Source of the DNA: Fibrobacter sp.
GTDB lineage: Bacteria > Fibrobacterota > Fibrobacteria > Fibrobacterales > Fibrobacteraceae
Reading direction: 5' to 3'
DNA length: 59,351 nucleotides
Assembly: GCF_017551775.1 (NCBI RefSeq)
Contig: NZ_JAFZKX010000039.1
Span: 1-59,351 of the forward strand
The translations under genes and the position numbers were made by a program. Below the pieces are notes generated by a model. It had not been told where the DNA came from and did not search any database. It saw only the letters and a list, made by a program, of their open reading frames with translations. Shown here one piece after another: positions 1-59,351 of this stretch; position 1 is the first letter of the stretch; each line of letters begins with the position of its first letter.

Positions 1-98
1 GAGGGTCATACCCGTTCCCATTCCGAACACGGAAGTCAAGCCTCCCTTCGCCGATGGTACCTGGCCCCCGGGCCCGGGAGAGTAGGGCGCCGCTGGAT
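1..98 (+). rRNA. rrf: 5S ribosomal RNA, 5' truncated by window edge
   Basis: The first bases hold the conserved 5S core (CCGAACACGGAAGT, then GCCGATGGTA) and the conserved 3' segment GAGAGTAGG. The 5' end, roughly the first fifth of the molecule, lies outside the window, so an rRNA operon should sit just upstream. The exact 3' end is approximate; a strong hairpin terminator follows a few bases later. Confidence 0.95.
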
Positions 99-102
99 TC
101 AC

Positions 103-141
103 GGGCCCCTTGAGCTAACGCTCGAGGGGCCCTTCTTTTTT
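103..141 (+). terminator. Rho-independent terminator of the rRNA operon
   Basis: A 13-bp stem (arms starting GGGCCCCTTGAGC, with one G-T pair) closes a TAAC loop and is followed by a T-rich run at 133-141. It lies directly after the 5S gene. Confidence 0.9.
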
Positions 142-181
142 ATACCGCTCGCGCCGCGTCCCGGCATGAATGCTCCGGCAG

Positions 182-234
182 GCGCTCGCTATCGCCTCCA
201 CGACTCGTCAGTACGAGTCGCTTGTCGCTCACAG
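182..234. repeat. REP-like palindromic repeat, copy 1
   Basis: The core is a perfect 8-bp inverted repeat, CGACTCGT/ACGAGTCG (201-208 and 213-220), with a 4-base loop. The left flank GCGCTCGCTATCGCCT and right flank with GCTCAC recur at 51345-51397 around a different but compensated stem (CGACCCGT/ACGGGTCG). Conserved flanks with covarying stem bases indicate a dispersed repeat family. Confidence 0.7.
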
Positions 235-267
235 CCCCTTGAAGTAAAACTCGTGGGGGCTTTTTTT
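233..267 (+). terminator. Hairpin with T run, second terminator
   Basis: AGCCCC (233-238) pairs with GGGGCT (256-261) over a long loop and is followed by seven T. It sits 100 bases after the first rRNA terminator and may be a back-up; the long loop makes it weaker. Confidence 0.5.
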
Positions 268-281
268 ATACCCTGAATGTC

Positions 282-325
282 ACCCTGACGATGCTGAGCG
301 TCTTCAGCATGACATTGGTCAGGGT
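282..325. repeat. Nested palindromic intergenic repeat
   Basis: Outer arms ACCCTGAC/GTCAGGGT (282-289, 318-325) enclose inner arms ATGCTGA/TCAGCAT (291-297, 304-310) around a 6-base loop. The start resembles the GTCATCCTG type of intergenic repeat also present at 28717-28750, so both may be REP-type elements. Confidence 0.5.
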
Positions 326-377
326 CAGCAATTCATACCCTCTCTGGATGGAATGCAGAGATAGCCGATGAATGCTA

Positions 378-406
378 TTGCGCTAGTCGTTTGCGTGCTT
401 TATTTT
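378..406 (+). promoter_or_regulatory. Putative promoter of the 414 gene, leaderless geometry
   Basis: TTGCGC (378-383) and TATTTT (401-406) are separated by 17 bases, and the ATG follows after 7 bases. No Shine-Dalgarno is visible, so the transcript could start at the start codon. The folE promoter at 31145 has the same layout. Confidence 0.4.
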
Positions 407-413
407 TTAAGCA

Positions 414-1037
414 ATGACTAGCTTAAAACATTTTCTTTTGTTCGTACTTCTTTTTTCTGCGTTGTCCTTTGCCGTTCCAGTTTCTTATGGAACTGCGTAT
501 ACCGACACTGTATTTGTGACACGTGTTTCCAGTGAAAAGTCATATATAGCAGTCAGGCATGGTTGCCGCACCGACTGGATAAAGCAGGATTCCGTGCTCG
601 ACAAGGATCTTCCGCAGGATTCCCTCCTCTCGATTCTTTATGGAAGTGCTCCTAGCTCGGACAGTGTTGCCATTTATGAGGGGTGGGCGAACAGTTGTGC
701 AGAATACTCGTCGAAGCAGTCCATTGATGGGTGGAAGGTTATTGGGGCAGGTGTGGCTCTTGCTACACTTGGAACGGTCTTGACTTTCTTTGTTGACTAT
801 GACCACCTAGGAACGGCTATAGCGGGGCGTACGATAGGGATTGGCTTTTTGATTGTAAGTCCATTTGAATTTTGGTTGGGCTCGTCCGCGATTTCAAATG
901 CATCTAGGCAAAAAGAACTTGGCAAACGTTACAAAGAAAAGGCGGAGCGGTACAAGGAACGGTACAAACTCAGCATTGCGCCGGCGATAAACCTGCAGGA
1001 ACCTGGCGGCGGGCTTTTTATGCAGCTCGGGTTTTAA
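414..1037 (+). CDS. Hypothetical exported protein with two central hydrophobic segments
   Basis: A 207-residue protein that I do not recognise. It starts with a cleavable-looking signal peptide (Lys5, hydrophobic core, cut near residue 20-25). Two hydrophobic stretches (about residues 105-125 and 135-158) could be membrane helices or strands, followed by a short Lys/Arg/Tyr-rich charged segment. The end (APAINLQEP...LFMQLGF) finishes in Phe like many outer-membrane strands. The only in-frame Met is at 414; a -10-like box lies 7 bases upstream and no ribosome site is visible. The start codon lies in the right arm of a 7-bp inverted repeat (GCTAGTC 382-388, GACTAGC 416-422). A terminator follows at 1112. 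Function unknown; envelope location is inferred. Confidence 0.75.
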   Translation: MTSLKHFLLFVLLFSALSFAVPVSYGTAYTDTVFVTRVSSEKSYIAVRHGCRTDWIKQDSVLDKDLPQDSLLSILYGSAPSSDSVAIYEGWANSCAEYSSKQSIDGWKVIGAGVALATLGTVLTFFVDYDHLGTAIAGRTIGIGFLIVSPFEFWLGSSAISNASRQKELGKRYKEKAERYKERYKLSIAPAINLQEPGGGLFMQLGF

Positions 1038-1111
1038 CTGAAAACCGCATTTATCACTTGCGACGCCCGCTTTCCTTAAAATGTAAAAATCTGTTTACTA
1101 AATGGCAAAAT

Positions 1112-1141
1112 CTGCATTTATTCGAAATGCAGGCTTTTTCT
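1112..1141 (+). terminator. Rho-independent terminator after the 414 gene
   Basis: CTGCATTT (1112-1119) pairs perfectly with AAATGCAG (1125-1132) across a 5-base loop, followed by GCTTTTTCT. Confidence 0.8.
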
Positions 1142-1162
1142 GTACACGAACATGCTTGACAT

Positions 1163-1168
1163 TATAAT
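1163..1168 (+). promoter_or_regulatory. Perfect -10 box, likely promoter of the giant secreted protein
   Basis: TATAAT sits 58 bases before the 1227 start codon and just after the preceding terminator. The -35 match is poor (CTGTAC at 1140-1145, 17-base spacer). A TTGACA at 1156-1161 overlaps this region but has only a weak -10 partner (TAAGTT at 1179). Confidence 0.45.
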
Positions 1169-1226
1169 GTTATTTCTGTAAGTTTGAAGTGACATTTTTA
1201 TAACAACGTCAAAAAGGACGGCTTCC

Positions 1227-4200
1227 ATGAAAAAGAGTTTTCATGTGTTTTTCGTGTTTGTGCTTATCGCCATGTTCACTGCGATAGCAAACGCCGGTCA
1301 GGTAACGCTGCAAGCGAGCGATGATGGCCAGTACATCAATATGCCGACCTCCGGGACGGATACACTCGTTATCCCCTCGGGCGTGACGTCTTTCACCGTG
1401 TATGATGATGGTGGGGAGAATGGAAACTATAGTAATAATGTAGACGGGCTTCTGGTTTTGATTGCGCCAGAAGGGTTATCTTTTGCTGTTTCTGGAACGT
1501 TGAATACAGAATCGTGCTGTGATGCCTTAGCCATTTATAAAGGCGATATTAATAATGATGAACGTCTTTTGAATGGAAGAGGAGAAGGTTTTGAAATTGA
1601 AACACAGATCATCGCTGATGCTACTATTGCGTTGCTATTCATGTCGGATGGAAGTGTAACGCATTCAGGGCTTGAATTGAATGTTTCTGTGGGCGATGTT
1701 TCGGCTTCACACACGGTAACATTGAATACCGCTACGGGAGGGACTGTTACTAGCAACAAAACGGAAGCTGCTTTTGGCGAAGAAATAACCTTGACGCTGA
1801 CCCCGAGCGGGAACAATGTGATAAAGGGGGTTTCCGTTGTTGATGAAAACGGGAACGTTGTGAAAACTTCGAAAATCAATTGGTATTCTGGTACTAATAC
1901 GGCGAAGTTCATCATGCCTGGCAGCAATGTTACTGTAACGCCAGAGTTTGTGGGGAGCATTTCTGCGGCTGATGGGGACTTTATCAATATGCCGGCATCG
2001 GGAACAACGTCTATCACAATTCCTGCGGGCGTGACATCGTTCAAGGTGTATGACAATGGCGGTAAGGACGGAAACCATGACTATAATGCTGATGGATATC
2101 TTGAGCTTTTCGCTCCGACGGGGTATTCTTTGGCTTTGTCGGGTACTGTGAATTCTAGCGAAGGATGCGGTTATGTTACAGTTTATGATGGCATTAGTGC
2201 GAATTACCAGATTTTAGATGAAAAAACGGGTTTGAAAACGGACGTTGGGCCTGCTGTCAGCACGGAAAATGTGATGACAATTAGATTCAGTTCAGATAAT
2301 TGCCCTGTAGAAGCGGGCCTTGACTTGACAGTGACTCTTGTGGATAAGACTGTTCCTCATGAGATTACGCTGAATAGTGTTGAAGGGGGAACCGTCAGCA
2401 GCGACAAGTCGTCGGCAGCTATGGGGGAAACGGTAACATTGACTCTGGCTCCGAGTGAAAACAAACTGTTAAGTAATGTTTCGGTTATCGGTGCTGATGG
2501 AACACCGGTAGAAGTGACAGGAGGAAACTGGTATTCTGGAAATACGGCGACATTTGTGATGCCTTTCCAAGAGGTTCAGGTGACAGCCGTATTCGTAGAC
2601 GCAGTTACGGCTGAAGGAGGCTCCTTTATTAATATGCCTGTTTCAGGAGAGGAGCATATTACAATTCCTGCGGGCGTGACGTCGTTCAAGGTGTATGATG
2701 ATGGCGGCAAGAACGGGAAATATAGCGACAATGCAAATGGGACTCTTTCTCTTGTTGCGCCGGAAGGAATGCAGCTGATGATTTCGGGAACGATGAAGAC
2801 CGAAGGGTGCGATGAAATTACAATCCTAGATGGCGAATATGGTTATGAAACGCTTTTTGGAACAACTGGTGGAGAACAGGATATAGATCCGGTGGTCAGC
2901 ACGTTGGGCGGCTTGATGATTCGGTTCGAATCGGATGGAAGTGTTGTTTATTCAGGTCTTGATTTGACCGTAACTGTTGTTGACATGAATACGGAGTACG
3001 CAGTGACAGTGAATAGCGCTCCTGGAGGGACTGTAACCAGCAATGTTTCTTCAGCCAAAGTGGGCGATGAAATTGCCTTGTCGATTACACCGAATAAAGG
3101 ATTCCTGTTGAGTGGACTGGAAGTCAAGGGAACGGAAGATCAACAGCTTATTAAGGTTAATGGTGGGGAATGGTACTCTGACAATGATATGGCCTACTTT
3201 AAAATGCCGCGCGAGAATGTGACTGTGACTCCCGTGTTCACGAATGACCTTACGGCAGAGGGCGGATTAAAAGTAGATATGCTTTCTAATGCTTATAAAC
3301 AATATGTTTATGTGCCCGAAGGAGTGCGCTCGTTTAGGGTCAAGTACGAAGAATATGCCGATTATTCCTCTACTTATTTGACCCTGTATGCTCCGGAAGG
3401 GTATGTCTTCCGGGTTGAGGATCTAGAGGACGACGTGTCAGCGGAGTATTTCCAGATTCTTGATTATAGTGATTATGGAGATAATTGTATTTGGGGATAC
3501 TGGTGCGGTAATGTATCGTCGTCGGTTTCTAGTTATAGCGACAATCTAACGATGCGTGTTGAAGCACAGGAGGAAGAATTTACCCTAGACATGAAGGTGA
3601 CTCTTGTCGATGCGACAAAGGCGCATGCTATTAATATTGCTACAGGCATACAGGGTGGAAGTGTCCAAAGTGAAGTTAGCTCCGCTATGCTGGGAGAGTA
3701 TGTGAATTTGACGGCGACACCTGATGAGGGCTTTTTGCTCGCTTCCATTGATGTCGTTGATTCTGTCGGGAATGTGGTGAAAGTTGACAATGGCCTATGG
3801 TATTCTGAAGGTGCGGCTTATTTCAAGATGCCGGCCTATCATGTTACAGTCACGCCTACATTTACGGATGACCTAAGTAACCTTTCTATCAATATGCCTA
3901 CTGATGGAAACACAATTATGGCGAATATTCCTGCCAACGTAACCTCGTTCAAGGTTTACGATGATGGCGGTCCGGATTTTGAATATACCAAGTCTTCCGG
4001 ATCCAACTATATAGTGATGAATGCTCCTGAGGGATTTATTTTCCGGATAACGGGTTCTGTGTCCACGGGGTCGGAGAATGATTATCTGCGTATTATTGAC
4101 GGGGATCGTTCCGGAGACATTCTGTTGAATGGTTTGAGCGGATACGGGAAAGATGTTGGAACTTATTATAGTTCGGGCCGTCTGATGACATTGATGTTCT

Positions 4201-7061
4201 ATACAGGTAGTAGCGGAAGCCCGTTTGATGGCTTGGATTTGACTGTAGAACTTGTCGATGCTTCTACGGAACATACAATAACACTTGCCCAGAACAGTTC
4301 AAAGGGAACATTGACTTCGGATAAGACAAGTGCAGCGACAGGCGAAACGGTTACATTGAATGCTGTCCCAAAAGAGGGATATTTGCTAAAGGAAATTCGC
4401 GTTACGGATGCGAATGGAAATTCTAAGAAGGTAACTGGCGGTACATGGGCGACATCGAATACCGCGACATTCATGATGCCTTATTCGAATGTTAACGCGG
4501 AGGCCGTCTTTACGGATAATTGGACTTCATCTGTGCTGTATGTCAATATGCCTGCATCGGGGAATATGACTGTAGATATTCCTGAAGGCGTATCCTCGTT
4601 CTTGGTATATGATGATGGTGGAATAAATGCGAGCAGTGCTTTGAACGCGAATGGACATCTCGTATTGAGGGCGCCCATTGGGTATACTTTGCAGGCTTTG
4701 GGCTCAATAACCGGTCGTTATATGGGAATAGCGAGTTTGTCTATTCATGATGGGGATTCTTCCGCCTCTGTAATTACAACGGTCTCGTCTGAATTTATGG
4801 GCGGGACGAAGAATGTCGCAACTGTGACGAGTTCTGGGAACGTGATGACGCTAGATTTTTCTTGCCGGACTATGATGATGGGAAATGGAAATCCGGCAGA
4901 TATGCGGTTGGTCGTGACGCTTGTTGCGGCTGAGGCACACGAAGTTGCTTTGGGTGAGTATACAGGCGGAATGGCTTCTATTGACAAGGCGACGGCCTAT
5001 CCTGGTGAAACGGTGACGTTGACGACTCATTCAGAAACGGGCTATTTGCTTGCCGGAGTCAATGTTGAAGATGCTGAACACAACACAATAAAAGTGTCGG
5101 AAACCACATGGGATGCCGACAATACAGCGACATTTACTATGCCGAATGCAAGTGTTACGGTTACACCGAACTTTACGAACGATTTGACTGCGGCGGGTGG
5201 GCTTTATCTGAGACTGCCTTCTGGAGGAGCGTCGAAGACGTTTACTGTTCCTGAAGGGGTGACTTCGTTCAAGCTTTATGCAGCTGATATTGATGAGGGC
5301 CTCTGCAGTGGTAAAGAATCGAGTACCAACTCAATTGAACTTTCTTCCTCAAATGGGAGTAATTTCCTGGTTGAAGGAACGATAGCAGAGGATTCTTGGC
5401 TGCAAATAGGTGAAAAGATATCGGATGGTGAATTTGCTCCCATGCCGGTTCGGCAATATAGCGGCTATACATCTACAGATATAGGTCAATATCAGAGTAC
5501 GAGTGGTACAGTGACGATTTCTTATGATCGCTGTCAAGATCTGGATTTGACAGTAACAGTCGGTGGTGTTGCTACATCGTATACAGTGGCGATTGCTAGT
5601 GCTACCGGTGGTACGGTGTCAAGCAATAAGGAAACAGCGTTTGCGGGCGAACGGGTGGGATTGTCGATAACTCCAGATAATAATCATGTGATAGAAAGGC
5701 TCCTTGCCGACAATCCTAGTATTATCTCCTCAATTAAGACTGCTTGGTATCGTTCTAATGATGTCTATTTCACGATGCCGGCTGCAGATGTGACGATTAC
5801 CCCGGTATTTAGCGATGCGCTTACCGCAGAAGATGGGCTGTTTATCGATATGCCGAGTGGATGGAATGAAGTTGATGCGACTATTCCGAAAAATGTTAAG
5901 TCGTTTAAGATATATGATGATGGCGGCGTAGATGGTAATTATTCTACGTATACTGGGAGTTCGATTGTTTTGTTCCCTCCAGAAGGGTTTGCCATAAGGC
6001 TGTCGGGAACGATGACAACATCGCAGAGTGGCTCCCTCCAGATTTATGCCGCTGATAATATGTATGGTGAAACTTCTGAATATAATGTCATGAGTGCTGG
6101 AGAAGGGTTGACAACGGATATTGGAACTATCACAGGTAGATATCTGCAGTTGAGATTTACTCCGTGCGATGACAAGTTGTGCGTAGGGTCTTATTCCGGG
6201 CTTGACATAACAGCGACGCTGGTGAAGTCTACTCACTATGCGGCTGTCAACGTCAATGAAGATGAAAATGGTCACATGGTGGCGACAATTGACGGCAACT
6301 ATGATGATTATGACGAAATTGAAATCCCGGTTGAGATTCCGGTCGATACAGTCGTGCTGAACCGTACGTTCAGCAATCAGACCGGCTACTCCACGATTGT
6401 GCTGCCCTTCAATATCTCTCGCGATAAGATTGAGGGCTTGGCGGATGTCGCTGAGTTTGGAGGTATTGGAATCAATCCGGAAACAGGCAAGAAAGAGGTT
6501 GTAATGTACCGCGTGAATGGTGAACTACAGGCGAATACGCCCTATGTAATCCAGATGTCTGGCTCCTCACTTGTATTCCATGGCGCTGTAACGCTGCAGC
6601 CGACTGTGGAACCCGTTACCAAGATTGGAGAATGGGAATTCCGGGGAACCTTGGGTAAGATGGAGTGGTACGATGGTCATGAGGATCTTGGCAAGGTCTA
6701 CGGCTTTGCTGCGGGAAGCGGTGACGATGGCCTCGTAGGCAAGTTCGTGAAGGCTGCTCCGGGTGCGTGGATTACAGCCTTGCGTGCTTATATCATCAGG
6801 AATCCTGCGTCGTACGCAAGGGGCTTGGGTTCGGCTGCAAAGCCTGCTGCCGTAGATGCATCTATTCCTGACCAAATGGAAGTAGTAATTGTCGACCGTC
6901 CGTCGGATGATGGTGAAGAACATACGACAGTCATCGGGCGCATAAATACCCGTACGGGCGAATTCACGATGGAACGTAATTACGACCTCAAGGGCCGTAA
7001 ACTGAACGGGAAGCCGACTGTACGCGGCATGTACTACGGTAAAAAGAAGATTGTAAAGTAA
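1227..7061 (+). CDS. Giant secreted modular protein: 8 CUB-like and 7 InlB/Flg_new-like modules, T9SS-like tail
   Basis: A 1944-residue protein with a signal peptide (cut near ANA-GQ, residue 23). It alternates two module types. The CUB-like module carries an (I/V)(N/D)MP motif near residues 37, 252, 468, 683, 888, 1105 and 1539, with the diverged seventh copy near 1327, then a V-S-F-x-V-Y-D-D-G-G motif. The second module, seven copies, has a GGTV-S-N/D-K start and a WYS...FxMP...VTP-F ending typical of divergent InlB B-repeat/Flg_new domains. The repeat period is about 205-220 residues. The last ~85 residues end in a YDLKGRKLNG...RGMYYGKKKIVK-type tail, resembling T9SS sorting domains. AAGGA lies 9 bases before the ATG. 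The domain reading is mine and unverified. A surface-anchored or secreted adhesin or matrix protein is likely; no catalytic domain is seen. Confidence 0.85.
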   Translation: MKKSFHVFFVFVLIAMFTAIANAGQVTLQASDDGQYINMPTSGTDTLVIPSGVTSFTVYDDGGENGNYSNNVDGLLVLIAPEGLSFAVSGTLNTESCCDALAIYKGDINNDERLLNGRGEGFEIETQIIADATIALLFMSDGSVTHSGLELNVSVGDVSASHTVTLNTATGGTVTSNKTEAAFGEEITLTLTPSGNNVIKGVSVVDENGNVVKTSKINWYSGTNTAKFIMPGSNVTVTPEFVGSISAADGDFINMPASGTTSITIPAGVTSFKVYDNGGKDGNHDYNADGYLELFAPTGYSLALSGTVNSSEGCGYVTVYDGISANYQILDEKTGLKTDVGPAVSTENVMTIRFSSDNCPVEAGLDLTVTLVDKTVPHEITLNSVEGGTVSSDKSSAAMGETVTLTLAPSENKLLSNVSVIGADGTPVEVTGGNWYSGNTATFVMPFQEVQVTAVFVDAVTAEGGSFINMPVSGEEHITIPAGVTSFKVYDDGGKNGKYSDNANGTLSLVAPEGMQLMISGTMKTEGCDEITILDGEYGYETLFGTTGGEQDIDPVVSTLGGLMIRFESDGSVVYSGLDLTVTVVDMNTEYAVTVNSAPGGTVTSNVSSAKVGDEIALSITPNKGFLLSGLEVKGTEDQQLIKVNGGEWYSDNDMAYFKMPRENVTVTPVFTNDLTAEGGLKVDMLSNAYKQYVYVPEGVRSFRVKYEEYADYSSTYLTLYAPEGYVFRVEDLEDDVSAEYFQILDYSDYGDNCIWGYWCGNVSSSVSSYSDNLTMRVEAQEEEFTLDMKVTLVDATKAHAINIATGIQGGSVQSEVSSAMLGEYVNLTATPDEGFLLASIDVVDSVGNVVKVDNGLWYSEGAAYFKMPAYHVTVTPTFTDDLSNLSINMPTDGNTIMANIPANVTSFKVYDDGGPDFEYTKSSGSNYIVMNAPEGFIFRITGSVSTGSENDYLRIIDGDRSGDILLNGLSGYGKDVGTYYSSGRLMTLMFYTGSSGSPFDGLDLTVELVDASTEHTITLAQNSSKGTLTSDKTSAATGETVTLNAVPKEGYLLKEIRVTDANGNSKKVTGGTWATSNTATFMMPYSNVNAEAVFTDNWTSSVLYVNMPASGNMTVDIPEGVSSFLVYDDGGINASSALNANGHLVLRAPIGYTLQALGSITGRYMGIASLSIHDGDSSASVITTVSSEFMGGTKNVATVTSSGNVMTLDFSCRTMMMGNGNPADMRLVVTLVAAEAHEVALGEYTGGMASIDKATAYPGETVTLTTHSETGYLLAGVNVEDAEHNTIKVSETTWDADNTATFTMPNASVTVTPNFTNDLTAAGGLYLRLPSGGASKTFTVPEGVTSFKLYAADIDEGLCSGKESSTNSIELSSSNGSNFLVEGTIAEDSWLQIGEKISDGEFAPMPVRQYSGYTSTDIGQYQSTSGTVTISYDRCQDLDLTVTVGGVATSYTVAIASATGGTVSSNKETAFAGERVGLSITPDNNHVIERLLADNPSIISSIKTAWYRSNDVYFTMPAADVTITPVFSDALTAEDGLFIDMPSGWNEVDATIPKNVKSFKIYDDGGVDGNYSTYTGSSIVLFPPEGFAIRLSGTMTTSQSGSLQIYAADNMYGETSEYNVMSAGEGLTTDIGTITGRYLQLRFTPCDDKLCVGSYSGLDITATLVKSTHYAAVNVNEDENGHMVATIDGNYDDYDEIEIPVEIPVDTVVLNRTFSNQTGYSTIVLPFNISRDKIEGLADVAEFGGIGINPETGKKEVVMYRVNGELQANTPYVIQMSGSSLVFHGAVTLQPTVEPVTKIGEWEFRGTLGKMEWYDGHEDLGKVYGFAAGSGDDGLVGKFVKAAPGAWITALRAYIIRNPASYARGLGSAAKPAAVDASIPDQMEVVIVDRPSDDGEEHTTVIGRINTRTGEFTMERNYDLKGRKLNGKPTVRGMYYGKKKIVK

Positions 7062-7074
7062 GGGAGGATTGAAA

Positions 7075-7209
7075 ATGGAAATCGAAGTGAAACAGAAAAA
7101 AGAATATGTAGTTCCAGAAATGGAAGAGATTCGTCTTAATTTGGGCGCGTGCCTGTTGCAGGATAGCGATCCGAGCGACCCTGAAGAATGGGGTGGCGAG
7201 TTTGGCTAG
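7075..7209 (+). CDS. Small 44-residue peptide with a conserved-looking leader
   Basis: An ATG 14 bases after the giant gene's stop, preceded by AGGGAGG at optimal distance, opens a 44-codon frame ending at TAG 7207-7209. The peptide has a charged start, K-x-Y-x-x-P-x-M near residues 9-16, a short amphipathic stretch ending in ACLLQDS, then an acidic, Gly/Pro/Trp tail (SDPEEWGGEFG). The K-Y-x-x-P...LL-x-S pattern resembles small peptides that I recall beside secreted proteins in Bacteroidetes, though I cannot verify this here. No modification enzyme is adjacent. It has its own strong Shine-Dalgarno and a good terminator 23 bases later, so it is probably cotranscribed with the giant protein. 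Role unknown: precursor peptide, small regulator, or secretion helper. Confidence 0.7.
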   Translation: MEIEVKQKKEYVVPEMEEIRLNLGACLLQDSDPSDPEEWGGEFG

Positions 7210-7231
7210 CAGGCTCTGGCTTGCAGAAGAA

Positions 7232-7260
7232 AAGCGCTCCGTGAAAACGGAGCGCTTCTT
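7232..7260 (+). terminator. Terminator of the giant protein / small peptide operon
   Basis: An 11-bp perfect stem (7232-7242 with 7247-7257) closes a GAAA tetraloop, followed by CTTG. The T run is short but the stem is very stable. Confidence 0.75.
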
Positions 7261-7289
7261 GTATAAGAAATCTTTGGATTACTGTGAGC

Positions 7290-7349
7290 AAAAAGCGCCT
7301 CGTCTTAACGAGGCGTGTTTGCGAGAGTGAGTGAGAAACCGGAGGTTTC
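7290..7349 (-). repeat. Dispersed terminator cassette, copy A (minus orientation)
   Basis: Read on the minus strand it begins ACCTCCGGTTTCTCACTC, continues to CTCTCGCAAA, and ends in hairpin CGCCTCGT/ACGAGGCG (7308-7315 with 7296-7303) followed by CTTTTTGC. The same order of blocks occurs at 14419-14536 with an extra 56 bases. It lies between convergent genes and acts as the ABC-F gene's terminator. Confidence 0.75.
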
Positions 7350-7375
7350 AATACCAGAGACGACGAACGAACGGT

Positions 7376-9298
7376 CTAAATCGGATATTTATCCTTCGCG
7401 GCTTCGAGTTCGGCGCTCGTTTTTTCCCATGCATCGTAAAGTTCGTCAACGAGTTTCTTGTTGTCGTCCATTTCTTTTGCGATGGCGGTGATGGCGTTGC
7501 CGTCGCCACTTTCCGATGCGGTTACGAGTTTGGCTTCGAGCTCGCCGCCGAGGGCCTCCGCTTTCGCGATGTCTTCTTCGATCTTTGCGAGCTTCTTTTC
7601 GAGAGGCTTGATGACCTTGGAGCGTTCGGCGATGTAGTCGGCACGGGCCTTGCGGTCCATGGAGGCGCGAGGCGAGGCGTTTGTTGCGGCGGCGTTCGCG
7701 GATTTGGAGGCGTCGCCTTCCACGTCGATGTTCGAAACCTTGATGTTCGCGGAATTTGCGCCGCCGGGTTTCTTTTCGGATGCCCAACCCACCTTCTCGA
7801 GGAAGTCCGCATACGTGCCTTCGAAAATGCGGCAGCTTCCGCCGTCAAATACCACGAGCCTCGTCGCGAACGCATGGAGCAGTTCTTCATCGTGGGTCAC
7901 CACGAGGGCGGTACCTTCGTAGTCTTCGAGCGCGTCGATAAGGCTCTCGATGCTTTCCATGTCCAGGTGGTTCGTCGGTTCGTCAAGCAAAAGCATGTTG
8001 CAGGGGCTTGCGAGAATTTTTCCGAGGAGCACGCGGCTCCTTTCGCCACCCGAGAGGACCTTTATCTTCTTGAGCGCGGCATCGCCGCTGAACATCATGA
8101 GGCCGGCAAGTCCGCGGGCACGGCTCTTTTGCGAGACTTCCGCAATGGCCGATGCGATTTCTTCTTCGACGGTGTTGTCGAGGTTCAGGCGGTTGATATT
8201 CGTCTGCCCGAAATAGTTTATCTGCAAATTCGGATTGTAGGTGATTTCGCCTTCGGTCGGCTGCAGCTCCTTGGCGATCAAGTTCAGGAGCGTCGTTTTA
8301 CCGCGGCCGTTCGGGCCTATGATTGCGATGCGGTCGCCCTTGAATACTTCCATCGTGAGGTCGGAGATGAGCTCCGGGCCCATTCCCTGCGCAGTGCCGT
8401 CATCGTTACGGTTGGGATACGCGAAATGCAGCCCCTTGATCTGGAGCATTCTCTTGCCGGGGAAACCCGCTTCGGTAAAGCTGAAATCCAGGTTCCTTTC
8501 GTGCGTGAGGCGCTCGCCGGTCGCAAGCTTTGCCGCCGCCTTGATTTTGGACTGCACCATGGCGGCCTTCGCGGCCTTGTAACGGAAGCGTTCGATGACG
8601 CGTTCGAGCTGTTCCTTTTTGCGCTGCTCGTTTTCTTGCGTGCGCATCGCCACTTCTTCTTCTTCGGCGATGGTCTCGCGGAGCTTTTCGACGGTCCCCT
8701 TCACCTTGCGCATCTTGTGGCGGTGAATGCCGACCGTATGCGTGCAGACTTCGTCCATAAAGTGGTGGTCGTGCGTAATCAGCAGCACTTCGCCCTTCCA
8801 TGCGCGTAAAAAGCGGCTGAGCCAGCGCATGGATACGATGTCGAGGTAGTTCGTCGGTTCGTCGAGCAACAGCATGTCGGGCTCGCTCGCCAAGACTTTC
8901 GCGAGATTCAGGCGGATCTGGAAACCGCCCGAGAGGAGCATCGGGCTCTTGTGCATGGATTCTTCGTCGAATCCGAGACCGAAAAGGATGGCCTCCACCT
9001 TGTGCTCTTCGAGCCAGCCGTCTTCATTGGGCTTGAGTACGCTGCATGCCTCTTCGTGCACGGTCGCGTGCGTGAAGTTGATGTGCTGCTGCAGGTAGCC
9101 GATGGTATAGTTCTTCGGAATGTCGATGGATCCGCCGTCGATGCATTCCTGACCCAGGATCATCTTGAAAAGTGTCGATTTTCCGCAACCGTTGCGGCCT
9201 ACGAGCCCTACGCGTTCGTGGCTTGCCACCAAAAAGCTGGCACCGTCAAGCAGCACCTGCTCGCCAAAAGATTTAGAGACGTTTTGTACCTGAATCAC
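7376..9298 (-). CDS. ABC-F family ATP-binding protein
   Basis: A 640-residue soluble protein with two tandem ABC ATPase domains and no membrane segment, the layout of ABC-F factors that act on the ribosome (Uup, YheS, EttA relatives). Visible motifs are Walker A GRNGCGKS (about 34-41), signature LSGGF, and Walker B plus DEPTNYLD in domain 1. Domain 2 has GPNGRGKT, LSGGERSR, LLLDEPTNHLD and a THDEE switch region. A charged helical linker rich in Glu/Arg/Lys (about 215-260) separates the domains. The C-terminal ~80 residues are a Lys/Glu/Ala coiled coil like Uup's. The start is GTG (9296-9298); no clear Shine-Dalgarno is seen. Its transcript ends in the repeat cassette at 7290. The subtype (housekeeping or antibiotic protection) cannot be told by eye. 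Confidence 0.92.
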   Translation of the reverse strand: MIQVQNVSKSFGEQVLLDGASFLVASHERVGLVGRNGCGKSTLFKMILGQECIDGGSIDIPKNYTIGYLQQHINFTHATVHEEACSVLKPNEDGWLEEHKVEAILFGLGFDEESMHKSPMLLSGGFQIRLNLAKVLASEPDMLLLDEPTNYLDIVSMRWLSRFLRAWKGEVLLITHDHHFMDEVCTHTVGIHRHKMRKVKGTVEKLRETIAEEEEVAMRTQENEQRKKEQLERVIERFRYKAAKAAMVQSKIKAAAKLATGERLTHERNLDFSFTEAGFPGKRMLQIKGLHFAYPNRNDDGTAQGMGPELISDLTMEVFKGDRIAIIGPNGRGKTTLLNLIAKELQPTEGEITYNPNLQINYFGQTNINRLNLDNTVEEEIASAIAEVSQKSRARGLAGLMMFSGDAALKKIKVLSGGERSRVLLGKILASPCNMLLLDEPTNHLDMESIESLIDALEDYEGTALVVTHDEELLHAFATRLVVFDGGSCRIFEGTYADFLEKVGWASEKKPGGANSANIKVSNIDVEGDASKSANAAATNASPRASMDRKARADYIAERSKVIKPLEKKLAKIEEDIAKAEALGGELEAKLVTASESGDGNAITAIAKEMDDNKKLVDELYDAWEKTSAELEAAKDKYPI

Positions 9299-9364
9299 GG
9301 AATGTAAATTTAGAAAAAATGATGGTAAAGCAAAGCTACTATTAAGTATATTTCAAGACAAGTT

Positions 9365-11389
9365 ATGCGCTTCTTTTTGCCTGCAATTCTATGCATTTTG
9401 AGCCTTCTTGTTTTGGGAGGCTGTACCTACCGCCCTCCTATCAAGGAACTTCCGGAATACGGCCGCAATGAAATTGCATGGGAAGAAATAGAGGCCGACA
9501 GTATTTACCAGCGCGAATTGAAATTCGCTCGCATGGCGGATTCGTCGCATAATGGCGCAAGCTACTATGTCGAAGAAGGCTTCAAGACAATCAGGCGAGG
9601 GGCTCATAGCTATGCGGTGGAGGATTTCAACAAGGCGTGGCTGCTGGATTCGCTAAACCCGCACGTATACATGGGATTTGCCCTGACCGAAATATGGAAG
9701 GGCAATGTGAAGAGCGCCGTCAAGCATTATGCCAAGTACAGGGAACTCTACGAGAAGAATCCCGTCCCGCGCTTCCCGGCGGTTGCGACATCTGATTCAG
9801 TAACTGCGGTGCCGTCGGATTCCGTAGCTGCGACACCGGACACTTCCCTTCGCGAAAGTTTTATCTATGGAAAACTTGTTTCATTTAAAAATGATTGGGG
9901 CTTCCGCTTGGAACCGGAATGGTGTGATGTCTCTATATCGAGTGCAAACGAAGAATTTGTGGACAGTATGCTAAATTCGGATGTCTTGCCGGAAAACGAG
10001 AGGCTTATACTTTACCGGCACTACATAAAAAGTCATGCTCCTGTGAGATATGTCGAGGTAGAAATCAAGGTCCTTAAAATCTTTGACAAAGCTTCTGGGA
10101 AATGGGTCGCTCCGCCCAAGGATTCCGTCTATCGTTTTTCGTTTGTCGAACGTGAGGGGCTTTTCCTGGACGCAGAAGCAAGTCGCCTTGTAGAACTTGG
10201 AATCCCGTCTATTCCGGATTCTTCGGCGCGGGTGTTCTGGCTTAAACCCTACGCATTCAGGAATGCTTCGCTTGCAATGCGTAGTTATTCAGACAAATTA
10301 ACCGAGCAGGAACTGGCGGACGCTGCGCCGGAAAAGTTAACGTTCAAGCCTTATCAGGAACGGCATTATGTTGAACCTTCGCCCATTGAAACTCCGGTCC
10401 GTTCCAGTATAGCACATGCCCTGGCTGAAGGCAAGTACGATTCGTTGCGCACATTTTTGAACATGGCTTTGGAACTGGAAAGGCATTATGGCGAAAAACC
10501 CTTGAGCGATGGCGAGTACGTGCGGATTTCACTCCTGGATTCCGGGGCGCTGGCAGATACGGTGACCGCCCGCAAGGGGGCGTCTCTGCGCGACCCGCTA
10601 GAGGACATTCGTGTGAACGATTCCCTAAAGCTCCTGATTGCGTACCGTTCGTACCCGTATGTGTTTACGGATGAATTTTTTGACAAGGTAAGTCCGTCGC
10701 CACAAAAGATAAGCTTGATAAATATGGCGCAGCAGCCTTTCTACAGTTCCGTCGGAAAACTTCCGGACAACCGCATGGGCTTCCGGACACATTTCGGCCC
10801 GAGGGTGAATATCTATGAAGGCTCTATACATGATGTGATTGGCCCCGCTTCTGTAGGCGGTGAAATGAATATTCAGGGCTGCCTGCTGTATGGGTGTCTC
10901 AGTGTCGGGTTCACCGTATATGGTCAGGTTGACGGCGAGGAGACTATAATGTACGATGGCGAAGAGTATGACAGGTCGTTGACGGGTGATGTCTCTTTCC
11001 TCGTGAGTCTCGGAATAAGGCCGATCATCCATAGGCATGGCGACCTGGAATTGTACGGCATTATGAACTTGGCGGGGTACTCTGTGGAAGATTCTACCGT
11101 CAAGAGCATCTTTACTCCGAACTTCGGCGTCGGTGCAGCAGTTACGTATATCTTTTTCGATTCCGACCGCGGGATAAAAGATGGTTCAATGCTGAAAGAT
11201 GTCCGGTTCAAGGCGGAATACTATTGGAACAGTTCTCCGAAAAAGACCGAGGGCCTTGACGGGCATACCCTCGCGTTTTCGCTGCAGTTTGGCATCGGCC
11301 AGACGAGTTATACATTTGTCGAAGAAAAAAATGCCAAGCATAAATTCAGTTTGTCTGAAAAAATTTCTAGGTTTATGGCGCTCAAATAA
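9365..11389 (+). CDS. Lipoprotein with TPR-like N-terminus and barrel-like C-terminus
   Basis: A 674-residue protein with a lipobox (LVLGGC, Cys20) marking it as a lipoprotein. Residues ~60-130 look like one or two TPR helical hairpins (EGFKTIRRGAHSYAVEDFNKA, then NPHVYMGFALTEIWKGN). A Ser/Thr/Ala linker follows near 140-160. From ~470 to the end, alternating hydrophobic/polar strands with Gly and aromatic residues (GPRVNIYEG, SVGFTVYGQV, FSLQFGIG) suggest a beta-barrel or beta-sandwich, unusual after a lipid anchor. I do not recognise the middle. The next gene starts within 15 bases, so the pair is probably cotranscribed. Envelope location is inferred from the lipobox. Confidence 0.8.
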   Translation: MRFFLPAILCILSLLVLGGCTYRPPIKELPEYGRNEIAWEEIEADSIYQRELKFARMADSSHNGASYYVEEGFKTIRRGAHSYAVEDFNKAWLLDSLNPHVYMGFALTEIWKGNVKSAVKHYAKYRELYEKNPVPRFPAVATSDSVTAVPSDSVAATPDTSLRESFIYGKLVSFKNDWGFRLEPEWCDVSISSANEEFVDSMLNSDVLPENERLILYRHYIKSHAPVRYVEVEIKVLKIFDKASGKWVAPPKDSVYRFSFVEREGLFLDAEASRLVELGIPSIPDSSARVFWLKPYAFRNASLAMRSYSDKLTEQELADAAPEKLTFKPYQERHYVEPSPIETPVRSSIAHALAEGKYDSLRTFLNMALELERHYGEKPLSDGEYVRISLLDSGALADTVTARKGASLRDPLEDIRVNDSLKLLIAYRSYPYVFTDEFFDKVSPSPQKISLINMAQQPFYSSVGKLPDNRMGFRTHFGPRVNIYEGSIHDVIGPASVGGEMNIQGCLLYGCLSVGFTVYGQVDGEETIMYDGEEYDRSLTGDVSFLVSLGIRPIIHRHGDLELYGIMNLAGYSVEDSTVKSIFTPNFGVGAAVTYIFFDSDRGIKDGSMLKDVRFKAEYYWNSSPKKTEGLDGHTLAFSLQFGIGQTSYTFVEEKNAKHKFSLSEKISRFMALK

Positions 11390-11402
11390 AAAATGATTGA
11401 GA

Positions 11403-12548
11403 ATGGATATGAAAAATAAAGTTGCGCTGGTTGCCGTTATTCTGGTTTCATTTGCGTTTGTGCAGTTTTCTCTCGCATCTGAGTTGCTGAAGTGCGGCGG
11501 TGTTGAACGGAGCGTACAGGAGGATCCGTTACTCGGAAAGCCTTTTGTAATCTACCCCTTCGATGCGGGTGACAGTGCGCAGTATCATGCGACGATTGTG
11601 AGGTATTGCGGCCCTGCGGCGGGCAGTGTGGCGTTTGCCGGCTCGCTTGATTCCCTGAATAATGACAGCGCTGTTGTGGAAAGTGATTCTGCTGCCCTGA
11701 AAGACAAGCTTGTACGCAAGGCGGCCGTCTTGTATATCCACGGATTCAATGACTATTTCTTCCAGCGGAACCTTGCCGAAAAGATGGATTCCGCGGGCTA
11801 TGCCTTCTATGCGATAGACCTGCACAAGTACGGACGTTCGTACCGTGAAGGCGAAACGATGGGTGAGCTCCGCGATATTCAGGAGTACTACGCCGAACTC
11901 GATTCTGCGATTGCGTTTGTCCGCAAGGTTGAAGGCGATTCCGTGCCGCTTGTGATGCTGGGGCATAGCACCGGCGGGCTTATCGCATGCCTTTATGCGG
12001 CAGACCGCGAAAACGGTGCTGGCTTTGCTGCTATCGTATTGAACAGTCCCTTCTTGGAAATGAATTACGTGTGGCCGATTCGCCGTATTGGCGCTCCTGT
12101 GCTTTCGGCGGTGGGGGCGATTTTCCCGAATCTGGGAATTCCGCGCAGCAAGAACGAGAACTACGACAAGAGTCTTTTGAAGGCCGACTATGGCGAGTGG
12201 GAATACGACTCGAAGCTGAAGGTTCGCGGTAGTTTGGCGATTGACTTCGGGTGGCTCCATGCTATCCATCAGGGCCATGTGCGCGTGCAGGCCGGCTTGC
12301 GGCTTTCGCCTCCGGTTCTGGTGATGCACAGCGGCTGCAGTTTTATCGATGACGACTGGAGCGAGGAATATACCCGTTGCGACGGTGTGCTGAACGTGGA
12401 GCATATCCGCGAATATGGCCGCAATCTTGGACCGAGCGTGCAGCTCGAAGAAATAGAGGGCGGCCTCCACGACCTGTTCCTTTCGCACTTGCCGGCCCGC
12501 GACAACGCCTACAGGAAGATGTTCCAATTCCTGGACAGCAGGCTTTGA
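11403..12548 (+). CDS. Exported alpha/beta hydrolase (serine hydrolase)
   Basis: About 380 residues with an N-terminal signal peptide (MKNKVALVAV..., cut near SLAS). The fold follows the lysophospholipase/monoacylglycerol-lipase-like S33 group: an oxyanion motif HGFND (near residue 115), a nucleophile elbow GHSTGG (Ser near 188), a likely acid Asp in SFIDDDW and a His in GGLHDLF (near 355). Start choice is uncertain: TTG 11397, ATG 11403 and ATG 11409 are in frame and none has a strong ribosome site; 11409 gives the cleanest signal peptide. It follows the lipoprotein gene by about 15 bases. Substrate unknown; an ester or lipid in the periplasm is plausible. Confidence 0.85.
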   Translation: MDMKNKVALVAVILVSFAFVQFSLASELLKCGGVERSVQEDPLLGKPFVIYPFDAGDSAQYHATIVRYCGPAAGSVAFAGSLDSLNNDSAVVESDSAALKDKLVRKAAVLYIHGFNDYFFQRNLAEKMDSAGYAFYAIDLHKYGRSYREGETMGELRDIQEYYAELDSAIAFVRKVEGDSVPLVMLGHSTGGLIACLYAADRENGAGFAAIVLNSPFLEMNYVWPIRRIGAPVLSAVGAIFPNLGIPRSKNENYDKSLLKADYGEWEYDSKLKVRGSLAIDFGWLHAIHQGHVRVQAGLRLSPPVLVMHSGCSFIDDDWSEEYTRCDGVLNVEHIREYGRNLGPSVQLEEIEGGLHDLFLSHLPARDNAYRKMFQFLDSRL

Positions 12549-12645
12549 TTCACGTGCCCTGAAGTCGCTTTTGTATTGTCGTGCGCCCTGCGCCAGAAAA
12601 TGCTATTTTTCATGACGCCTTCATTTTTTGAAAGACGAGGTTATG

Positions 12646-12978
12646 ATGATTATTGATTTGAAAGGCATGGAAACGACCGTGCTGCCGAATTTCAAGGGCG
12701 GCGAGAAGGAATACAAGGCTAAGATGTACTTTGACGGTACGACCCGCATTATGCGCGGGACTCTTGAACAGGGCGCTTCCATCGGTTACCACAAGCACGA
12801 GAGCAACAGCGAAATCATGTTCTTCATTGCGGGCAAGGGCAAGGTGCTCTTTGACGACGGCGTGGAATACGTGGAAGCGGGCCAGTGCCATTTTTGCCCG
12901 AAGGGTCATAGCCACAGTTTGATTAACGAGAACGAGGAACCGCTGGAGTTCTACGCCTGCGTCCCGGAACTCGGATAG
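12646..12978 (+). CDS. Small cupin-domain protein
   Basis: A 110-residue single cupin_2 domain. The metal-binding motif pair is visible: G-x5-H-x-H-x4-E (GYHKHESNSE) and the later PKGHSHSL region with His. Such proteins bind a metal and are often isomerases, small-molecule sensors or dioxygenases; nothing here fixes the role. Start chosen at ATG 12646 because CGAGG lies 5 bases upstream; ATG 12643 is an alternative, and TTG 12628 is less likely. It precedes the phosphohexomutase gene by 69 bases on the same strand, which could mean a sugar-related role, but that is guesswork. Confidence 0.85.
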   Translation: MIIDLKGMETTVLPNFKGGEKEYKAKMYFDGTTRIMRGTLEQGASIGYHKHESNSEIMFFIAGKGKVLFDDGVEYVEAGQCHFCPKGHSHSLINENEEPLEFYACVPELG

Positions 12979-13047
12979 ATTAAGTTTAAGATTGCCGCGG
13001 TCGATGCGCTCTTTCGCAATGACGTGGCGGAAAAACGGAGAATTGAT

Positions 13048-14388
13048 ATGTCTAAGTTGATGCGCTCTATTTCCGGCATTCGCGGAATTGTCGGCGACAC
13101 CCTCACCCCGCAGGTTCTCAAGAGCCATGTGCGCGCCTTCCTCGAAATCACGAAGGCGAAACGCGTTGTTATCGGGCGCGACAGCCGCCCCACCGGCGAT
13201 GCCATCGTGCAGTTTGTCGCGGGCATCTGCCGCCTCTCCGGCGTAGACGTGGTGGACGTTGGCCTTTCGACGACGCCGTCCGTGGAACTCCTCACGACGC
13301 ATTTCAAGGCGGATGCTGGCATCATCATTACCGCAAGCCATAACCCGCTCGAATGGAACGCGCTCAAGTTCCTCAACAACAAGGGACTCTTCCTCGGGCC
13401 CGATGACGTGAAGAAGCTTTTCGAGCTCGCCGATGCGGACAACTTCACCTATCCAGATTACCGCACGATGGGCAAGTACGAAGTCGCGCCGGATGCCGAC
13501 GGCATTCATATCGACGGCACGCTCAAGATTCCGTTCGTGGACGTGGAAGCCATCAAGGCGAAGCATTTCAAGGTGGCCGTGGATGCCGTGAATGGTGCGG
13601 GCAGCTACATTGTTCCGCGCCTGTTGGAACAGCTCGGCTGCGAAGTGGTGCGCGTGCATTGCGAACCCGATGGCACGTTCCCGCGCGGTGCGGAACCGAT
13701 TCCGGAGAACCTGGGCGACCTGCGTGAAGCCGTAAAGAAGAACGGCTGTGCGGTGGGATTTGCCGTGGACCCGGATGCCGACCGCTGCGCCCTCGTGGAC
13801 GGTTTGGGACAAAGTATCGGTGAGGAATATACGCTTGCCATCGCGACGGACGAAGTGCTTGCCCAGAAGAAGGGAAGCGTCTGCGTGAACCTTTCTACAA
13901 GCCGCATGAACGAAGATGTCGCCGCGAAGTACGGTTGCGGTTTCAGTCGTGCGAAGGTGGGCGAAATCAACGTGAGCCTGCAGATGATCGAAAACGGCTG
14001 CGTTATCGGTGGCGAAGGCAACGGCGGCGTGATTCTGCCGGCGCTTCACTACGGGCGCGATAGCCTTGTGGCCGCGGCTCTTGTCTTGAGCTGGATGGCT
14101 CATCACGATGGCGGCCCCGAAAAGTTCGTGGCTGAAAACCCTGCCTATGTGATGCCGAAGAAGAAGTTTGAACTCGGCGACAAGAAGGTGGCGGACATTC
14201 TCCCGAAGGTGAAGGCGGAATTTGCCGGCTGGACCATGGACGAACGCGACGGCCTCTGGCTTGGCAGTGAAAAGTCCTGGGTGCATGTGCGCGCGAGCAA
14301 TACCGAGCCGGTGATTCGCGTGATTGCGGAAGCGCCGACGGCTGCTGAGGCCGAAGAGCTTTGCAGCAAGGTCGAAAAACTCATATAG
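13048..14388 (+). CDS. glmM: Phosphohexomutase, phosphoglucosamine mutase-like
   Basis: A 446-residue alpha-D-phosphohexomutase. All four signature loops are present: catalytic serine loop TASHNP (95-100, Ser97), metal loop DPDADR (near 240), sugar loop GEGNGG, and phosphate loop RASNTEP (near 415). The family interconverts hexose-6- and hexose-1-phosphates; the start SISGIRGIVGD and overall length fit the GlmM/ManB-like group that makes glucosamine-1-phosphate for cell wall. Substrate choice between glucosamine, glucose and mannose cannot be read from the motifs. Start ATG 13048 has GGAG 7 bases upstream; a longer frame from 13024 lacks a site. The gene ends in the repeat/terminator cassette at 14419. 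Confidence 0.9.
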   Translation: MSKLMRSISGIRGIVGDTLTPQVLKSHVRAFLEITKAKRVVIGRDSRPTGDAIVQFVAGICRLSGVDVVDVGLSTTPSVELLTTHFKADAGIIITASHNPLEWNALKFLNNKGLFLGPDDVKKLFELADADNFTYPDYRTMGKYEVAPDADGIHIDGTLKIPFVDVEAIKAKHFKVAVDAVNGAGSYIVPRLLEQLGCEVVRVHCEPDGTFPRGAEPIPENLGDLREAVKKNGCAVGFAVDPDADRCALVDGLGQSIGEEYTLAIATDEVLAQKKGSVCVNLSTSRMNEDVAAKYGCGFSRAKVGEINVSLQMIENGCVIGGEGNGGVILPALHYGRDSLVAAALVLSWMAHHDGGPEKFVAENPAYVMPKKKFELGDKKVADILPKVKAEFAGWTMDERDGLWLGSEKSWVHVRASNTEPVIRVIAEAPTAAEAEELCSKVEKLI

Positions 14389-14418
14389 CGACCGCTCGTT
14401 CGTCATATTGGGGACTGG

Positions 14419-14536
14419 ACCTCCGGTTTCTCACTCTCCCCGCAAGGGGGACCATGACCACATAAGCGCTAAAGCGCCAAGTGGTCAAAGTGCTCTCGCA
14501 AAAGCGCCTCGTATTAACGAGGCGCTTTTTGCTTAC
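14419..14536 (+). repeat. Dispersed terminator cassette, copy B with 56-base insert
   Basis: It starts ACCTCCGGTTTCTCACTC and ends CTCTCGCAAAAGCGCCTCGT...AGGCGCTTTTTGCTTACA, matching copy A (7290-7349, opposite strand) at both ends. Between them are 56 extra bases with hairpin TCCCC-GCAA-GGGGA and a palindrome TGACCAC/GTGGTCA (14455-14461, 14481-14487) that encloses GCGCT/AGCGC. It separates convergent glmM and recD. Confidence 0.75.
14501..14530 (+). terminator. Bidirectional terminator between glmM and recD
   Basis: A 12-bp stem (14501-14512, 14517-14528) with ATTA loop ends in a T run on the plus strand; the minus strand reads into TTTTGC. It is the final block of repeat copy B. Confidence 0.85.
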
Positions 14537-14566
14537 AAAACCTTCGCTATGCAGCGTTTATTTCCT

Positions 14567-16399
14567 TTACAGTTCAATTCCCGTGTCACGCTCGATGACC
14601 GTCTCGCAGGCGGCTTTGAACGTTTCGGGCGTCGCGACGATGGTGACGGATTCCTTCGCGCGCGTGATGCCCGTGTAGAGAATCTGCCGGTTGAGCAGAG
14701 GGTGCTCGGGCCTTGTCGGTATAAACATCAGCACATGGTCGTATTCGGAGCCTTGTGCCTTATGGATGGTAATCGCAAATGCGGTCTCAAGCACATTAGG
14801 CGCGAATTGGTATTCCGGGTAAAAAACGAACCCCCTGTTGCTTTTGAACAGGATGAATTTTTCGCCGTTGCCCTGCGTAAATAGAATTCCCGTGTCGCCA
14901 TTGTAAAGTTTGAAACTGCTTTGGTTGCGGTTGAGCATGATAATCTTGCTGATGTTTGCCCCTTTCGCCTTGGAAAGCAGAAGGCGCTCTATCGCCGCAT
15001 TGATGTTTTGGACGCCTGCGGCCCCTGAACGTTCGGCAGAAAGGATGCGCGCCTTGGTGCAAAAGTTCCAGACGCGTTCCAGCAATTCTTCTTGGTTCGA
15101 CTGATTCGGAACGACTTGTGCGGCAAGCTCCACGAAGGAACCCAGATATTCGTCGGCCCATATTTCGAGGATTCCCTGCAGTTGGGCGGATTTTTCTCGC
15201 GTATCCAGGTTCAGCAATTGCACTTCGCTGCGCATGTTCCATTCGCTTGGCGGAACGAACGTGCAGGGGGATTCGCTAAAATCGAGTTTGGCGAGGTGCC
15301 CGATGGCCGAGTTTTCGTTGAAACGCCTTGAAACGGTGAGCTTGACGGTCGAATCAGCCTTGGATTCCAGAAGTTCGCCGAGGACGGCGCCCGCATCGAC
15401 GGAAGGCAGCTGGTGCGCATCGCCCAGGAGGAATATGCGCGCGCTGTGCGGCAGTGCTTGCAAGAAGTTCGCAAAAAGCGTCAGGTCAATCATGCTCGAT
15501 TCATCGATAACGAAAACGGAATTTTCCGGGAAACGGTTTTCGGAGTTATAGATGAACTTGTTGTCGTCGGGCTTGTAGCCCAGCAGCCTATGGAGCGTAT
15601 AGGAGTCTGCGTTCGACATCTTGTTGTAAATTACGAGGTTCGTTTCGAATTCGTCGGCACCAATCAGGTTGACGGACTGTTCGATACTTTCCTTCATGCG
15701 GTCGGCCGCCTTGCCGCTAGGTGCCGCAAGGTAAAGGGGCGCCTGCAGATGCTTTTCGGAATTCAGGTAGAGCTCGCGTAGCAAGAAGAATATGACGGTC
15801 GTCTTGCCGGTGCCCGGCCCGCCGGTGACAATCAGGTTTTCTTGCCTGCCGCGGATTACGGCCAGCGCCTGTTCCTGTTCCAGCGTGATTCCGCTCCCTT
15901 GCGGGCCATGCGTGATAGATTTGATGGTCTGCACACATTGCGGGATTTCCGCTTCATCATAGGGAACGTGATTGAAGAATTCTTTGACCTTGTCTTCTAC
16001 GATAACTTTCGCGAAATAATATTTGGAGGGGTACAGGAACCCGTTCTGTAGCACGAAAGGCTTTTGATAAAAAGAATTGGCGTCCGGTGCGCTGTCTACA
16101 ATATTCCCGTAGGCGCCCTGCTTGATGGAAACCGCCCCGTTCACGATGGATTCCGAGAACTCGCCAAAATCCGCAATGCCTAGGTTCTGCATTTTCTTGT
16201 TGATCGCCTGGCGCAAAGGCGCTTCTTCGACGGAAATTCGCGTATCGCCGTCGTTCTGTTTTGCAAGCAACAGGGCGAAAAGATTTTGCGCATCTTGGTT
16301 CAAATTCTTTTGGATGCCGGTCAAGAATTTGAGTAGCCGCACCTGGAGCGAAGATATTCCGCCGTATTCAAGCAATGTGTTGATGAACGAATCACGCAT
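14567..16399 (-). CDS. recD: RecD, exodeoxyribonuclease V alpha subunit
   Basis: A 610-residue SF1B helicase, the RecD subunit of the RecBCD helicase-nuclease for double-strand break repair. Visible motifs are Walker A GGPGTGKT (193-200), Walker B IDESS (near 298-302), GDAHQLPSVDAG (326-337), and the C-terminal TIHKAQGSEYD and YTGITRAK motifs. The length matches RecD. Its ATG overlaps the recB stop by one base (TGATG, 16397-16401), so translation is probably coupled. It is the last gene of the recCBD set; the transcript runs into the repeat-borne terminator at 14501-14530. Confidence 0.95.
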   Translation of the reverse strand: MRDSFINTLLEYGGISSLQVRLLKFLTGIQKNLNQDAQNLFALLLAKQNDGDTRISVEEAPLRQAINKKMQNLGIADFGEFSESIVNGAVSIKQGAYGNIVDSAPDANSFYQKPFVLQNGFLYPSKYYFAKVIVEDKVKEFFNHVPYDEAEIPQCVQTIKSITHGPQGSGITLEQEQALAVIRGRQENLIVTGGPGTGKTTVIFFLLRELYLNSEKHLQAPLYLAAPSGKAADRMKESIEQSVNLIGADEFETNLVIYNKMSNADSYTLHRLLGYKPDDNKFIYNSENRFPENSVFVIDESSMIDLTLFANFLQALPHSARIFLLGDAHQLPSVDAGAVLGELLESKADSTVKLTVSRRFNENSAIGHLAKLDFSESPCTFVPPSEWNMRSEVQLLNLDTREKSAQLQGILEIWADEYLGSFVELAAQVVPNQSNQEELLERVWNFCTKARILSAERSGAAGVQNINAAIERLLLSKAKGANISKIIMLNRNQSSFKLYNGDTGILFTQGNGEKFILFKSNRGFVFYPEYQFAPNVLETAFAITIHKAQGSEYDHVLMFIPTRPEHPLLNRQILYTGITRAKESVTIVATPETFKAACETVIERDTGIEL

Positions 16400-19300
16400 C
16401 AGGCGATAATCTCCTTGTAAAGGCTTTCCAGTTCTTTGAAGGAGCCGAATGTGCTTGCTACAATACCGCTATTTTCGTTTGCGCGGCAACCCCTGAAGAA
16501 CACGTAGTAGATGCCGCCAAAGTAGTTGTTGAAAATTTCCTGCTCGCTCATCTCGGGGTAGAACGATTTTAGCCAGCGGATCAACACGTAGGAATAGAGG
16601 ACCTGCTGTACATTGTAACGCCGCAGGAGCATCTGGTTTTTCATGGCGGCTTCGTCGTATGTATCGATGTAGTCCGATTTCCAGTCCAGAACGCAGTAGC
16701 GCCCGTTTCGCTTGAACAGGAGGTCCATAAAGCCTTTGCAGTACAAGTTTATCACTTCCTTTTCGCGTTCGGATTTTAAATCCATGAAGAAGAGCATTTC
16801 GCTCCGGCGGGAATCGTTTGCGATTTCGCTTAGGCTAAAGGCTTCCCCAGTTTTTGTATTGCCTTCGATAACGGTAAGGCTTGCGTTGAGCGTGTTCCAG
16901 ACAAATGCGATGGTCGTGTCGAGCCAGTCGGGATGGGAATCGATATCCAGCGATTCGTGCAAGAACGAAGAGACTATCAGTTCCTTGAACGCGGAATCTT
17001 CTTTTAGCTTTTTCGGGTCTGCCTTGCCAATCTTTTGGAAATCGACGAGTTCGAAAATCTTGTGCAGCGCGTTACCGAGTTCCGCTCCGCGCGGGTATGT
17101 GCTTGTGTCCTTCGCGGTGCGTGCGGCGCCATCGCCTTCGTCTTTTTGCAGGCGGCCTTCATCGGTTTCCTGCTCCTGCGTGCCGTGCGCGATTTGCGAG
17201 TACGACGTGGAATGCGGGAACCGTCCCCAGACCTTCCAGGCAGCCATCTTTTCGGCCAATGTCGCGACATCAATCGCGCCCGTATCTTTTTCGCCCTTGC
17301 TCATGCCGTCTAGAATCAGGGAGATTCGCTCCTTTACGTTCTCGACAGGCCTTTGAACGAGCCGCTCGTAAAACTGTTCCTGGTTTGAGCTGTTCTGGCA
17401 GAAGTCATCCATGGTTTTGGAAAGCCATGTCATCTCCCTCTTGCGCTCCTGCGTTTTTCCATCGGCCCTCTTTTTCATCTTTGCGAAACGGGGCATGATA
17501 AGCATGTGTGTCGCGCGCGTAAATGCGACGTAGAACAGGCGGCGCCATTCTTCTTCTGATTCGAACTTCGCAAGTTCCTTCGCGTCTTCGTTGAAGGACA
17601 GGCTCCTCTTGGAGTCTGTATTGGAATGTACCAGGTAGGGCCCCGAGGAACCCGCGTGGCCGCGTTCGCCCGCTACGGAAATCACGATCGGATATTCGAG
17701 CCCCTTTGACGCATGGATGGTCATGGTCTGGATGACGTCGAGGTCGGTTCCCTTCGCGACGATGCTGGAATCCTTCAGCGCGTTTTCGGAATGGGTGACG
17801 AGGGCGTCCAGGTGGCGGACCAACTCTTCGAGCGAACAGTTGGTCGTGTAGAGGTATTCGACGGCGTAATCCCCGATTTGGCGAATCTTGTTTAGGCTCT
17901 GGAGATTTTCGGGCTGGTAGAGTTCTCCCATGTTGGGGGATTCTGCGTAGATGCTTTCTTGCAGTTCGGCCCAGCGGCGCGATTCCGCAAGCGCATGCCA
18001 TTTGACGAACGTGGAAATTTCCGCGATGGATTTTTCTCCGGCAGAGATGGCGTTTATGTAATCCAGGTCCTTGCCCCAGAAATCCGTCAGCAATGCGGCG
18101 AACAGAAGATTGCGGTTCCTTTCGGAGTAATTATCCGCATCAATCGCCTTGAGTAATGCGCTCCATTCGGCGCATTCCCTGCTGGTAAACAAGTTGTCGT
18201 CTTTGTAGCGCAAGAACGGGAGCCCGACCTTGCGCAACTTGTATTCGACATGTTCAAGTTCGGATCGGGTACGGGCGAGAATGGCGAAATCCGAGAATTT
18301 CACGCTCCGCAGTGCGCCCGTCTTTTTATCGGGAACTTGCAACCTTGTCTTGCCGCCTTCGAAGGTGCAAAAATCGATGATGTTGTTGACGACGATTTCG
18401 GCGTATTCCTTCGGCTCGATGTCTTCTGCGCTAATCCAGAAGGGCTTTACAGGCTTTCCCTTGTATTCCGCGTCGGGCTTTGCATCTGGCGGGCAATTGG
18501 ACGGCGTGAAATCGAGATTGAAATGCGGGCTCGTTTCGAACAGCGTGTTGCACGCCTCAATCATCACGTTGCTGGAACGCCAGTTGGTAGTAAGCGCCTT
18601 CCCGTGGCCGATTTCGGAAATGGCATTCTCGTAGATATTGAGGTCTGCGCCTTGGAACGAATAGATGGATTGCTTGGGATCGCCTACTACCAAAATGTGG
18701 TGCTGCCCGTCATCGGCTTCGACAAAAATCTTCTTGAAGATGTCCCACTGGAGCGCGTTCGTGTCCTGGAATTCGTCGATGATGGCGTACCTGAACTTTT
18801 GCCTGAGGGAACGGACCAGCGGAGAATTTTCGACCATGACGGCGTTGCGCACGTTACGGATCATGTCGTTGAACGACTGTATCTTCTTGGTTCGTTTTTC
18901 CTTTTCCCATTCCCTGTACAATCGGGGAATGTAGGTGAACAGGCATTTTTGCGAAAGAAGCGTGTCGATACCCTTTTGGGAATTGAGCAGGTTCTTGAAA
19001 TCGACAATGGTTTTCAGGGCGACTTCAAAATCGTCTTGCGGCCTTTCGATATTGATGCGGAACGAGGTCCCGCTATAAAGGGCCTTTCCTTTGCGCCATT
19101 CCTTGATGGCGTTGAGCAGATCTTTGACGGTCTTGCTCTTGGTGATATACTGATCAGAGCATCCTTCCAGAACATGGACCGCTGCGGCAAAGCTTTTTAC
19201 GAGTAGCAGGTCTTCGTAGTTCTTGGCTTCGCTTATCTTGCCCTGTTCGCTGTAAGGGAGTACGGTGCCGCCCGCGGTGATGTCGGAATCGGGCGGAAGC

Positions 19301-19815
19301 ACTATAGTTTCGGGAATGTATGTCTGTATGGAACTTTTCAGGAGCGCAGAAAGCCTTTCTACGTTGCCGCCGCTCTTTAAGAACGTGATGAAAAGTTCTT
19401 CGTGAATCCAGTTGTCGCGAATCAGTTTTTCTATCAGGTCCTCGACGGCGCTCTCGTCGATCATTTCCTGTTCAAACGGGACGCTCGCTTCGTATGCGAA
19501 TTCGGCGGAAACTTTTTCGCAGAAGGAATGGATGGTGCCGATGGGTGCGCTATGGATGTCGCGGAGCGCCTGCTGCAGCATGGCGTTCCCCGGAAACTTC
19601 AAGGATTCTTCTTCGACTTTTTTGCGGATGCGGTCCTTGAGTTCGCCCGCCGCCTTTTCGGTATAGGTGACAATCAGAATCTGGTCGAGCGAAAGGCCGT
19701 TTAAAACGAGCCGCGCAACAACTTGCTGGATCGTGTACGTCTTGCCGGTCCCTGCGGAAGCGGCAATGAACAGGTTCTCGTCTTCTTTGAACTCATCGAT
19801 GTTGAAATTATCCAT
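16399..19815 (-). CDS. recB: RecB, exodeoxyribonuclease V beta subunit
   Basis: A 1138-residue UvrD-type helicase fused to a C-terminal RecB nuclease domain. The start has ASAGTGKT (19-26); helicase motifs include DEFQDTN, GDPKQSIYSF and a late VAFTRAT motif. The nuclease motif CVLDWKSDY lies ~100 residues before the end, so the nuclease looks intact. Start chosen at ATG 19813-19815: GGAG sits 8 bases upstream within the recC end, giving an 8-base overlap with recC; the upstream Met at 19839 would overlap more and has no better site. Central subunit of RecBCD, acting on DNA ends. Confidence 0.95.
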   Translation of the reverse strand: MDNFNIDEFKEDENLFIAASAGTGKTYTIQQVVARLVLNGLSLDQILIVTYTEKAAGELKDRIRKKVEEESLKFPGNAMLQQALRDIHSAPIGTIHSFCEKVSAEFAYEASVPFEQEMIDESAVEDLIEKLIRDNWIHEELFITFLKSGGNVERLSALLKSSIQTYIPETIVLPPDSDITAGGTVLPYSEQGKISEAKNYEDLLLVKSFAAAVHVLEGCSDQYITKSKTVKDLLNAIKEWRKGKALYSGTSFRINIERPQDDFEVALKTIVDFKNLLNSQKGIDTLLSQKCLFTYIPRLYREWEKEKRTKKIQSFNDMIRNVRNAVMVENSPLVRSLRQKFRYAIIDEFQDTNALQWDIFKKIFVEADDGQHHILVVGDPKQSIYSFQGADLNIYENAISEIGHGKALTTNWRSSNVMIEACNTLFETSPHFNLDFTPSNCPPDAKPDAEYKGKPVKPFWISAEDIEPKEYAEIVVNNIIDFCTFEGGKTRLQVPDKKTGALRSVKFSDFAILARTRSELEHVEYKLRKVGLPFLRYKDDNLFTSRECAEWSALLKAIDADNYSERNRNLLFAALLTDFWGKDLDYINAISAGEKSIAEISTFVKWHALAESRRWAELQESIYAESPNMGELYQPENLQSLNKIRQIGDYAVEYLYTTNCSLEELVRHLDALVTHSENALKDSSIVAKGTDLDVIQTMTIHASKGLEYPIVISVAGERGHAGSSGPYLVHSNTDSKRSLSFNEDAKELAKFESEEEWRRLFYVAFTRATHMLIMPRFAKMKKRADGKTQERKREMTWLSKTMDDFCQNSSNQEQFYERLVQRPVENVKERISLILDGMSKGEKDTGAIDVATLAEKMAAWKVWGRFPHSTSYSQIAHGTQEQETDEGRLQKDEGDGAARTAKDTSTYPRGAELGNALHKIFELVDFQKIGKADPKKLKEDSAFKELIVSSFLHESLDIDSHPDWLDTTIAFVWNTLNASLTVIEGNTKTGEAFSLSEIANDSRRSEMLFFMDLKSEREKEVINLYCKGFMDLLFKRNGRYCVLDWKSDYIDTYDEAAMKNQMLLRRYNVQQVLYSYVLIRWLKSFYPEMSEQEIFNNYFGGIYYVFFRGCRANENSGIVASTFGSFKELESLYKEIIA

Positions 19816-22800
19816 TTTCACCACTCCAAATGGGCGCAAGAAGTAGAGTCTGTTCCTTGACGGCGGTAATCCATTCTTCCCTGAAATTGTCTATCGAGAA
19901 ACCCGAGAATTTTTCCGGAGCAAAAAGGTTTTTTCCGTCAAAATATTCCCATGGGCCGTTTTGGCTTGTCAGCTTGTAGCGATAATCTGCGAAGGATTGA
20001 ATCAATGGGTCATCGAGCAATTGTAGCGGGGCGCATTTCCCGTATTTCTTAATGAAGGCACGGTCGAAAACCTCTTCCAGTATTAGCGCAGCGTCCGTGG
20101 GCCGTACCGTAAATTGTTTTTCTTGTGCTTTATCGCTGGAACACAGGTAAATGCGGAGGATGAAGGTTTCCGCGGTGTCTTTCGTGTTGCTCGATGCTGC
20201 CATAAGGAGGGCGTCGAGATACGGCTTGACAAAATCTGCGGCGGAGCCGCCGTTCTTCTTTACCGTGAAAAGGATATGCCTGTGTTCGTCCAGTTGCGAA
20301 TACCAGTCCAGCGTGGTCGTGAGTGTCCAGAGGTGGGCGCCGTTGCTCAGCAGGGCTTCCCGCTTTTCCTGGTAAGTCGCCGGAATCAAGAAGTCACCGC
20401 TCTGGATTTTGTGCGAAACATCCATCGCCAAATCGTTGTACTTTTGCTGGACCATTTCACCGAAGATTCCGTTCGGGAACTTTCTTTTCAGAATCCATTC
20501 CTGTTCTGTCTTCGTGTATCCGCTAAAGTCTTCGCTCAATATGGAATGGACAAATTCCTTGAGCAGTTTCGACTTGTCGTAGGCCTTCAGGTCGATGGGT
20601 TCAAAGAGTTCCTTTTCCGGGTTTTCTTCGATAGAGGGCAGGCGCACGGATTTCGCCAGCTGGAATCGGAACGGGTCGTCAAAAAACAACTTGAGTTCCC
20701 GTACGGATACCTTGTCCGGGAGGATTATCGGCTTGCCTTCGATTTGAATTTCCTGCGGAGTATTTACGTTGGCGCCAATGTGGAGGCTCTTCTTGTTCCG
20801 AAGCGCGCGCTGCGTGAACAGTTCGTCGGCCGGGCGCGTTTCGTCCAGCGGGATTTTCTTCTCGTCGAATTCCTTCGCGCATGGCACGCCCGAAGATGCG
20901 ATGAAGAACTGCAGGTCGCGTACCACAGATGCGGGGAAAAGTTCCTCGTCTTTTTGCAGGTTCCTGTTGATGTAACTGATGTGGAAACCTTCCGTGGCGC
21001 TCATCAACTGGCACAGGAATGTATAGCAGTTGCGGTCGATGACGGAATCGTCGCCGGGCCATCGCGCGGCCTGCGAGCGCAAATCCATCGTGTTCTGCCT
21101 TTTGCGGCCGGGGAATACGCTAGCGTTTGCCCCAATGAAGAAGATGTGCTTGGCGGGGATTGTCCGGTTGACGGAGAACTTCATGAATGTGAGGCCGCCA
21201 TTGAACAGGCGATTGTTGCCTCCGCGGGAGTTCTTGCAGGCGCATTGGATGGTCTGCTGGACAATTTTCCAGGAAATGTATTCGGCTCCGGCATCGAACT
21301 GGATGTTCAGCAAATCAATGGCGCTTTGGACCTTGTGCCAGATGCTTTTCTCGTTCACGAATTCTTCTTCGTTTGCCGGGATGGAAACCCAGTGAGAAAG
21401 CATTTTTTCGAATTGCGGGATGCCGTTCTTGTCGCCTGCATCGAGGCCTTCCCGCGCAAAGGCGATCCATTTGCGAAGGCCGTCAATGCAATCGATGAAC
21501 TTCTGCACGGAATCCGAATTGCCCGATTCGATATCCGAATAAGGCACGTAGCCGTCGCTTTCCGAGCGGAACGGGCTTGCGCTCACCTGCGAAAGCAAAA
21601 GCTGGTTGACGCAATGCTCCCAGTCGTCTTCGCGGATTTTGCCGCCGTGACGGAACACGTTCATGTTCACGATCCATTGTTCCCATGCGGAAATGTAATC
21701 GGGATTTATGGAAAGCGATGCCTGGACTACGGGATTTTTTACGAGACTGAAAAATGCCGGCCTGGAAATATAGCCCTGCTGGTGAATTTCGAACAGGTTG
21801 CCAATGGCGTTTTCAATCAGGGAATCCTTTTCGGGATAATCCGTAATGGTGAACGGAATGTAGAACGGGGAATCCTTCTTGGCCGCATTGAAGACTTGCT
21901 CGATGGGAGTCCTGTACTGGTCGAGATTCGGGGAGACGACGACCATTTCGTCAAGGCGCGTTCCGCTTTGCAGCAGCTGGCAGACCTCCGTATGGAGGGC
22001 CTCGATTTCGCGCAGTGTCGATGGCGCCGCCGTCAGGGAAAGCGTGCGGTCCGTCATATCGTCCGCATTGCTTTGCGGGAGTTCCGCATCAAAAATATTC
22101 TTGCGATGCGCAACCAGATATTGCACCTGGTGCAGCAACGTGTCGGGGCGGAAATCCGCATCGGCAAAATCGAACGTGTAATCGCTGGAAAGGCACCAGA
22201 GCCTTATGTTTTCGCGCCCGGTGCGGCCCCAGTTTTTCAGCAGCATGTTCTCGTTTTCGTCCAGGTTCTGTTCGGTATCGTCATCCGCCGTTTTGGGCAG
22301 CGCGATTCCCGCGGGCGCGTTTGCCTTGTTCCAATGCCTCACGTGCCTTACGTCGATGTCTTCCCAGAATTCCATGCATGGGTTCTGGATATAGGCGTAA
22401 ACCTCTTTCTGGTTCGCGATTTCTTGCAGGATGACGCGGTAGAACTGCCCCATTCCGGAGAGCCCGAAAATAAAGATGGGCCTGTCGCAGTCAAAATTGT
22501 TGTTGCATTGCGAAAACAGGTAGGGCAGCGTCAGGAATTCAGTTTTCTGGTTGGTGCGCTTTACCGTGGCCTTGAACGTCTTGGTCAATAGCGATTCGCC
22601 ACCGTCGTTGTGGAACAGCTTGGCGTAGATATGACGCTGCCATTTCTCCTTGGGAACGATTCTCTCCTTGGTCGAGAAGAAGTCGCGCAGGTCGCCCTGT
22701 TTCCAGTAGGCGAGCAGGCCTTCGTGATGGTCGCTCTGCAGCGGAGAAATGAAGTTGCCCGGGCGGCTCGTCTCGTATTCCAAAAAGAGGCCCGCAAGCG

Positions 22801-23194
22801 TGTTGGCAAAATCGAAAAGTTTGGCATCGTCGATTTCGCCGGTTTCACCATCCAAGTAAGAATGGAGCTCCTTGAGGATTGGGGTATTCTGCTGTAGGGC
22901 GCCTCCCTTGAGGAAGGCGAGCAGTACGTTCCGGAGGATATCTGTCGAAATTTTCTGCTTCGAAGTATCCCCGTGCGAAAGGACGCGGAACAGGAACTTG
23001 TCTATCGTCGTGATTTCGAGATTCGCGATGACACCTTTCTTTTGCACCCAGCGCAGGCGGAACCACTGTTCCAGTTTGGGGTCCGGGAATATGACGATGG
23101 GCGCCTCGAACGGATCCTTCCAACACGATGAAACTTCGTCGATCATCTTGTCGGCGAGATGTTCCAGGCTCAGTGCGAAATTCAGGTGCAGCAT
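19808..23194 (-). CDS. recC: RecC, exodeoxyribonuclease V gamma subunit
   Basis: A 1128-residue RecC. The start resembles RecC's N-terminal dead-helicase domain (VIFPDPKLEQWFRLRW). Other family-like stretches are IFGLSGMGQFY, ETSRP and VIDRNCYTFLCQL. RecC holds the complex together and recognises Chi in other bacteria; the Chi sequence for this organism is not known to me. The gene lies 24 bases after the 56-residue ORF on the same strand and overlaps recB by 8 bases. The order C-B-D without ptr is compact. Confidence 0.92.
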   Translation of the reverse strand: MLHLNFALSLEHLADKMIDEVSSCWKDPFEAPIVIFPDPKLEQWFRLRWVQKKGVIANLEITTIDKFLFRVLSHGDTSKQKISTDILRNVLLAFLKGGALQQNTPILKELHSYLDGETGEIDDAKLFDFANTLAGLFLEYETSRPGNFISPLQSDHHEGLLAYWKQGDLRDFFSTKERIVPKEKWQRHIYAKLFHNDGGESLLTKTFKATVKRTNQKTEFLTLPYLFSQCNNNFDCDRPIFIFGLSGMGQFYRVILQEIANQKEVYAYIQNPCMEFWEDIDVRHVRHWNKANAPAGIALPKTADDDTEQNLDENENMLLKNWGRTGRENIRLWCLSSDYTFDFADADFRPDTLLHQVQYLVAHRKNIFDAELPQSNADDMTDRTLSLTAAPSTLREIEALHTEVCQLLQSGTRLDEMVVVSPNLDQYRTPIEQVFNAAKKDSPFYIPFTITDYPEKDSLIENAIGNLFEIHQQGYISRPAFFSLVKNPVVQASLSINPDYISAWEQWIVNMNVFRHGGKIREDDWEHCVNQLLLSQVSASPFRSESDGYVPYSDIESGNSDSVQKFIDCIDGLRKWIAFAREGLDAGDKNGIPQFEKMLSHWVSIPANEEEFVNEKSIWHKVQSAIDLLNIQFDAGAEYISWKIVQQTIQCACKNSRGGNNRLFNGGLTFMKFSVNRTIPAKHIFFIGANASVFPGRKRQNTMDLRSQAARWPGDDSVIDRNCYTFLCQLMSATEGFHISYINRNLQKDEELFPASVVRDLQFFIASSGVPCAKEFDEKKIPLDETRPADELFTQRALRNKKSLHIGANVNTPQEIQIEGKPIILPDKVSVRELKLFFDDPFRFQLAKSVRLPSIEENPEKELFEPIDLKAYDKSKLLKEFVHSILSEDFSGYTKTEQEWILKRKFPNGIFGEMVQQKYNDLAMDVSHKIQSGDFLIPATYQEKREALLSNGAHLWTLTTTLDWYSQLDEHRHILFTVKKNGGSAADFVKPYLDALLMAASSNTKDTAETFILRIYLCSSDKAQEKQFTVRPTDAALILEEVFDRAFIKKYGKCAPLQLLDDPLIQSFADYRYKLTSQNGPWEYFDGKNLFAPEKFSGFSIDNFREEWITAVKEQTLLLAPIWSGENG

Positions 23195-23218
23195 GCTATT
23201 GGTGGAATATAAAAAGAA

Positions 23219-23389
23219 TTACTGGCCTTCATACAGTTTCCCGTACCATTCCTTGTCATATTCCGGATGTTCCTTCACGAAGCGCCGCAGCGCCTTGTGC
23301 ACTTCCCATGCGAGGCAGAGATTCTCGGCTTCGCACTTGGGCTTGAGCGCATAGTAGAGCTCGCGAATTTTTTCGTCCATGGTAATCAT
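23219..23389 (-). CDS. Small 56-residue protein at the head of recCBD
   Basis: A short frame with a strong ribosome site (AAAGGAG, 5 bases before the ATG at 23387-23389) and stop TAA at 23219-23221. The protein is highly charged, Lys/Glu-rich and helical-looking, with ALRRFVKEHPEYDKEWYGKL near its end and two Cys (20 and 25). I do not recognise it. It is 24 bases upstream of recC and 40 bases downstream of the zinc-ribbon gene, all on the minus strand, so it may belong to the recCBD transcript. Possible roles are a RecBCD-interacting peptide or an unrelated small protein; nothing in the sequence decides. Confidence 0.65.
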   Translation of the reverse strand: MITMDEKIRELYYALKPKCEAENLCLAWEVHKALRRFVKEHPEYDKEWYGKLYEGQ

Positions 23390-23429
23390 GATCGCTCCTT
23401 TTGTCGGGTCGCCCCTGTTGTAAATTTAA

Positions 23430-24209
23430 TTATATGTTGTGACAAATATTGTCATTTCCTGTTCTTTGCGTATATACGGATTCGTCGAATTCCTTCAGCC
23501 GCAATTCGTTGATCATCGTTTCGAGATTGCACGGCGTGCCGTCACCGTGGAATTCGGCGCCTGGCTTGGAATCTCTGTGATTCTCTTTGGTGGTTTTCTT
23601 TTCGTGTTCCACCTCGGCGAGCGTCCACTTGGCGATAAAATCCCTTGCGACGGTCTCGATGTCTTCGGAAAGCTTGGCCTGCAAAAACCAGAAATACTTG
23701 CCAAAACTGCGGTTGGCGACATGGGGCTCGTTCTTGCATTCGGGACAATACGCTGTTGCCTGGGAACCGCCCGAAAGCGGCGACCCGGTAAAGCTGCGGA
23801 TGACGGCCGTGCCCCCGCACTTGCACTGGACTTTGAACTGGTCGGTGTCCCAGATGCGGAGGAGGGTTGCCAGCTTGAGATTGATTGTGACGAATGTGCC
23901 TGCAAAGCTGAACCACCTTGCTGTACTCAGGGGGCCGACATAGAGCCCGCCGCCCCTAATAGCGTAATGTGCGTCAATGTTGGCGTAGCGCGGTGTCGCG
24001 AGAATCTCTTCCTTATGTCGCATGATAAGGTCCAGGTTATCGTACAGCAGTTTTTTCTTGCGCTCGAAACTCTTTTTTTGGAGTTCGCGCAGTTCCTTCT
24101 GCTCCCTGTTTTCTTGTTCAATTTCGTCGCTGATTAGCTTCAGGCCCGCTGCCTGCCGCTTGCACATTGATACGAACGACTCGGAATCGTCGATTCTGAT
24201 GGTTGCCAT
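23430..24209 (-). CDS. Hypothetical zinc-ribbon protein, coiled-coil N-terminus
   Basis: A 259-residue protein of unknown function. Residues ~18-70 form a Glu/Lys/Arg-rich coiled coil (IEQENREQKELRELQKK). Around 130-160 there is a likely zinc ribbon: CKCGG, then CPEC. Just before it, GGLYVGPLSTARWFSFAG is a hydrophobic patch. The rest is charged. GAGG lies 6 bases before the ATG at 24207-24209. It heads a minus-strand run with the 56-residue gene and recCBD, with gaps of 40 and 24 bases, so cotranscription is plausible. A nucleic-acid role is a guess from the zinc ribbon and neighbours. Confidence 0.8.
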   Translation of the reverse strand: MATIRIDDSESFVSMCKRQAAGLKLISDEIEQENREQKELRELQKKSFERKKKLLYDNLDLIMRHKEEILATPRYANIDAHYAIRGGGLYVGPLSTARWFSFAGTFVTINLKLATLLRIWDTDQFKVQCKCGGTAVIRSFTGSPLSGGSQATAYCPECKNEPHVANRSFGKYFWFLQAKLSEDIETVARDFIAKWTLAEVEHEKKTTKENHRDSKPGAEFHGDGTPCNLETMINELRLKEFDESVYTQRTGNDNICHNI

Positions 24210-24235
24210 AAAGTACCTCGTGTATGTGGTTATGT

Positions 24236-24274
24236 TTGACTTCTTTTTTTATGCGTATATATCAATATATGCAT
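24236..24274 (+). promoter_or_regulatory. Promoter with overlapping palindromic operator-like site
   Basis: TTGACT (24236-24241) and TATATC (24258-24263) have a 16-base spacer, pointing to the 79-residue gene at 24279. An imperfect palindrome ATGCGTATAT/ATATATGCAT (24251-24260, 24265-24274, 9 of 10 paired) covers the -10 box and start region, as an operator would. It lies between divergent genes. Confidence 0.45.
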
Positions 24275-24278
24275 AACC

Positions 24279-24518
24279 ATGACCAATATACAAAATACCC
24301 GCGACAAAAACTGTCATTTTGAAGTCGTGTGCGAAAAAGAGATATTGCCGGTTGCCGGCAAGAATGAAATTGTCGTGTATCAGCCTGAAGGTGGGGTTTC
24401 ATCTAAAGATGGCGGGAACAAGATTATGACCATCATGCAGGTCGAATGCTCCGAGGTTTACCATGAACTTGTGGATTCTTTATTAGCGAAAGGTTCGATT
24501 ATTATGGAGTCTAACTAG
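24279..24518 (+). CDS. Hypothetical 79-residue protein
   Basis: A small protein with no recognised domain, two N-terminal Cys (13, 19) and a Cys at ~57. It is mildly acidic, and its C-terminal half (CSEVYHELVDSLLAKGS) looks helical. No Shine-Dalgarno is seen; the promoter box at 24258 would give a leader of only a few bases. It is divergent from the zinc-ribbon gene, so the operator-like palindrome could control both. Codon choice looks like its neighbours. Could be spurious, but the promoter and position favour a real gene. Confidence 0.55.
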   Translation: MTNIQNTRDKNCHFEVVCEKEILPVAGKNEIVVYQPEGGVSSKDGGNKIMTIMQVECSEVYHELVDSLLAKGSIIMESN

Positions 24519-24551
24519 CCAAAAGGTGCGTTGCCTACCTATATTTTAACC

Positions 24552-24899
24552 ATGATGAAAATGATTAGGGATTTTGCTTTGCTTGTGGCGATGCTTGCTT
24601 GCGCGACAACTGCGAACGCCCAGCTGGTGCAGAAGAAGCCTTCTGCGGTGGATTCCGTGGACCTATCCGGCGGGACGAAGAAGCGCCCGCTGGTCTATTC
24701 GGACAGCGCCTCGCTGCGCAACGATAGGGCTGCAAACGGAGCTACGGCCTCTATGGACAGCCGCGAGTATTCCAACGATTCTACGATGGGGACTGTGATC
24801 GGGATTGGCGCCGAATTTGTGGGCCAGACGATAAAGAACATGCTGTCGCCGAACTCCGCCGAAGCGGATGCCGTCGAACGCGAATGGCAGAAGCGATAA
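24552..24899 (+). CDS. Small exported hypothetical protein
   Basis: 115 residues beginning MMKMIRDFALLVAMLAC with a signal peptide cut near ANA-Q (about residue 24). The mature part is polar, Ser/Asp/Arg-rich, with a short hydrophobic patch (GTVIGIGAEFVGQTI) near 83-97. No known domain. An in-frame ATG at 24531 would add seven residues before the signal peptide; 24552 fits better. It ends just before folD's hairpin, which lies in the convergent gap. A periplasmic or envelope protein is likely; function unknown. Confidence 0.7.
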   Translation: MMKMIRDFALLVAMLACATTANAQLVQKKPSAVDSVDLSGGTKKRPLVYSDSASLRNDRAANGATASMDSREYSNDSTMGTVIGIGAEFVGQTIKNMLSPNSAEADAVEREWQKR

Positions 24900-24924
24900 A
24901 AAAAATCCCCGCTTGTGCGGGGAT
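24897..24924 (-). terminator. Terminator of folD
   Basis: An 8-bp stem ATCCCCGC/GCGGGGAT (24905-24912, 24917-24924) with TTGT loop. On the minus strand it is followed by a run of T, so it terminates folD; the plus strand lacks a T run. Confidence 0.85.
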
Positions 24925-24947
24925 AATTGCATAAAGAGTCTGGGCTC

Positions 24948-25787
24948 TTATCCCAAATATTTTTCGCCGCTTTCCACGCTCTGGTAGATGAGCGTGTTGA
25001 TGGTCATGGGACCCACGCCGCCCGGAACCGGGGTGTAGGCAGATGCCACGTCGTCGAGGCCCTTCTCGATATCGCCCACGCCACCCGGATGGTAACCGGC
25101 GTCGACCACGACCGCGCCCTGCTTGATCCATTCCTTCTTGATGAATTCCGGCTTGCCGACCGCACCCACGAGGATGTCGGCCTGCTTCACGAATTCGGGG
25201 AGGTTTTCTGTCTTGCTGTGGCAAATGGTCACGGTGCAGTCGGCGTTCAGGAGCATGAGTGCCATGGGCTTGCCCAAGATGGCGCTGCGGCCGACGACCA
25301 CGGCGTGCTTGCCCTTGAGGGGAATGTTGTAGGCCTTCAACAGGCGCATGATGCCGGCGGGCGTCGCGCAACCATAGGCGGGTTCACCCATCGCCATGCG
25401 GCCAAAGCCCAGGCAGGTCACGCCGTCCACGTCCTTGCGGGCGTCGATGGCTTCGAAGGCGGCGCGTTCATTGATGTGGCGCGGGACCGGGTGCTGCAGC
25501 AAAATGCCGTGCACGTCGTTGTTGTCGTTGAGTTCCTGGATCTTGTTCAGGAGTTCTTCGGTGGTGGTGTTCTTGGGGAGCACCACGCGGATGCTTTCCA
25601 TCCCCACGCGCCCACAGGCGTTGCCCTTCATCTTCACGTACGTGGCGCTGGCCGGGTCGTCGCCCACCAGGATGGTCGCGAGGATGGGGGTCTTGCCCGT
25701 CTTTTCCTTGAGTTTCGCCACGCGGGCGCTGAGTTCTTCTTCAGTGGTCTTGGCGAGTGCCTTGCCGTCGAGGATGAGTGCTGCCAT
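24948..25787 (-). CDS. folD: FolD, methylene-THF dehydrogenase / cyclohydrolase
   Basis: A 279-residue bifunctional enzyme that oxidises 5,10-methylene-THF to methenyl-THF with NADP and hydrolyses it to 10-formyl-THF, in the cytoplasm. Signature segments are seen: the catalytic YVKMKGNAC region (Lys near 53-55), [12 protein letters not shown], the nucleotide loop GRSAILGKP (near 168), and PGGVGPMT (near 257). Length is typical. It is a single gene facing the next small protein's terminator, with its own terminator downstream. Confidence 0.97.
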
Positions 25788-25845
25788 AATGTCTCCGGTG
25801 CGCGGGTTGCGCTGTTTTACGCCGACAAAGATAGAAAATGGAAAG

Positions 25846-25864
25846 GCCCCGCGGAAGGCGGGGC
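25846..25864 (-). terminator. Weak hairpin after the 80-residue membrane protein
   Basis: GCCCCGC (25846-25852) pairs with GCGGGGC (25858-25864) over a 5-base loop. T runs on both sides are short, so activity is uncertain. Confidence 0.4.
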
Positions 25865-25890
25865 GGCATTAAAAAGTGTTCTGGCCGGGG

Positions 25891-26133
25891 TTACATCACC
25901 ACGTCGAGGACGGCGGGGATGATGGCGGTTACGACGACCCAGGGGTAGGAGAGAGCGCCGCGGAGCCATCCGGTCGTCTGAATCGGGGCTCGCTGGGCCG
26001 GGGCGACCCATTCCCTGCGCGATGCCGCCTTCACGGAAATATCGAGAGCGTCCACGATTTCCTCGACGGAGGAATCGAACCGGCTCTTGTTGGCCGTGGC
26101 CTGCGATACTATGTCCATGAAATTGCGTTTCAT
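25891..26133 (-). CDS. Small protein with one C-terminal membrane segment
   Basis: 80 residues. The N-terminal ~45 residues are polar and helical (FMDIVSQATANKS, SSVEEIVDALD). A single hydrophobic stretch ends the protein (PWVVVTAIIPAVLDVVM), so it may be tail-anchored. Start chosen at ATG 26131-26133 because AGGAAGAG sits 7 bases upstream; upstream Met codons lack this. No family recognised. It stands alone between folD and an intergenic region. Confidence 0.65.
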   Translation of the reverse strand: MKRNFMDIVSQATANKSRFDSSVEEIVDALDISVKAASRREWVAPAQRAPIQTTGWLRGALSYPWVVVTAIIPAVLDVVM

Positions 26134-26390
26134 AGCTATTCTCTTCCTACTCATAAAAATAGCAACCTCTCGGCCTCTTTGCAAGCCGTTTGTTTCTCGT
26201 TTTTTACAATGCGTGTTTTCCGTGAAATGCGTCACGCGATTCCAAGATGCCCTTTTTTGAGCGAAAAATGGCGTTTTTGGCGTAATTTGTACGAAAAATG
26301 CCGATTCCGGCCCGCAAAAGTGGTATTTTCCCTCCCGAAAATCCTATTTTTTTAGAAGTGCCCCTGGCCATACGATAAACGAGGTTTTTT
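26134..26390. other. Intergenic region upstream of the FKBP lipoprotein
   Basis: A 257-base divergent gap. It holds a direct repeat CGAAAAATG at 26262-26270 and 26292-26300, exactly 30 bases apart, and T-rich stretches. GAGG lies 6 bases before the 26391 ATG. No gene is seen. Confidence 0.4.
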
Positions 26391-27314
26391 ATGAAGTTTA
26401 CCCATTTTGCCCTTGCCGCCGTCTCCTGCGCAGCAGTGATTGCCTGCGGCGGTAACAAGAACGCTGTCCCCGAGACGGAACCGACTCCCGCTCCGGCCCC
26501 TGCCGCGGCTCCCGTGACCGAGAAGCCGATTTCCCTGGATAGCGCGGTCGACCGCTACAGCTATGCGCTCGGCATGGACCTGGGCAAGGCTATCGCGAAT
26601 ATCAGCGTGCCCCTCAAGCTCGACGTCATCATCGAGGCCATCAAGGACGAGGTGGATTCGAGCCGCAAGGTGCTCTTGGCGGATTCCGCTGCGGAAGCGG
26701 CCCTGCAGGACTTGCTCCTTAAGATGCAGCAGAAGAAGGAAGCCGACGAGAAGGCCGCCGCGAAGAAGGCGCTTGACGAACAGGCCGCGTTCCTCGCCAA
26801 GAACATCGTGGATTCCACGGTGAAGGTCACCACGAAGGGCGTGCAGTACAAGGTAATCAAGGACGGCGCGGGCATTACGCCCAAGGCCTCCGACAAGGTG
26901 CAGGTGCATTACGTCGGCGCCTTGCTCGACGGTACCGAGTTCGACAACAGCGTGAAGCGCGGCGAACCGCTCGAGTTCCCGGTAAGCGCGGTCATCGAGG
27001 GCTGGCAGGACCTGCTCCAGGTGATGAAGGAAGGCATGAAGGTGAAGGCCTGGATCCCGAGCGCCCTTGCCTACGGCGAGGCCGGCGTGCCGCCGATGAT
27101 TCCGGCGAATGCGCTCCTCGTGTTCGAAGTCGAGCTACTGAAGGTCTTTACCGAAACTCCGGCTGTCGATACGACTGCTGCTGCACCTGCTGAAGGCGCT
27201 GCTGACGCCGCGAAGCCGGAAGCTGCCGCTGTCGAAGAGGCGAAGCCCGCCCCCGAAGCAGCAAAACCCGCCACAAAGCCGACGAAGAAGGCCGAAAAGA
27301 AGGCGAAGAAGTAA
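26391..27314 (+). CDS. FKBP-type peptidyl-prolyl isomerase lipoprotein
   Basis: A 307-residue lipoprotein (AVIAC lipobox, Cys19) with an Ala/Pro/Thr linker, a helical FkpA-like N-terminal domain (DSAVDRYSYALGMDLG and the Lys/Glu/Ala helix near 100-135), and one FKBP domain (VHYVGALLDGTEFDNS, then WIPSALAYGEAG, near 165-245). The end is an Ala/Pro/Lys-rich tail (KPTKKAEKKAKK). FkpA/Mip relatives fold proteins in the periplasm; the lipid anchor puts this one on an envelope membrane. The argA-like gene starts 33 bases later with no terminator between. Confidence 0.93.
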   Translation: MKFTHFALAAVSCAAVIACGGNKNAVPETEPTPAPAPAAAPVTEKPISLDSAVDRYSYALGMDLGKAIANISVPLKLDVIIEAIKDEVDSSRKVLLADSAAEAALQDLLLKMQQKKEADEKAAAKKALDEQAAFLAKNIVDSTVKVTTKGVQYKVIKDGAGITPKASDKVQVHYVGALLDGTEFDNSVKRGEPLEFPVSAVIEGWQDLLQVMKEGMKVKAWIPSALAYGEAGVPPMIPANALLVFEVELLKVFTETPAVDTTAAAPAEGAADAAKPEAAAVEEAKPAPEAAKPATKPTKKAEKKAKK

Positions 27315-27347
27315 GCTTCCCGCTTTCGACTTTCTATCTTTTTCGAC

Positions 27348-28706
27348 ATGAACAAGTCTGCGTCTGATTTCTACTCTCAGCACTTCGAAGTCGCCGGATT
27401 CATCCGGGAAGTCTTCGGTTACATGGACCGGTTCAAGGGCCAGCTCTTCATCTTGAAGATTGACGACAGCCTGATGGACCACCCCCTGTTCCCGGTGCTC
27501 ATGCGAGATATCGCCCTGTTGCACAAGGCGGGTATCCGCATCATTATCGTGCCGGGTACGCGCAAGAGTATTGACGCGCAGCTCAAGGCTTGGGAAATCG
27601 AATCCAAGTTCCACGACGGCGTGCGGCTTACGAGCGAAGAAGCCCTGCCCCTTATCGAGCAGGCGTCTCTGGGCGTTGCCCAGCGCATCATGAGCCACCT
27701 CACGGCGAGCGGCCTCAGCGGTATCCAGGGTAACTGGGTGCTGGCGCGGAGCCTCGGCGTCATCGACGGCGTGGACTACATGAGGACGGGCCGGATCGAA
27801 CGCATCCAGCGCGACATCCTCGACCAGCTTTTGAACGAGAAGTTCGTGCCCATCATTCCGCCTATCGGCTGGAACAAGCTCGGGCACGCCTACAACATCA
27901 GCTCCACCGAACTTGCGACCGAAATCTGCAAGTACATGAAGGTGGGCAAGCTGTTCTTCATCGGTAACGAGAACGGTATCAAGCTCAAGGGGCTTGTGAC
28001 CGGCAAGAACACCAAGTACCTGGAACCCACCGAGTCGGGCGTGATTTCGGCTTTGGACGTGGACCAGGCGAAGGAACTTCTGGAACTCAATTCCGATATC
28101 CTGAACTTTGCGCAGATGGACTACCTGATGAACGCCATCCATGCCTGCGAGGCGGGCGCGAATCGCGTTCACCTCCTGAGCGGCGAGTTCCAGGGCAGCG
28201 TGCTGCAAGAAGTCTTCAGTGCGCGGGGTGACGGTACCATGGTGTATGCGAACCAGTACTCCAGTATCAGGCCCGCGAACATCGAGGACATCCCGGATAT
28301 CCTCCGGATTATGCAGGACTATATCGCGAAGGGCTACCTGGTGCCGCGCACGCAGGAAAGCATTTCCGAGAAGCTCAAGGATTACGTCGTCTACAGCATC
28401 GACAACAGCATTCACGGATGTGGCGCCTTGCACGCCTTCGAAGACGGCATGGCCGAAATCGCGGGCATTGCCGTGGGCGCGAACTACCGCAAGTCGGGCA
28501 TCGGCGACGCCATCGTGCGGCACTTGATTTCCATCGGCCGCATGAAGGGTTACAAGAAGCTCTTCTTGCTCACGACGCAGGCGCTCGATTGGTTCTACCC
28601 GTTCGGATTCGAAGACGGGACTGTCGAGGACTTGCCCAAGAGCAAGCGCGACAACTACAACCAGAAGCGGAATTCTCGTATCCTCGTGCTCCCTCTGGAG
28701 AAGTAA
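27348..28706 (+). CDS. argA: Amino-acid N-acetyltransferase (N-acetylglutamate synthase), ArgA-like
   Basis: A 452-residue protein with an N-terminal amino-acid-kinase-like domain (to ~300; IIIVPGTRKSI, NWVLARSLGVIDGVDY) and a C-terminal GNAT acetyltransferase domain (~305-450; AEIAGIAVGANYRKSGIGDAIV with the acetyl-CoA loop R-x2-G-I-G). This order and length match ArgA, which acetylates glutamate at the start of arginine synthesis. The kinase-like domain normally binds arginine for feedback. No other arg gene is adjacent. It follows the FKBP gene by 33 bases. Confidence 0.9.
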   Translation: MNKSASDFYSQHFEVAGFIREVFGYMDRFKGQLFILKIDDSLMDHPLFPVLMRDIALLHKAGIRIIIVPGTRKSIDAQLKAWEIESKFHDGVRLTSEEALPLIEQASLGVAQRIMSHLTASGLSGIQGNWVLARSLGVIDGVDYMRTGRIERIQRDILDQLLNEKFVPIIPPIGWNKLGHAYNISSTELATEICKYMKVGKLFFIGNENGIKLKGLVTGKNTKYLEPTESGVISALDVDQAKELLELNSDILNFAQMDYLMNAIHACEAGANRVHLLSGEFQGSVLQEVFSARGDGTMVYANQYSSIRPANIEDIPDILRIMQDYIAKGYLVPRTQESISEKLKDYVVYSIDNSIHGCGALHAFEDGMAEIAGIAVGANYRKSGIGDAIVRHLISIGRMKGYKKLFLLTTQALDWFYPFGFEDGTVEDLPKSKRDNYNQKRNSRILVLPLEK

Positions 28707-28716
28707 CACCCTACGT

Positions 28717-28750
28717 GTCATCCTGGAGGCCGAAGGCCGATAGGATCCAC
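28717..28750. repeat. GTCATCCTG-type REP-like intergenic element
   Basis: It begins GTCATCCTGGAGGCCGAAGG and ends with AGGATCCAC. ATCCT and AGGAT pair, as do GGCC stretches inside, forming an imperfect hairpin. Similar elements are scattered between genes in many bacteria. It lies between argA and the nitroreductase gene. Confidence 0.6.
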
Positions 28751-28765
28751 TAAAAGGTTAATACT

Positions 28766-29356
28766 ATGAATACGTTAGATGCTATTTTGACTCGTCGCAG
28801 TACGCGCAAGTTCCAGGCAAAGCCCGTGGAACTCGAGAAACTGCAGAAGATCGTGGAAGCGGGCCGCTTTGCGCCGACCGGCGGAAACTGCCAGAGCAAC
28901 CACTTCTTCGCCATTAGCAATCCCGATGTGCTCAGGAAGCTCGTGGAACTGGTGCAGTCCGCGTTCGCGGCCATGGAACTTCGCGAAGACCTCTACAAGA
29001 GTTTGCAGAATTCCATTCGCCTCTCGCAGAAGGGCGGCTACGTGTTCGACTACAATGCGCCCGCGCTTGTCGTGGTCGCATGCCAGAAGGATTACGGCAA
29101 CAACATGGCCGACGTTGCCTGTGCGCTCGAGAACATGATGGTGGCGGCGAACGAACTCGACCTCGGCAGCTGCTACATCAACCAGCTCAAATGGCTGAAC
29201 GAAGACCCGGCACTCCTTGCGTATTTCAAGGAACTCGGCCTCAAGGACAGCGAACGCATTTACGGTTCCGTGGCGATTGGCTACGCCGATACCGAAAGCG
29301 GCCTGCCTAACCGCAAGATGCCCGAGCGCGTTGGCAACGAAGCCGTGTTCATTTAA
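28766..29356 (+). CDS. Nitroreductase family protein
   Basis: A 196-residue FMN-dependent nitroreductase-fold protein. The start RRSTRKFQAKPVE carries the FMN phosphate-binding Arg-Arg-Ser-x-Arg pattern; FAPTGGNCQSNHFF and the later GSVAIGYAD near 170 are typical. The family reduces nitro compounds, quinones or flavins with NAD(P)H; the substrate is unknown. AAAGG precedes the ATG. The end overlaps the convergent hydrolase gene by 8 bases, so no terminator fits between them. Confidence 0.9.
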   Translation: MNTLDAILTRRSTRKFQAKPVELEKLQKIVEAGRFAPTGGNCQSNHFFAISNPDVLRKLVELVQSAFAAMELREDLYKSLQNSIRLSQKGGYVFDYNAPALVVVACQKDYGNNMADVACALENMMVAANELDLGSCYINQLKWLNEDPALLAYFKELGLKDSERIYGSVAIGYADTESGLPNRKMPERVGNEAVFI

Positions 29357-29948
29357 TACCGGTAATCCAGCGGTCTAAAAATTCCATTTGTTCTTCTGTG
29401 TGGAACCAGTGTTCTCCACCTTCCATTACGGTAAGGGTGGCGCCCGCCTTGTTTGCGAATTCCTGCATGGTTTCGAGTGTTGTCAAGTTGTCCTTTGAAC
29501 CGTACAGAATTTGCGTCGGGATGCGCCATTCGATTGGATTTTCGCGCACGTAGCAAAGGTATTCCCACGAAAGGTTTTCACCGAAATCCGTCGCGATTTC
29601 TTTCTTTTCGCGGAGAGTTTTTTCGGAGATGCCGGCCCACATCATCATGTCGCAAATCAATTTTTCCAGGTTGACCATCGGCGAAATGAAGAAGGCCTTT
29701 TTGATGGGCTTCTCGGCCAGCGCGTTCATCGAAAAGAATGCGCCGATGCTGTTGGCGATGAGGTAGACTTCGTCGTAGCCGTTTGCGACGGAATCGAAAT
29801 AGTCCGAGAATTCTTTCTTTGCGTCCCAAGGCGTGTTTGACTTGTAATCGAAACCAATCACATCGCAATCTGGGAACAAGCTTTTATAATGCAGCGCTTC
29901 GTCCGCGTTGCCGCCTTTCCCATGGATGTAAATAACGAGGTTTTTCAT
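29349..29948 (-). CDS. Small alpha/beta hydrolase
   Basis: 199 residues with no signal peptide: a cytoplasmic alpha/beta hydrolase. The oxyanion segment IYIHGKGGNADEA is near the start. The nucleophile elbow reads ANSIGA (Ser67), with Ala in place of the usual first Gly. The acid is in YGSKDNLT and the His in GGEHWFHT. Substrate unknown. AAGAG lies before the ATG. It overlaps the nitroreductase gene tail to tail by 8 bases. Confidence 0.85.
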   Translation of the reverse strand: MKNLVIYIHGKGGNADEALHYKSLFPDCDVIGFDYKSNTPWDAKKEFSDYFDSVANGYDEVYLIANSIGAFFSMNALAEKPIKKAFFISPMVNLEKLICDMMMWAGISEKTLREKKEIATDFGENLSWEYLCYVRENPIEWRIPTQILYGSKDNLTTLETMQEFANKAGATLTVMEGGEHWFHTEEQMEFLDRWITGIK

Positions 29949-30075
29949 TTTGAAAACTCTTGTGTGGTTGTCATTACAACTAAAATATTCGAAAGAAAAA
30001 TAGCTTTATTGTTCAATTAACTTTATTAAAAGATATATTTAAAAAGTGAATGATTGAGCTGCAAAGGATAATATT

Positions 30076-30993
30076 ATGATAGATAAAGACCTTGAGCCTT
30101 TGGTGAATATTGAGTTTTTAGATAAAAATCAAAAAAAAGGGTATGAATCTGAAAAACAAATGGCCTTTTATTTGAACCGAAAATTTTTTGATAATCAAGA
30201 AATTCATGTTCTGAATAATCTCTATATAAAGACTGTTGATGGTAAGAGCTATTTTCAAATAGACCATCTTGTCGTAACCAAATACTGTTTTGTCATAGTA
30301 GAATCGAAAACCTGCAATTCTCACTTGAAATTTGATCAGCACTTACAGTGGAGTTGCTATAGGCAAACAGAGAAAAAATGGGTTGGAATGAAAAGTCCAA
30401 TGAAACAGGCGGAAATGCAGGGTGATGCGTTGAGAAAGGTTCTGCAAGAAAAACGCCTGGAGTTGAGACAAAAATTTTTGCATATGCAAGGTGGTTTTTT
30501 GAATTTGCCGATTTATACGCTGGTTGCTATTTCGGATTCGGGGATAATTGATTATTGCTCTGAAAACGAGGATTACTGTAAGAATGTATTGAAGGCAGAT
30601 TTGATTCCAAATAGAATTCTTGAGATTTATGATTCTTACAAAAAAAGAGACACTGTAAAAAATCTTCTATTGGATCGAGAACCAGGTTATGTTCTGCCTG
30701 ATGAAGATGTAGGAAAGACGATTCAGTATATTGTCGGTTTACATCATGTAAAACCAGTGTATCGCAAAATAGAAGAAGTGAAAATTCCAATTTGCGATGT
30801 TTGCAAAAAAGCGTATGCCATTCAATACAATGGAACTTCAAAACAATATGAATTAATTTGTAAAGAATGTGGCTCAGTAAGAAAAATGAATTTCGAGTGC
30901 AAAAAATGCCGAGGTGAACTTAAAATTCATAAGTATAAAGAAACATTTGTTGTTGGCTGTGAACAATGCGATAATTATGGCAAATTATGCTAG
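30076..30993 (+). CDS. NERD-domain protein with C-terminal zinc ribbons
   Basis: 305 residues. The N-terminal half (~20-125) has the NERD nuclease-related pattern: GYESEKQMAFYL, then QIDHLVVTKYCFVIVESKT with the D-x-H/E-x-K core. The C-terminus holds four CxxC pairs (CDVC, CKEC, CKKC, CEQC), a double zinc ribbon. AAAGGA precedes the ATG by 7 bases. Base composition is clearly more AT-rich than neighbours, and codon use (AAA, GAA, ATT) differs, suggesting transfer. NERD proteins are linked to nuclease or defence roles, but none is proved here. A possible gene fragment follows (31000-31095). Confidence 0.8.
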   Translation: MIDKDLEPLVNIEFLDKNQKKGYESEKQMAFYLNRKFFDNQEIHVLNNLYIKTVDGKSYFQIDHLVVTKYCFVIVESKTCNSHLKFDQHLQWSCYRQTEKKWVGMKSPMKQAEMQGDALRKVLQEKRLELRQKFLHMQGGFLNLPIYTLVAISDSGIIDYCSENEDYCKNVLKADLIPNRILEIYDSYKKRDTVKNLLLDREPGYVLPDEDVGKTIQYIVGLHHVKPVYRKIEEVKIPICDVCKKAYAIQYNGTSKQYELICKECGSVRKMNFECKKCRGELKIHKYKETFVVGCEQCDNYGKLC

Positions 30994-30999
30994 GAATAA

Positions 31000-31095
31000 C
31001 CGGGACAAAAAATTGACGATTTTTCGCCTGTGAATGGAACGGAAATAGCTGAAGATATTTTGCCTGATATGCAGATTCCTGATTCTGCGGTTTAA
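31000..31095 (+). other. Possible remnant reading frame after the NERD gene
   Basis: A frame open from 31000 to the TAA at 31093-31095 encodes an acidic stretch (FSPVNGTEIAEDILPDMQ). It has no ATG or ribosome site and the AT-rich style of the NERD gene. Probably debris of a lost neighbour; could equally be chance. Confidence 0.2.
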
Positions 31096-31144
31096 GCTGT
31101 AGCACTAGAACTCGTTGTCCACTGCAGAACTATTGGCATGTTCG

Positions 31145-31173
31145 TTGCCTGCCTCCTGATATTTTTTTATAAT
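31145..31173 (+). promoter_or_regulatory. folE promoter, leaderless geometry
   Basis: TTGCCT (31145-31150), 17-base spacer, TATAAT (31168-31173), then 7 bases to ATG 31181. The best promoter in the window. No ribosome site lies between, so the mRNA probably begins at or near the start codon. Confidence 0.7.
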
Positions 31174-31180
31174 TGCTCGC

Positions 31181-31753
31181 ATGATGGATTTTAAGAAAAT
31201 GGAAGACGGCTTCCGGTTGATTCTGGAAGGCATGGGCGAGAATCCGGACCGCGAGGGGCTTGTCGATACGCCGAAGCGTGTTGCGAAGATGTATGCCGAA
31301 CTCATGACGGGCCTTTCGGGTGAAACCCGCGCCGAGGACATCCTGAAGACGCGTTTCCACGAGAAGTACGACGAGATGATTGTCGTCCCGAATATCGAAT
31401 TCGCGAGCATGTGCGAACATCACTTTTTGCCGTTCACGGGCCGCGCCCACGTGGCGTACATTCCGGGCGACTGCGTCGTTGGGCTTTCCAAGATCCCGAG
31501 GGTGGTGGAATACTACGCGCGCTTCCCGCAAATCCAGGAACGCATGACGCGCCAGATCGCTGAACTCATCCAGAAGGAACTGAACCCGAGGGGTGTCGCC
31601 GTGGTGCTCGAGGCGAGCCACATGTGCATGACGATGCGCGGCGTGAAGAAACCCGGCGCGACGATGGTCACGACCCAGCTTCTGGGGCGTTTCAAGACTG
31701 ATGAGAAGACCCGCGCGGAATTCATGGCGACCATCAATTCCTCGAAAAAGTAA
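31181..31753 (+). CDS. folE: GTP cyclohydrolase I
   Basis: A 190-residue FolE that converts GTP to dihydroneopterin triphosphate, the first step of folate and pterin synthesis. Zinc ligands are in CEHHF (Cys78, His81) and SHMCM (Cys149); also seen are [14 protein letters not shown] and [10 protein letters not shown]. Length is typical of the type I enzyme. Start is ATG 31181 (31184 also possible), 7 bases after a perfect -10 box. The glycogen synthase gene begins 30 bases later, so they may share a transcript. Confidence 0.96.
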
Positions 31754-31782
31754 ATTTAATGGTGTAACCGGAGATTTGTTGT

Positions 31783-33012
31783 ATGAACGCTGCTATTCTT
31801 ACCAATGAGTTTCCGCCGGATATTTACGGCGGCGCTGGCATCCACGTGAAGTTCCTGACGCAGGAACTTGCGAAACTTTGCCATGTCGAGGCCCGTTGCT
31901 TTGGTGACCAGGATGTCGATGAAGACAACATCCGCGCTCTCGGTTTCTCGCGCAAGCTGGGCCTCGATCCCAAGGACGACCGGTTCCAGAAGATTTTCAA
32001 GCCGCTCGATATCAACATCCAGTGGGCTGCCGAACTTGACGACATCGACGTGATTCATTGCCACACCTGGTACAGCCATTTTGGCGGCGTGCTCGCGAGC
32101 AGGCTTCTGCAGTGCCCGCTGATTCTCACGACGCATTCGCTGGAACCGCACCGCCCGTGGAAGGCGGAACAGCTGGGCAACGGCGGTTATGCCATGAGCT
32201 GCTGGATTGAACGCACGGCCTACGAGGCTGCCGACGGCGTGATCGCGGTGAGCGAGGGCATGAAGCGCGACGTGATGAAACTCTACGGCGTGCCCGAGGA
32301 CCGCGTGAAGGTTATCTACAACGGTATCGACCCGGACTTCTACGCGCCGACATTCGACGAGAGCATCCTGACCAAGTGGGGCGTGGATCCCAAGCGCCCG
32401 TACGTGCTGTTCGTGGGCCGCATTACGCGCCAGAAGGGCATTAGCCAGCTTATCCAGGCGATTCCGCAGATTGACAAGGGCGCCCAGGTGGTGCTCTGCG
32501 CGGGCGCTCCCGACACGATCGAACTTGCCGATGAATGCAAGAACCTCATTGAGGGCGTGCAGGCGACCCGCGATGGCGTGGTGTGGATTCAGGAAGCTAT
32601 CCCGCACGAGGAACTCCGCGTGCTCTACAGCCATGCGACCGTGTTTGCGACGCCTTCTCTGTACGAGCCGTTCGGTATCATCAACCTCGAAGCGATGAGC
32701 TGCGGTACCCCGGTGGTGGGTTCTGCGGTGGGCGGCATTCCCGAGATTATCGTGGACGGCGAAACCGGATTCCTGGTGCCGCTCAAGGCGAAGTCCGAGA
32801 CGGATTTTGAACCGGCCGACCCGAAGGCCTTCCAGACCGATTTTGCCAACAAGTTAAACAAGGTGCTCGCGAATCCGGAACTGGCGAAGAAGATGGGCGA
32901 GGTGAGCCGCAAGCGCGCTATCGACGTGTTCAGCTGGAAGTCCATTGCCAAGCAGACGTTCGACTTCTACCAGGAATGCATCGAACGCTACAAGCGCGAA
33001 GGCAAGCGCTAG
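31783..33012 (+). CDS. glgA: Glycogen synthase (GT4, GlgA of the Corynebacterium type)
   Basis: 409 residues of a GT-B glycosyltransferase. The start TNEFPPDIYGGAGIHV is the nucleotide-sugar loop of the ADP-glucose group; HCHTWYSHFGG, VIYNGIDPDFY, VGRITRQKG and the donor-binding EPFGIINLEAMSCGTPVV follow. This layout fits glycogen synthases of the actinobacterial GT4 type (TIGR02149) rather than the classical GT5 GlgA. Fibrobacter stores glycogen, so the role fits. GGAG precedes the ATG by 9 bases; the gene follows folE closely and ends with a strong bidirectional terminator at 33036. Confidence 0.88.
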   Translation: MNAAILTNEFPPDIYGGAGIHVKFLTQELAKLCHVEARCFGDQDVDEDNIRALGFSRKLGLDPKDDRFQKIFKPLDINIQWAAELDDIDVIHCHTWYSHFGGVLASRLLQCPLILTTHSLEPHRPWKAEQLGNGGYAMSCWIERTAYEAADGVIAVSEGMKRDVMKLYGVPEDRVKVIYNGIDPDFYAPTFDESILTKWGVDPKRPYVLFVGRITRQKGISQLIQAIPQIDKGAQVVLCAGAPDTIELADECKNLIEGVQATRDGVVWIQEAIPHEELRVLYSHATVFATPSLYEPFGIINLEAMSCGTPVVGSAVGGIPEIIVDGETGFLVPLKAKSETDFEPADPKAFQTDFANKLNKVLANPELAKKMGEVSRKRAIDVFSWKSIAKQTFDFYQECIERYKREGKR

Positions 33013-33035
33013 TCGAATTCGCTGCAAAAAAATTT

Positions 33036-33073
33036 CGGGTCGTCGCGGTTGAGCGGCGGCCCGTTTGCTTTTG
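33036..33073 (+). terminator. Bidirectional terminator between glgA and ygiQ
   Basis: An 11-bp stem with two G-T pairs (33036-33046, 33053-33063) is followed by TTTGCTTTT. On the minus strand the stem is followed by seven T. Confidence 0.85.
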
Positions 33074-33078
33074 TAGGG

Positions 33079-35163
33079 TTATTTGCCCCAGGGGTTTTTC
33101 TTGCCGAAGCGGACCTTCTTCTTGGGCCCGTAATTGAACGCGGGGTCCTTCGCCCGGCGCTGGCGCTCGGCGCGTTCTTCGCGCTCCCTGCGGAATTTTT
33201 CGCGTTCTTCCTCGGTCCAGCGCGGCTTTTCCTTTTTCGGGATCAGCGCGGTGCTGCGTTCGTGGCGCTTCTGCTGTTCGCGTTCGCGGTATTCGGCGTT
33301 GTTTTCGCGTTCCTTGCTCGGGAAGAATTCCTTGCCCTCGGCCTTGGCGCTGCGGCTCAATAGCAGACGCCCGATTTTTCCGAGTTTCAAGCGTTCCAGC
33401 GTCGCGCGGATTTGCGGGCGGTTCTCCGGAATGTACCAGAAGAAGAACTGCCTCTGGCTCCGCTTCTGCTCCGGCGTTTTCGCCACGTAGAGCGGTTTTC
33501 CGTCGGGCGACAGTTCGGAATAGAACATTTCCGTCGCGATGGTCATCGGGGTCGGCGTGAAGTCCTGCACCTGTTCCAGCTGGAACCCGAGTTGCTTCGT
33601 CTCGAGTGCGAGTTCGGCCATGTCGGCCTCGGTGCATCCGGGGTGGCTGCTGATGAAGTACGGGATGATCTGCTGGCGCTTTCCGATGCGCTTGCATTCG
33701 TCGTCGAAGAATTCCTTGAACTTGTGGAACAGCGTGAAGCTCGGCTTGCGCATGAGCTTGAGCACTTCGTCGCTCGTGTGTTCCGGCGCGACTTTCAGGC
33801 GGCCGCTCACGTGGTAGTCGATGAGTTCGCGGGCGTATTCCTCGTGGTCCTTGCGCAGTTCTTCGTCGTCGGTTTCTTGCAGCAACATGTCGTAACGCAC
33901 ACCGCTCCCGATAAACAGGTGCTTCACCTTCGGGTGGTTGCGCACTTCGCGGTAGAGCTCCAAAATTTCTTTGTGGTGCGTGTCCATGTTGTCGCAAATC
34001 TTGGGCGTGAGGCAACTGGCTCGTGCGCACTTCTGGCAACGGCTCTGGTCGCGGCCGCGCATGTTGTACATGTTGGCGCTCGGGCCGCCCAAGTCGGTGA
34101 TGGTGCCGGCGAAACCGTCCATCTTGGTAATCAAATCTACTTCGCGCAGAATGCTTTCGCGGCTGCGGCTCGCGATGAATTTGCCCTGATGCGCGTTGAT
34201 GGCGCAAAAACTGCAACCGCCAAAGCAACCGCGGTGCGTGTTGATGCTGAACTTGATCATGTCGAACGCGGGCACGTTGCCGCGCTTCTTGTAACGCGGG
34301 TGCGGTTCGCGCGCGTAGGGGTATTCAAAACTCTCGTCGAGCTCGCCGTATTCGAGCGGCGGGTACGCGGGGTTTATCACCACGGTCTGTTCGCCCACAT
34401 CCTGCAAAATGCGGCGCTGGAACCACTTGTTGCATTCGATGTCCACTTTGCGGCAGTTCTCCATCTGCGTGCGCTTGCTTTCGAGGCATTCCTCGTAGCT
34501 TGCGAGGCGCAGGTCTTCCCAGTGGTTGTTCTTCGGGACGTTCCCCTTGGGCGCCAGGTAGGCCGTTTGCGGGATGGAATTCAGGCTGGAGAACGGCACG
34601 CCCTTCTTGAGGAGGCGAATCATTTCCTTGAGCGGTTTTTCGCCCATGCCGTACACGAGAAGGTCTGCCTGCGTGTCGAACAAGATGCTCGGCTTGAGCC
34701 TGTCGCTCCAGTAGTCGTAATGTGTCACGCGGCGCAGACTCGATTCCAGCCCGCCGATCATCAGCGGCACGTCGGGATAGAGCTGCTTCAGAATTTTCGC
34801 GTAAGTGTAAGTCGCATAGTCGGGGCGGAATCCCGCCTTGTTGCCCGGAGTGAACGCGTCGTCGCTACGCAGGCGCTTCGCGGCGGTGTAGTGATTCACC
34901 ATGCTGTCCATGCCGCTCGAGATGGCGAAGAACATGCGGGGGCGTCCGAGCTTCTTGAAATCTCGCAAATCATCGCGCCAGTTGGGTTGCGGCAAAATCG
35001 CGACGCGCAAGCCCTCGTGTTCAAAGAGTCGCCCGACCACGGCGTGCCCGAAACACGGATGGTCCACGTAGGCGTCGGCGCTGATGATGATTACGTCCAC
35101 GTAATCCCAGCCGAGTTCGTCTAGGTCTTCCTTGCATATGGGGAGGAATCGTGGATCGTACAT
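33079..35163 (-). CDS. ygiQ: YgiQ family radical SAM protein
   Basis: A 694-residue protein with the YgiQ layout: N-terminal domain starting MYDPRFLPICKEDL, a central radical SAM domain with the 4Fe-4S motif CFGGCSFC (near 311-318), an extra Cys-rich stretch (CQKCARASC), and a Lys/Arg/Glu-rich C-terminal tail (ERENNAEYREREQQKRHE). Its substrate is not known in any organism I can name. Start chosen at ATG 35161-35163 since upstream in-frame sequence is not family-like. It is the only gene on this strand here, convergent to glgA. Confidence 0.93.
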   Translation of the reverse strand: MYDPRFLPICKEDLDELGWDYVDVIIISADAYVDHPCFGHAVVGRLFEHEGLRVAILPQPNWRDDLRDFKKLGRPRMFFAISSGMDSMVNHYTAAKRLRSDDAFTPGNKAGFRPDYATYTYAKILKQLYPDVPLMIGGLESSLRRVTHYDYWSDRLKPSILFDTQADLLVYGMGEKPLKEMIRLLKKGVPFSSLNSIPQTAYLAPKGNVPKNNHWEDLRLASYEECLESKRTQMENCRKVDIECNKWFQRRILQDVGEQTVVINPAYPPLEYGELDESFEYPYAREPHPRYKKRGNVPAFDMIKFSINTHRGCFGGCSFCAINAHQGKFIASRSRESILREVDLITKMDGFAGTITDLGGPSANMYNMRGRDQSRCQKCARASCLTPKICDNMDTHHKEILELYREVRNHPKVKHLFIGSGVRYDMLLQETDDEELRKDHEEYARELIDYHVSGRLKVAPEHTSDEVLKLMRKPSFTLFHKFKEFFDDECKRIGKRQQIIPYFISSHPGCTEADMAELALETKQLGFQLEQVQDFTPTPMTIATEMFYSELSPDGKPLYVAKTPEQKRSQRQFFFWYIPENRPQIRATLERLKLGKIGRLLLSRSAKAEGKEFFPSKERENNAEYREREQQKRHERSTALIPKKEKPRWTEEEREKFRREREERAERQRRAKDPAFNYGPKKKVRFGKKNPWGK

Positions 35164-35339
35164 AAATACAAAAATAGAAAATGATGTCCCCTTTCCGGCG
35201 GAAGTTCCTGGCGCACGTGGCGACTGCGGTATGGCCCTATATGAAACGCTGTGTTTCATAAAAACATGCAAAAATGCGAAAAATTTAAAAAATCGTTCGA
35301 ATACGTTAAAATTTTGCGAATATCGTTTCATGGAAAACC

Positions 35340-35345
35340 TATATT
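35340..35345 (+). promoter_or_regulatory. -10 box next to the TIGR02147 gene start
   Basis: TATATT lies 5 bases before ATG 35351 and no ribosome site is present. A TTGCGA is at 35314-35319, with a long 20-base spacer. Confidence 0.4.
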
Positions 35346-35350
35346 ATTTC

Positions 35351-36187
35351 ATGGACATGAAACCGATAACGGAATACGAAGATTACCGCCTTTATTTGCG
35401 GGATTTCTACGAAGAGCGGAAGAGGACTTCCGTTTTCTCGTGGCGCGAGTTCGCGAAACTTGCTGGTTTTTCGTCTTCGGGTTACCTTAAGCTCGTTTGT
35501 GACGGCAAGACCAGGCTCTCCAAGATCGGTGCAGCCAAGGTCGCTCCGGCGATGGGGCTCGCGGGGTTCCATGCAGATTACTTTTGTCTGATGGTGGAAT
35601 TCTGTGATGCGCCGGATGATACAGTCCGCATGAACGCTTATTCCCGAATGCGGGCCCTGGCGAAGGAGAACGGGGTCCGCATTTTGGGAACTGAGGCTTT
35701 CAGCTATTTCAGTTCATGGGCAAACTCGGTGGTGCGCGAACTAGCGCCGATTATGAAGGGGGCCAAACCCTCGGATATCGGGAAGGTATGCGTGCCCGAA
35801 ATCTCTGCCGGGGAGGTCCGCAACTCGCTCGAACTCATGGTGCGCATGGGTCTGCTTATCCGCAGGCCCGATGGCAGTTACGTGCAGACGGACAAGGGTG
35901 TTTCCGGGTGTTCCGCGGCGATTCCTTCGGCAGTCCGTTCCATGCAGAAGCAGTACGCCTACCTTGCCGCCGATGCGGTGGACGCGTTCGAACCCGAGGA
36001 ACGTCGTATTTCGGGCTTGACCGTAGGTGCCGACGAACATACCTTCAACCGCATTGCCGTGGAACTGGATGCCTTCCGCCGTAAAATCGCCGCCATTGTC
36101 TCGGATGTTCAGGATTACGACCGCATATATCGATTAAATTTACATCTATTCCCGCTCAGCAGGCCCCTTGGAGAAAAAGATGTCTAG
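35351..36187 (+). CDS. TIGR02147/DUF4423 family regulator-like protein
   Basis: 278 residues of the TIGR02147 family, known mainly as a paralogous group in Fibrobacter. The diagnostic start is visible: TEYEDYRLYLRDFYEERKR, then FSWREFAKLAGFSSSGYLKLV, a helix-turn-helix-like stretch, and a C-terminal half with RPDGSYVQTDKGV and GLTVGADEH. The family looks like transcription regulators but its role is not proved. Start uncertain: ATG 35330, 35351 and 35357 are in frame; the -10 box at 35340 favours 35351. The lipoprotein gene overlaps it by 8 bases, so this regulator may control that gene and the barrel gene after it. Confidence 0.85.
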   Translation: MDMKPITEYEDYRLYLRDFYEERKRTSVFSWREFAKLAGFSSSGYLKLVCDGKTRLSKIGAAKVAPAMGLAGFHADYFCLMVEFCDAPDDTVRMNAYSRMRALAKENGVRILGTEAFSYFSSWANSVVRELAPIMKGAKPSDIGKVCVPEISAGEVRNSLELMVRMGLLIRRPDGSYVQTDKGVSGCSAAIPSAVRSMQKQYAYLAADAVDAFEPEERRISGLTVGADEHTFNRIAVELDAFRRKIAAIVSDVQDYDRIYRLNLHLFPLSRPLGEKDV

Positions 36188-37178
36188 AATAAAGTTTATT
36201 CAGAATAAGAAAGTGTTGTCCAATGTTTTGGTCGCCATGTGCCTGGTGTTTTCCGGTTGCGTCGGTTTTACCGAGGATTGGTTCCGCTTTGGCGATGCCT
36301 GTGACGAAGAGCCCATGTCTGTCGTGGCGACTCTGGAACCCGAATTCAAGGCCGCACGCTTTGTACAGTCCGGCAAAATTGATGTGGACAGCGAACACGA
36401 TTCGGTCACGATAATTTTGGAAATCTTCGGCGGGTGCCTCAAGGATAACGGCGGGTATGCATGGGACGGTGACTTTTATTACGTGAACGAAAGGACTTAC
36501 GCCTATAGTTTCCGCGAAGATACGCTTTTGCTCACGTATACGCGCATCCCGGACAGGTTCGAAGCCAACCAGGACACGTTCGACGTGTCGGTGATATTGG
36601 TTGGCGGAACCCCGGGTTCGCTGGAAGGGATATGGAGGCTGACCCAGTGCCAGTATGCCGAGGGAAAAATGCAGTGCTACGATGACGGCTTTGACAAGTA
36701 TTTCAAGTTCTATGAAAGCTCTGTCGAAATCCGTATCGACGATCGTGTAAATTACGACTATATCACGACGTATTTTGTCCGCGAATTGTTCGACTTCTTG
36801 GAAAGCCCGTCGGCATCGATTGATATCGGGGACGTATTCTACCGTTATGCTTGGACGAATTGGCTAGAGGAATCTGGAGTTAAAGTTCAGGAAAAGACGA
36901 ACCGGAGCGTGAATTTCGAATTCGACGGGCGCGCTTTCGAATTGCAAGTGGAATTCGCCCGGTACAGGGACAGCGTGGCGGTGTCGCTGAAATCCGGCAA
37001 TACGAACTGCGTCGGCACGTATTTCAGGAACGACGACGTTTCGGAAGAAGTCTGCTCTGTCGAAAATGCGGATTACCTGCGCAAACAGGATTCGGGGGCG
37101 CTTGAGTTCGTGCGGCAGAATTCCGACGAATTCGAGAAATGCATCGACGGCATCCTCGGTCGCGAACAGAACGATTGA
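36180..37178 (+). CDS. Lipoprotein in an operon with a TIGR02147 regulator
   Basis: 332 residues with a signal ending in a lipobox (CLVFSGC, Cys27). The mature protein is acidic with many Asp, Glu, Tyr and aromatic residues and short beta-strand patterns (GTPGSLEGIWRLTQC, VNFEFDGRAFELQVEF). Several Cys (CDEEP, GGCLK, LTQCQ, TNCVG, EVCSV) may form disulfides. No domain recognised. The ATG overlaps the regulator's end by 8 bases with GGAG in position, indicating coupling. A barrel gene starts 29 bases later. Confidence 0.8.
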   Translation: MSRIKFIQNKKVLSNVLVAMCLVFSGCVGFTEDWFRFGDACDEEPMSVVATLEPEFKAARFVQSGKIDVDSEHDSVTIILEIFGGCLKDNGGYAWDGDFYYVNERTYAYSFREDTLLLTYTRIPDRFEANQDTFDVSVILVGGTPGSLEGIWRLTQCQYAEGKMQCYDDGFDKYFKFYESSVEIRIDDRVNYDYITTYFVRELFDFLESPSASIDIGDVFYRYAWTNWLEESGVKVQEKTNRSVNFEFDGRAFELQVEFARYRDSVAVSLKSGNTNCVGTYFRNDDVSEEVCSVENADYLRKQDSGALEFVRQNSDEFEKCIDGILGREQND

Positions 37179-37207
37179 TTTTGACATGATATAAAGAAGG
37201 AGAAAAA

Positions 37208-37969
37208 ATGAAATGTCTGATAAAAATAACTTCGTTAACGTTAGTTTGTCTGTACATGGCGGCTGGCGCGGCTGAAAAAACGGATGGAGGGTCCCTTGAA
37301 CTGGGCACTCGCCTGGGTGCGCAGATTTCTACTCTCTATACCGATGCTCATTGGGGTCCGTATCCTGATATTTCTGGACGGGGAGGCGTGTTCTCGTTGG
37401 ATATGGCTTACGGTTTTTCCGAATATTTTTACGTACATGCCGAAGTCGGGCTGGATTACCGCAACTTTTACACTTATGGTGAAATCGGCATTCCCTGTGC
37501 GAGCATCGATGGCGAACCGTGTGGCGGGAACTGGAAAGGCAACGACGAGATTTCCTTGTTTTATCTTGAAATCCCCTTGATGGCGCAGTGGCGCACGCCT
37601 GCCCTGTTTCTTGAACTCGGTCCTGTTTTCGATATCCTGCTGAGGGTGGATGAAGAATACATTTTGCCCGAAAAATACCGCACCAAGCGCGGTTACAAGG
37701 ATAAGCGATTTGGAACGGGCTTTGCCGCAGGGCTCGGACACATATTCGATTTCGGGCTTTCCATAGATTTACGCGTGTCGTTCCAGTTTACGGATGTCGT
37801 TGATGATGACAAGAAAACTCTTACGGCTCATGCCGAGGAATACGAATGGCATTATGACATGGAGACGCAAGAGACAAGCTATAGGAAGGTGGAGGGATCG
37901 AACGAGTATATGGGCGGTTCCTACTACAAGCTGATGAAAGTGCAGTTCGGAATCGGGTACTGGTTCTAG
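37208..37969 (+). CDS. PorT-like outer-membrane beta-barrel protein
   Basis: 253 residues: signal peptide (cut near GAA), then a repeated strand pattern typical of small PorT/OMP_b-brl barrels (ELGTRLGAQIST, VHAEVGLDYRNF, LYFLEIPLMAQW-like strand, FGTGFAAGLGHIFDFG), ending in ...GIGYWF with terminal Phe for barrel assembly. No catalytic motif. AAGGAG lies before the ATG. It follows the lipoprotein by 29 bases; its 3' end overlaps queH (convergent) by 4 bases. Confidence 0.85.
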   Translation: MKCLIKITSLTLVCLYMAAGAAEKTDGGSLELGTRLGAQISTLYTDAHWGPYPDISGRGGVFSLDMAYGFSEYFYVHAEVGLDYRNFYTYGEIGIPCASIDGEPCGGNWKGNDEISLFYLEIPLMAQWRTPALFLELGPVFDILLRVDEEYILPEKYRTKRGYKDKRFGTGFAAGLGHIFDFGLSIDLRVSFQFTDVVDDDKKTLTAHAEEYEWHYDMETQETSYRKVEGSNEYMGGSYYKLMKVQFGIGYWF

Positions 37970-38625
37970 GGCGTGGCGCCTTCGTTCTTCTTGGCTTCGC
38001 GCTCTTCGGCTTCGCGTTTTGAATAGGCGCAGCCGCAGTAGTTTTGGCGGTAGAGGTTGTATTCGGCGGAGAGCTCGATGGAACGCTTGTTGCCGCCTTT
38101 GCGCTTGAAGTCGCTGGGGAGCGCCTTGACGCCGTAGATTTCGCCTTGTTCCTTGGCGACCACGTTCAATACCTGTTCGTCTTTCTTTGGGCTGATGGTG
38201 AGCGTGGTGGTGAAGTAGTCGAACCCCATTTCTTTCGCGAGTCTTGCCGTTTCGCCGAGCCGCAGCTCGAAGCATTTGCGGCAGCGCTTGCCGCCTTCGT
38301 TCTCGTCTTCGAGCCCGCGCGCGATGTCGTAGAACTTCTTGGGTTCGTACAGACCTTCGATGAATTCCACCGGGTACTTCGTCTTGAATGTGGCAACGAA
38401 GCGCTTGATTTCGGCGACGCGGTGCGCGTATTCTTCGGCGGGGGCGATGTTCGGGTTGTAGTAGAAAATCGTTATCTTGAAGAACTGCGAGAGGTATTCG
38501 ATGCAGTAGGTGCTGCATGGCCCGCAGCAGGCGTGCATCAGGAGCGTGGGGACGATTCCCTTGCGCTGGTTCCACCGGATGATGTAACCTAGATCGCGCT
38601 GGTAATTGTGGTACGCTTCGGGCAT
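37966..38625 (-). CDS. queH: QueH, epoxyqueuosine reductase
   Basis: 219 residues of the QueH (DUF208) family, which reduces epoxyqueuosine to queuosine in tRNA, the non-orthologous alternative to QueG. The Cys motifs are intact: HACCGPC (31-37), CRKC (near 110-113) and a C-terminal CGCAYS (near 195). Start at ATG 38623-38625 with AAAGGA upstream; the open frame extends further but overlaps the membrane-protein gene on the same strand. The end overlaps the plus-strand barrel gene by 4 bases. Confidence 0.93.
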   Translation of the reverse strand: MPEAYHNYQRDLGYIIRWNQRKGIVPTLLMHACCGPCSTYCIEYLSQFFKITIFYYNPNIAPAEEYAHRVAEIKRFVATFKTKYPVEFIEGLYEPKKFYDIARGLEDENEGGKRCRKCFELRLGETARLAKEMGFDYFTTTLTISPKKDEQVLNVVAKEQGEIYGVKALPSDFKRKGGNKRSIELSAEYNLYRQNYCGCAYSKREAEEREAKKNEGATP

Positions 38626-38642
38626 CTTGCGGGTCCTTTTCG

Positions 38643-39035
38643 CTAAGTCCAGTCGAGCGATCCGAACGCGGTTATCCAGAAGCAGACCGTCGAGACGATC
38701 GCGAAAAATCCCATCACCATGCGTTCCTTGCGGCTCGTGCTGAAGAGTACCGTCGCGGTATAGAACGTGAGGTAGAGGGAAAAGAAGAAGGCGAGGATGC
38801 GCGTGATGGCGAACGGGATGACTTCGGGAATGATGTGGCCCGCGCTGAGCAGCACGAACATCGCGACAAATTGCATGCAGATGGGGACGATGAACGCCTT
38901 GCGCACTTCCTTGGGCACCACCTTGTTGCGTCCGTTCATGGCGTACATGCCGAGCGGGGCGCCGAATGCGAGTGCCACGTTCAGGGCGATGGACGGGAAA
39001 AAGAAAACGGCTCCGATGATGGTCGCGATAATCAT
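38643..39035 (-). CDS. Four-helix membrane protein, function unknown
   Basis: 130 residues, mostly hydrophobic, with about four membrane helices: IIATIIGAVFFFPSIALNV, AFIVPICMQFVAMFVLLSAG, ITRILAFFFSLYLTFYTATV, and MVMGFFAIVSTVCFWITAFG. Short loops with Lys/Arg separate them. No family recognised. ATG 39035 is preferred to an upstream in-frame TTG; no ribosome site stands out. It lies 17 bases upstream of queH on the same strand and so may share its transcript. Confidence 0.75.
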   Translation of the reverse strand: MIIATIIGAVFFFPSIALNVALAFGAPLGMYAMNGRNKVVPKEVRKAFIVPICMQFVAMFVLLSAGHIIPEVIPFAITRILAFFFSLYLTFYTATVLFSTSRKERMVMGFFAIVSTVCFWITAFGSLDWT

Positions 39036-39070
39036 ATGCGACAAATCTAGAATTAAAGCGCGAGGATGAC

Positions 39071-39114
39071 AATAAAAATAACCCCTTTAGGTAAAGGAGG
39101 TAACCTAAAGGGGT
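39071..39114 (-). terminator. Hairpin terminator with a 16S-tail-like loop
   Basis: A perfect 12-bp stem ACCCCTTTAGGT/ACCTAAAGGGGT (39081-39092, 39103-39114) is followed on the minus strand by TATTTTTATT, so it can end the 39256-40860 transcript. Its 10-base loop reads AAAGGAGGTA on plus and TACCTCCTTT on minus, matching a Shine-Dalgarno and the 16S 3' tail respectively. Confidence 0.65.
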
Positions 39115-39255
39115 CTGGGAGTGTTTGGGTACCTATAAGATACCTATTTAGGGGGGCGCCGACGGAAAAAAACGTGGTTTTCTTGTTTACACCCGTGAAC
39201 AACAGTGTATACAGGAATTGCCGTTTTTCGTTCAAAATCGGTAGTTTTGGTGATT

Positions 39256-40860
39256 TCAGAAGAAAAAGCCGGTGGTTACTTGCGCGTGCGTGGGGTGAAA
39301 ATTCGTTTTTTCGGAGCGCTGGAAGGCGGCCGTGAGCGAAAACTCGAGGTGGTCCCCGTAGATGCGTGTTTCGGTGCGGATTTGCATCTTTTTGTCGGGA
39401 CGGGCCTCCGGGGCGACGAACGATATGCGGAAGGAGTTCCTGCGGTTGCCAGTTGAGGACGGCGCTTTTTTGCTTGAGGAAGACAGAGTTTTATTGTTAA
39501 TTGAAGACCGCGCTTTATTGCTGGTAAAAGACTGCGCCTTGTTGCTGGATAAAGACAGCGCGGCCTTCTCGGTGAGCGCGATGGCGATTTCGAGACGCGG
39601 CGCCTGCCAGGAATGCTCGGAGCGCTCGTGTCGGGTGCGCGCCCCGCCGGAAAGCGTCGCGGTTGTCTGCCCGAAGGCGTGCGACGAGGAGAAGTTTGCC
39701 TGGTATAGGGCCTGGTCGCATTCGCTTGCCGCCTCGACGCATGTGAATTTCAGGGCGGGGCGCGCAAATTCCGGCCCGCCGGCGATGTCCAGGGAGAGCC
39801 TCCCGGAGATGCTGTCGGAATGCAGGGGCTTCGTGACCCGAGCGCTGGCCGTGGCTTTGGTGTCGAAGAATTCCTTCGCGCGGAACGAGACGTTCTGCGT
39901 GGACCAGAAACTGTTCTTGAGGATGCTCGGGCTTAGCCGTGCGGGGGCCGGGACGGAATCCCCGTGGATGTAGCCGGTGGTGCTCCACGAGAAGGCGGCG
40001 TCCCGGCCCTGGAACGAGAATCGCACCAGCGGGAAGGATTGTCCGGCCTGGTACCACGCGGAGATTTTTCCCGAGGGGGCGACGAGCGTGAGGCTTGCTG
40101 ATGGTTGCGGCGCGGCTGCGGGAAGGACTTGCGCGGAGTCTCCCGCGGCGTTCGCGCTTGCGTCTGCCGCAGGGTCTGCACCTGACGCGGGGTTCGTGCC
40201 CGCATTTTCCGCAGGGCCCGTGGTTGCTGCGGGGCTTGTTGCGACGTTCGTACTTGTTGCGGGAATAGTGCCTGCGCCGGCCCAGAACGCCGCCTGTGCC
40301 GAGAATTTGGAGAACGGTCCGGCGGCAAGCCCGAAGTTTGCCGCCCTGGAGGTATCGAGCATCGCCGAAAGCCTGAATTTGCCGAGCGCGTATGCGATTG
40401 CTGCGCCCCAGAGGGTGTCGAGCGGGATTTCGGAATGCAGTTCCCGCGTGGAGATTTGCCCGAAGTGCGCTTCGCCCCGCTTGCTTTTGTAGGTGAGGAG
40501 TTCCTGCGCGCCGAGCTTGAGGGTGAGCCTGCGGAATTCGAACTCGAAATCGTGGCGCTGTGCCGAGAGCGCGCCCGAGGAATCGAACCGCAGTTTCGCG
40601 ATGTAGTGCCCGCTGTAATGCTTCCGCACGGAATCGAGCGCGGGTCCGGAAAAAACGTCGCATGCCTCGCCGGCGTAAACTTCCGCCAGGGCGCACGCCT
40701 CCCGCATGTCGCCTTCGTCCATCAGCGCGAGCATCTCGTCCGCCTCTTCCGGGGTGACGATGCCGTCGTCCCACCATTCGAATATCCTGGCCTCGGTAAG
40801 TTCCGCTGTCAGTGCCCGCGCTGCCGCAAGCAGCGCTATCAAGAAAAGTCTCTTGCCCAT
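39256..40860 (-). CDS. Outer-membrane-like protein with helical N-terminus and 8-residue repeats
   Basis: 534 residues with a signal peptide. The N-terminus has a helical segment ILTEAR-like followed by EWWDDGIVTPEEADEML, then a Glu/Ala-rich part with Cys pairs (ACALAEVYAGEACDVF). The middle and end alternate beta strands and finish in TTGFFF, suggesting a barrel. Between lie an Ala/Pro/Thr-rich linker (about 205-255) and, near 440-475, an imperfect 8-residue repeat with SSNKAQS and SFTSNKARS. The function is unknown; I have seen no confirmed family. AGGGAAA precedes the ATG. Confidence 0.75.
   Translation of the reverse strand: MGKRLFLIALLAAARALTAELTEARIFEWWDDGIVTPEEADEMLALMDEGDMREACALAEVYAGEACDVFSGPALDSVRKHYSGHYIAKLRFDSSGALSAQRHDFEFEFRRLTLKLGAQELLTYKSKRGEAHFGQISTRELHSEIPLDTLWGAAIAYALGKFRLSAMLDTSRAANFGLAAGPFSKFSAQAAFWAGAGTIPATSTNVATSPAATTGPAENAGTNPASGADPAADASANAAGDSAQVLPAAAPQPSASLTLVAPSGKISAWYQAGQSFPLVRFSFQGRDAAFSWSTTGYIHGDSVPAPARLSPSILKNSFWSTQNVSFRAKEFFDTKATASARVTKPLHSDSISGRLSLDIAGGPEFARPALKFTCVEAASECDQALYQANFSSSHAFGQTTATLSGGARTRHERSEHSWQAPRLEIAIALTEKAALSLSSNKAQSFTSNKARSSINNKTLSSSSKKAPSSTGNRRNSFRISFVAPEARPDKKMQIRTETRIYGDHLEFSLTAAFQRSEKTNFHPTHAQVTTGFFF
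39458..39556. repeat. 24-bp tandem repeats coding an 8-residue motif
   Basis: Units begin with GAC at 39458, 39482, 39506, 39530 and 39554, exactly 24 bases apart, with strong divergence in sequence. They keep the reading frame of the minus-strand protein (x-S-S-N-K-A-x-S), so this is a protein repeat, not a CRISPR. Confidence 0.75.
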
Positions 40861-40958
40861 ATTTTCCCTGCGTTAGGTGTCTCTATCTATAAAGACGGTT
40901 TCGCGGGCAAAATATGCCGTTTGATGACTTTTTTTCTTTTCTTTTTTAAATTTGGGGT

Positions 40959-41735
40959 ATGGCTAAGTCTTCCTGGTCCAAGAAACCGTCGGGACACGCT
41001 CCCGCCCGCGCCGCAGACGCGCTGGGCAAGTCGTTCGTACCGCACCTGAAAAATCCGCGCACCGAATTCCCGCTCTTTAACGGGAAGCGCGTGAAGCCCT
41101 CGCTCGAGGGCCTCGACAAGCTGTTGCATTACTACGGCGTGGAACTCCAGGAATCGACCCTGAAGCAGATCTGGGAATTCCATCAGCTGCTGCGCGCCAA
41201 CAACGACGACCAGGACCTCACGCGCTTGAACGCTTTCGAGACGATGGTGGAACGCCACTATGCGGACTGCACGCTCATCAACGCGTTCGTTCCGGAATGG
41301 CCCTCCCGCATGATCGACGTGGGGAGCGGCGCCGGCTTCCCGGGAATCCCGTTGAAGCTGGTGAATCCGCGTATCCGCCTTACCCTGTGCGAGCCGCGTC
41401 CGAACCGCATCAACTTCCTCAACATGGTCATCGAGAAGATGGGCCTAAAGGGTATCGACGTGTTCGGCCACAAGGTCACGAGCAGGAGCATGGATATCCC
41501 GGTGGACGGAGTCATCAGCCGCGCATTCGAATTGATGGAAAAGACGCTCCCGCGCCTCGCGAATTCCTTGAAGGTCGGTGGCCGCGTGTTCTTCATGAAG
41601 GGCCCGGCCGTGGCCGACGAACTGAAGACGTTCCATCCCGAGGACTTCGGCTACAAGTTCGTCGGGAAGCATTTCTACACCATCCCGAACAGTACGCAAG
41701 AACGCGCCCTAATTATCTTAGAGCGCGTCGAATAA
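40959..41735 (+). CDS. rsmG: RsmG, 16S rRNA m7G methyltransferase
   Basis: 258 residues of a SAM-dependent methyltransferase that makes m7G in 16S rRNA (position 527 in E. coli numbering). The SAM loop DVGSGAGFPGIPL (120-132) and LCEPRPNRINFLN are diagnostic. An N-terminal extension of about 40-50 residues (basic, Pro-rich) is longer than in E. coli. The start at 40959 has no clear ribosome site. No mnmG or parA gene is adjacent, unlike in many genomes. A terminator follows. Confidence 0.93.
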   Translation: MAKSSWSKKPSGHAPARAADALGKSFVPHLKNPRTEFPLFNGKRVKPSLEGLDKLLHYYGVELQESTLKQIWEFHQLLRANNDDQDLTRLNAFETMVERHYADCTLINAFVPEWPSRMIDVGSGAGFPGIPLKLVNPRIRLTLCEPRPNRINFLNMVIEKMGLKGIDVFGHKVTSRSMDIPVDGVISRAFELMEKTLPRLANSLKVGGRVFFMKGPAVADELKTFHPEDFGYKFVGKHFYTIPNSTQERALIILERVE

Positions 41736-41750
41736 AGACTCTGTTTTGAG

Positions 41751-41776
41751 GTCGCCGCAAAGGGCGACTTTTCTTT
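41751..41776 (+). terminator. Rho-independent terminator of rsmG
   Basis: GTCGCC (41751-41756) pairs with GGCGAC (41763-41768) over a 6-base loop and is followed by TTTTCTTT. Confidence 0.75.
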
Positions 41777-41781
41777 AATCC

Positions 41782-43965
41782 TTAGAACTTGAACAGCGCG
41801 CCGAAACGCATCTGGCCGTCGCGCACGCCGTCGTTGTCGCCCACGTCCATGATGGTGGCGAGGTCGAACTGCAGCATGTCCGAAATCATGAACCCGATAC
41901 CGAAATCGGCTTCGTTGCGCTTGCCGGTCTGGTCGTAGAGGTAACCGAGACGGATAGCGACGGTGTTCGCGTAAATAAATTCAGTACCGACGTTGAACAC
42001 GCCCTGCAGCAGGGAGTTCTTGAACGCGGTGAATCCGTGCCCGCCGCGTTCTGGATGTCCGATGGACTTCCAGCAGCTGATGTAGAAGGGTTCCGGATCG
42101 CCCTTGTCGTCATCGTACACGACTTCGCGGTTGTAGTCGGCGGCGATGGTGAGCTTGTAGTCGGCGAGAGAGAGGATTTCGTAAGAAAGTCCCACGCGCC
42201 AGGTGAGCGGAATCGGGTCTTCGATGGTCTTGTCGACGTAGTAGACGCTTGGGCCGATGTTCGCGAGAACGAGGGCGAAGTTCAACTTGTCGATGAAGAG
42301 GTCCTTCTTCAAGATGCCGATGTCGAACGCGTAACCGAAGGTGGTCGCTTCTTCTTCGCCCACTGCTGCACCGGAGCTCAGGTCGGAATAGAACAGCTTG
42401 ATGGAGAGGCCGAGGCCCCAGTTGTTCGGGAAGCGCGTGCCGTAGCTGAGACCGCCCACGATTTCGGAACTGTTGTAGGCGACGAGGTCCTCGGCTTCGA
42501 TATCGCCCGAGACGACGGTGGAACCGAAGCTCACGAAGTTCACGAAGAATCCGAGGGTTCCCCATTCGGCGACGGGGATGGTCATGCCACCGAAGAGGTG
42601 GTAGAGGTCAGGAATGTTCAAGATGGGCAGGAGCTTTTCGTAGAACGCGACGAGCTGGTAGTCGGCGTCCTTGTAGAGTTCCATGCCGTTCGCGGTGCTG
42701 AACCACACGTCGTTGCCCTGCGGCAAAACCTTCCATACCTTGTTCGACGAAAGTCCGTTGCCCGAATGGAAGTGCAGCCATTCGTCGTCCTTCTTGACGC
42801 TGCCTTCCTGTTCGGCGACTCCGCGTTCAAGTTCGGCCTTGCGTCCGCTGGCGGTGGCGTAGTCGGGCAGGTGGCGCCATACGCCCTTGTCTGTCGCGAT
42901 CCAGATGTGTCCCTTCTGGTCCACCGAGAGGTCGTTCACCACGTTGCCTTCGAATTTCACCTGTTCCCACTTGCGCAGGTTGAAGTGGCTGAGGCCGCCC
43001 TTGTGCGCCGCCCATACGTGCGAGGAACTGTCTACGGTGAGTGCCGTCGGGTGCAGGTCCATGATGCCGTCTTCTTCGGTGAAGAGGCTCCAGCGGTCCT
43101 TGTCGTTCACGCTCTTCTTGGGTACGAGCCTTGCGATGCCCGCGCCGTCGACCGCGACATAGAGTTCCCTGCGTTCCTCGGACCACACGAGCGCGTTCAT
43201 CTTCTGGCTCGGGAGCACCTTGCCTTTCTGTTCGAACTGCCCGTTGCGGTACAGGAACAGGCCGTTGTCCGTACCGATCCAGAGCGAGGCGCCCTGGTTG
43301 GCGAGGGCGGTGATGCGGTGGGAGCCGAGTTCGCTTTCGTAGCTCTTCCAGGCCTTGCCGTCGAAGCGGTAGAGAGCCTTCGGGGTACCGACCCAGAGCT
43401 TTTCGGTGCGGTCTTCGTAGAGGATGGCGGTGATGGTATCCTTCACCACGAGGTTCCACGGGATTTTCACTTCCACCACGTGCGATTCGTCGTCGGCATT
43501 CTTGATGTCGTTGAACTTCTTGACCTGGCGGGTGTATTCGTCGAGCCCGCGTTCGGTGCCCGCGAATACGCGCACGGCGTCCCTGATCTTCGCGTTGCCC
43601 TGCAGGGTCACGGTGTGGTAGTCCACCCACTGTTCGCTGTCGTATTTCAGGATGCCGTTGACCGTACCGGCCCAGAGTTCGCTCTTGGAGAAGAACCCGT
43701 TCTTGGAACGGCTCGCCATCTGCGTGAAGTGCGGAGCCTTCTTGCCGTCGGCGGCGTAGGACATCTTCCATTCGTCGGCGAGGGGCCCGAAGGCGAGTCC
43801 GGCTGGGTTATAATACATAGCGGAGGCATCGTCGGCAAGCGCTGCGCCGACTTCGCCCATGCCCAACTGGCGTGCGCCAACGGGCATTTCGAGGGTGATG
43901 ATTGCCGAACCTGCGGCAAGTGATATGGCGGGTAAAAAAAGTAACGAGAGTAGAGTCTTACGCAA
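41782..43965 (-). CDS. PorV-like outer-membrane protein with inserted beta-propeller
   Basis: About 727 residues. After the signal peptide, the start (TLEMPVGARQLGMGEVGAALADDASAMYYNPAGLAF) is the PorV/PorQ signature of T9SS outer-membrane proteins. Then, from ~95 to ~450, at least six propeller blades of the LWVGTxxGLYRFDG type (ELWAGTVNGILKYD, SLWIGTDNGLFLYR, HIWIATDKGVWRHL) interrupt it. The barrel resumes near 460 and runs to the end (GFFVNFVSFGS, LGLSIKLFYSDL, ending FGALFKF). Start: TTG 43963-43965 has GGAGG 4 bases upstream and a clean signal peptide; ATG 43987-43989 is an alternative. It overlaps the preceding gene by 8 bases. Confidence 0.85.
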   Translation of the reverse strand: MRKTLLSLLFLPAISLAAGSAIITLEMPVGARQLGMGEVGAALADDASAMYYNPAGLAFGPLADEWKMSYAADGKKAPHFTQMASRSKNGFFSKSELWAGTVNGILKYDSEQWVDYHTVTLQGNAKIRDAVRVFAGTERGLDEYTRQVKKFNDIKNADDESHVVEVKIPWNLVVKDTITAILYEDRTEKLWVGTPKALYRFDGKAWKSYESELGSHRITALANQGASLWIGTDNGLFLYRNGQFEQKGKVLPSQKMNALVWSEERRELYVAVDGAGIARLVPKKSVNDKDRWSLFTEEDGIMDLHPTALTVDSSSHVWAAHKGGLSHFNLRKWEQVKFEGNVVNDLSVDQKGHIWIATDKGVWRHLPDYATASGRKAELERGVAEQEGSVKKDDEWLHFHSGNGLSSNKVWKVLPQGNDVWFSTANGMELYKDADYQLVAFYEKLLPILNIPDLYHLFGGMTIPVAEWGTLGFFVNFVSFGSTVVSGDIEAEDLVAYNSSEIVGGLSYGTRFPNNWGLGLSIKLFYSDLSSGAAVGEEEATTFGYAFDIGILKKDLFIDKLNFALVLANIGPSVYYVDKTIEDPIPLTWRVGLSYEILSLADYKLTIAADYNREVVYDDDKGDPEPFYISCWKSIGHPERGGHGFTAFKNSLLQGVFNVGTEFIYANTVAIRLGYLYDQTGKRNEADFGIGFMISDMLQFDLATIMDVGDNDGVRDGQMRFGALFKF

Positions 43966-44524
43966 GCTGCCTCCAGTCGGGGACGTCATAGGTGTTTCCG
44001 TGATTAGGTATGACCGCTTTCCATCCGGATTTACTCGGGTTCTCCCAGGGCTGCTTAGGCAAGAGCTTGCAGTCGCAGCCGAGCACGTACGGCGGGAGGA
44101 TTTCCGCGTGGTTCCGGATTTGTTCGCGGGTGATGAAATTTTCTTCGGGGACGAACTTCACGTATTGCTTGCCCTTCGGGCCGAGTTCGATCCTGTAGGT
44201 GACGGTGCCGTTCTGGTCACCTTCGTCAATAGTCTTGATGGTTTCCTCGATAGCTGCTTTCCAGTTGTCGAGATATTCCTTCCGCTGCTCGGGGGTGAGC
44301 TGCTCTTGCGTTTCGAGCCATGCGCGGATGGAATTGTCGGAGGGTTTTACCGCCGTGAGGGATTCTCGGGCCGGGCGGACGACTACGGCGTACTTGCCGG
44401 ACACGTCGATGACCGGCTTGACTTCCTCTTTTTCGTCAGCGCTATGGATGACCACATAGGCTCCAATTCCTGCGAGGATGACGGACAGGATGATGATAAC
44501 TATGACAATGATGACTGATAGCAT
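43958..44524 (-). CDS. One-helix membrane protein upstream of the PorV-propeller gene
   Basis: 188 residues. A single N-terminal membrane helix (about 4-27: VIIVIVIIILSVILAGIGAY) is followed by a charged, acidic domain with VSGKYAVVVRPARES and a later LGPKGKQYVKFVPEE segment, Cys pair CDCK near the end. No family recognised. GGAAAAG precedes the ATG. Its end carries the start of the PorV-propeller gene (8-base overlap), so the two are probably a functional pair. The helix may anchor it in the inner membrane with a periplasmic domain. Confidence 0.75.
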   Translation of the reverse strand: MLSVIIVIVIIILSVILAGIGAYVVIHSADEKEEVKPVIDVSGKYAVVVRPARESLTAVKPSDNSIRAWLETQEQLTPEQRKEYLDNWKAAIEETIKTIDEGDQNGTVTYRIELGPKGKQYVKFVPEENFITREQIRNHAEILPPYVLGCDCKLLPKQPWENPSKSGWKAVIPNHGNTYDVPDWRQLA

Positions 44525-44600
44525 AATCTTTTCCGTTCTATATTAGAATTCCTCTTTTCTCAAAAACTAGCATTTTCTATCTTGTGGGGTAGGAGTTTTT

Positions 44601-45839
44601 ATGTTAAAAATGAAGATTTTTCTTGTTCTGTTGTTTTCCAGCGTGGTATGGGCCATCCCTTTCAATGTAGAAGTGGTAAAAACGGGCGATGGCGACGAAA
44701 TCCGTTCGGGGCAACTTATCAAGGTGCATTACAAGGGCTATCTCTATACAGACATTGTAAAGTTCGATAGTCTGAAGGCCGCTGCGCCCGCCGAATCCGC
44801 CGAGAAGGCGAAGCAGGATTCCGCTGCCGCTGCCGATGCTGATACTCTCACGCCGTTTGCCGATACCTATGCAACCGGAGAACCGCTCGAATTCACGATT
44901 GGCGTGGGCCAGGTGATTGCCGGCTGGGACAAGGGTATTGTGGGAATGAAGGTGGGCGAAATCCGCAAGCTCACGATTCCCTATGTGATGGCGTACGGCG
45001 AGAACTCGCTCGAAGGCATCCCTCCGTATTCCGATTTGTATTTCGAGGTGGAACTTGTCGCGGCCGAAAAGCCCATGGAACCGGACGTTTTCCCCAAGGA
45101 TTTGAATAAACTAAAATGGCAGGACAAGGGCAAGGGCCTCAAGGTGTTCGACGAGAAGGCCGGTACGGGCAAGCCTGCCACCCAGGGCACGAACCTCAAG
45201 GTGCACTACACCGGCTGGCTCGTCTCGGGCCGCAAGTTCGGCAGTTCCAAGGATCTGGGCAAGCCGTTCGAAGTCGTGCTTGGCGCGGGCAAGATGATCA
45301 AGGGCTGGGAAGCGGGCCTCGACGGGATGCGCGAAGGCGGCGTGCGCTGGCTGCGCGTGAGCCCCTCCATGGGTTATGGCGCGAGCGCGTTCACGATGAT
45401 TCCGCCGAACTCCACGCTCGTGTTCCGCATCGAACTCGTGGAATCGATGATCGACCCCGAAATCGCTGCCAAGATGGACTTCTTCCCCGACACGACGACG
45501 CTCACGTTTGAACATGGTTCCGAAGGTCTCCGCTATGCGATTATCCAGCAGGGCGAAGGCGAACCCGCCAAGGCCGGTGCTAACGTGAAGGTGCATTACA
45601 CGGGCTGGCTCACGAACGGCTACAAGTTCGACAGTTCGCGCGACCGCGACCAGGCGTTTGCATTCCCTCTGGGCGGTGGTCGTGTCATCCGCGGCTGGGA
45701 CCTCGGCGTGGCGGGCATGCTTCCGGGTGAAAAGCGTATCTTGATCATTCCGCCTGGACTCGGGTACGGCAGCCGCGGCGCGGGCCCCATCCCGGGCGGT
45801 GCAACTCTCATATTTGCAGTGGAGTATCTGGGCGAATAA
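44601..45839 (+). CDS. Exported protein with three FKBP domains
   Basis: 412 residues: signal peptide (MKIFLVLLFSSVVWA) then three FKBP-type peptidyl-prolyl isomerase domains, about 20-155, 175-290 and 305-412. Each keeps VHYKGYLYT/VHYTGWLV/VHYTGWLTN and G-W-D/E-x-G-I/L-G/A-G/D-M. Domain 1 carries a ~40-residue Ala/Asp/Glu insert after the first strand and keeps the IPYVMAYGE strand. AGGAG lies 5 bases before the ATG. The stop and the DUF1538 ATG share one base (TAATG), which suggests coupled translation. A chaperone/isomerase role in the envelope is inferred. Confidence 0.92.
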   Translation: MLKMKIFLVLLFSSVVWAIPFNVEVVKTGDGDEIRSGQLIKVHYKGYLYTDIVKFDSLKAAAPAESAEKAKQDSAAAADADTLTPFADTYATGEPLEFTIGVGQVIAGWDKGIVGMKVGEIRKLTIPYVMAYGENSLEGIPPYSDLYFEVELVAAEKPMEPDVFPKDLNKLKWQDKGKGLKVFDEKAGTGKPATQGTNLKVHYTGWLVSGRKFGSSKDLGKPFEVVLGAGKMIKGWEAGLDGMREGGVRWLRVSPSMGYGASAFTMIPPNSTLVFRIELVESMIDPEIAAKMDFFPDTTTLTFEHGSEGLRYAIIQQGEGEPAKAGANVKVHYTGWLTNGYKFDSSRDRDQAFAFPLGGGRVIRGWDLGVAGMLPGEKRILIIPPGLGYGSRGAGPIPGGATLIFAVEYLGE

Positions 45840-47371
45840 TGCTCAAAATTCTGGCCGAAAAACTGAGGGAGGCGTTTGCTTCAGTCTTGCCGGTGACGCT
45901 CATCGTGCTGGTACTCTCGTTTACGCCTCTTGTTGATTTTACGGCCAGGGAACTCATTGTATTTGCCGTGAGCGCGGTGCTCCTTGTGGTGGGCATTGGG
46001 CTTTTTAATTTGGGCGCCGACCTTGCCATGACCCCGATGGGCGAACATGTGGGTTCGGGCCTTACCAAGTCGCGCAAGGTGCTGCTGCTCCTTTCTGTAT
46101 GCTTTATGATGGGCGTGCTCATCACGGTGGCCGAACCTGACCTCTCGGTACTGGCCGACCAGGTGAAGAACGCCGTCGAACCCATGCTGCTTATCGTGAC
46201 GGTGGGTATCGGGGTGGGACTCTTCTTGCTCCTTGCCATCGTGAAGATCGTCTGGAAGAAGGACCTTTCGACCATCATCATCTTCTTCTACATGGTGCTG
46301 TTCATGTTCGGCATGCTCATGCTCACGTTCGGCAAGGCCCAGTTCGTGCCGCTCGCCTTCGATTCCGGCGGCGTGACGACCGGCCCCATCACGGTGCCGT
46401 TCATCATGGCACTCGGCGTCGGTGTCGCCGGCGCCATCGGCGGCAAGAACGCGAACGAGAACAGCTTCGGGCTTATTGCGCTCTGCTCCATCGGGCCTAT
46501 CATCGCGCTCATGGGGCTCGTGCTCTTCTCGAAGGGTGAGCTCACTTACCGCCTTGTGGAATCGAGCTATTCCATCGATGCTTTCCTCGGTGAAAATTTC
46601 ATCCCGACTGTCGCGGGCGTCGCGAAGGAAGTGCTCATCGCCCTCGGGCTCATCATCGTGTTCTTTTTGGCCCTGCAGTTTGTCGCGCTCAAGATTTCGC
46701 GGGCCAAGATCGCCCAGATGTCGTTCGGCATTTGCTATACGTTTGTCGGGCTCGTCATCTTCCTCACGGCGGTGAAGGTCGGCTTCATGCCCATCGGGTT
46801 CGAGCTCGGGTGCGCCCTCGCGAAAATCCCGCGGCTCCTGGTTGTTTCGGGTTTTGTCATCGGCATGGTGGTCGTGCTCGCGGAGCCTGCGGTCCACGTG
46901 CTCAACAAGCAGGTCGAAGAAATCACCGGCGGGCTTGTCACCAAGCGCTCCATGCTTGTCGCGCTTTCCGTGGGTGTCGGCATTTCCATCGGGCTTTCGA
47001 TGCTTCGCATCTTCTACGGATTCCCGCTGGTCTACTACCTCATTCCGGGCTATTTCATTTCGCTCGGGCTTTCGTTCTTTGTTCCCAAGCTTTATACCGC
47101 GATCGCGTTCGACTCCGGCGGAGTCGCGAGCGGGCCGTTGACTTCGAGTTTTATTTTGCCGCTTGCCATCGGGGCGTGCTCCGTAATCCATGATGGCGGC
47201 GATTCCATACTGAGCTACGCGTTCGGCATTGTGGCGATGGTCGCGATGACCCCGCTTATCACCATCCAGGTGCTGGGCTTCAAGGCGATTGCGTCGAAGA
47301 AGATTAAAAACCGCCTGATGATGCGCCGTATCCAGGATGCCGACGACGAACAGATTATAGATTTTGTGTAG
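45839..47371 (+). CDS. DUF1538 membrane protein, fused double-unit antiporter-like
   Basis: A 510-residue polytopic membrane protein with about 12 helices, containing two related DUF1538 halves. Matching pairs: TPMGEHVGSGLTKSRK / MPIGFELGCALAKIPR; VAEPDLSVLADQV / LAEPAVHVLNKQV; FDSGGVTTGPITVPFI / FDSGGVASGPLTSSFI. Paired DUF1538 proteins (UmpA/UmpB) have been described as a two-component Na+/H+ antiporter; here both are in one chain. The ATG overlaps the FKBP stop; two P-II-like genes follow after 8 bases. A cation transporter under P-II control is the natural inference, but the substrate is unproved. Confidence 0.9.
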   Translation: MLKILAEKLREAFASVLPVTLIVLVLSFTPLVDFTARELIVFAVSAVLLVVGIGLFNLGADLAMTPMGEHVGSGLTKSRKVLLLLSVCFMMGVLITVAEPDLSVLADQVKNAVEPMLLIVTVGIGVGLFLLLAIVKIVWKKDLSTIIIFFYMVLFMFGMLMLTFGKAQFVPLAFDSGGVTTGPITVPFIMALGVGVAGAIGGKNANENSFGLIALCSIGPIIALMGLVLFSKGELTYRLVESSYSIDAFLGENFIPTVAGVAKEVLIALGLIIVFFLALQFVALKISRAKIAQMSFGICYTFVGLVIFLTAVKVGFMPIGFELGCALAKIPRLLVVSGFVIGMVVVLAEPAVHVLNKQVEEITGGLVTKRSMLVALSVGVGISIGLSMLRIFYGFPLVYYLIPGYFISLGLSFFVPKLYTAIAFDSGGVASGPLTSSFILPLAIGACSVIHDGGDSILSYAFGIVAMVAMTPLITIQVLGFKAIASKKIKNRLMMRRIQDADDEQIIDFV

Positions 47372-47379
47372 GTTGGAAT

Positions 47380-47805
47380 ATGGCAGAAGCAAAAAGGACA
47401 GGAATTGCGAGAAGGTTTTACGGGAAGGCGAGCGGGCGTTCGCGTGTTACCATGAACCGTCTCAAGATTCTCGTGACCATCGTGAACCGCGCGAAGGCCG
47501 ATTTCTATATGGACCATATCCAGTCCTTCGGCGTGAACATGCAGATGGTGGTTTTCGGGAAGGGCACCGCGCCACGCGAGATTGCGACGGCGATGGGCCT
47601 CGCGGATTCGGACCGTGCCGTAATCTTCAGCATTATCGGCGAGGACAAGCTCCGTTCTGCGCTTGACAGCATCGAGGAAAAATTCAATACCATCGTCGGT
47701 GGCAAGGGCATCGCCTACACCATCCCGATGGCGAGCATTATCGGCAAGTCCATTTTCAACTTCCTGAGCGACAACCGCGACGCGGTACGGAGGAACGAAG
47801 CATGA
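47380..47805 (+). CDS. P-II-like signalling protein 1
   Basis: 141 residues, a ferredoxin-fold P-II-like domain after a ~25-residue basic extension (GIARRFYGKASGRSR). The core starts near MNRLKILVTIVNR; the T-loop region is NMQMVVFGKGTAPREI, with no Tyr at the usual uridylylation place. The B-loop-like part is VGGKGIAYTIPM. It follows DUF1538 by 8 bases and overlaps the next gene by 4 bases (ATGA). It may sense a nucleotide or 2-oxoglutarate-like effector and act on the transporter. Start could also be Met 47452. Confidence 0.8.
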   Translation: MAEAKRTGIARRFYGKASGRSRVTMNRLKILVTIVNRAKADFYMDHIQSFGVNMQMVVFGKGTAPREIATAMGLADSDRAVIFSIIGEDKLRSALDSIEEKFNTIVGGKGIAYTIPMASIIGKSIFNFLSDNRDAVRRNEA

Positions 47806-48173
47806 GCGCAGTTAACCACGAAGTCATCTTGTGCATTGTGAACAACGGGTTCTCGGAAACCGTGATGGAAGCGGCTAAGGACGCCGGCGCGCGTGGCGGT
47901 ACCATCTTGAATGCCCGCGGGACTGCGAACAAGGAGGCGGAATCGTTTTTCCATATCGCCATCCAGCCCGAAAAGGAAATCGTCATGATTCTCGTGGACG
48001 CGAAAATCAAGGACGCCGTTCTGCATGCGCTCTACCAGAAGGCCGGCCTCGATACCATGGGGCAGGGCATCGCGTTCTCGATTCCCGTGGAGAACGTGGT
48101 CGGGCTTACGCCGTGGAAGGCCGATGTCAAGCCCGAAGCCGAGAAGGCTCCCAAGAAGGCCGACGCGAAATAA
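47802..48173 (+). CDS. P-II-like signalling protein 2
   Basis: 123 residues, a second P-II family domain with different loop content: GARGGTILNARGT at the T-loop base, then IQPEKEIVMILVD and a B-loop region MGQGIAFSIPVENVVG. The tail (KPEAEKAPKKADAK) is Lys/Ala-rich. Start ATG 47802 overlaps the previous stop by 4 bases. Having two distinct P-II-like subunits together suggests a mixed trimer or two sensors for one transporter. No glnA, amtB or glnD gene lies nearby. Confidence 0.85.
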   Translation: MSAVNHEVILCIVNNGFSETVMEAAKDAGARGGTILNARGTANKEAESFFHIAIQPEKEIVMILVDAKIKDAVLHALYQKAGLDTMGQGIAFSIPVENVVGLTPWKADVKPEAEKAPKKADAK

Positions 48174-48249
48174 GCGGTTCCTCGCGGACTTTTGCTCCGC
48201 CATTAATTGCATCGATACTTTCGCAAAGCGAACAAACGAAATCGTTTAC

Positions 48250-48255
48250 TATATT
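48250..48255 (+). promoter_or_regulatory. -10 box of the spermidine-synthase-like gene
   Basis: TATATT lies 8 bases before ATG 48264 with no ribosome site between. No convincing -35 is seen. Confidence 0.35.
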
Positions 48256-48263
48256 GTTTGTTT

Positions 48264-51200
48264 ATGAACGCTTTGGTCTATTTCCTGTTTGCCCTCTCCG
48301 GATTTGCGGGCCTCATTTACGAAGGCTCGTGGGCCCGATACCTCAAACTCTTTCTCGGGCATTCAAGCTACGGCCAGGTGCTCACGCTCTGCATCTACAT
48401 GGGCGGCCTTGCCATCGGCAGCTTTATTGCGGGCAAGATGGTCGAAAAGGTCAAGCGGCCGCTGCTCGGGTATGCCGCGGTGGAACTTGCCATCGGCATA
48501 GGCGGTGTGGCGTACCACCCGCTCTACAATCTGCTCACGGGTTTCTTCTTCGATAGCGACTGGGTGGCGGGCCTCGGGTTCACCGGCGCCGAAATCGCGA
48601 AGGTCGTACTTGCGACGGGCTCTACGCTCCCGATTGCGATTGCGGTGGGCATGACGTTCCCCTTCATTGCCGCCGGTCTCATGCGCAAGAGCGGCGCCGA
48701 AGTTTCGCTCCCGATGCTCTACTTCACGAACAGTCTCGGGTCTGCCATCGGCATTTTGGTGACAAGCTACATGCTCATTCCCGAACTCGGGAATCACATT
48801 ACTTTGTGTGTAGCAGCCTCCATCAACTTCTTGCTTGCGATGGTGTTCGGCTTTATCGGGTTCATGACGTCGCCTACCCGCGAAGAGGACGAGGAAGCGT
48901 CTGCGGGCGAGGGCGCCGAACAGGAGCCGCTGAACGAGGACTACGCGGCGGAACACAAGCTCGCGATGCCCCCGAAGTCCACCTGGTTCTGGATTGCCGC
49001 CATCACGGGCCTTACCTCGTTCATCTACGAGATTGTCTGGATCCGCCTGCTCAGTCTTTTGATGGGTTCCTCGAGCCACAGCTTCGACCAGATGCTTTCG
49101 GCGTTCATCCTCGGGCTTGCCATAGGCAGTGCCGTGAGCGGCAAGCTTTTGAAGAAGGATTCGCTCGTCGTGCTTTCGATGGCGCAGATCCTCATGGCGT
49201 TCTTCGCGCTGTGCACGCTTTACTTCCACAAGCCTTTCTGGGGCATGATGAACGAGGCGAACCAGATATTCAACCCGACGAACGACGGGTATGTGTGCTG
49301 GAGCCTGTTCAAGTATGCGCTTTCCGTGCTGTGGATGGTGCCCACGAGTTTCTTCGCGGGCATGACGCTCCCGCTGATTACGATTATCCTCACGCGCGCC
49401 TTCAAGAGCGAAGCCCCGATTGGAAAAGTTTATGGCTGGAACACCGTCGGCTCCATCATCGGTTCCGCGGGTGGCGGTCTTCTGCTGCTTCCGTTCCTGC
49501 AGCTCAAGGGCGCCCTCGTGCTGGCCGCCGTTCTCGACTTCGCAATAGGCTTTGCGCTGCTTGTCATCTACCGCAAGCGCTTCCGCTATAGCGTGCCGTT
49601 CTACGTGATATGCGCGTTCATGATTTTGCCTTCCATCTTCATTGGGTTCGACCCGCACTTGATTACCTCGGGCGCCTTCCGTGCCTACAAGAACCTCCAC
49701 CCGGACGAAAAAATCATAGTGCGCGACGGCAAGACCGCTACCATCAGTTTCCACGAATCCGAAGTGCATTATTATATCAAGACGAACGGCAAGGCCGATG
49801 CCAGCCTGGGCAAGAACCGCGAGAACCCCATCGAGGGCGACGAGCTCACGCAGGCCGCGACCGCGTTCATGCCGATGGCCATGAAGACGGAACCCTACGA
49901 TGCCGCGATGGTCGGATTCGGGAGCGGCATGGGGGCGCATTACCTGCTCGCCGACCCGCTGCTGAAGGATTTCGACTGCGTGGAAATCGAGCAGGAGATG
50001 ATGGACCTCGCGAAGGGCTTCTACCCGTGGAACTCCCGCGGATACGATGACCCGCGTATTCATATTTACATCGACGATGCGCAGACCTTCTTCCTCACGA
50101 ACCGCCGCAAGTACGACCTGATGATCAGCGTGCCTTCTAACCCGTGGGTCTCCGGCGTGGCGAGCCTGTTCAGTCACGAGTTCTATACCAAGATGCGCCG
50201 TTACATCAAACCGGGCGGACTCTGGGTGCAGTGGATCCAGACGTACGAGTTCAACGACCAGCTGTTCCTCAACATCTTGAAGGCGCTCGACGTCGCCTTC
50301 CCGTACGTGAGCCTCTACAAGGCGCCCGAGGAACCGGACATCATCATCATCGCGAGCGACGAACCCGTGTACCAGAAGGGCATCGGGCGCTTCAGCACCG
50401 ACTCCGTCCTCGTGAAGGAATTCAAGCGTATCCACCGCGATTCGGATTTCTTCGGCGAGCAGAACTTCCTCTTCACGTCGAAGATGGTGAAGTCGCTCCT
50501 CGACGGCGTGGCCCCGAACAGCATTTTCACGCCCATCGTAGACAACAAGGCTGAAGAGGCGCGCTTCGTGCATTCGCAGGCGCATATCGTGCAGGTGTTC
50601 GACAGCTGCGAAGTGTGCTGGCCCGAATACCTCGACTCCGCAGAAAATGAACTCCGCCGCCCGTTCCGCGTGAAGCAGATGATGCAGGGTGACGGCGACC
50701 CGTACCGCAAGCTCGCCCTGCTGGCCTATCTCGACAAGGTGAAAGCCCAGGTGGATTCCGCGGTCACCGCGAATGCCGAACGCCAGGCCGCGCAGGCCCA
50801 GGAAGCGTCCTCCGCTCCGGCCGATTCTACGGCGGACAGCGTCGCGGTCGCCGACACGACAAGGCCCGCGATGCACTTCATGGTGGCGGAACGTTCGCCG
50901 GAATGGATTAAGTTCCGCATGGAATATATAGAATGGATCCGCGGGGTGCCGATGGAGGCCCGCGACAGCAACGAGGTGTACAACCGCGTCCGCGACCTCG
51001 TGGAAGTGGGCGCCTTCCCGGCCTCGTTCACCGACGAGTTCAACATCCTCGAAGTCGCCCGCGTCAAGGACTACCCGACGGCGGCGCGCCTCGTGGCGGA
51101 TTTCTACGAGAAGTACGAAATCAAGGAAATGGACGAGTTCTTCCTCAGGAACGTGCTGCTCATCTCGCTCCTCGCGGGTGAATCCGAGCTCGCAAACGCT

Positions 51201-51305
51201 CTCTACCAGGATGCCATCAAGAACCACGAAAGTTTCTTCCCGGTAGAGAAGTTCCTCATCGAACGCGAAATCGTGAAGCTGCGCCGCGGTTCCATCCGGA
51301 AATAA
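48264..51305 (+). CDS. Membrane-fused spermidine synthase-like protein
   Basis: 1013 residues. The N-terminal ~460 residues carry many helices of an MFS/exporter-like core (FLFALSGFAGLIYEGSW, LGSAIGILVTSYML). A spermidine-synthase/methyltransferase-like domain follows: SAM loop VGFGSGMGAHYL (near 550), CVEIEQEMMDLAKG, and DDAQTFFL (near 605). The usual catalytic Asp after that reads SVPSNPW (near 622) instead, as in other membrane-fused homologues, so a true polyamine-synthase role is doubtful. The last ~300 residues form an extra domain with no recognised fold. Start at ATG 48264. Confidence 0.85.
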   Translation: MNALVYFLFALSGFAGLIYEGSWARYLKLFLGHSSYGQVLTLCIYMGGLAIGSFIAGKMVEKVKRPLLGYAAVELAIGIGGVAYHPLYNLLTGFFFDSDWVAGLGFTGAEIAKVVLATGSTLPIAIAVGMTFPFIAAGLMRKSGAEVSLPMLYFTNSLGSAIGILVTSYMLIPELGNHITLCVAASINFLLAMVFGFIGFMTSPTREEDEEASAGEGAEQEPLNEDYAAEHKLAMPPKSTWFWIAAITGLTSFIYEIVWIRLLSLLMGSSSHSFDQMLSAFILGLAIGSAVSGKLLKKDSLVVLSMAQILMAFFALCTLYFHKPFWGMMNEANQIFNPTNDGYVCWSLFKYALSVLWMVPTSFFAGMTLPLITIILTRAFKSEAPIGKVYGWNTVGSIIGSAGGGLLLLPFLQLKGALVLAAVLDFAIGFALLVIYRKRFRYSVPFYVICAFMILPSIFIGFDPHLITSGAFRAYKNLHPDEKIIVRDGKTATISFHESEVHYYIKTNGKADASLGKNRENPIEGDELTQAATAFMPMAMKTEPYDAAMVGFGSGMGAHYLLADPLLKDFDCVEIEQEMMDLAKGFYPWNSRGYDDPRIHIYIDDAQTFFLTNRRKYDLMISVPSNPWVSGVASLFSHEFYTKMRRYIKPGGLWVQWIQTYEFNDQLFLNILKALDVAFPYVSLYKAPEEPDIIIIASDEPVYQKGIGRFSTDSVLVKEFKRIHRDSDFFGEQNFLFTSKMVKSLLDGVAPNSIFTPIVDNKAEEARFVHSQAHIVQVFDSCEVCWPEYLDSAENELRRPFRVKQMMQGDGDPYRKLALLAYLDKVKAQVDSAVTANAERQAAQAQEASSAPADSTADSVAVADTTRPAMHFMVAERSPEWIKFRMEYIEWIRGVPMEARDSNEVYNRVRDLVEVGAFPASFTDEFNILEVARVKDYPTAARLVADFYEKYEIKEMDEFFLRNVLLISLLAGESELANALYQDAIKNHESFFPVEKFLIEREIVKLRRGSIRK

Positions 51306-51344
51306 GACCGCTCGCGCTAGAGTCTGGTGTGGCTTTTCTGGTCT

Positions 51345-51397
51345 GCGCTCGCTCTCGCCTTCGACGACCCGTTACGACGGGTCGCCTCCGGCTCACG
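51345..51397. repeat. REP-like palindromic repeat, copy 2
   Basis: The core CGACCCGT/ACGGGTCG (51365-51372, 51377-51384) with a 4-base loop matches the geometry of the repeat at 182-234. The left flank GCGCTCGCTCTCGCCTTC and right flank GGCTCACGG match too. It lies after the 51305 stop. Confidence 0.7.
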
Positions 51398-51401
51398 GAA
51401 G

Positions 51402-51448
51402 CGGGCTCGATTTAAACCGGGCTCGACCTGGGTCGGGCTCTCGGGCTC
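51402..51448. repeat. CGGGCTC repeats at 16/16/8-base spacing
   Basis: CGGGCTC occurs at 51402, 51418, 51434 and 51442. The intervals are 16, 16 and 8 bases, so the array is based on an 8-base period. It follows the REP-like element. Confidence 0.7.
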
Positions 51449-51458
51449 TTTAGGCTAA

Positions 51459-51489
51459 AAAAATCGCGCGGGTTTGTGCCCGCGCTTTT
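51459..51489 (+). terminator. Bidirectional terminator between convergent genes
   Basis: GCGCGGG/CCCGCGC (51466-51472, 51479-51485) with a 6-base loop. Plus strand ends in TTTT; the minus strand runs into a longer T run. Confidence 0.85.
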
Positions 51490-51516
51490 GATTTTCGGTC
51501 GAAATTTTTGTATTTG

Positions 51517-52344
51517 CTAGAATAGGATTGTGAAGCCTACGGTAGCGTATGTCGTCAGGAAGTTCGATTCCCTGAAGGCGTTCTCGCCGCCGGAAATCAG
51601 GATCTTGTCCAGCAGGTTCGTGAAGCCTTGCACGATGCGGATGTTCATCTGCACCCAGCGGGTCACCATGTAACCGAGATCTAGAGCCGCACCCATTTCG
51701 AAGCTCGTCGTGGGGATGGTATTGCTGCGCGTGATTTTTTCGCCTACATCCTGGTTGAATTCCGACGATCCGGAGAGCTTGAGGCCGAGGTTCAGGCCGA
51801 GGCCCAGGAAAATGTTGTTGTCGACAAACGTGTAGCGAACGATGAGCGGGATTTCGAACATCATGATGTCGATTGACGCATCGTCATTGCCGAAGTCCGT
51901 CTCGGCCGCGTAGCGGTAATGACGGTAGGTGAATATCACTTCGGGAACAATGTTCAAGTTCTTGACCCCGAGCGGCAGCTGCATCAGCAAGCCTGCGGAA
52001 CCCTGGTATCCGAGTCCCCATCCTTCGGTTTCGTGACCGATGAACGTGTTTGTACCGGCGCTTGCGTGCACGCCGAGCAGGATAGTACGCGCGAACCCTT
52101 CGGTACGCTGCTTGTTGATTTCGGCCTTGGAAGTCTTTTCCTTCTTGTACTGGGCGTATTCGGCTGCATACTCCTCGTCGTCGGCAAACTCGCTTGCTGC
52201 CGAACCGTCATACTCCACCGCACTGCCGTTGTCGGTAGAAGAGGTCGTTTCGTCGTTGTCGAAATCGTCAAACTCGTCTGCGAGGGAAGGCGTTGTTGCG
52301 GCGAGCAGGGCCGCGGCCATGAAGGGTACAATTCTCAGGTTCAT
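51517..52344 (-). CDS. Outer-membrane barrel protein with acidic N-terminal region
   Basis: 275 residues: signal peptide (cut near LAD), an Asp/Ser/Glu-rich region to ~70, then a PorT-like barrel with strands such as LLGVHASAGTNTF, IVPEVIFTYRHYRY, FLGLGLNLGLKL and MVTRWVQMNIRIVQGFTNL, ending in TVGFTILF with terminal Phe. Closely related to the next gene upstream. No ribosome site is seen; TATAAT lies 6 bases before the ATG. Confidence 0.85.
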   Translation of the reverse strand: MNLRIVPFMAAALLAATTPSLADEFDDFDNDETTSSTDNGSAVEYDGSAASEFADDEEYAAEYAQYKKEKTSKAEINKQRTEGFARTILLGVHASAGTNTFIGHETEGWGLGYQGSAGLLMQLPLGVKNLNIVPEVIFTYRHYRYAAETDFGNDDASIDIMMFEIPLIVRYTFVDNNIFLGLGLNLGLKLSGSSEFNQDVGEKITRSNTIPTTSFEMGAALDLGYMVTRWVQMNIRIVQGFTNLLDKILISGGENAFRESNFLTTYATVGFTILF

Positions 52345-52350
52345 GTTTGA

Positions 52351-52356
52351 ATTATA
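52351..52356 (-). promoter_or_regulatory. -10 box close to the barrel gene start
   Basis: On the minus strand TATAAT lies 6 bases before the ATG (52342-52344), and TTCAAAC follows it. The neighbouring paralogue has a very similar arrangement. Confidence 0.45.
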
Positions 52357-52474
52357 ACAAAAGAAAGTTAAACACCTTTCTTATTATAAATATATTTGCC
52401 GCAAAAAGGATGTGGCAAATATATTTTTACCTGATAACGGAACTTTTTATGCCTTTTTTTCGCGTTTTTCGGTG

Positions 52475-53521
52475 CTAGAGGTAAAGCGACAGCCCGAGGG
52501 TCACGTGTAACCCGTACAGCGATGCTTTCTTGAGCGCGATTTCGGAGACTTCGACTACGTCGTTGTTCAGGAGATTCGTGAATCTCTGCAGGAACCGCAG
52601 GTCAACGGAGAAGTTCCTGTTCACGAGGTAGCCTATTTCCACGATGGCACTGAGTTCGACACCAGCCGAGGGGAGCGGATCGTCCTTTGACGAGATGTGT
52701 TCCGTCGTCGTACTGGTACTGATAGTTTGGTCAAAATTGGAGGACCCGGCGAGCTTGATTCCCAGGTCTAATCCGATGCCGACTGTGATGTCGTTGCTTT
52801 CGAGGGCATACTTGAATATGGCGGGGACTTCGAAAAGAATCACGTTGAGCTGGGCTTCATCCTTCTCGCTGTAATCGTCATATTCGAAATCGTCATTGGC
52901 CTCGTAGCGGTAGCGGAAGTAGCTGAACTGGAGCCCGACGGAGAGTGACAGTTCGGGGATGCCGACTTTGGTTTGTGCGACAATTGCGGCCGAGGCCTCG
53001 TATCCGAGTCTCCAGTTTTCCGTTCTTTCGCCCAGGAGGAGCGTGTTGAAACCGCCGCCGAACCGGAAACCGAGCGTGAACCCGTTGGAAAAGCCTTCAC
53101 GGCTTGCGCGGCTGAGTTCCGCGTTCTCGTTGGCGTAGCGGTCGTAGGTGTCGTCATCGTCGTCGTCGTACCTGCTGACGCTCTTGTCGTCCCTGCATTC
53201 AGGCAGGAGCGAGTCTGCCGGGGTGCAGTCCTCTTCGTCGCTGTCGTTTTCGGCTGTTTTTTCCTTGGCGGCAGTCGTGGTATCGCTTTCGGCAGAGGCT
53301 GCCGTTCCGGTTTCGGAGGTCGCAGCTGTTTCTGTCCCGTCACAGCCGTCCCCGATACAAGCGGGGGTCTCTTCGTTGTTCCCGTCGTTCAGTTCCGTGC
53401 TGCCCCCGTTCTGGGATGCAATCCAGGCAGAATCGACTTCGGCGGGGTACTCGTCCTGAGCGAGGGCGGAGCAGACTATCCCCGAAAAAAAGATGGCGGT
53501 AAGTACCCTAAGCAGTTTCAT
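52475..53521 (-). CDS. Outer-membrane barrel protein, paralogue with longer acidic linker
   Basis: 348 residues with a signal peptide (cut near ALAQ), then a long acidic linker (to ~145, rich in Asp, Glu, Thr, with ETPACIGDGCDG and a DDDDDTYDRY run), then a barrel like the 51517 gene: LGFRFGGGFNTL, LSLSVGLQFSYFRYRYE, IFKYALESNDITVGIGLDLGIKL, NRNFSVDLRFLQRFTNLL. Terminal residues are LGLSLYL. These two tandem genes clearly share ancestry. The linker may project from the membrane or bind cations. No ribosome site; TATAAA lies 8 bases before the ATG. Confidence 0.85.
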   Translation of the reverse strand: MKLLRVLTAIFFSGIVCSALAQDEYPAEVDSAWIASQNGGSTELNDGNNEETPACIGDGCDGTETAATSETGTAASAESDTTTAAKEKTAENDSDEEDCTPADSLLPECRDDKSVSRYDDDDDDTYDRYANENAELSRASREGFSNGFTLGFRFGGGFNTLLLGERTENWRLGYEASAAIVAQTKVGIPELSLSVGLQFSYFRYRYEANDDFEYDDYSEKDEAQLNVILFEVPAIFKYALESNDITVGIGLDLGIKLAGSSNFDQTISTSTTTEHISSKDDPLPSAGVELSAIVEIGYLVNRNFSVDLRFLQRFTNLLNNDVVEVSEIALKKASLYGLHVTLGLSLYL

Positions 53522-53529
53522 ATCTTGAA

Positions 53530-53535
53530 TTTATA
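53530..53535 (-). promoter_or_regulatory. -10 box close to the paralogous barrel gene start
   Basis: On the minus strand TATAAA lies 8 bases before the ATG (53519-53521) and is followed by TTCAAGAT, paralleling the TATAAT-TTCAAAC of the sister gene. Confidence 0.4.
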
Positions 53536-53718
53536 AAAAATAGCGCGAAGAGCAAGTGGAAAATGCAAAATCGGCCGTGTTTTCGCACATTTTTCTTACA
53601 AACATGCAGTTTTGTTGCCTTCCTTTATTCGAATTAGGTATTTTAATTACCAAAATGAGGGCTTTACCCATAAGAAAGTTGTTTCTTGAAGCATAAACGC
53701 GTTTGTAGGAGGAGCGTT

Positions 53719-55218
53719 ATGTCGGGATTCTTGGCAAAAAAACATTCATTCTCGCTCGGAACGGCCTGTGCGGCGACCTTCGGGCTGGCATTTTCTCTGA
53801 CCGCTTGCGACGTTGTGGTCGGAGCCAGCAGTAAGGCTGTTTTCGACAAATATCCGGTAAATGAAAAACATTTAAGTTTTTACGATGAGGAATTAGATAA
53901 ACTGGAGAATTTCCCAGTATGCGGTTCCGGAAACGAGGGCCGCATTGATTCGCTAAAAGGCGGAAATAGCAAGTACGGCTATGAGACGTACTACTACAAG
54001 TGCAAGAAAGGAATCTGGTACGAAACGGACGCAAGTGTAAACTGCAACACGGATGGAGTCAAGGTAGGCGATATTTGCAAAGTAAAAGTCGGAACGTCCA
54101 GTTGGATGAGCTCTGGCGATGGCGTGTGGAGGTACTATGTGTATGAAGGCAACGGTGCCTGGAAGGAAGCTGACGCTCGGGATCGTTGTAATGCGAGGGA
54201 AAAAACTGTGGGGACCATTTGCGTTATTGCAAAATCGACTCAATATCTTCACGATGTTTACCTCATTTACTCAGCTGACGGCGTTTGGGAAGAATTCATG
54301 ACCCGCCAGATGTCTACACAAGGGGTGATATGGGAATATGGTCCCGGTTTCCAGATGCCCAAGGAATGTACCGCCGAAAATGAGGGTGCGAAGGAAAAAT
54401 TCGTTTTTGGTGCGGAGCCGGATGCGATTACGCTATATTTCAAGTGCTCCAGTGGCGAGTGGAATCATCTAAATGATATTGATTACTATTGTACTACGGG
54501 AAACAATTCTGATGGCGATACGTGCTCGTTCAAACCGGATGAAAATGCGGTAGAAAGGTCCCATTGGATTATGAGCGAATCGGTGACTACCAAACCGGAT
54601 TTGTTTACCTATTACTATTACTCAGGCAATTGGATGCAGTCTAGCGTTGACCCTGAATTCGGCTACTGCCCGGAGGATTATGGCCCGTATCTGTATAAAA
54701 AACATGGCGACGAATATTATACCTGTGTGTATGGAGATTGGAAACCTGCTCATCTTGTTCCGCATCAATATACGGACCCGCGTAAAGAGGGGTTGACCGA
54801 CGAGGAATACGATGTGCTGGACTTGCCGTCCGAGGCTTCGGTAGGGGACCGTGTCGGCGGCCTGCTGGAAAATTGTTTTGATAATGTGGAACTACCACTG
54901 GGTGGGCCGAGTGAGTGGCGTTACGAGATGTATGACTACTGCATGTCGAAAAATTATTATCGCTATCGTGAGAGTGGCTCCTGGACGCTGGAAACGGACG
55001 AAGAATTCACAAATGATCCGGCCATGCATTATAATCTTGAATGCGCACCCGGAACGGAAGGCGCGGAATTTAGATTTTTGCCTGAGTCGAGAGATCCGGG
55101 AAGAATCTACAGACGCACCAGCATTCGATACGACACAGTCAACGTAAACGGAGCCGTTAGGGAACTCATTTATTGTGATGACGCCCTTGTTGGCTACAAT
55201 TTCGGCCGCACGGAATAG
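53719..55218 (+). CDS. Cysteine-rich repeat lipoprotein 1
   Basis: 499 residues. The lipobox (LTAC, Cys30) marks a lipoprotein. The mature part is built of repeated units: a Cys, a Glu/Asn-Glu-Gly stretch, a Tyr/Phe-rich strand, then C-x2-G-x-W (e.g. YKCKKGIWYETD, FKCSSGEWNHL, TCVYGDWKPA). Late in the protein, a conserved YTDPRKEGLTDEEYD segment precedes a final Cys-rich part. AGGAGG lies 6 bases before ATG 53719; the longer frame from 53686 is less likely. First of three tandem paralogues. Likely surface-exposed, perhaps carbohydrate-binding, but unproved. Confidence 0.85.
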   Translation: MSGFLAKKHSFSLGTACAATFGLAFSLTACDVVVGASSKAVFDKYPVNEKHLSFYDEELDKLENFPVCGSGNEGRIDSLKGGNSKYGYETYYYKCKKGIWYETDASVNCNTDGVKVGDICKVKVGTSSWMSSGDGVWRYYVYEGNGAWKEADARDRCNAREKTVGTICVIAKSTQYLHDVYLIYSADGVWEEFMTRQMSTQGVIWEYGPGFQMPKECTAENEGAKEKFVFGAEPDAITLYFKCSSGEWNHLNDIDYYCTTGNNSDGDTCSFKPDENAVERSHWIMSESVTTKPDLFTYYYYSGNWMQSSVDPEFGYCPEDYGPYLYKKHGDEYYTCVYGDWKPAHLVPHQYTDPRKEGLTDEEYDVLDLPSEASVGDRVGGLLENCFDNVELPLGGPSEWRYEMYDYCMSKNYYRYRESGSWTLETDEEFTNDPAMHYNLECAPGTEGAEFRFLPESRDPGRIYRRTSIRYDTVNVNGAVRELIYCDDALVGYNFGRTE

Positions 55219-55251
55219 AAGTTGCCTTAAAACGAGGTTCCTTTGCAGCTG

Positions 55252-55271
55252 GCCCCGCACTGCGGGGCTTT
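55252..55271 (+). terminator. Terminator after lipoprotein 1
   Basis: GCCCCGC/GCGGGGC (55252-55258, 55262-55268) with a 3-base loop, then TTTC. It separates the first lipoprotein gene from the next two. Confidence 0.7.
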
Positions 55272-55354
55272 CATACGAAAAAAAATAATTTTTTCCCATG
55301 TGGATAAATTTGTATATTCATTGTATAAATCCTTGCTTACATTAGGAGAGTACT

Positions 55355-56593
55355 ATGTCTGATGCATCGAAAAAAAGTGTGTTGTTTTCTTTAGCCAGTG
55401 TGGCTGCTTGCGGGCTCGTCTTTTCCCTTGCCGCTTGCGATGATTCCACATCGGTAGGTAACGATGAACCTGCCGATTCGTCTTCCTCGGTGACTGCGCC
55501 GGTATCTTCGTCTGCACCGGAATCTTCGTCTGATCCGGAAGCATGCGACAAGGAAGGCGCTATTGAGACGAGAGAAGATGGCAATGCCAAGTATGGTTTC
55601 AGCTATAAGTATTACCGGTGTGAAACGGGTGCTTGGACAGAAAAACCGGCATCGGTTCTTTGCGATACCGCCGGGGTATCTAAGGGTGGAATTTGTCGTG
55701 TGCAAACGCATTTTGCCGGTTCCCAGTTCGGCAAAAGTTCCTGGACGTGCTACAAGTATGCTGGCGAAGGCGCTTGGGAAGAAACGGATTGCCCTGCAGG
55801 CCCGGACAAAGAATGCAATGAAGAGAACAAGGGTGCAAGGGAACAGCTTACCTTAACCAACGATGCAATTTTTTATGAGTGCATGGGCGAAAAGTGGGCG
55901 GAAATGAGCATGGAGGATTACTATTGCGCTACGGGGAAAGAGTCCGTTGGAGATACGTGTTCTTTTGAACTGTCCGGTAAAAAATATTATTTCCGGTACG
56001 ATAGCGTTGATACGGATGTCGGCAGGTGGACCGAGGGTACTTTTGATCCCGAATTAGGTTTTTGTACAGTGCGCGATGATATGTATTGGAAACGTCCGTA
56101 TGCTAAAAAGGGCGAGGAATATTATTACTGCGCCGGCACGGCATGGCTGCCGACAAGCCTTGTTCCGCGGCAATACACGGATCCCCGAAAGGAAGGCCTG
56201 ACGGACGAGGAATACGACAAGCTGGATTTGCCCAAAGACGCCAAGGTCGGTGACCGTGCGGATGGGTTGCTCGAATATTGTGATTTTAACAGAGATATGG
56301 GAAATTTGGAATCGCATGTCTACGATTTTTGTTACTCTGTCAATCACTACCGGTATCGCGAAGATGGTTCCTGGACAAAGGAAACTCTTGATGACAAGCA
56401 TGAAGATGAGGTTAATCTAGACAGCTTGCCCTGTGGGGGATCCACATGGTGCTGTGCGGAAACAGAGGGGATGACGCAGAGAACGTTTTATGCCTTTGAT
56501 CAGCCAGAAAGGCTCTATCAATGCGTTTCCGGTGAGGTTGTCTTAGTGGAATACCTCTGGAACCGGTATGAAGAGAAGGCTGCGGCAGAGTAG
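55355..56593 (+). CDS. Cysteine-rich repeat lipoprotein 2
   Basis: 412 residues with a lipobox (SLAAC, Cys28) followed by a Ser/Asp linker (DSSSSVTAPVSSSAPESSS) that spaces it from the membrane. The mature part has the same Cys repeat pattern as the preceding gene (YYRCETGAWTEKP, YYYCAGTAWLPT) and the same YTDPRKEGLTDEEYDKLDLP block near the end. AGGAGAG precedes the ATG. The third paralogue follows 28 bases later without a terminator, so the pair is likely cotranscribed. Confidence 0.85.
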   Translation: MSDASKKSVLFSLASVAACGLVFSLAACDDSTSVGNDEPADSSSSVTAPVSSSAPESSSDPEACDKEGAIETREDGNAKYGFSYKYYRCETGAWTEKPASVLCDTAGVSKGGICRVQTHFAGSQFGKSSWTCYKYAGEGAWEETDCPAGPDKECNEENKGAREQLTLTNDAIFYECMGEKWAEMSMEDYYCATGKESVGDTCSFELSGKKYYFRYDSVDTDVGRWTEGTFDPELGFCTVRDDMYWKRPYAKKGEEYYYCAGTAWLPTSLVPRQYTDPRKEGLTDEEYDKLDLPKDAKVGDRADGLLEYCDFNRDMGNLESHVYDFCYSVNHYRYREDGSWTKETLDDKHEDEVNLDSLPCGGSTWCCAETEGMTQRTFYAFDQPERLYQCVSGEVVLVEYLWNRYEEKAAAE

Positions 56594-56621
56594 ATTTTAA
56601 ATAGTCAAGGGAGGCTTCAGT

Positions 56622-57734
56622 ATGAAGTTGGTTCGTTGTAGTTCCGCTTTTGTGATGAGTTCGCTTGCCGTTTCCATGATGTTCGCGCTTGGCGCATGCA
56701 CCGACTCCTCGTCTGGAACAGTGTCGGAAGGTCTTACAGACTCATCGGAAGGTCCTGTTGACGAAAGGTTTGCTGAGCTTAATGCTCGAGATGCCGCTTA
56801 TTGCAACGCCCAGCATCCTGATGGACCTCCGTATGAATGTGATGAATCGTTGGAAATGGATGGGGCCTTCTATATCGATTCTGATTATAAAGCGGATGTG
56901 GAAGGAGACTGTATTTATAAGTGCAAACACAATAAATGGTCCGTCGTCTCCGCAAAGGATATTCCCGCTAATGCGAAAGCAATTTTTGATTATGAAGATC
57001 CCTACATTGATGAAACTCTTATATTGCAACTAAAAAAATGTAACTCCGAACACGAAGGGCTTGTCGATTCGGTATGCACTTTCGAAACCAAGGGCCGTTG
57101 TGCAGAATATAGTCGCTACAAATGTGAGCAGGGAACTTGGAACTATATGGATTTGAACTATTGCAACATAATCAATCCCAAAGATGGCGATGAATGCTGC
57201 ATAGCCACAGATTCCATGGGTGTAAAGAAAAGCTTCCTCTCTGTTTTTACGACGTCTTATGGATGGGTACGAAAAGCGAGTTATAGCGATTCCGAATGCA
57301 AGGATGTTGTTCGGGAATATGATGTCTGTTCGGAGCCCAAAGAAGCGTGCACCCAGTGTGACGCCGGAAAAATTGACTCCATGACGTCGATAAATTCTTC
57401 AAATACGTGCTATGCGATGTGTACTGCAGGGAGTTGGGTTATGCTGTCTGAGACGGCAGAGCAAATTGCGGTTCGCGAATATTGCGGTCCGGCTAGTGAT
57501 GGTGGTTATCTATGCTGCTATCCGGAATCCCCTGAGTCAGATGATGGCATCTTCTATCAATCTGCTGCCAAAAGTATATTCAAAAGGGATTATTACACGT
57601 ACAGGTATGGATCTTACTTTGAGGTCGGAGAGTGGAGAAAAACAGGAGAATCGTGTAAGGTTAGCGAACTTCCGAGACCAGAGTGGGAAATACTTTTCCC
57701 TGTGGAATATAATTGTGCAGACAAGGCAGAGTAG
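56622..57734 (+). CDS. Cysteine-rich repeat lipoprotein 3
   Basis: 370 residues with a lipobox (ALGAC, Cys26). It is the most divergent of the three: Cys-x-x-Gly-x-W units recur (YKCEQGTWNYMD, YKCKHNKWSVV, CTAGSWVML) but the TDPRKEGLTDEEYD block is missing. It contains paired Cys (ECCIA, CTQCDAG, GYLCCYPES), so disulfides are likely. AGGGAGG precedes the ATG. A strong terminator follows before leuS. Confidence 0.85.
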   Translation: MKLVRCSSAFVMSSLAVSMMFALGACTDSSSGTVSEGLTDSSEGPVDERFAELNARDAAYCNAQHPDGPPYECDESLEMDGAFYIDSDYKADVEGDCIYKCKHNKWSVVSAKDIPANAKAIFDYEDPYIDETLILQLKKCNSEHEGLVDSVCTFETKGRCAEYSRYKCEQGTWNYMDLNYCNIINPKDGDECCIATDSMGVKKSFLSVFTTSYGWVRKASYSDSECKDVVREYDVCSEPKEACTQCDAGKIDSMTSINSSNTCYAMCTAGSWVMLSETAEQIAVREYCGPASDGGYLCCYPESPESDDGIFYQSAAKSIFKRDYYTYRYGSYFEVGEWRKTGESCKVSELPRPEWEILFPVEYNCADKAE

Positions 57735-57769
57735 AATTGTAAATACACGTTTTGTGGATATCTTGTCCC

Positions 57770-57807
57770 GGGATTGCAAGCCGCAATCCCTTTTTCTTTC
57801 TATTTTT
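57770..57807 (+). terminator. Rho-independent terminator before leuS
   Basis: GGGATTGC/GCAATCCC (57770-57777, 57783-57790) with a 5-base loop, followed by TTTTTCTTTC and more T. Confidence 0.9.
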
Positions 57808-57837
57808 GTTCCCGAAAAAAATTAAAAGGATAAGACT

Positions 57838-59351
57838 ATGGCAAAGTATAATCCGCAAGAGATCGAAACCAAGTGGCAAGCCTACTGGGAAGAACATCAA
57901 ACTTTCAAAACGGGCGAAGATAAGTCCAAGCCCAAGTATTACTGCCTGGACATGTTCCCGTATCCGAGTGGCGCTGGCCTCCATGTGGGTCACCCCGAAG
58001 GTTACACCGCTACAGACATCATCTGCCGCTATAAGCGCAGCCGCGGCTTCAATGTGCTCCACCCCATGGGTTGGGACGCTTTCGGTCTTCCTGCTGAACA
58101 GTATGCTATTCAGACCGGTACGCATCCGGCCATTACGACCAAGAAAAACTGCGACAATTTCCGCCGCCAGATCAAGCGTCTTGGCCTCTCTTATGACTGG
58201 AACAAGGAAGTCAACACCACCGACCCGAAGTACTACAAGTGGACGCAGTGGATTTTCAAGCGCCTTTACGGCACCTGGTTCGATGAAGACCAGCAGAAGG
58301 GCCGCCCCATCGAAGAACTCCCGATTCCCTCTGATGTAGAAGCCAAGGGTGCTGCTGAAGTCCGCAAGTACAAGGACTCTAAGCGTCTCGCTTACTACGC
58401 CGACGCTCAAGTGTGGTGGTGCAAGCACTGCAAGATTGTGTGCGCCAACGAAGAAGTCCTGAACGACGGTTCCCACGAAAAGTGCGGCACCAAGGAAGTG
58501 GAACGCCGTAACCTCAAACAGTGGCTCATGCGCATTCCGTTGTATGGCGACCGCCTGCTGAAGGGCCTCGACAAGCTCGACTGGCCGCAGGGCGTGAAGG
58601 ACATGCAGAAGAACTGGATCGGCAAGAGCTTCGGTGCTGAAGTGGATTTCCCCATCGCCGATGCCGAAGGCAAGCCGACGGAAAAGAAGCTCCGCGTTTA
58701 CACGACCCGTTGCGATACGCTGTTCGGTGCTACCTACATGGTGGTGGCTCCGGAACACGCCATGGTGCCGGAACTCACGACTGCCGAACAGAAGGCCGCC
58801 GTGGAAGAATACGTGCACGCCGCCGCTCTCAAGAGCGACCTCGACCGTACGGAACTCGCCAAGGAAAAGACCGGCGTGTTCACCGGTTCCTATGCCGTGA
58901 ACCCGCTCACCGGCACGAAGATTCCGGTGTGGGTCGCCGACTACGTTCTGACCGGCTACGGCACGGGCGCCATCATGGCTGTGCCTGCCCACGATACCCG
59001 TGACTTCGACTTTGCAAAGAAGTTTAACCTGCCCGTCATCTGCATCATGGAACCCGATGCAAGCTGCCCCGAAGATGTTCGCCCGAAGGTTCTCGCTGGC
59101 GAAGCTTGCTGGGCTGCCGACGGCACCTACATCAACAGTGAAAATGCTACCCTCTGCCTGAACGGCCTCAACAAGAAGCAGGGCATTGCCAAGGTCATCG
59201 AATGGCTCGAAGCCAACAAGATCGGTAAGGCCACGGTGAACTACAAGCTCCGCGACTGGCTCTTCAGCCGTCAGCGTTACTGGGGTGAACCGTTCCCGAT
59301 TATCCACTGGGAAGATGGCGAAATCTCTACCGTCGATGCTTCCGAACTTCC
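57838..59351 (+). CDS. leuS: Leucyl-tRNA synthetase, 3' end outside window
   Basis: At least 504 residues, open to the window end. LeuS charges tRNA-Leu. The HIGH motif is HVGH (49-52), after FPYPSGAGL; the CP1 editing domain shows [14 protein letters not shown] and [35 protein letters not shown] leads toward the KMSKS part that is not included. A zinc-ribbon-like stretch [10 protein letters not shown]...CG (near 194-222) is present. AAAAGGA lies 7-8 bases before the ATG. Confidence 0.97.

Follow-up and report, generated by a model that had tools for sequence, protein, structure and literature searches.

To our knowledge, the type IX secretion system (T9SS) is known almost wholly from Bacteroidota, and the best-studied T9SS bacteria have only a short PorV. 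Fibrobacter is a gut bacterium and a major degrader of cellulose in the rumen. In F. johnsoniae, the lateral opening of SprA is closed by PorV, which holds the cargo signal domain with its extracellular loops and contacts the SprE/SkpA assembly through its periplasmic base (PMC10994853). Free PorV far outnumbers the secretion channels in P. gingivalis, a result that led to a shuttle model in which abundant, mobile PorV travels between the translocon and the attachment complex (PMC5562754). The same species has PorE (PG1058), a periplasmic T9SS protein in which a propeller and a peptidoglycan-binding domain are joined (PMC7192894, PMC5053529). T9SS signals have been reported on cellulases of F. 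succinogenes (PMC6851124).

Here we describe a gene from a Fibrobacter contig (NZ_JAFZKX010000039.1; the whole stretch analyzed, 59,351 nucleotides, is called the window below) that encodes a PorV-family barrel interrupted, in the predicted structure, by a complete seven-bladed propeller (41782-43965, minus strand; hereafter "long PorV"). No paper describing a propeller-bearing PorV was found in the open-licence literature searched; the long PorV is real and widespread and, as far as that literature shows, an undescribed form.

Predicted domain layout of the long PorV

The open frame of the gene spans 41782-43989 on the minus strand. Judged from the sequence, its likeliest start is the TTG at 43965, which is preceded by GGAGG at 43970-43974. 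With this start, the gene overlaps that of a 188-aa partner by 8 bases (TTGCGTAA, 43958-43965), the overlap that an earlier note on this DNA had given; an upstream ATG as the start would extend it to 32 bases. The features of the two genes are as follows.

43958-44524, minus strand: partner gene, 188 aa, with an N-terminal membrane helix, a flexible linker, and a small alpha/beta domain (open frame; model)
44441-44521, minus strand: single membrane-spanning helix of the partner, residues 2-28 (helix in the model; hydropathy)
43912-43965, minus strand: likely signal peptide of the long PorV, residues 1-18, LRKTLLSLLFLPAISLAA (sequence, TTG start, GGAGG, low pLDDT over 1-18)
43777-43911, minus strand: N-terminal hatch of the PorV/FadL fold, about residues 19-63, GARQLGMGEVGAALADDASAMYYNPAGLA (NF033709 positions 4-53; aligned with PorV 8gl6_F and 6h3i_F)
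42664-43776, minus strand: inserted seven-bladed beta-propeller, residues 64-434 (PF07494, model strands, structure alignment at Z 27-28)
43450-43626, minus strand: LysM-derived beta-alpha-alpha-beta segment that lies between blades 1 and 2, residues 114-172, degenerate (model fold; profile-profile match)
41782-42657, minus strand: 14-strand PorV barrel, residues 437-727, and the stop codon (NF033709 positions 48-325; Z 37.8 to 8gl6_F)

The earlier note had proposed a PorV-type barrel with a whole propeller inside the same chain, and both the profile scores and the structure model agree with this layout. The PorV_fam profile (NF033709) matches the long PorV at 146.2 bits (E 1.7e-42; curated cut-off, 90) in two separated stretches, between which, in a single chain, lies a match to the two-component regulator propeller (PF07494; E 1.8e-11). 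An AlphaFold2 model of the protein, built on 27 Fibrobacterota sequences, has a mean pLDDT of 83.7 and a pTM of 0.78 and consists of a hatch, a closed seven-bladed propeller that lies within the barrel chain, and a 14-strand barrel. The predicted protein has the hatch and 14-strand FadL-type barrel expected of a T9SS PorV. The propeller repeats that the note had recognized are real; their count, put at "at least six" before, comes to seven in the closed propeller of the model. The top foldseek match of the model was PorV 8gl6_F, to which the VIA alignment (Z 37.8) extended over 334 residues of the hatch and barrel, spanning model residues 13-727. Residues 64-434 aligned with ordinary seven-bladed propellers at Z 27-28. 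The strand directly 3' of the hatch (residues 65-71, WKMSYA) had been a candidate for barrel strand 1; it was rejected as such, for in the model it closes propeller blade 7.

The long PorV of the window scored 86.4 bits against the T9SS PorV equivalog (NF033710; cut-off, 250), and three scanned relatives outside Fibrobacterota scored 155 to 179 bits against the same profile. It also fell below the thresholds of FadL/Toluene_X (PF03349; 13.4 bits, gathering score 29.7) and PorZ (NF052228; 19.3 bits, cut-off 260). By score and fold, the protein is a member of the PorV family that misses the curated equivalog, and its role in cargo carriage is putative.

Insertion site and predicted membrane side of the propeller

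In short PorVs of other phyla, the profile blocks of the hatch (model positions about 10-75) and the barrel (about 450-740) adjoin directly. In long PorVs, the propeller lies between these two blocks, and all 14 barrel strands follow the insert; in the relative from genome G302, the PorV family profile (NF033709) splits between positions 41 and 42. In the model, the last propeller strand is separated by about four residues from barrel strand 1, which begins on the short-turn side, and the barrel connections alternate between long (9, 7, 12, 16, 40, 4, and 11) and short (3, 3, 7, 3, 3, and 4) ones (one-sided Mann-Whitney test, p 0.004). Outer-membrane barrels usually have long loops on the outside and short turns on the periplasmic side. 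Because the insert lies between the hatch and strand 1, the linker is about four residues long, and strand 1 starts on the short-turn side, the propeller should be located on the periplasmic face, the side being deduced from strand parity and linker length in the predicted model. The expectation that a large domain stands on one face of an outer-membrane protein is supported in this way, and the predicted topology specifies that face as periplasmic.

A LysM-derived segment, absent from the earlier note, was found here within the propeller region. In the model it comprises a strand (116-120), two helices (127-135 and 141-151), and a second strand (165-169). The Pfam LysM profile (PF01476; gathering score, 20.9 bits) matched neither the window's protein nor the 26 other Fibrobacterota members, and a profile of the Fibrobacterota segment (A3) found no LysM structure. 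The link to LysM runs through relatives in other phyla, whose LysM segments matched the Fibrobacterota segment at a profile-profile probability of 96.9%, a comparison in which the other-phylum segments (A4) were chosen by eye, so that profile matches built on them weigh less than independent Pfam matches. Such Pfam matches were obtained from the relatives themselves: PF01476 reached 27.4 bits (threshold, 20.9) in the relative at locus L201, and LysM matched 16 of 37 other-phylum long-PorV chains at E below 0.1 (best, 1.2e-12). On these sequence comparisons, the Fibrobacter segment is read as a decayed LysM and that of the relatives as a genuine LysM domain. Peptidoglycan binding may have been lost in the window's protein, which has no direct LysM match.

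Distribution, gene neighborhood, and T9SS components

Homologs with an identical domain order, the absence of which the earlier note would have taken against its proposal, were found in Fibrobacterota and in three other phyla. The long PorV gave a strong match in all but six of 167 Fibrobacterota genomes (most of the six are low-completeness assemblies), an earlier search of 60 Fibrobacterota genomes had matched all 13 of the 13 genera covered, and the same order recurs across the phylum at 30-97% identity. Outside Fibrobacterota, all 17 genomes searched in one phylum have the long form, as do 115 of 118 in a second at the search threshold (the weaker matches may include fragments). A small third phylum (that of G302) has two families, one with the long form and the other with short PorVs. 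The latter family (L245, L246, L249, and L250) carries two tandem short PorVs in the place that the long form takes in its sister family, which may reflect a natural loss of the propeller. In a barrel tree, short PorVs came, with modest support, between the Fibrobacterota sequences and the remaining long PorVs; a single clade of all long PorVs was not rejected (p-AU 0.24), and both one and several origins of the insert are compatible with these results.

Outside Fibrobacterota, PorU, the T9SS sortase, is encoded directly upstream of the long PorV at 36 of 41 loci, and a gene for an M6-like T9SS protein lies downstream at 44 of 45 loci. The adjacent PorU scored 574 to 696 bits at three of these outside loci (cut-off, 420). 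The M6-like protein (NF052323, below the cut-off in the two that were scanned) is encoded directly 3' of the long PorV at L199 (920-4000), L201 (716-3793), and L200 (6706-9885). This operon of PorU, long PorV, and M6-like protein, together with the spread over several phyla, goes beyond what the earlier note saw. At the six Fibrobacterota PorU loci read, as in the window, porU is absent from the surroundings of the long PorV, and PorU is encoded elsewhere in the genome.

The window's genome encodes SprA (1125 bits, over the cut-off) and a PorU-like C25 peptidase that conserves the catalytic GHG His and NSFSC Cys (Peptidase_C25, E 8e-72). The long PorV occurs in the same genome as SprA and this PorU-like sortase, which lies, at 359 bits, under the curated cut-off of 420. 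Among the 17 Fibrobacterota genomes compared, 16 had SprA over the cut-off, and 16 were counted as having a PorU-like sortase; 15 reached at least 334 bits for PorU (of the other two, G144 had a best match of 206 bits and G037 a C-terminal fragment only). The long PorV was the top PorV-family match in all 17; other PorV-family proteins are also encoded in the window's genome.

From homology and gene neighborhood, we favor, at somewhat better than even likelihood, the reading that the gene encodes the working PorV of these bacteria, i.e., the type A cargo carrier of T9SS, with a large periplasmic module in the barrel chain. Another PorV-family protein of the genome could be the actual carrier. 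The long PorV might be a non-carrier paralog, i.e., an outer-membrane anchor or FadL-like channel that is held by its propeller to the wall or periplasm and contributes to envelope integrity. This alternative, which we regard as rather doubtful, draws on the FadL structures that fit the barrel (Z 28-31), the further PorV-family genes, several in number, that these genomes contain, the separation from PorU in Fibrobacterota, the score below the PorV equivalog cut-off, and a near-universal presence that would fit a housekeeping role. However, PorV (Z 37.8) surpasses FadL as a structural match, no Fibrobacterota genome compared has a better PorV match than the long PorV, and other phyla place the same architecture between PorU and the M6-like T9SS protein at most loci.

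Overlapping partner gene and other genes of the window

The partner has a hydrophobic helix (mean hydropathy of 3.4 over 19 residues), and its structure model has a pLDDT of 83. Its alpha/beta domain had no fold match in the PDB, which is not proof of a new fold, and Pfam, profile, and fold searches revealed no recognizable signaling domain and no relatives of known function. A resemblance to phage Mu-F 'PPLHPNCRC' motifs was dropped, as it had no Pfam support and the second Cys is not conserved. A survey bore out the pairing of the one-helix protein with the long PorV that the overlap had suggested: the partner adjoins the long PorV on its upstream side at 155 of 170 Fibrobacterota loci, a count that includes redundant species and overlapping sets and is thus not made of independent cases. 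Several Fibrobacterota lineages with a long PorV lack it, as do the other phyla. The conserved overlap suggests a link between the two genes, and the one-helix protein may be a membrane-bound binding partner of the propeller dock.

The pair could also be imagined as a sensor, with the propeller reading a periplasmic or wall signal or the load of the carrier and the partner relaying it across the inner membrane, such that secretion is adjusted. By sequence, the propeller is indeed closest to the sensor domains that Bacteroides uses in its hybrid two-component systems (4a2l, E 2.4e-55), and the one-helix partner is both overlapping and conserved. We nevertheless consider a sensor improbable, since the partner carries no recognizable signaling domain and does not accompany the long PorV in several lineages and in other phyla, and since two-component-type propellers also serve structurally, as in PorZ.

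Several further genes of the window encode exported or outer-membrane-like proteins. The gene at 44601-45839 (plus strand) runs divergently to the partner gene at a distance of 77 bp; its exported product, found at 133 loci, contains three FKBP prolyl-isomerase domains (161 bits against the BamJ family model; cut-off, 100). A second exported FKBP-type prolyl isomerase is encoded at 26391-27314 (plus strand; BamJ, 97 bits, just below the cut-off). SprA complexes of F. johnsoniae include a prolyl isomerase. The 1944-aa product of 1227-7061 (plus strand) contains CUB and InlB-B-type repeats and ends in LKGRKLNGKPTVRGMYYGKKKIVK. By eye this end resembles a T9SS signal, but none of the T9SS signal models matched the protein at 1e-3. 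An exported protein of 534 aa (39256-40860, minus strand) appears beta-rich by eye and had no Pfam or NCBIfam match at 1e-3. Two adjoining genes (51517-52344 and 52475-53521, minus strand) encode acidic outer-membrane-like proteins with C-terminal ends that look alike by eye, the first of which had no NCBIfam match.

Relation of the propeller to PorZ

No PorZ over the cut-off was found in 21 genomes, and 7 of 27 long-PorV members gave weak PorZ propeller matches. Four genomes outside Fibrobacterota (G302, G317, G169, and G175), all with a long PorV, encode full-length PorZ-like proteins at 142 to 210 bits, below the cut-off. The lack of PorZ, the weak matches, and the linkage to PorU in other phyla would suit an extracellular propeller that substitutes for PorZ and presents lipopolysaccharide to PorU. 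Such a substitution is very unlikely in our view: the insert precedes strand 1 and has short linkers on the short-turn side, the LysM suggests contact with peptidoglycan, and in the four genomes named the PorZ-like protein exists separately beside the long PorV. The idea of a PorZ fused to PorV was rejected as well, because the best relatives of the propeller are sensor propellers and not PorZ. A biologically meaningless gene fusion or assembly artifact has next to no likelihood, being refuted by homologs with an open frame and the identical order in about 160 Fibrobacterota genomes and three other phyla.

Proposed working and comparison with known systems

If the long PorV is a working carrier, then the extracellular loops of its barrel would, in analogy to PorV of Bacteroidota, take cargo at the lateral gate of SprA, and the cargo would be passed on from PorV to PorU. 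The propeller would serve as a periplasmic dock that keeps PorV near the translocon, peptidoglycan, or other parts of the envelope, with LysM, where it is intact, making the contact to peptidoglycan. It would sit on the face that contacts the SprE/SkpA assembly in Bacteroidota PorV. We further raise, as a tentative possibility, that outside Bacteroidota the type A carrier is fixed to the wall and to periplasmic machinery by the propeller and LysM, that translocation and sorting take place at fixed stations, and that the short mobile PorV of Bacteroidota is a derived or trimmed form. Were the carrier normally tied to the periplasm in Fibrobacterota, in two or more further phyla (in nearly every genome searched), and in part of a fourth, the mobile-shuttle picture would not be general; on the favored reading, free "shuttle" movement of PorV outside Bacteroidota is in doubt. 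Fibrobacter cargo is expected to include cellulases (T9SS-type signals, PMC6851124), which would make the gene a handle on the delivery of cellulases to the cell surface. Long and short PorVs share this barrel and differ in a natural periplasmic module, which allows a direct comparison.

Among described proteins, Bacteroidota PorV (F. johnsoniae 6h3i_F and 8gl6_F; P. gingivalis) is the one on which the hatch and 14-strand barrel superpose, and the linkage to PorU in other phyla is a further likeness. The long PorV adds about 370 propeller residues, including the LysM-derived segment, between the hatch and strand 1, whereas the solved Bacteroidota chains are without a propeller insert. The suggestion of the earlier note that the propeller could select or detect secreted cargo gained no support from the present results; in the solved PorV-SprA complexes, cargo is found at the extracellular PorV loops (PMC10994853), i.e., on the side opposite the position predicted here for the propeller. 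PorZ, of the P. gingivalis attachment complex, shares a two-component-type propeller (distant strand match to 5m11, E 1.6e-8), but it stands alone as a surface protein and bears its own T9SS signal, whereas the propeller described here is inside PorV and predicted to be periplasmic. The parallel with PorE is an analogy only: PorE lacks a barrel and is a lipoprotein that carries TPR and OmpA-type domains, and the long PorV has no OmpA-type domain in Pfam. The closest solved sequence relative of the propeller is the sensor propeller of BT4663 (4a2l); there, paired propellers are carried by an inner-membrane kinase, whereas here a single propeller is built into an outer-membrane barrel.
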